This document shows positions 1 to 20,439 of a stretch of 20,439 nucleotides of DNA, in pieces. This stretch comes from a virus: IMG/VR virus record IMGVR_UViG_3300024358_000073, positions 1-20,439 of that record, one strand, 5' to 3'. The position numbers were made by a program, and so were the translations under genes. The notes below the pieces were generated by a model. The model was not told the origin of the DNA. It saw only the letters and a list, made by a program, of their open reading frames with translations, and did no database searches. Position 1 is the first letter of the stretch, and each line of letters starts with the position of its first letter.

Positions 1-1
1 C

Positions 2-532
2 TTTGACATCTCTATCAATGTCGGACTAGGCACAGGAAACAAGCAAGAGCAGATGGCTATGATTGCTGCAGTATTGCAAAAGCAAGAGCAGATTCTAGGC
101 ACACAAGGCTTTAACAACCCATTGGTTAGCTTAACACAATACAGACAGACTTTAGGTCGCTTTATTGAAGCTGCAGGATTTAAGGATTCGACAGAGTTCT
201 TCAAGGAAATCCCACCTGAGTTTGAGCAGATGATTGCACAGCCACAGCCACCACAGCCTGACCCTACAACACAGGCAGTCATGGCACAGGTTCAAGCACA
301 GATTCAGGCTGACCAAATGAGAGCGCAGAATGAGATTCAGGTAGCCCAAGCTAAGGCACAGGCTGATATTGAGTTGCAGAGAGAAAAGGCTGCAGCAGAG
401 ATTCAGCTAAAGCGTGAGAAAGCACAGGCAGACATAGAAATTAAGACAGCCGAGTTCAATGCTGAAGCTAGATTGAAGGCTTTACAGGTAGGCGCAGGAC
501 TTTCTAATACACCAAATATTCCTAATCTATGA
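2..532 (+). CDS. Portal protein, C-terminal part (5' truncated by window)
   Basis: The frame is open from base 2 and reads FDISINVGLGTGNKQEQ before the first in-frame ATG, so the gene enters from outside and neither the ATG at 53 nor the one at 59 should be taken as its start. The 'D-I-x-I-N-V-G-L-G-T-G' segment followed by a Gln-rich helix is characteristic of the C-terminal part of P22/SU10-type portal proteins, the dodecameric ring through which DNA is packaged and ejected. After a Pro/Gln linker (QPQPPQPDP) the last ~95 residues are an unbroken charged Ala/Gln/Lys/Glu helix, which fits the portal barrel or an internal coiled coil. The next gene overlaps its stop codon by ATGA, and scaffold and capsid genes follow, the usual order. 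Family assignment comes from motif recognition, not a search. Confidence 0.82.
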   Translation, partial: FDISINVGLGTGNKQEQMAMIAAVLQKQEQILGTQGFNNPLVSLTQYRQTLGRFIEAAGFKDSTEFFKEIPPEFEQMIAQPQPPQPDPTTQAVMAQVQAQIQADQMRAQNEIQVAQAKAQADIELQREKAAAEIQLKREKAQADIEIKTAEFNAEARLKALQVGAGLSNTPNIPNL

Positions 533-759
533 GCAAACCTGAACAGGCAAACCGATTATTAAACGATGATTTCTTCAAGGAACTTGTAGAAAATCAGAAA
601 GTATTGTATAAAAACAACATATTCAATAGTGCTGAGGATGATGTAGATGGTCGAGAAAAGGCTCTCATCAAATACAGGGCGATTGAAGAATTTGTGGCGA
701 GTATTCAAGCAATAGCTGATGAAAAACAGATTGCAAATAAACGCTGGAAGATTTTGTAA
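529..759 (+). CDS. Small conserved head-module protein, function unknown
   Basis: A 76-residue soluble protein, charged and predicted helical, with no signal peptide or membrane segment. It starts inside the portal stop codon (ATGA overlap at 529-532), so translation is probably coupled. The middle (GREKALIKYRAIEEFVASIQ, about residues 41-60) looks like one amphipathic helix. Small proteins of this size between portal and scaffold genes are common in SU10-like phages, but I cannot assign a role. Position suggests a head-assembly or packaging accessory function; that is inference only. Confidence 0.7.
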   Translation: MSKPEQANRLLNDDFFKELVENQKVLYKNNIFNSAEDDVDGREKALIKYRAIEEFVASIQAIADEKQIANKRWKIL

Positions 760-780
760 ACAACCGAAAGGTATCTAAAA

Positions 781-1770
781 ATGAGTGAAAACACCAATCC
801 GCAAGGAAGTGTAACAGTAAGCCAAGCAGCTAACGCATTTTTGTCTTTGATGGACTCACCTACTGAGGAAGCTCAACAGGCTCAACCAGAGGTAGACCAA
901 CAAGAACCAGTAGAGATGGAAGCCGAGCAATCGGAAGAAGTCGAAGCCAGTTCAGAGGACTACACAGATGAAAGTGCGGAAGAAACTGAATACCAAGAAG
1001 AAGAACCCGAAGAAACCCCTACTTATCGTGTCAAAGTAGACAATGAGGAAGTAGAGGTCACTCTTGACGAGCTTCTACAAGGTTACAGTCGCACAAAGGA
1101 TTACACCAAGAAAACTCAGGCTTTGGCAGAAACTCGTAAGGCTATTGAAGCCGAGAAAGCGAGAATCGAAGAAGCTAAACAGTTGCGAGATACCTATGCT
1201 CAAAGGCTTCAGGTAATTGAGGAGATGCTCAGTCAGGGTGATGACAAAGAGAATCTTGCTGAATTAAAGGAAACAGACCCTATTGGCTATGCCATTAAGG
1301 TTGCCGAAAGAGCAGAAAAGGAAAAGCAACTTCAAGCTGTTCAAGCTGAAAGACAGCGCCTAGTGCAACAACAGCAGCAAGAGCAACAAGAGGTGCTTAA
1401 GCAACATTTGGCAAGTGAAGCGCAAAAGCTCAAGGAGTGGATTCCTGAGTTTAGAGACGAAGCGAAGGCAGAAGTAGCTCGTAGGCAGATTAAAGAGTAT
1501 GCGAAATCTATAGGTTTCACAGACCAAGAGCTTGCGAATGTATACGATGCACGAGCAGTCCAAACGCTCTACAAAGCCATGCAGTATGAAAAGCTAGTAA
1601 AAGGCAAGGGTGTAGCTACTAAGAAGGTAGCCGAAGCGCCTAAGACTTTGAAGGCTGGAACTTCAAATCCACAGAGTTCCGAAAAGGATGCAGTTAAGAA
1701 GGATTTCCAAAAGTTGAAATCAACTGGTAAGAAAGCCGATGCTGCGAAATTATTTGAACGATTTATTTAA
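781..1770 (+). CDS. Capsid scaffolding protein
   Basis: 329 residues. Residues ~25-80 are extremely acidic (dense Glu/Asp) and probably disordered. A conserved block around 82-113 contains YRVKVDNEEVEVTLDELLQG and then YSRTKDYTKKTQ, a signature I recognise from podophage scaffold proteins. Residues ~114-215 form a long coiled coil containing a Gln-rich run near 192-205, and the C-terminus is basic (many Lys), as expected for a scaffold that binds the inside of the capsid shell. It would chaperone procapsid assembly and leave before or during DNA packaging. It lies between portal and major capsid genes with an AAAGG-type ribosome binding site before the ATG. The only uncertainty is whether a protease activity is included; no catalytic motif is visible. 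Confidence 0.85.
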   Translation: MSENTNPQGSVTVSQAANAFLSLMDSPTEEAQQAQPEVDQQEPVEMEAEQSEEVEASSEDYTDESAEETEYQEEEPEETPTYRVKVDNEEVEVTLDELLQGYSRTKDYTKKTQALAETRKAIEAEKARIEEAKQLRDTYAQRLQVIEEMLSQGDDKENLAELKETDPIGYAIKVAERAEKEKQLQAVQAERQRLVQQQQQEQQEVLKQHLASEAQKLKEWIPEFRDEAKAEVARRQIKEYAKSIGFTDQELANVYDARAVQTLYKAMQYEKLVKGKGVATKKVAEAPKTLKAGTSNPQSSEKDAVKKDFQKLKSTGKKADAAKLFERFI

Positions 1771-1781
1771 AGGATTTAGAA

Positions 1782-2732
1782 ATGCCTACATTTACAAGAT
1801 ATGATGCGGTTGGCGCTCGTGAAGACCTGACCGATGTAATTTATAACATCAGCCCACAAGACACTCCAATTATGTCTTCTATCGGCAAGACCAAAGCTAC
1901 TGCTGTTTACCATGAGTGGCAGACAGACAGCTTGGCTGCTGTAGATACAGCTAACGCTTTAGTTGAAGGTGCTGATGCTTCTGCTGCTACATTGTCACCA
2001 ACTACTCGTATTGGTAACTACACACAAATCGTGGGTAAGACAATTCAAGTTTCAGGTACTTTGGAAGCTGTAGACAAAGCTGGTCGTAAGTCAGAAAAGG
2101 CTTACCAATTAGCTAAGGCTTCTGCTGAACTCAAGCGTGACATCGAAGGCATCATTACTGCTAACCAAGGTCAAACTGCTGGTACTAGCTCATCTGCTCG
2201 TAAGATGGGTTCTTTGTTGTCTTACATCAAGACCAACACAAACAAAGGTTCAGGTACAACTGCTGGTGCAGACCCTACAACTATCGGTGTATCTACTCGT
2301 ACAGATGGTACAACTCGTACATTCCAAGAGTCTATGCTCAAGGATGTAGTTGCTAAGGTATTTACTTCAGGTGGCACACCTTCAGTATTGATGGTTTCTC
2401 CTGCTCTCAAGCAAGTTGTTTCAGGCTTTACTGGCTTGGCTCAACATCGCTATAACAGCAATGCCAATGGCAATGTAACTATCCTAGCTGGTGCTGATAT
2501 GTACGCATCTGACTTCGGTGTGTTGCAAGTTGTTCCTAACCGCTTTATGCGTACTCGTGATGCTTTGGTACTCGACCCTGAGTATGCAGCACTCGCATAT
2601 TTGCGCCCATTCCAAACTAACGAATTGGCTAAGACTGGTGACTCTGAGAAGACACAAATCTTGGCTGAATTGACTTTGGAAGTTAAGAACGAAGCTGCTC
2701 ATGGCGGTATCTTCGACTTGTCAGCAAGCTAA
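1782..2732 (+). CDS. Major capsid protein (SU10-type, HK97 fold)
   Basis: 316 residues beginning MPTFTRYDAVGAREDLTDVI. The N-terminal segment with 'NISPQDTPIMSSIGK' and the following 'EWQTDSLA' is typical of the SU10 major capsid family (DUF5309), which adopts the HK97 fold. Later segments (IVGKTIQVSGT, AELKRDIEG, KMGSLLSYI, ETAAHGGIFD-like end) also match my memory of the family. Codon use is noticeably biased to GCT, GGT, CGT, ACT and AAG compared with neighbouring genes, as expected for the most highly expressed virion protein. An AAAGGA ribosome binding site overlaps the end of the scaffold gene. A strong intrinsic terminator follows 17 bases after the stop, so capsid transcripts may end there at higher abundance than downstream messages. 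Confidence 0.9.
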   Translation: MPTFTRYDAVGAREDLTDVIYNISPQDTPIMSSIGKTKATAVYHEWQTDSLAAVDTANALVEGADASAATLSPTTRIGNYTQIVGKTIQVSGTLEAVDKAGRKSEKAYQLAKASAELKRDIEGIITANQGQTAGTSSSARKMGSLLSYIKTNTNKGSGTTAGADPTTIGVSTRTDGTTRTFQESMLKDVVAKVFTSGGTPSVLMVSPALKQVVSGFTGLAQHRYNSNANGNVTILAGADMYASDFGVLQVVPNRFMRTRDALVLDPEYAALAYLRPFQTNELAKTGDSEKTQILAELTLEVKNEAAHGGIFDLSAS

Positions 2733-2748
2733 TTGTTGAAGTAGAATT

Positions 2749-2773
2749 GGGGTGGGGAAACTCACCCCTTTTT
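2749..2773 (+). terminator. Intrinsic terminator behind the capsid gene
   Basis: GGGGTGGG (2749-2756), loop GAAA (2757-2760, a GNRA tetraloop), CTCACCCC (2761-2768), then five T (2769-2773). The stem is 8 bp with one G-T wobble and nearly all GC. It lies 17 bases after the capsid stop and no obvious promoter follows before the next gene, so it is probably leaky and sets a step-down in transcript level after the capsid gene. Confidence 0.85.
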
Positions 2774-2778
2774 CTTAT

Positions 2779-2784
2779 AAGGAG
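2779..2784 (+). promoter_or_regulatory. Shine-Dalgarno AAGGAG that decides a TTG start
   Basis: AAGGAG sits six bases before TTG at 2791. It lies downstream of the terminator stem and selects the TTG over the in-frame GTG at 2752, which falls inside the terminator hairpin and has no ribosome binding site. Confidence 0.8.
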
Positions 2785-2790
2785 AGGAAA

Positions 2791-3114
2791 TTGTCTAAAT
2801 TAGGCAATCTCGGCAACAATAAGACAGCCTACGCTGATGGCGATGGCGGACTAATTATTGAGACTAAAGTAGACCTTAGCGACTTTATCGCTGAGACACA
2901 AGCTCAATATAAGAATAGAAGTGGTAGCACAGGATGGGGAGATAACCCACTTGATGAACGCAATAAGATTGCTACCATACCACCTGAAATCATAGAAGAC
3001 TTGAATCGTAAAGGCATCATGCGTGGCTACTTTATCGTAGACGAGCCAGCCATGAAGCGATGGTTAAACGACCCGATTAATCAAGTATTCCGTACTAGGG
3101 GTGGAAAAGTTTGA
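2791..3114 (+). CDS. Capsid-proximal conserved protein, function unknown
   Basis: With the TTG start at 2791 the product is 107 residues (SKLGNLGNNKTAYADGDGG after Met). An upstream in-frame GTG (2752) would lie within the terminator stem and add 13 residues of unlikely sequence, so I reject it. The C-terminal half (NKIATIPPEIIEDLNRKGIM, about residues 60-79, then GYFIVDEPAMKRWLNDP and a final FRTRGGKV) is a conserved pattern I associate with small proteins found next to SU10-type capsid genes. No catalytic motif, signal or membrane segment is seen. It may be a minor head or decoration protein, judged only from position. Its stop overlaps the next start (TTGA). Confidence 0.7.
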   Translation: MSKLGNLGNNKTAYADGDGGLIIETKVDLSDFIAETQAQYKNRSGSTGWGDNPLDERNKIATIPPEIIEDLNRKGIMRGYFIVDEPAMKRWLNDPINQVFRTRGGKV

Positions 3115-3737
3115 AAACAGTTGCTATTTGCATACCTGCTAGAGGGCAGATGGAAGTAGGAACTGCTTTTGATTTAGCTCGGATGGTCAATCATGTAGCC
3201 CGAAAAGGTGAAATACAGGTCAATCTGTATACATCTATGGGAACTCTGATATTTGACCAAAGAAACAATATGGTGGAATCAGCCCTAGAAGAAGGTGCTG
3301 ATTATGTGCTTTTTATAGATGCAGATATGCGCTTTCCAAAAGATACGCTAGAAAGGCTTATATCGCACGATAAGGGCATTGTTGGGGTTAATGCTACTAC
3401 TAGGTCAGTTCCAGTAAAAGCGACTGCCAAGCACCTTATAATCGATTCTGATGGCACTTGTAATTGGAAACAGATTAGCTCTAAGAATAAGACAGGTTTA
3501 CAGATGGCTGATGGTATCGGCTGTGGGGTCATGTTAATTAGCAGAGAAACCCTAGAAAAGATAGAGAAACCTTGGTTCTTTTTTGAGTTATTACCTGAAA
3601 ACAAGCTATTAGGCGAAGATATTTACTTCTGTGTCAAAGCTAAAGATGTAGGAATTGACACATTTATAGACCATGATTTATCACAAGAGATAGGTCATGT
3701 TGGCTCATACACTTACGGATGGCATGACATATCATGA
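3111..3737 (+). CDS. GT-A fold glycosyltransferase (GT2/Anp1-like)
   Basis: 208 residues from a TTG start that overlaps the previous stop. The N-terminus AICIPARGQ is the first beta strand of a nucleotide-sugar-binding Rossmann-like fold. VLFIDADMRF (67-76) carries the DxD metal-binding motif D70-A-D72. GVNATTRSVPVKA (92-104) follows as in related phage enzymes, and a GED motif (169-171) and a late GHVGS (195-199) provide the likely catalytic acid and metal-binding His. It should transfer a sugar from an activated donor, cytosolically during infection. It lies between head and adaptor genes, so a virion protein is a plausible acceptor, but DNA or a host glycan cannot be excluded. Donor and acceptor cannot be read from the sequence. 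Confidence 0.8.
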   Translation: MKTVAICIPARGQMEVGTAFDLARMVNHVARKGEIQVNLYTSMGTLIFDQRNNMVESALEEGADYVLFIDADMRFPKDTLERLISHDKGIVGVNATTRSVPVKATAKHLIIDSDGTCNWKQISSKNKTGLQMADGIGCGVMLISRETLEKIEKPWFFFELLPENKLLGEDIYFCVKAKDVGIDTFIDHDLSQEIGHVGSYTYGWHDIS

Positions 3738-4354
3738 GTTTTACTAACTATTCAGCACTACAGACTACGATAGCTAACTATCTAGGTAGAACTGACTTAA
3801 CCAGTCAGATTCCTACTTTTATCCAGTTGGCTGAAACTCGACTAGCTCGACAGTTGCGTACTCGCTTGATGCTCAAGTCTGCGACTGCGACCATGACAGG
3901 TGGCGATAATCGTGTAGCTGTGCCAACTGACTTCATGGAATTACGGGATTTACATATCCAAGGCAACCCTAGGATTCCTGTGACTTATCTGTCTCCTAGC
4001 AATTTCACAAGAAATGCTAGGGCAGAGGAGTCGGGAAGACCTGTGTTTTATACAGTATTGCAGACAGAGTTTGAGTTTGCGCCTATTCCTGATGATGCGT
4101 ATGTGTTAGAGATTCTTTACTATGCAAAGCCAGCTTTACTAAGTGGTTCTAATACATCGAATGTATTTTTGGCTAACTATCCTGATGCTTTACTTTATGG
4201 CTCTTTGATGGAAGCCGAGCCTTACCTGATTAACGATGCAAGAGTTCAGCTTTGGGCTTCTATGTACGACAGAGCAGTCACTAACATCAATGATTCTGAC
4301 GAAAACTCAGAATATTCAGGTGTACCATTAACAATGAAATTAGCTACTCAATAA
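3734..4354 (+). CDS. Head-tail adaptor protein (SU10/gp4-like)
   Basis: 206 residues, started by an ATGA overlap with the glycosyltransferase. The N-terminus MSFTNYSALQTTIANYLGR and the segment IPTFIQLAETRLARQLRTR are highly typical of SU10-type adaptor proteins, helical proteins that ring the base of the portal and provide the platform for tail assembly. VAVPTDFMELRDL, GRPVFYTV and EFAPIPDDAYVLEILYY continue the family pattern in order. The C-terminal helix (YPDALLYGSLMEAEPYL...) matches the portal-contacting helix. Position directly upstream of tail genes supports the assignment. Confidence 0.82.
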   Translation: MSFTNYSALQTTIANYLGRTDLTSQIPTFIQLAETRLARQLRTRLMLKSATATMTGGDNRVAVPTDFMELRDLHIQGNPRIPVTYLSPSNFTRNARAEESGRPVFYTVLQTEFEFAPIPDDAYVLEILYYAKPALLSGSNTSNVFLANYPDALLYGSLMEAEPYLINDARVQLWASMYDRAVTNINDSDENSEYSGVPLTMKLATQ

Positions 4355-4363
4355 GGATTAATC

Positions 4364-4750
4364 ATGGCTGAAATGTCAAATTATTTGGAAAATGCGCTAA
4401 TTAACGCAACTCTCCGCAACACAGCTTATACAAGCCCTTCTACTGTTTATGTCGGTCTGTTTACTTCTGACCCTACAGATGCAGGTTCAGGCACAGAGGT
4501 ATCAGGTGGCTCTTATGCTCGTGTAGCAGTAACTTTTGGCGCACCTTCTAATGGCGCTTCAACAAACTCTGCTGCAGTTGAATTCCCACAGGCTACAGGC
4601 GATTGGGGAACAATCACCCATATCGGTATCTTGGATGCAAGTTCAAGCGGTAATTTGTTGTATCACACAGCTTTGGATAACTCTAAGGTTATTCAGACTG
4701 GTGATATTTTTAAAATCGCAACAGGTAACCTGAGCGTTACCCTTGCCTAA
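4364..4750 (+). CDS. Small beta-rich virion protein of a widespread phage family
   Basis: 128 residues. The sequence begins with a short helix (MSNYLENALINATL) and then 'TAYTSPSTVYVGLFTSDPTD', 'GGSYARVAVTFGAPSN', 'VEFPQATGDWGTITHIGI' and 'GNLLYHTALDNSKVIQTGD', ending GNLSVTLA. I recognise this as a common tailed-phage structural protein often annotated as a tail or minor structural protein; the exact role is not known to me. It is Thr/Ser/Gly-rich, without Cys, and looks all-beta after the first helix. TAAGGATT supplies the ribosome binding site before ATG 4364. The next gene's ATG uses the last A of its TAA stop. Confidence 0.75.
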   Translation: MAEMSNYLENALINATLRNTAYTSPSTVYVGLFTSDPTDAGSGTEVSGGSYARVAVTFGAPSNGASTNSAAVEFPQATGDWGTITHIGILDASSSGNLLYHTALDNSKVIQTGDIFKIATGNLSVTLA

Positions 4751-5712
4751 TGCCATTAACACTAGAGCAGTTAGACCAATTTGGTAGCCTAGATGACTTA
4801 CAGTATTCGCTAGACCTAGATTGGTACGAAGATAGGGTTACAGGCAACTGGACACTAGAAGCCATAGATGCTATTGGCTCTATTGACAGTATCAACCTGT
4901 CTTTAGATAGCCCATATTGGAATGGTCTAACTGTTTATTTCTACAACCCAGCAAGTGTAACAGCCAATGCAAGTGTTGTTGCAGATGCCTACAGAGAGCG
5001 TAATGCTTCAGGCTCAATCACAGGAAATGCGACTGTAACTGCAACACCTACAAGAATCCTATTCTTCTCAGGTGCTATTACTGCTAACGCTCAGGTTGAA
5101 GGCTACGCAAACGCTATATTTGGTGGCACAGGCTCGATTACGAGCAATGCTACTGTATCGGCTAACGGAATAAGAATAAGAGAATCTAGTGGCTCTATAA
5201 CAGGTTTAGCGACTGTTTCTGCAATAGCCTATAGAGAGTTGTTTGGTGCAGGTGCTATTACAGGGTTTGCAACAGTTACAGCCAATGGTGCTAGGGTATT
5301 ATCAGGCTCAGGGTCAATTACATCTTCTGCAACAGTTACAGCAGATTCAGTAAGAATCAGGACAGGAAGTGGAAATGTTAATGGATTATGCACAGTTACA
5401 GCGCTTGGTGGAGTCGAATATTCGGGTACAGCAGATATTAGCGCAATCGCAACAGTATCTTGCACAGCAAATGCAGTATTCTCAGCATCTAGCGCAATTG
5501 TATGTACAGGCACTATTACTTGTTTAGGCAATATCATTGGAGACAACTGGACTCCTGAAACACCTGAAACAGAGTCTTGGGCAGATGTAACACCTGAGAA
5601 TCCTAACTGGACAGAAATACCAGCTAGTAACGATTCTTGGACACAGATAGCAGCAAGCACAGGGACATGGAATCAAGTTCCTAGCAACAATAATTCATGG
5701 GTGAATAATTAA
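4750..5712 (+). CDS. Repeat-built virion protein (20-aa beta repeats plus 10-aa Trp repeats)
   Basis: 320 residues with three kinds of internal repeat. Residues 4-22 (TLEQLDQFGSLDDLQYSLD) recur at 35-53 (TLEAIDAIGSIDSINLSLD). Residues ~71-260 are about nine and a half tandem repeats of exactly 20 residues, consensus T-[GS]-x-A-T-V-[TS]-A-x-x-x-R-x-x-x-x-[SG]-G-[SA]-I, with no insertions. The tail has six Trp residues at 267, 277, 287, 297, 307 and 317, each in S/N-W-T-x-I/V-type units. There is no signal peptide and no enzyme motif. It sits between the adaptor region and the nozzle gene, so it is most likely a tail or appendage component; a beta-solenoid-like fold for the 20-aa repeats is inference. 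I do not recognise a named family. Confidence 0.75.
   Translation: MPLTLEQLDQFGSLDDLQYSLDLDWYEDRVTGNWTLEAIDAIGSIDSINLSLDSPYWNGLTVYFYNPASVTANASVVADAYRERNASGSITGNATVTATPTRILFFSGAITANAQVEGYANAIFGGTGSITSNATVSANGIRIRESSGSITGLATVSAIAYRELFGAGAITGFATVTANGARVLSGSGSITSSATVTADSVRIRTGSGNVNGLCTVTALGGVEYSGTADISAIATVSCTANAVFSASSAIVCTGTITCLGNIIGDNWTPETPETESWADVTPENPNWTEIPASNDSWTQIAASTGTWNQVPSNNNSWVNN
4960..5529 (+). repeat. Nine and a half in-frame 60-bp coding repeats
   Basis: Codes for the 20-residue repeats (protein residues 71-260). Blocks begin TANASVV, TGNATVT, TANAQVE, TSNATVS, TGLATVS, TGFATVT, TSSATVT, NGLCTVT, SAIATVS and VCTGTIT, each exactly 60 bases after the last. DNA copies have diverged, but pieces such as GCAACAGTTACAGC are shared between copies. 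Confidence 0.9.
5545..5709 (+). repeat. 30-bp coding periodicity placing Trp every 10 residues
   Basis: TGG codons fall at protein residues 267, 277, 287, 297, 307 and 317, each preceded by Ser, Asn or Thr and often followed by T-x-[IV]-x-A/P-S. The array runs to the stop codon and begins directly after the 20-aa repeats end. Confidence 0.88.
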
Positions 5713-7161
5713 ATGGCAAACCAAAGAATAACTTTCGGAGAATGGCTACCTGACCAACCGTCGGTCACAGGTGCATTAATGGCAGCTAATAATGTTTACT
5801 CTAGAGCTATTGGCTATGGTGGTATTCCTTTGGCAGTCGATTACTCACAAAATGCTTCTGAGCCACTAAACAATGTGGTGGCTGGTAAAAACCCTGATGG
5901 AAGCACTACAGTATTCGCAGGAAGTCAGACTAATCTATACAAGCTAGACTCTACTGATATGACTCTAGATGATGTATCAGGCACTACTTACGCTACTCCT
6001 GTAGACCAAAGATGGCGCTTTACACAGTTTGGCAACAGAATTATTGCTGCTAACGGATATGACAAATTACAGGGTTGGCTACTAGGAACTTCGACTGCTT
6101 TTGCAGATTTAGCTGCTGATGCGCCTACTGCTCGGTATGTCACAGTAGTTCGAGACTTTGTGGTTTCAGGACATATCGGTACTGCTTACCCATTTAGAGT
6201 CCAATGGTCAGGCATTAACAATGAGACATCTTGGACTCCTAGTGCTACGACACAGGCTGACTTCCAAGAGATTCCTGATGGTGGCTCTATCGTAGGTGTT
6301 ACAGGTGGTGAATTTGGTCTAATCTTGATGGATAGGTCAATCTATCGCATGACTTATGTCGGTAGCCCATTGGTATTCCAGTTTGACAATATCTCAAGAA
6401 ATCTAGGTTGCTACGAAGCTAATTCAGTTATCCAGTATCAGGGTACGACTTTCTTCCTAGCAGACGATGGTTTCTATGCCTGTGATGGACAGACTGTAGT
6501 GTCAATCGGTGGCGAAAAGGTAGACAGATACTTCTTTAAGGATGTAGACGAAGAATACCTGTTCAATATGTCTGCTGCTATCGACCCTATTAAAAACCTA
6601 GTTATTTGGGCTTATGCGTCTAAAGGGCAAGGTGGAAATGTCAATAAGTTATTGATTTATAACTTCCAAACTAAGAGATGGTCTAGTGGCACTACCAATG
6701 TAACTAAGGTAGCTTCAGCTTCTAGCCCTTCTACAACTTTAGAGGGTTTAGATGCTATTTCTGCTTCTATTGATGCCCTAGGAACTAGCTTTGACTCTCG
6801 CATTTGGCTAGGTGGAAAACTGCTATTTGCAGGGGTCAGAGGAAATAAAATTGTTACATTTACAGGACAGAATTCTACTGCTACAATTCAGACAGGAGAA
6901 TTGTCTCTTGAAAATCGTAAGTCAGCAGTTACTCTTGTTCAGCCTATTGTTGATAATGGTTCTTGTAATGTAGCTGTGTTTTCTAGGGACTTGCTTACGA
7001 CTCAGATTATTTTTGGGTCATCAACCGCAGCAAATTCAGAAAATAGGGTTTCATTGAGAAGCATGGGAAGATACCACTCATTGCAGTTTACCCCTACAGG
7101 CGATAATTGGAATTCAATTATCGGTGCTGATGTAGAACTCGTGCCTATGGGTGGTCGCTAA
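5713..7161 (+). CDS. Tail nozzle / packaged-DNA stabilisation protein (P22 gp10-like)
   Basis: 482 residues, beta-rich, with the family pattern I associate with SU10/P22-type nozzle proteins: an N-terminal 'FGEWLPDQPSVTGALMAANN-VY' segment, 'DGSTTVFAGSQTNLYKLD', 'RWRFTQFGNRIIAANGYDK', 'VVRDFVVSGHI', 'RVQWSGINNETSWTPS' and 'FFLADDGFYACDG'. The repeated short beta strands fit a beta-propeller. Such proteins form the hexameric bottom of the short tail, closing the DNA channel and carrying fibres. It starts one base after the previous stop and its own stop overlaps the next ATG. Length is in the usual 450-500 range. Confidence 0.8.
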   Translation: MANQRITFGEWLPDQPSVTGALMAANNVYSRAIGYGGIPLAVDYSQNASEPLNNVVAGKNPDGSTTVFAGSQTNLYKLDSTDMTLDDVSGTTYATPVDQRWRFTQFGNRIIAANGYDKLQGWLLGTSTAFADLAADAPTARYVTVVRDFVVSGHIGTAYPFRVQWSGINNETSWTPSATTQADFQEIPDGGSIVGVTGGEFGLILMDRSIYRMTYVGSPLVFQFDNISRNLGCYEANSVIQYQGTTFFLADDGFYACDGQTVVSIGGEKVDRYFFKDVDEEYLFNMSAAIDPIKNLVIWAYASKGQGGNVNKLLIYNFQTKRWSSGTTNVTKVASASSPSTTLEGLDAISASIDALGTSFDSRIWLGGKLLFAGVRGNKIVTFTGQNSTATIQTGELSLENRKSAVTLVQPIVDNGSCNVAVFSRDLLTTQIIFGSSTAANSENRVSLRSMGRYHSLQFTPTGDNWNSIIGADVELVPMGGR

Positions 7162-7955
7162 TGTTTCGTGTTTTACCACCATTCGGTGCAGACCCTCGTG
7201 GAGTTGCTGAGGTTGTCAATGGCATTATGAATGGTAAGACCAATAATACTGGCTCTGTGACATTGGCTACAGGTGGTGCTACAAGCACTACGATTACAGA
7301 TGCTCGTATAGGTATAGATTCTGTGATTTTGTTGATGGCATTTGATGATGTGTCTGCAAGTAGTTACTTTCCGTATGGCGCATTTCAGGACACAACAGAC
7401 CAATCAGCAGCAAATACAACAACTGCTTATGCTGTTAAATACAACACAACAGATTATTCTGAAGGTGTAACACTTAGTAACAATAGTAGATTAAATGTAG
7501 CTTATTCAGGTTTATACAATCTACAGTTTTCTATACAGTTTGCTAATTCAGATACTCAGATTCAAGATATAGATATTTGGTTTAGAAAAAATGGAACTGA
7601 TATTACAGGTTCTAATAGTAGGTTTTCTGTGCCAAATAGTCATGGTGGAGTCAATGGTCATTTAATTGCTGCTATGAACTTTTTTGTAGCATTAGCAAAA
7701 AATGACTATGTAGAGATAATGTGGGCTACGAGTAGCACATCAGTAACTATTGAGCAAATACCTACTCAAACTAGCCCTACTAGACCATCTACACCAAGCG
7801 TTATAGCAACAATGAGCTATTTGTCATCAAATGGCTATACAGCAGATATTTTTACAGAGCCTTACATTAGTGCAGTAACTAACGGAAGTGCAACAATTAG
7901 CCACCCTGCTAACAGTATTTCAGGGAAAACATTTAAGTATGTCGTAATAGGATAA
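7161..7955 (+). CDS. Virion protein with inserted C1q/TNF-like domain, probable receptor-binding
   Basis: 264 residues. Residues 1-62 (PPFGADPRGVAEVVNGIMNG, then KTNNTGSVTLATGGATSTT and ARIGIDSVILL) and residues ~226-264 (PYISAVTNGSATISHPANS ... GKTFKYVVIG) together resemble a common ~100-residue phage tail protein. Between them, residues ~72-222 read like a complete jelly-roll: a start with YGAFQDTTDQSA, NVAYSGLYNLQFSIQF, DIDIWFRKNGTDI, LIAAMNFFVALAKNDYVEIMW and ATMSYL, the order seen in C1q/TNF-like trimeric heads. I infer that the jelly-roll was inserted into the smaller protein and displays a binding surface. Trimerisation and receptor binding are family-based inferences. TAATG overlap with the nozzle gene. 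Confidence 0.7.
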   Translation: MFRVLPPFGADPRGVAEVVNGIMNGKTNNTGSVTLATGGATSTTITDARIGIDSVILLMAFDDVSASSYFPYGAFQDTTDQSAANTTTAYAVKYNTTDYSEGVTLSNNSRLNVAYSGLYNLQFSIQFANSDTQIQDIDIWFRKNGTDITGSNSRFSVPNSHGGVNGHLIAAMNFFVALAKNDYVEIMWATSSTSVTIEQIPTQTSPTRPSTPSVIATMSYLSSNGYTADIFTEPYISAVTNGSATISHPANSISGKTFKYVVIG

Positions 7956-7958
7956 ATC

Positions 7959-8882
7959 ATGGCAGAAACAGTAACCACATCGTCTATTGACCCAGCGCTT
8001 AGACCCTTCCTAACAGAAGGTCTACAGAGAGCTAGAAGTCTATTCCTTACAGGTGAGCAACCTAGATTCTTTGAAGGACAGACTTATGTAAGCCCTTCTG
8101 AGCAGACTTTAAGCGCTTTGCAACAGCAAGAGCAATTAGCAACACAAGCTAACCCTGCACTTCAGCAAGCTCAACAGGCTTATTTACAGTCTTTAGGTGG
8201 CATTGGTCAGACTGCATCAGGCGCTTTCTTAGGTGCGAATCCTTATCAAGCACAGATGATGCAAGCTGCTACTCGCCCATTAGAGCAACAGTTTGCTAAT
8301 CAAGTTTTGCCTAGCATTTCTAGTATGTTCTCTCGTGCAGGTCGTTATGGCTCAGGCGCTATGGAACGAGCATTAGGACAAGCTACAGAAGCTCAGACTC
8401 GTGCATTGGGTGACATTACTTCTAATATCGCAGGTCAGCAATTCCAACAAGAGCGTGGCTTACAACAACAAGCCCAATTAGGTTTAGCTCAGTTAGCTTC
8501 TGCTGCACCTTCTATTTACTCTCAACAGTTCCTACCTTCTCAGCAATTAGCACAGGTTGGCGCTGCTAGAGAGCAGATTGCTGCATTGCCACTACAAGAG
8601 CAGATGCAAAGATTCCAGTTCCAACAGCAATTACCTTATCAGCAGTTGTCAGGCTATCTGTCATCTGTTTATGGTAGCCCAATGGGTTCTTTTGGAACAC
8701 AGACACAGACCATGCCACAGAATCAGATGATTAATCGTCTAGCTGGTGCAGGTGTAGGTTACTTAGGTGGTCAGGCTTTAGGTTCATTCCTAGGTGGCAC
8801 ACCATTTAGCTTAGGCAATGTATCAGGCTATGGATTAGGTGGTGCTGCATTAGGTGGTTTATTGGGTGGTGGATTATTCTAA
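7959..8882 (+). CDS. Gln/Ala-rich putative ejection (internal virion) protein
   Basis: 307 residues. The N-terminus has 'SIDPALRPFLTEGLQRAR', then long Gln-rich amphipathic helices (for example around 80-240), and a C-terminal Gly-rich hydrophobic stretch (GAGVGYLGGQALGSFLGG and GYGLGGAALGGLLGGG) that looks like a membrane-inserting glycine zipper. No signal peptide. The architecture fits proteins packaged in the capsid and ejected with DNA to cross the cell envelope, like P22 gp7/gp16/gp20 in role, but without clear homology that I can see. It is the first of the ejection-type genes running to 13257. TAA at 8880-8882 lies just downstream of the likely ATT start of the next gene. Confidence 0.65.
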   Translation: MAETVTTSSIDPALRPFLTEGLQRARSLFLTGEQPRFFEGQTYVSPSEQTLSALQQQEQLATQANPALQQAQQAYLQSLGGIGQTASGAFLGANPYQAQMMQAATRPLEQQFANQVLPSISSMFSRAGRYGSGAMERALGQATEAQTRALGDITSNIAGQQFQQERGLQQQAQLGLAQLASAAPSIYSQQFLPSQQLAQVGAAREQIAALPLQEQMQRFQFQQQLPYQQLSGYLSSVYGSPMGSFGTQTQTMPQNQMINRLAGAGVGYLGGQALGSFLGGTPFSLGNVSGYGLGGAALGGLLGGGLF

Positions 8883-9280
8883 AAATAGTCAATAAAAACT
8901 TCGTTTCACAGACTTGGAGTCTAGTAAATGACTTCATTGGTAGTGCTTTAGAGTACGCTGATGGAGACTATACGCTAGACCAAGTTAAGGTTTATTTGAC
9001 TAATGGTCAATGGCAGTTAATTGTAGCTTTAGATGATTTTGGAAATATAAAGGGTTGTTGCACAGTTACTTTCCATACTTACCCAAATGATAGAGTAGCT
9101 TTTATTACTGCTATTGGTGGTAAATTTATAAGCGATAAAGAGATATATAAAGAGTTTACAGAGTTGCTAAAAGCTCAAGGCGCTACAAAAGTGCAAGGCG
9201 CTGCTAGAGAGTCAATAGCTAGACTTTGGAGAAGATTAGGCTTTACTGAAAAGTATGTGATAGTGGAGAACAAGCTATGA
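8876..9280 (+). CDS. GNAT-like phage protein with probable ATT start
   Basis: The recognisable coding sequence is open from 8810 and contains no ATG, GTG, TTG or CTG until TTG at 8996, which would delete conserved residues. From ATT 8876 the product is 134 residues: LKIVNKNFVSQTWSLVNDF, then DYTLDQVKVYL, QWQLIVALDDFGNIKGC, RVAFITAIGGKFIS, and ARESIARLWRRLGFTEKY near the end. The beta-alpha order and the final 'x-G-F-x-E-K-Y' are like GNAT acetyltransferases, and I recognise the whole pattern as a frequent phage gene beginning M-L-K-V. A clear acetyl-CoA P-loop (R/Q-x-x-G-x-G/A) is not obvious, so enzymatic activity is doubtful. It starts inside the previous gene and overlaps the next by ATGA, so translation is probably coupled. 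ATA at 8885 or ATT at 8873 are alternative starts. Confidence 0.7.
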   Translation: MLKIVNKNFVSQTWSLVNDFIGSALEYADGDYTLDQVKVYLTNGQWQLIVALDDFGNIKGCCTVTFHTYPNDRVAFITAIGGKFISDKEIYKEFTELLKAQGATKVQGAARESIARLWRRLGFTEKYVIVENKL

Positions 9281-9996
9281 GTGGCGGTAGTCCAATAGAC
9301 AATTTAGTTGATGCAGTAGTAGACCCTGTTAAAGACGCTGGTTCTTGGATTGACGATAAAGTTAATGAAGAAATTCCGGGGGGTTGGATTACTGTAGCTG
9401 CTTTAGCTGGTGGCGCTTATCTAGGCGCTGAAGCCATTGCTGCAGGTAATGCTGCTGAATCTGCTGCTCTAGCTAGTGGTGCGACTGCTAGTGAAGCTGC
9501 TGCTGCTGGTGCTGCTGCTGCCGAAGCTGCAAGTGCTACAAATTATTTAGGAACTGCTGCTTTAGGTGGTGCTGAAACAGGCGCAGTAGGTACAGGTGCT
9601 ACAGGATTTGGATTAAGCGCTGGCTCTGCTGCAGGTGGCGCTGCAGGTGGTACAGGTATTAGCACAGCATCTTTAGCAGGTACTCCATTAGGTGCTGGCA
9701 TGGGTGGATTAGGAACTAGCGCATCTAGTGGTCTAGGTTATCTAGGTGGTGTAGAAGCATTACCAACAGGAACAGCAGGTATGAGTGGTGTAACAGCACC
9801 ATCAAGCATTAGTATTGGTGATGCAGTAAGAGGTTTAAGAGCAGCAAGTGGATTGTTAGGTCAGCCACAGGCTCAACCACAGCAATTTGGATTAAATCAG
9901 CAAATAGCACCTAGAGGTATGGTTGATTACTCACCTACTCTAAATTTATTAGAAAATCGAGTAAGAATCCCGAATGTATATTCATTGTTAGGATAA
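9277..9996 (+). CDS. Ala/Gly-rich putative ejection protein
   Basis: 239 residues. After a short acidic, amphipathic N-terminus (SPIDNLVDAVVDPVKDAGSW) comes a hydrophobic stretch GWITVAALAGGAYLGAEAIA and then over 130 residues composed mostly of Ala, Gly, Ser and Thr (glycine-zipper-like). The last 40 residues turn polar and Gln/Pro-rich (GQPQAQPQQFGLNQQ) and end with NRVRIPNVYSLLG. Composition and location suggest an internal virion protein that associates with membrane during DNA delivery. No enzymatic motif is visible. ATGA overlap with the GNAT-like gene. Confidence 0.62.
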   Translation: MSGGSPIDNLVDAVVDPVKDAGSWIDDKVNEEIPGGWITVAALAGGAYLGAEAIAAGNAAESAALASGATASEAAAAGAAAAEAASATNYLGTAALGGAETGAVGTGATGFGLSAGSAAGGAAGGTGISTASLAGTPLGAGMGGLGTSASSGLGYLGGVEALPTGTAGMSGVTAPSSISIGDAVRGLRAASGLLGQPQAQPQQFGLNQQIAPRGMVDYSPTLNLLENRVRIPNVYSLLG

Positions 9997-10000
9997 GAAT

Positions 10001-11197
10001 ATGGCACTATTAGGAACTAGCCCTTTAATGCAGTTGCTCTCTCCTGAGCAACAGGCAAGCACTCAAGAGTCAGCATTAACTATGGGTGGATTGACAGCAT
10101 TGGCTCAATTATTAGCAGCTTCAGGCGCACAAGCTAGACCAGTTGGGACAGGTCAGGCTTTAGGTCAGGCTTTGATTGGTGGCATTGGTGGCTATCAATC
10201 TAGCATGGATAAACAGTTACGAGATATTGCTACTACTGTCCAACTACAGGATATTGTTCGTAAGCAAAAAGAAGCTCAACAAGTTAAAGATGTTTTAGCA
10301 AGTGCAGCAAAACCTACATATTCTCAAGAAGTAGTACCTGAAGGTCAAACATTGCGTGATGACCAAGGTATGTTAACAATGGGCGCTCAACCTAGACAAT
10401 TAACTGGTATGGAATATGACATGAAAAAAGTCATTCCTACGCTACAAGCTCTAGGTCGTTTTGACTTAATTAAGGATATTGCACAAAGCCAACAAGAACT
10501 GCGTAAATCAGGAATTATGGCTGGTGATATAGCAAATATTCCTACACCATTTAATGTGTATATGAACGCTGAAAGCCCTAATGTTCGTACATTGGCTAAA
10601 CAATATGATGATTCGTTTAAGCGTGGATTTATTACTGAAGAACAAGCTAATCGTTCATTAGAAGCATTGGCTAAGATGGAAGAATCTTACCAAGGTCGAG
10701 TTGATGCTAGAGCTAAAGAAGCTAAACCAACAGAGGGTGAAAAGAACGCTGCTGGATTCGTACAGCGTATGGAGTTCTCTGAAGCAAAGATTAAAGATAT
10801 TGAAGGTAGGGTTGCTCAAGCAAGATTAGCTGGTAAAGATGTTGGAGACCCTTACGCTACAGCTAGGACTGAGTTCTTGGGTAGCTTACCTCTTATTGGC
10901 GAATATGCACGAGGTAAAGGCTCATCAGTTCAGCAACAGGCTTATAGACAGGCTCAAGAGAACTGGGTTAGAGCTAATCTCCGTAAGGAATCAGGTGCAG
11001 CGATTGGTAAGGAAGAAATGGATAGAGAGATTGCTACATACTTCCCAATGCCAGCAGATAGTCCTGAAGTTCTTGCTCAAAAAGCACAGGCAAGACAAGT
11101 TACAATGAACGCTATGAGAACTGCTGCAGGAAACGCTTATAAGCCTTTCGATATGAAGCAGTTTATGAGAGATAACGGACTAGAGCCAAGGAAATAA
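10001..11197 (+). CDS. Putative DNA-ejection / internal virion protein
   Basis: 398 residues. The first ~75 residues are Ala/Gly/Leu-rich and end in GQALGQALIGGIGGYQSSMD, a segment seen in many phage ejection proteins. The middle is helical and charged. Residues ~310-380 contain a conserved module I recognise: QAYRQAQENWVRANLRKESG, AAIGKEEMDRE, YFPMPADSPEVLAQKAQARQ. Presumed role: packaged inside the head and ejected to help form a conduit for DNA. Part of a run of such genes. Starts four bases after the previous stop; the next gene begins two bases after its stop. Confidence 0.7.
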   Translation: MALLGTSPLMQLLSPEQQASTQESALTMGGLTALAQLLAASGAQARPVGTGQALGQALIGGIGGYQSSMDKQLRDIATTVQLQDIVRKQKEAQQVKDVLASAAKPTYSQEVVPEGQTLRDDQGMLTMGAQPRQLTGMEYDMKKVIPTLQALGRFDLIKDIAQSQQELRKSGIMAGDIANIPTPFNVYMNAESPNVRTLAKQYDDSFKRGFITEEQANRSLEALAKMEESYQGRVDARAKEAKPTEGEKNAAGFVQRMEFSEAKIKDIEGRVAQARLAGKDVGDPYATARTEFLGSLPLIGEYARGKGSSVQQQAYRQAQENWVRANLRKESGAAIGKEEMDREIATYFPMPADSPEVLAQKAQARQVTMNAMRTAAGNAYKPFDMKQFMRDNGLEPRK

Positions 11198-11199
11198 GC

Positions 11200-13257
11200 A
11201 TGGCAGATTATAAGAATTTTGAAAGAATCCTACGCAATGTAGACAAGCTCAATTCTCGTGCAATGCTTATGAATCCACAGGATTCTGCATTAGAGATGCG
11301 CCAATATCTACAAAGCGAAGGCTATAACGAAAAGCGCTTTTTAGACGCAGCTAAGAATTATGCTAAAGCTAAAGGTATGAAGTCTGAGTATGGACTTCCT
11401 GAAGCTGCAATCCAAGGTCTTACATTTGGCTTTGGTGACGAGTTTGAAGCATGGATTAAGACTCTCAAGAATAAGCGCCCATACGAAGAAAACTACGCTG
11501 CTGTTCAGTTTGCCAAGCAAGAGTTTGAAGCAGAGCGACCAGTAACAGCAGTAGCTACAGAAATTGGTGGTTCTTTGCCTACAGCTTTATTAGGTGGTGC
11601 AGCTACAGTTAGAGCATTACAGGCAATTCCTAGAGCAGAGCAAGCTATTTCTACAGTATCAGCACCAGTTAGACAATTAGGTGCAAGTATTGTAGGCGGT
11701 GGTGTTACAGGCGGTATTGTTGGCGCAGGTCAAGCTGAAGAAGGCGAAAGACTACAAGGTGCTAAAAGGGGCGCTCAGTTAGGTATGCTTATTTCTCCTG
11801 TTGCTTTAGTAGGTGGCAAGGCAGTAGGTACAACACTACAGAAAACTGCTGATGTAACAGGTATTTCTCAAGGCGCACAGAACATCGTAGAAGCCACAAA
11901 GAATATTCCTATTGTTAAAGAAATTACAGGAAAAACAGCACAGTTTTTAGGTTTGACAGACGATGCTATTCAGCGCAGAGCAGATATGAAAATTATTCAA
12001 GCTTTGCAACAGGACAAGCTAACTGTAGACCAAATCCGTAGCGCAATGGATAACATCCGTAAATCAGGCTATAAACCTGAAACAATCATGGAGTTTGGTG
12101 GCGATGCTACTAAGCGCCTAGGTGAAACTGTTGCTATGTACCCTTCTGCTACTACAGCAGCTACAAAGCTCGTAGAGGAAAGAAAAGCAGGTCAGGCAGA
12201 GCGTGTATTGCTAGACTTCCAAAACGCTTTCAAAGTCAACGCAGATGCTACAGACATTGCTTCTCAGTTAGTCAAGCAAAGAGAAGCTCTATCTAAGCCA
12301 CTATATCAAGCAGCTTACCAAAAAGATGCTGTTATTGAAGGACAGGCATTAGATGACTTTATGAAATTGCCTAAGTTTAAGGAAGCCTATAACAAAGCTC
12401 GTGCATTGGCAGAGTACGATGGAGTTCAATTACCGCCATTACAAGAGACTGGTAATGTCTTTAACCTACAGACAGCAGACTATGTTAAGCGTGGCTTAGA
12501 CGATGTTTTATTTGTTTCTAAGATGCCTACAAGTGGTCTAGGTAAGACTGAGATTGGTAAGCTCAAAGAAAAACGAGCAGAATTCGTGAATTTTGTAGAT
12601 GACTTAGCCCCTGAAGAATACAAGAAGGCTCGTCAAGTTTACTCAGGAACTACTAGCATTGTTGATGCAATCGAGGAAGGTAAGAACTTCTTAGGTATGG
12701 ATGCTAGAGACTTGAAGGCTACTTACGACAGATTAAGCCCTGCCGAAAAAGATGGTTTTGCTTTAGGTGCTTATGACGCTATTAAGGGCAAGATTATGTC
12801 AGGTGCAGATGGCGCTGACATGGTTAAACGAGTATTTGGCTCTCCTGAAAAGCGTGAGCAGATTCGTGTATTGCTAGGCAATGATGCTTTCGATATGCTC
12901 GAAATGCAGATTGGTAGAGAGCGCACTATGCGTACTACTGAGCAAATGATTTCAGGTAGCTCAAGAACACAGCCAAGAGCAGTAGGTCAGCAAGAGTTTG
13001 AAGCAGACATGGCTTTATTCCCACAGACAAGTTTAGTAGGTGCTGCTAGAGATTACTTGATTCGCTCTACAAGAGGTTTAGGCGGTATTACAGCAGAGCG
13101 TATTGCACCTGAATTGTTCTCTATTGACCCCAATGTTCAGGCTAGATTGTTGAATAGATTAGGTACGCTAGATGATGTATTAAGAGAAGAAGCATTAAGA
13201 ACTGGTGCTACAAGCGGTGCAGTTGGTGGAGTTTCAGCACCTTCTTTGTTAGACTAA
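11200..13257 (+). CDS. Large putative ejection / internal virion protein
   Basis: 685 residues, the largest of the ejection group. The segments PEAAIQGLTFGFGDEFEAWI (67-86) and YEENYAAVQFAKQEFEAERP (95-114) followed by VTAVATEIGGSLPTALLGGA (115-134) are a pattern I know from podophage internal proteins (P22 gp16-like position). Residues ~115-215 are Gly/Ala/Val-rich and could contact membrane. The rest is helical, with no lytic transglycosylase or protease motif visible. It would be ejected with the genome; a structural role in the trans-envelope channel is inference. Confidence 0.68.
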   Translation: MADYKNFERILRNVDKLNSRAMLMNPQDSALEMRQYLQSEGYNEKRFLDAAKNYAKAKGMKSEYGLPEAAIQGLTFGFGDEFEAWIKTLKNKRPYEENYAAVQFAKQEFEAERPVTAVATEIGGSLPTALLGGAATVRALQAIPRAEQAISTVSAPVRQLGASIVGGGVTGGIVGAGQAEEGERLQGAKRGAQLGMLISPVALVGGKAVGTTLQKTADVTGISQGAQNIVEATKNIPIVKEITGKTAQFLGLTDDAIQRRADMKIIQALQQDKLTVDQIRSAMDNIRKSGYKPETIMEFGGDATKRLGETVAMYPSATTAATKLVEERKAGQAERVLLDFQNAFKVNADATDIASQLVKQREALSKPLYQAAYQKDAVIEGQALDDFMKLPKFKEAYNKARALAEYDGVQLPPLQETGNVFNLQTADYVKRGLDDVLFVSKMPTSGLGKTEIGKLKEKRAEFVNFVDDLAPEEYKKARQVYSGTTSIVDAIEEGKNFLGMDARDLKATYDRLSPAEKDGFALGAYDAIKGKIMSGADGADMVKRVFGSPEKREQIRVLLGNDAFDMLEMQIGRERTMRTTEQMISGSSRTQPRAVGQQEFEADMALFPQTSLVGAARDYLIRSTRGLGGITAERIAPELFSIDPNVQARLLNRLGTLDDVLREEALRTGATSGAVGGVSAPSLLD

Positions 13258-13278
13258 TGGTAATTTAAGGAAATAGAT

Positions 13279-14058
13279 ATGCCAAAGACAAAAATTAGTG
13301 AATTTGATGCAAATCCCGATAATAATACTGATATAAACAGTATTAATATTGCTGAAGGCTGTGCGCCATCGGGAATTAACAATGCTATCCGTCAGTTGAT
13401 GGCAGACCTAAAAGACTGGTATGCAGGTACATCAGGCGATTCTTTGGCTGTAGCTGGTGGTGGTACAGGTGCTACTTCAGCTTCAGGCGCTAGAACAAAC
13501 CTAGGTCTAGCAATCGGTACAGATGTTCAGGCTTATGACGCTGATTTAGCTGCTGTAGCTGCTCTGTCATCTAATGGAATTATTGCTAGAACTGGCTCAG
13601 GCACAGCTTCTTCAAGAACAATTACAGGCACTACTAATGTCATTACTGTAACTAATGGTGATGGTGTATCAGGAAATCCTACTCTTACTGTAGGCTCTTT
13701 GGTCGCTAGAACAGACACAAATCAGTCATTTACAGTAGCACAGCGTGGCTCAATCACAGCTTTGACTGATGGTGCAACAATTACTCCTGATTTCAACAAT
13801 GCTAACAACTTCTCTGTGACTTTAGGTGGCAATCGTACTCTAGCTAATCCATCTAACCTAACAGCAGGTCAGTCAGGTGTTATTGTGATTACTCAAGATG
13901 GTACAGGTTCTCGCACACTAGCTTATGGTTCAAATTGGAAGTTTCCTAGTGGAACTGCACCAACACTAACAACAACTGCTAATGCTGTCGATGTATTAGT
14001 TTATTATGTAGAATCATCAAGCAGAATCACAGCTCGATTAGTAGCTGATGTTAAATAA
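13279..14058 (+). CDS. Tail-fibre protein with T4-type N-terminal module
   Basis: 259 residues. The start PKTKISEFDANPDNNTDINS and IAEGCAPSGINNAIRQLMADLKDW (2-47) is the virion-attachment segment typical of podophage tail fibres. GGGTGATSASGARTNLGLA (60-78) is the Gly-Gly-Thr-Gly-Ala-Thr repeat motif widespread in fibre shafts. The C-terminal half is beta-rich: SITALTDGATITPDFNNAN, FSVTLGGNRTLANPSNLTAG and GSRTLAYGSNWKFPSGTAPT, often found in phage fibre/spike proteins. It probably connects the short tail to the distal 14068-16482 fibre. Preceded by a TAAGGAAA ribosome binding site after a 21-base gap. Confidence 0.8.
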   Translation: MPKTKISEFDANPDNNTDINSINIAEGCAPSGINNAIRQLMADLKDWYAGTSGDSLAVAGGGTGATSASGARTNLGLAIGTDVQAYDADLAAVAALSSNGIIARTGSGTASSRTITGTTNVITVTNGDGVSGNPTLTVGSLVARTDTNQSFTVAQRGSITALTDGATITPDFNNANNFSVTLGGNRTLANPSNLTAGQSGVIVITQDGTGSRTLAYGSNWKFPSGTAPTLTTTANAVDVLVYYVESSSRITARLVADVK

Positions 14059-14067
14059 AGGATAGCC

Positions 14068-16482
14068 ATGTCAGTTATTCGTAATGAATTACTACTTGCA
14101 GGTGATGATGCCTACAACATTCAGCGTAGCTTGCGATTCCGTAGAAGTGCTAGTGCTAATTTAAGCCGAACACCGGCTAGTGCTGGAAATCGCAAAACAT
14201 ATACTTGGAGTGGTTGGGTTAAAAGAGGAAGCCTAGGTTCTGGTCAAGTTTTATTAAGCGCCGAAAATGGAACAGGAAATTACACTGTCTATCAATTTAA
14301 CAGTAGCGACCAATTAGAGGCTCACAATTCGGTGTCAGGTGTGGGTGGGTCAAACTTTGCCACAACTGCCGTTTTTCGAGACCCGTCTGCTTGGTATCAT
14401 ATCGTTTTACAAGTTGATACGACACAAGCGACTGCCGCTAATAGAGTTCGACTCTATGTAAACAATGTTTTGCAAACATGGGGAACAACGGGTAGCACTG
14501 CTTGGGATTTAAATAGAGACACTTGGGTAGACAATACAAATATCCACTATCAAGGGCAAAACCCTATTTTTGGTGGAAACTTTTTCGACGGATACCTAGC
14601 CGAAGTAAACTTCATCGACGGTCAAGCGCTAACCCCATCATCCTTTGGTCAAAACAATGCTCAAACAGGAGTATGGCAACCAAAGAAATACACAGGAACT
14701 TATGGTACTAATGGCTTTTATCTACCATTTACAAATAACTCTACAACTACAACACTAGGCAATGACTTTAGTGGTAATGGTAATAACTGGACTACTAATA
14801 ATATCAGTCTATCTAGCGGTGCTACTTACGACAGTATGACTGATGTGCCGACTTTGACAAGTGCGACACAGGCTAATTATTCTGTAATGAACCCTTTAGA
14901 TGAGGGCGCATCAGGTTCAACTATATCTAATGGCAATTTGACAGTAGCTACTGCTAGTACAGGCTTTCGATATATGGGTAACACCATTTGGCCTACTAGC
15001 GGTAAGTTTTATGCTGAGTTCACTTTGACTGCCACTAGCGGATTTGCTCAAGTAGGCATTGCAACAACAACTACAAATTCCAATAAGATACTAGGTCAAG
15101 ACTCTACTTCTTGGTCTTATAACTCATGGAATGGTACTAGCTCTAATAACAATTCTGCGTCAACTTTTGGTAATTCATGGACTACCAATGATGTAATTGG
15201 TATTGCTTTAGATAAAGATACTAATAAACTTTATTTTAGTAAGAATGGTACTTGGCAAAACTCAGCAGACCCAGCCGCAGGCACAGGTTCTATCAGTATT
15301 TCAAGTATTGCTGGTATTCCTACTCTAATTGGTGTTTGTGATAATGATAATGGTGGCTCTGCTACATTCCAAGCCAACTTCGGACAACGCCCATTCGCAT
15401 ACACACCCCCAACAGGATTTGTAGCATTAAATACTTTTAACCTACCTACTCCTACTATTGGTGCTACTGCATCTACACAGGCTAATAAGTATTTTGATAT
15501 TAGTCTTTATACAGGTAACAGCGGAAGTCAGACAGTTACTAATAGTGGCTCAATGCAACCCGATTTAGTATGGATTAAGTCTAGGAATGTGGGTGGTAAC
15601 AACCATAATTTATGGGATTCTGTTAGAGGTGCTGGTAAGGCTTTAATTAGCAACCTTACAGATTCAGAATACACAGCCAATAATATGACTGGGTTTGTGT
15701 CTAATGGATTCACATTTAGCGGAGTCGCATTAGATAGTAATACTACTGGAAATAACTTAGTCGCTTGGCAATGGAACGCTGGGGGTAGCACAGTAACAAA
15801 CACTTCAGGCTCTATCAGCTCTCAGGTTCGTGCGAATCAGAGTGCTGGATTTAGTATTGTTACTTATACAAGCAATAACACTGGTGGTGCTACTGTAGGG
15901 CATGGTTTAGGTGTTAGACCTTCAATGATTATTTTAAAAAGAAGGTCAGCAGTTAGTGATTGGGACACATACCATATCAGCCTTGGTGCAACAAGAGGTA
16001 TTGCCTTAAATACAACAGCCGCAGCTGTAACAAACAGTAACTATTGGAATAATACAGAACCAACATCAACTGTATTTACATTGGGTGCTGGTGTGAATCC
16101 AGCTTCAACAACAATGGTAGCCTACTGCTTTTCCGAAGTCGCTGGCTATTCAAGATTCACTTCATATACTGGTAATGGTAGCTCTGATGGAACTTTCTGT
16201 CATTTAGGCTTCCGCCCTCGCTTTGTAATGATTAAGAATTCATCAGCCACTGGTGCTTGGATTATGTATGATACAGCTAGGGATACATCTAATGTTGTTG
16301 ATTTAATTCTTGAAGCTCAATCATCAAGTGCAGAGGGTAGTGGAAGCCCATTCGCAGATATAGACTTTTTATCTAATGGATTTAAGATTAGAGGAACTAG
16401 CTCTGCAATCAATACAAGTGGGAATACTTATGTAGTAGCCGCTTTTGCGGAAAACCCTTTTAAATACAGCTTGGGTCGTTAA
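14068..16482 (+). CDS. Large tail fibre: LamG-like, SPRY-like and triplicated C-terminal domains
   Basis: 804 residues. Residues ~44-195 form a LamG/concanavalin-like lectin domain (TYTWSGWVKRG, WYHIVLQVDTT, VRLYVNNV, FFDGYLAEVNFIDGQALTP). Residues ~285-445 resemble SPRY (GKFYAEFTLT, VGIATTT, VIGIALDKDTNKLYFSKNGTW, ANFGQRPF). Residues ~476-798 comprise three tandem copies of one module: each has a Y-T-x-N-G/T start, a G/P-x-x-x-V/I-I-K strand and an F-x-S-N-G-F or related segment, ending with V-A-x-x-F/W. I recognise this C-terminal type from phage fibres (DUF7483-like). The whole is an extracellular carbohydrate-binding candidate and the most probable host-range determinant. No signal peptide. 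Ends with an ENPF segment. Starts nine bases after the preceding stop with a TAAAGGA ribosome binding site. Confidence 0.8.
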   Translation: MSVIRNELLLAGDDAYNIQRSLRFRRSASANLSRTPASAGNRKTYTWSGWVKRGSLGSGQVLLSAENGTGNYTVYQFNSSDQLEAHNSVSGVGGSNFATTAVFRDPSAWYHIVLQVDTTQATAANRVRLYVNNVLQTWGTTGSTAWDLNRDTWVDNTNIHYQGQNPIFGGNFFDGYLAEVNFIDGQALTPSSFGQNNAQTGVWQPKKYTGTYGTNGFYLPFTNNSTTTTLGNDFSGNGNNWTTNNISLSSGATYDSMTDVPTLTSATQANYSVMNPLDEGASGSTISNGNLTVATASTGFRYMGNTIWPTSGKFYAEFTLTATSGFAQVGIATTTTNSNKILGQDSTSWSYNSWNGTSSNNNSASTFGNSWTTNDVIGIALDKDTNKLYFSKNGTWQNSADPAAGTGSISISSIAGIPTLIGVCDNDNGGSATFQANFGQRPFAYTPPTGFVALNTFNLPTPTIGATASTQANKYFDISLYTGNSGSQTVTNSGSMQPDLVWIKSRNVGGNNHNLWDSVRGAGKALISNLTDSEYTANNMTGFVSNGFTFSGVALDSNTTGNNLVAWQWNAGGSTVTNTSGSISSQVRANQSAGFSIVTYTSNNTGGATVGHGLGVRPSMIILKRRSAVSDWDTYHISLGATRGIALNTTAAAVTNSNYWNNTEPTSTVFTLGAGVNPASTTMVAYCFSEVAGYSRFTSYTGNGSSDGTFCHLGFRPRFVMIKNSSATGAWIMYDTARDTSNVVDLILEAQSSSAEGSGSPFADIDFLSNGFKIRGTSSAINTSGNTYVVAAFAENPFKYSLGR

Positions 16483-16503
16483 GAATTTACAGGAGAAATA
16501 GAA

Positions 16504-17037
16504 ATGCCTTACAAAATCGGAAATAAAACAATTCCACTAGATACACCATTCACTACTGAAGATGGTGTTCAAAGACCAGCTAATTGGATTCGCCTAGCAA
16601 CTGAAGAAGAAAAGTCAGCTATTGGTCTAGTATGGGAAGCTGAAGAAGATATGAGCTTTGACCCAAGATTCTATTGGTCTAAAGACTTGCCTAAAGCATT
16701 AGAGGATAAAGCAGAGACTAAAGAAGATGGCTCTCCATTAATGGTTCAGAAATACAATCCTGTAACTGAGCAAATGGAAGATACAGACAAACAAGTCATT
16801 ACTAAAGGCTTAAAGTCACAGTTTATCGCTCAAGTAAAGGCTTCTGCTGGTTCTATCCTAGCTCAGACAGACTGGATGATTACTCGCAAAGTAGAGCGTA
16901 ATATCGAAGTACCTGCTGAAGTAGCTTCTTACAGAGCTTCTGTTGTTGCTAAAGCAGATGAGTTAGAGACTGCAATTAAAGCTGTTACTACAGTAGAGCA
17001 GTTAGCTTCTATGGATTTGTCTTTCCCACAGGAGTAA
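16504..17037 (+). CDS. Tail-fibre assembly-like protein
   Basis: 177 residues. The N-terminus YKIGNKTIPLDTPFTTEDG and NWIRLATEEEKSAIGLVW is characteristic of small proteins next to podophage fibres. The C-terminal half contains LAQTDWMITRKVERNIEVPA (119-138) and a helix to residue 170, the module seen in tail-fibre assembly/chaperone proteins (a 'T-D-W-M-x-x-R-K' motif). Position directly after the fibre gene supports a chaperone or fibre-tip role. AGGAGA ribosome binding site in the 21-base gap. Its stop is followed by the AGGAG site of the next small gene. Confidence 0.72.
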   Translation: MPYKIGNKTIPLDTPFTTEDGVQRPANWIRLATEEEKSAIGLVWEAEEDMSFDPRFYWSKDLPKALEDKAETKEDGSPLMVQKYNPVTEQMEDTDKQVITKGLKSQFIAQVKASAGSILAQTDWMITRKVERNIEVPAEVASYRASVVAKADELETAIKAVTTVEQLASMDLSFPQE

Positions 17038-17040
17038 TAA

Positions 17041-17214
17041 ATGGTAGATGAGGTCGCAATCAGTCATACAGAAGCTAGATTAAATTCCCATGAAGCTGTT
17101 TGTGCTTATAGATACGAGACTATTAATGCTCGTCTAAAGCGCTTAGAACAGATTCTGATGGGTGCTTGTGGCTTCATCATCGTAACCCTATTAGCTATTG
17201 TCTTGAAACTATGA
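17041..17214 (+). CDS. 57-residue single-pass membrane protein (XhlA-like)
   Basis: ATG 17041, six bases after AGGAG (17030-17034), to TGA 17212-17214. The product begins VDEVAISHTEARLNSHEAVC and has a short coiled-coil-type helix TINARLKRLEQILMGA followed by a transmembrane segment CGFIIVTLLAIVLKL reaching the C-terminus. The soluble N-terminal helix plus C-terminal TM layout resembles XhlA-type phage haemolysin/holin accessory proteins, but the similarity is one of architecture, not a clear motif match. It overlaps the next ATG by four bases (ATGA at 17211-17214). It starts the membrane and lysis module, so a lysis or superinfection role is plausible. Confidence 0.75.
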   Translation: MVDEVAISHTEARLNSHEAVCAYRYETINARLKRLEQILMGACGFIIVTLLAIVLKL

Positions 17215-17654
17215 GAGCAATCCTATTTATACTTTCAATGATGCTAGGTGGATTCCTAGCATTTTTTTTATCTGACTCTCAGGCTCAACCGATAGTCACA
17301 GAATCTACTGCTCGTACAAAAGTAGAATCTCCACCACCTAGTGCTATATCTCCTAATATCACTACTATTAACAATCGAGTCTGTTCTACAGGGGTATCTG
17401 CTGCGATTCAAACACAGATTCTAGGTTTCTCTACAGGAACTACAGTACGAGACGCTAATTGCGAATTAGTCCTATTGGCTGAGACTCTGTTCAATATGCA
17501 GATGAAAACTGCTGCAGTCACCATTCTTTGCCAAGACAATCGTGTATTTTGGGCTATGTGGAACGCTGGTACATTCTGCCCGATTGATGGAAAAGTGGGA
17601 CTGGAAGCTAAGGTTGTTTGGGAAAACTCCGAAAAACTACCTAAAAAGCCATGA
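17211..17654 (+). CDS. Small secreted or membrane-anchored Cys-containing phage protein
   Basis: I place the start at ATG 17211 (ATGA overlap with the 57-residue gene), not the TTG 45 bases upstream, because it gives an ideal signal-like N-terminus: RAILFILSMMLGGFLAFFLS (2-21), then SQAQ where cleavage could occur. The 147-residue product has a Pro/Ser/Thr linker and four Cys (58, 84, 107, 123) suitable for two disulfides, in a region with QTQILGFSTGTTVRDANCEL and an aromatic segment VFWAMWNAGTFCP. I recognise it as a phage-type protein but cannot name a function. The codons for residues 11-20 also form a strong transcription terminator (see 17241-17269). Its stop overlaps the next ATG. Confidence 0.72.
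   Translation: MRAILFILSMMLGGFLAFFLSDSQAQPIVTESTARTKVESPPPSAISPNITTINNRVCSTGVSAAIQTQILGFSTGTTVRDANCELVLLAETLFNMQMKTAAVTILCQDNRVFWAMWNAGTFCPIDGKVGLEAKVVWENSEKLPKKP
17241..17269 (+). terminator. Intrinsic terminator inside a coding sequence
   Basis: ATGCTAGG (17241-17248), loop TGGATT (17249-17254), CCTAGCAT (17255-17262), then T through 17269 (eight T in total, one shared with the stem). The 8-bp stem is perfectly paired, and a further G-T wobble is possible outside. It starts 30 bases after ATG 17211 and encodes residues 11-20 of that protein, so it can act only when ribosomes do not cover it. Confidence 0.7.
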
Positions 17655-18895
17655 AGTTACTGCTAATACTGTTGTTTTTTTGCAACACTATCAGCGCCCA
17701 AGTAAGAACCCATAATATCTCAGACGATGGCTATGCCCATGTCCCATTGCAATTTCCGTTTCCTTTGCATGGTAGGGTTTTTACTGATTCGTTTATGTAT
17801 TCCAATGGAGTCGTAGGATTTGGCTCTGTAAACAATCATTGGTGCTGTTCAGGCTACGATTTAGCAACCAGTAGTGGGTATCAGTTCAACTACTCAATAA
17901 TGGGCTTACAGACCGATTTAATCAATTATGGAAGTGGTCGGTTTTTATCAGAGGGAACTCCACAGTATCAGAGGTATATGTGGGAAAACATTTCTGAATA
18001 TGGCCGACCTAATAACCTAAACACCTTTGGAATTGAGATTAGACCTAGTGGCTCTATCTCTATGCATTACAACCAAGTCAATCTTGATAGACCTTTTACC
18101 ATCGGGATAACTGGAGATACGACTAGAGGTGAATATACGCAGTATCGCTTTCAGAACGGATTGAGGACTTCTGAGCCTTTTAGTTACTCATACAATGGTA
18201 ACTTATGCGTTACTAATCCATTGTCTAGTCCTAGTTGTCCTAACTACCAAGAAGCCTACGATGCTCAACAATGCGCTTTAAACGCTCTGTATCGACCTTC
18301 TTGTGCTGGGTATGAACAAGCCTACTTCCAACAGCAATGTAGCCTTAATCCACTTTATAACAGCCAATGCACAGGTTATGCACAGGCTTACTTTGACCAA
18401 CAATGTCGATTAAATGGGTTATACGACAGGACTTGTCCTAACTATGCAGAAGCCTATGCCGAGCAACAAGTTACTAGACCAGTTGCATCAGTACCACAAG
18501 TTCAGACCAGTTTTACAGGAGAAGTGACAGTTTCTACTCCTGTGATTGCAGACCCTATTGTTAATACTGTGGTGACAAGAAATGCTCAAACGACAAATAG
18601 TGTGCAAAGAAATACTGAGCCTGTTAGCGAGAAAAAGGTTGAAACTAAAACTTCAGCCAAGAAAGAAACCGAAACAAAGAAGTCAGCACCACCTACTAAT
18701 ACTGCGAGCAAGGATGATAGCCCGAAGGTTGTAGATACTTTTAAGTACGAGCAACCATTGGTATTAGACCCAAATTACAGAAAAATGGTAAGTAAACCTA
18801 TTAGAGACAATGGTCGTGGTTTGTATTACCTAACGATTACTAGCGATAAACTTCATAGGGAATTAATAGATGAGCAATATAGAAAAAGAGATTAG
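17651..18895 (+). CDS. Secreted nidogen-like domain protein with four 22-aa Cys repeats
   Basis: 414 residues. Signal peptide KLLLILLFFCNTISA, cleavage likely before Gln17. Residues ~25-180 resemble a nidogen (NIDO)-type beta domain: FPLHGRVFTDSFMYSNGVVG, MGLQTDLIN, NTFGIEIRPSGSISMHYNQV, FTIGITGD. Residues 186-273 are four exact 22-residue repeats, C-x9-C-x11, with N-P/A/G-L-Y, G/N-Y-x-x-A-Y and Q-Q positions. Residues ~275-370 are a Thr/Lys/Glu linker, and the final 40 residues (YRKMVSKPIR, YYLTITSDKLHRELIDEQY) are charged and helical. It is thus periplasmic or surface exposed; whether it is made during infection to modify the envelope or is a virion part is unknown. The start overlaps the previous gene (ATGA) and the next gene begins 26 bases before its stop. 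Confidence 0.7.
   Translation: MKLLLILLFFCNTISAQVRTHNISDDGYAHVPLQFPFPLHGRVFTDSFMYSNGVVGFGSVNNHWCCSGYDLATSSGYQFNYSIMGLQTDLINYGSGRFLSEGTPQYQRYMWENISEYGRPNNLNTFGIEIRPSGSISMHYNQVNLDRPFTIGITGDTTRGEYTQYRFQNGLRTSEPFSYSYNGNLCVTNPLSSPSCPNYQEAYDAQQCALNALYRPSCAGYEQAYFQQQCSLNPLYNSQCTGYAQAYFDQQCRLNGLYDRTCPNYAEAYAEQQVTRPVASVPQVQTSFTGEVTVSTPVIADPIVNTVVTRNAQTTNSVQRNTEPVSEKKVETKTSAKKETETKKSAPPTNTASKDDSPKVVDTFKYEQPLVLDPNYRKMVSKPIRDNGRGLYYLTITSDKLHRELIDEQYRKRD
18206..18469 (+). repeat. Four in-frame 66-bp repeats encoding C-x9-C-x11 units
   Basis: Cys codons fall at protein residues 186, 196, 208, 218, 230, 240, 252 and 262, alternating 10 and 12 residues apart. Each unit includes a [NA]-x-L-Y/S segment, a second Cys, a Y-x-x-A-Y motif and a terminal QQ. 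DNA copies are diverged from each other. Confidence 0.88.
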
Positions 18896-19298
18896 CGTAG
18901 CTGGGTTTAGCTTCAAACTAACCAATAAGCTGATTGTTATGGTTATTTCTATAGCACCTGTAGTGGGTGGTGCTTTTTGGGGCGCTTTTGAGTTCTATAA
19001 CGACTATATGTCTATGCGCCATGCTATCAAGAACTATGTCAGCCCTGACTTTACAGACTATGACAAGAAGATAGCTATTCTTGAAGAAAACACAGCCAAA
19101 GTAAACGATTACACAAGAGATATTAAAAACGACATCAAGAACGATGTGCGTAGGTTAGAAAAGATTGTCGAACAAGTAGAAAGAGACAATAAACAGTTTA
19201 GTCGTGAGATTGACAAGGATTTACGAGATATGCGTAAGGAAGTCGATACCAAGATTAAACGAGCTTTAGATAACCCATTAAATGCAACTAAGGAGTAA
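18870..19298 (+). CDS. Membrane protein with one TM and a long coiled coil, lysis-module
   Basis: 142 residues. Residues ~20-43 (KLIVMVISIAPVVGGAFWGA) are a transmembrane segment near the N-terminus, followed by a highly charged coiled coil from ~60 to 135 (repeated K/D/E/R heptads: YTRDIKNDIKNDVRRLEKIV, KDLRDMRKEVDTKIKRAL). This N-in TM plus periplasmic coiled coil layout is what an i-spanin or a pinholin-accessory protein would have, and it is next to holin and endolysin genes. No matching outer-membrane lipoprotein partner is recognisable, so spanin function is a hypothesis. The ATG overlaps the previous gene by 26 bases in another frame. The next start is two bases after its stop and has a GGAG site. 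Confidence 0.7.
   Translation: MSNIEKEISVAGFSFKLTNKLIVMVISIAPVVGGAFWGAFEFYNDYMSMRHAIKNYVSPDFTDYDKKIAILEENTAKVNDYTRDIKNDIKNDVRRLEKIVEQVERDNKQFSREIDKDLRDMRKEVDTKIKRALDNPLNATKE
18953..18978 (+). terminator. Weak terminator-like hairpin inside a coding sequence
   Basis: AGCACC (18953-18958), ten-base loop, GGTGCT (18969-18974), then TTTT (18975-18978) before GGGG. It lies in the coding sequence for the membrane segment of the 18870 gene. The 6-bp stem is paired but the T run is short, so function is doubtful. Confidence 0.25.
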
Positions 19299-19300
19299 AG

Positions 19301-19804
19301 ATGCTGTCTCTCATTTCAACATTAGGTGGTTTGTTAGTTTCAGGTTTGCCTAAACTATTGGACTTCTTCCAAGATAAGTCTGACAAAGCCCATGAGTTAG
19401 AGATTGCTAAGATGCAAACTGAGCGTGAGCTACAGATGATGGAAAAAGGCTTCTTGGCTCAGGCTAAAGTAGAAGAAATCCGTAGCGACCAAATTATGAT
19501 GCAGACCGATGCAGAAATGACTAAGGCTGCTTATGAGCATGACGCTAAGGTGTTAGAAAAGGCTGCACCTTGGGCTTCTACATTCGTGGCAACAGTTCGC
19601 CCATTAGTAACCTACTTGTTTGTTGCTGAACTATTTATTATCAATATCGGTATGGGCATCTATATCTTTAATCATGGAACTTTGATTACAAGTGTCGATG
19701 ACTTTATCAAGGCTACAGATATGATTTTTAGCGAAGATGAGATGGCTATGCTTGGTGCTATTATTGGCTACTGGTTCGGCTCAAGAGGTTGGTCTAAGAA
19801 ATGA
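19301..19804 (+). CDS. Holin, three-TM type
   Basis: 167 residues. The N-terminal hydrophobic region (1-23, MLSLISTLGGLLVSGLPKLL) is followed by a charged helix (~24-88), then a TM region with the family-typical 'x-R-P' motif (FVATVRPLVTYLFVAELFII, 95-114, extending to ~123), and a third hydrophobic region near 147-161 ending in GYWFGSRG. This matches the 3-TM holin family (also found in gene transfer agents). It would form lesions in the inner membrane at a set time so that the endolysin reaches peptidoglycan. The next gene, an endolysin without signal peptide, overlaps its stop by ATGA. Confidence 0.85.
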   Translation: MLSLISTLGGLLVSGLPKLLDFFQDKSDKAHELEIAKMQTERELQMMEKGFLAQAKVEEIRSDQIMMQTDAEMTKAAYEHDAKVLEKAAPWASTFVATVRPLVTYLFVAELFIINIGMGIYIFNHGTLITSVDDFIKATDMIFSEDEMAMLGAIIGYWFGSRGWSKK

Positions 19805-20280
19805 AAATAAGCGATAAATGCTTAAAGATGATTAAACACCATGAAGGGGTCAGGACTAAGCCTTATCAATGTCCTGCTCTTTTATGGACTGTAGGTGTTG
19901 GTCATGTCATCGACCCTACTCATGCTAGAGTCCCTATGGCAGAGCGTAAGGCTTTGCCAATTCCTAATGGATGGGACAGAACTTTGTCTATGGAAGAAGT
20001 AGACGATATTCTTCAACAAGACCTAGCTAGATTCGTTTCAGGAGTGATTCGCCTATGTCCAAATACTGCAAACAATCAAAGCCATTTAGATGCGCTAACA
20101 AGTTTTGCCTTCAATGTCGGGCTAGGGAATCTGCAAAGAAGCCAAGTCCGAATGAAATACAACCGAGAGGATTATGAAGGCGCAATGGATGAGCTACTGA
20201 CTTGGAATAAGGCTGGTGGCAAGGTTTTGCGTGGCTTAACTATGCGTAGACAAGATGAGCGAAACTTGTTTTTCTCTTAA
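19801..20280 (+). CDS. Endolysin, GH24 (T4-like) lysozyme with E-C-T triad
   Basis: 159 residues, no signal peptide. 'HHEGVRTKPYQCPALLWTVG' contains the catalytic layout E15-x8-C24-x5-T30. The corresponding T4 residues are Glu, Asp and Thr; the Asp is Cys here, a substitution known in several phage members of the family. 'GVGHVI' completes the active-site region. The later segments DALTSFAFNVGLGNLQRS, WNKAGGKVLRGLTMRRQDER and the final Phe-rich end match the C-terminal lobe. It cuts the N-acetylmuramic acid-N-acetylglucosamine bond in peptidoglycan. Coupled to the holin by an ATGA overlap; access needs the holin. Confidence 0.92.
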   Translation: MKISDKCLKMIKHHEGVRTKPYQCPALLWTVGVGHVIDPTHARVPMAERKALPIPNGWDRTLSMEEVDDILQQDLARFVSGVIRLCPNTANNQSHLDALTSFAFNVGLGNLQRSQVRMKYNREDYEGAMDELLTWNKAGGKVLRGLTMRRQDERNLFFS

Positions 20281-20294
20281 AAATCAATAATAAT
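20266..20294 (+). promoter_or_regulatory. Weak candidate promoter before the HTH gene
   Basis: TTGTTT (20266-20271), 17-base spacer, AATAAT (20289-20294). Only three -35 matches and five -10 matches to the sigma-70 consensus, in A/T-rich sequence, so chance is likely. It lies between the end of the lysis genes and the HTH gene start. Confidence 0.2.
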
Positions 20295-20324
20295 AACTAG
20301 GTTTACTACATCTAGGAAAATCGC

Positions 20325-20439
20325 ATGGCAGAACAAAAATGTACCGATGAAGAATTCGTAAGGCTGTGGAATGAATTAGGTGGTGCTACTGCGGTAGCCA
20401 AATTCTTAAATATGACTGTAAGAGCAACACAGGCTCGCA
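20325..20439 (+). CDS. Helix-turn-helix protein, N-terminal part (cut by window end)
   Basis: ATG 20325 with AGGAAAA a few bases upstream. The visible 38 residues, AEQKCTDEEFVRLWNELGG then ATAVAKFLNMTVRATQAR, contain the helix-turn-helix pattern 'F-x-x-L-W-x-E-L-G-x-x-x-x-V-A-K-x-L-x-x-x-x-R-x-x-x-x-R'. I recognise this as the beginning of a phage DNA-binding protein often found near replication or lysis genes. The rest, which could carry another domain, is outside the window. The 44 bases between the endolysin and this gene hold no strong terminator. Confidence 0.7.
   Translation, partial: MAEQKCTDEEFVRLWNELGGATAVAKFLNMTVRATQAR

Follow-up and report, generated by a model that had tools for sequence, protein, structure and literature searches.

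A period-ten tryptophan array at the C-terminus of a putative beaded-appendage thread protein in environmental podoviruses

What role might a viral protein play whose last six tryptophans lie exactly ten residues apart? The question is raised by a 320-residue open reading frame (ORF) at positions 4750–5712 (+ strand) of the window, that is, the whole 20,439-nucleotide stretch analysed here (IMG/VR virus record IMGVR_UViG_3300024358_000073). On the basis of its translation and its relatives, we refer to the product as the Trp-array protein, a putative rope-like chain within a beaded appendage of the tail. Translation placed its Trp residues at 25, 34, 57, 267, 277, 287, 297, 307 and 317, bearing out the six C-terminal positions given in a sequence-only reading of the same DNA. 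The codons of these six lie at 5548–5700, within a C-terminal array (5548–5709, + strand) recognised from translation, period statistics and relatives, and three residues separate W317 from the stop. A motif S/N/T-W-T/N-x-I/V had also been proposed around each Trp; its first position holds, with S/N/T preceding 6/6 Trp, while the remainder holds in part, T/N following only 4/6 and I/V occupying +3 in 4/5. The 20-residue array said to precede the Trp residues was recovered by autocorrelation, with signals at lags 20 and 40 only within the tested range, as exactly ten repeats (residues 61–260; 4930–5529, + strand) with the repeat sequence S-I-T-x-x-A-T-V, probably beta-rich to judge from a weak profile match and low-confidence models. 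The N-terminal segment (residues 1–60; 4750–4929, + strand) proved lineage-specific upon alignment; it carries two L-D-x-L...S-L-D motifs and could possibly act as a virion anchor.

By counting, six Trp distributed over the final 64 residues adopt an exact period of 10 in 14 of 7.5e7 placements, and the pattern appeared in 0/200,000 shuffles. At the nucleotide level, TGG-N27 repeated five times has two occurrences in the window and none in 100 shuffles. A 30-bp tandem repeat is absent from the window DNA under the array, indicating that the period is maintained at the protein level. Pfam and PHROG scans of the Trp-array protein and its Trp module yielded nothing usable, a PDB profile search with the module returned chance matches only, and the protein had no PDB match. 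As the earlier reading had it, then, the array is unexplained by existing annotation, with no Pfam or PHROG family covering it. AlphaFold modelled the full protein at a pLDDT of 41; in two low-confidence models each 20-residue repeat contains two strands, and no strands are assigned in the Trp array, at a pLDDT of only about 43–67.

We surveyed IMG/VR for similar arrays by two routes. A scan for six TGG at 30-base steps, which is biased to proteins with six or more Trp, returned at least 120 stretches; among the matches listed, about 50 C-terminal arrays were left once simple repeats and frame artefacts had been removed, in dissimilar repeat proteins of roughly 180–660 residues. Because of this bias, frequencies were taken from loci sampled without it, fetched via the neighbouring nozzle and gp80 genes. 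These neighbour-sampled loci contain 101 distinct ORFs that end in three or more Trp at period 10, and none that end so at periods 6–9 or 11–15; W-x9-W arrays thus do recur in other phages. Counting back from the last Trp, a Trp is found at −10, −20, −30, −40 and −50 in 62, 62, 56, 50 and 51 of 81 genes, respectively, and almost nowhere else. The array stops 1–4 residues from the C-terminus, rarely up to about 12. Among the matches listed (274 ORFs in 85 clusters at 60% identity, the biased scan included), run lengths are six in 163, four in 75, two in 26 and three in 10, and runs of five, or of seven and above, never occur. A strictly even number of Trp was considered and rejected, given the 3-Trp clade. 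Full-length IMG/VR relatives of the 320-residue protein all keep six Trp. Spacing that drifts among relatives had been named as grounds for abandoning a constraint; relatives keep period 10, and the constraint stands. The Trp array is therefore real, conserved and unannotated.

Aligned units from the array relatives give the consensus T-W-T-x-V/I-S followed by a polar S/D/T/E turn, and the terminal units (first and last) are unlike the interior units, as expected of caps. Named carriers of the array include Methylophilales phage Venkman (four Trp; short-tailed by TEM, PMC8163748), several Manatee Spring genomes and phage C72C1. Variants were also seen: in one clade (loci L205–L212) an insertion that includes a Y/W-rich stretch breaks the array ahead of the last two Trp, in L238 the second Trp of a six-unit array is replaced by Tyr with spacing kept, and in Sinorhizobium phage phiM5 a Tyr stands one step ahead of the first Trp. 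The TGG scan additionally caught two unrelated proteins (L107 and L135) with dense W-x4 (GGxW-like) repeats. A search of bacterial genomes for prophage relatives of one array member found none.

The genes around the array point to a tail structure. In the window they run from an SU10-type capsid protein through a head-to-tail adaptor (3734–4354, + strand; match to the SU10_adaptor family) and a gp80-family protein, corresponding to the fiber I bead of phage GP4 (4364–4750, + strand; Pfam PF23140, E 4e-54; PDB 8jou_a, E 9e-14), to the Trp-array gene and, directly downstream, the tail nozzle (5713–7161, + strand; phrog_3287, PDB 9nwi_Y and VP1 nozzle 8zkm_E). The gp80 stop codon and the Trp-array start codon share one base, and a relative's gp80 matches 8jou_a in Foldseek (E 1e-5). 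Across these SU10/GP4-like podoviruses, the order adaptor/gp80, Trp gene, nozzle recurs in nearly every array locus whose flanks are long enough to show it, fibre genes being inserted in some of them. When nozzle-sampled loci with an adaptor as well as a nozzle were tallied, 40 had gp80 together with the array and 14 had neither, with one locus having the array only and none gp80 only (Fisher p 3e-12). In a wider set, about 13 array loci have no recognisable gp80, its slot being taken by a different small protein, and for this reason a strict rule confining the array to gp80-bearing loci was relaxed. Where tested, the substitutes belong to phrog_644, phrog_8123 or phrog_3758; hhalign profile comparison, covering eight of them and the phrog_644-type group, revealed no relation to gp80. 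In PaP3, KLEP18-1 and two Rhizobium phages the nozzle gene directly follows the tail gene before it, and nothing comparable is encoded in between. An AlphaFold model of a relative's gp80 fused by read-through to its Trp-array protein docked the two without confidence. Between the capsid and adaptor genes of the window lies a glycosyltransferase-like ORF (3111–3737; weak Anp1/GT2-like match), with homologues in the same slot of many related loci.

Fiber I of GP4, the subject of a 2023 study by Zheng and co-workers, reportedly consists of five gp80 dimers joined by an elongated rope protein. PF23140 is named 'Podophage GP4 fiber I protein', and entry 8jou, titled 'Fiber I and fiber-tail-adaptor of phage GP4', contains ten gp80 chains, a count paralleled by the ten repeats of the Trp-array protein. 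Passages of PMC10925440 and PMC11784390 cite the GP4 study (Zheng et al. 2023). Like GP4, the window has the bead family in the slot after the adaptor. A long repeat protein stands directly beside gp80 in the window, and the same layout is found in BcepIL02, JC1, Itty13 and POI1126. For example, GP4-like Lessievirus and Itty13-type phages have a protein of ~285 residues after gp80 with about 10–11 repeats of 20–25 residues, and in BcepIL02 the ~285-residue repeat protein is followed by the gp77 fiber-tail adaptor. In contrast, the C-termini of these rope-like proteins lack a period-10 Trp array, and the Trp-array protein compares with BcepIL02 gp56 only at a BLAST E of 0.014 and an hhalign probability of 0.7%. 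Two Lessievirus rope-like proteins (L388 and L393) end in R-x-L-R-V motifs at intervals of about nine residues, which may form a comparable strip. The gp77 adaptor family (PF23148) had no match in the 17 window proteins scanned, possibly owing to divergence or an incomplete window. Virion proteomics of JC1 lists the gp80 and gp77 homologues and does not list the rope-like gp54 (PMC9144972).

Other systems offer partial parallels. Zobellviridae proteins MEP401 gp59 and CRP-4 gp54 have similar repeats (BLAST E 4e-10 for MEP401) and a Trp-bearing C-terminus, and the CRP-4 gp54 gene follows a gp80 homologue, but their Trp spacing is 13 (MEP401) or 13 and 15 (CRP-4) and their context differs. Foldseek detects the gp80 fold in the neck of Bas63 (9mt4) and in that of Sf14 (9c39_K). 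The neck whiskers of Shigella phage Sf14 are dimers in which one chain threads through two whiskers (PMC11821841); unlike the phages discussed here, Sf14 and Bas63 are contractile-tailed myophages, and the threading chain is one of Sf14's own whisker proteins.

Its position and architecture make the Trp-array protein a candidate for the rope, and it may well be the thread of a GP4 fiber-I-type beaded, whisker-like tail appendage, a reading to which we give an even chance. As homology to rope-like proteins went undetected and gp54 is missing from the JC1 list, we infer this identity indirectly. The 20-residue beta repeats would form the shaft that carries gp80 dimers, with the array probably a new C-terminal variant on a known kind of appendage thread. 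A recurrent ending in dozens of dissimilar phages, at one tail-gene position, looks like a conserved docking strip, which may bind another tail protein, one of the functions first suggested. The unit consensus with its polar turn would suit short strands binding along a repetitive surface. We postulate that each 10-residue unit could form one such strand, its Trp locked into a single pocket on a partner surface made of repeated pockets, whose spacing the fixed step would match. Units numbering two, three, four or six with unchanged spacing make a closed globular domain unlikely and favour a modular strip. The partner would most likely belong to the virion, the candidates being the beads and the tail neck, which are preferred over a host receptor because the Trp are strictly kept. 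More tentatively, the strip might represent an undescribed docking code common to the tail appendages of many podoviruses, with one partner subunit per 10-residue step and the number of Trp (mostly two, four or six) counting or registering subunits at the thread end.

The array might instead lie at the appendage's distal end as an exposed ladder of aromatic residues binding host glycans or another receptor, with the remainder of the protein as stalk. Such a tip would be C-terminal and polar apart from its Trp, as the array is, and would differ between lineages, as do the C-termini compared here (Trp period 10 in the window, 13 in MEP401, none in Lessievirus). Divergence cuts both ways: between the window and L005–L011, identity is 41–45% in the array, 59–64% in the repeats and 84–88% in gp80, so that the non-Trp array positions, the fastest-changing of those compared, outpace the repeats and, by a wide margin, gp80, whereas the Trp themselves are unchanged among the window's close relatives and receptor tips usually diversify or swap. 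Furthermore, dN is below dS in the array for all pairs with a defined value, the same array occurs in phages with dissimilar repeat proteins, and the carbohydrate-binding ladder envisaged in the sequence-only reading drew no Pfam match to a carbohydrate-binding family for the protein or its relatives. We regard a receptor-binding tip as rather unlikely.

The sequence-only reading had also envisaged the solenoid continuing through the array, in which case 20-residue coils would carry two Trp each on opposite faces, perhaps in a trimer. The array period (10) is half the repeat period (20), even unit numbers (two, four and six) predominate, and L163 (six Trp) and L153 (four Trp) are apparently one protein differing by a 20-residue pair. 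The repeats weakly match the beta-helix putative adhesins 4opw (E 2e-4), 3ljy and 3jx8, a profile similarity that may be compositional, and these are cellular proteins without a Trp array. The 3-Trp clade, however, does not fit coils of two, interior odd and even units show no significant difference (p about 0.08), the S-I-T-x-x-A-T-V sequence stops before the array, and AlphaFold, at low confidence, predicted no secondary structure there. A continuing solenoid thus appears improbable. As for a low-complexity linker of no specific role, its spacing left by a single duplication event, the T/S/N/D/E-rich, fast-drifting non-Trp positions are what it would lead one to expect, but period and Trp identity hold across the 85 clusters and the window array has no DNA-level repeats; we consider it very improbable. 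A docking strip at the end of an appendage thread provides our preferred framework.

The C-terminal W-x9 repeat provides a sequence signature for an unannotated class of tail proteins. The class spans a large set of podoviruses from the environment, one of which is a cultured phage that infects marine methylotrophs. If the thread reading is correct, the signature would predict which phages carry GP4-like beaded appendages, and the array is a clear target for structural and mutational work on thread assembly. Elsewhere in the window, the ORF at 17651–18895 has no Pfam match and contains Cys-rich tandem repeats of about 20 residues in mid-protein (C-x-L-N-x-L-Y...C...Y-x-x-A-Y-x-x-Q-Q), and the ORF at 14068–16482 encodes an 804-residue fibre-like protein with SPRY and DUF7483 domains.
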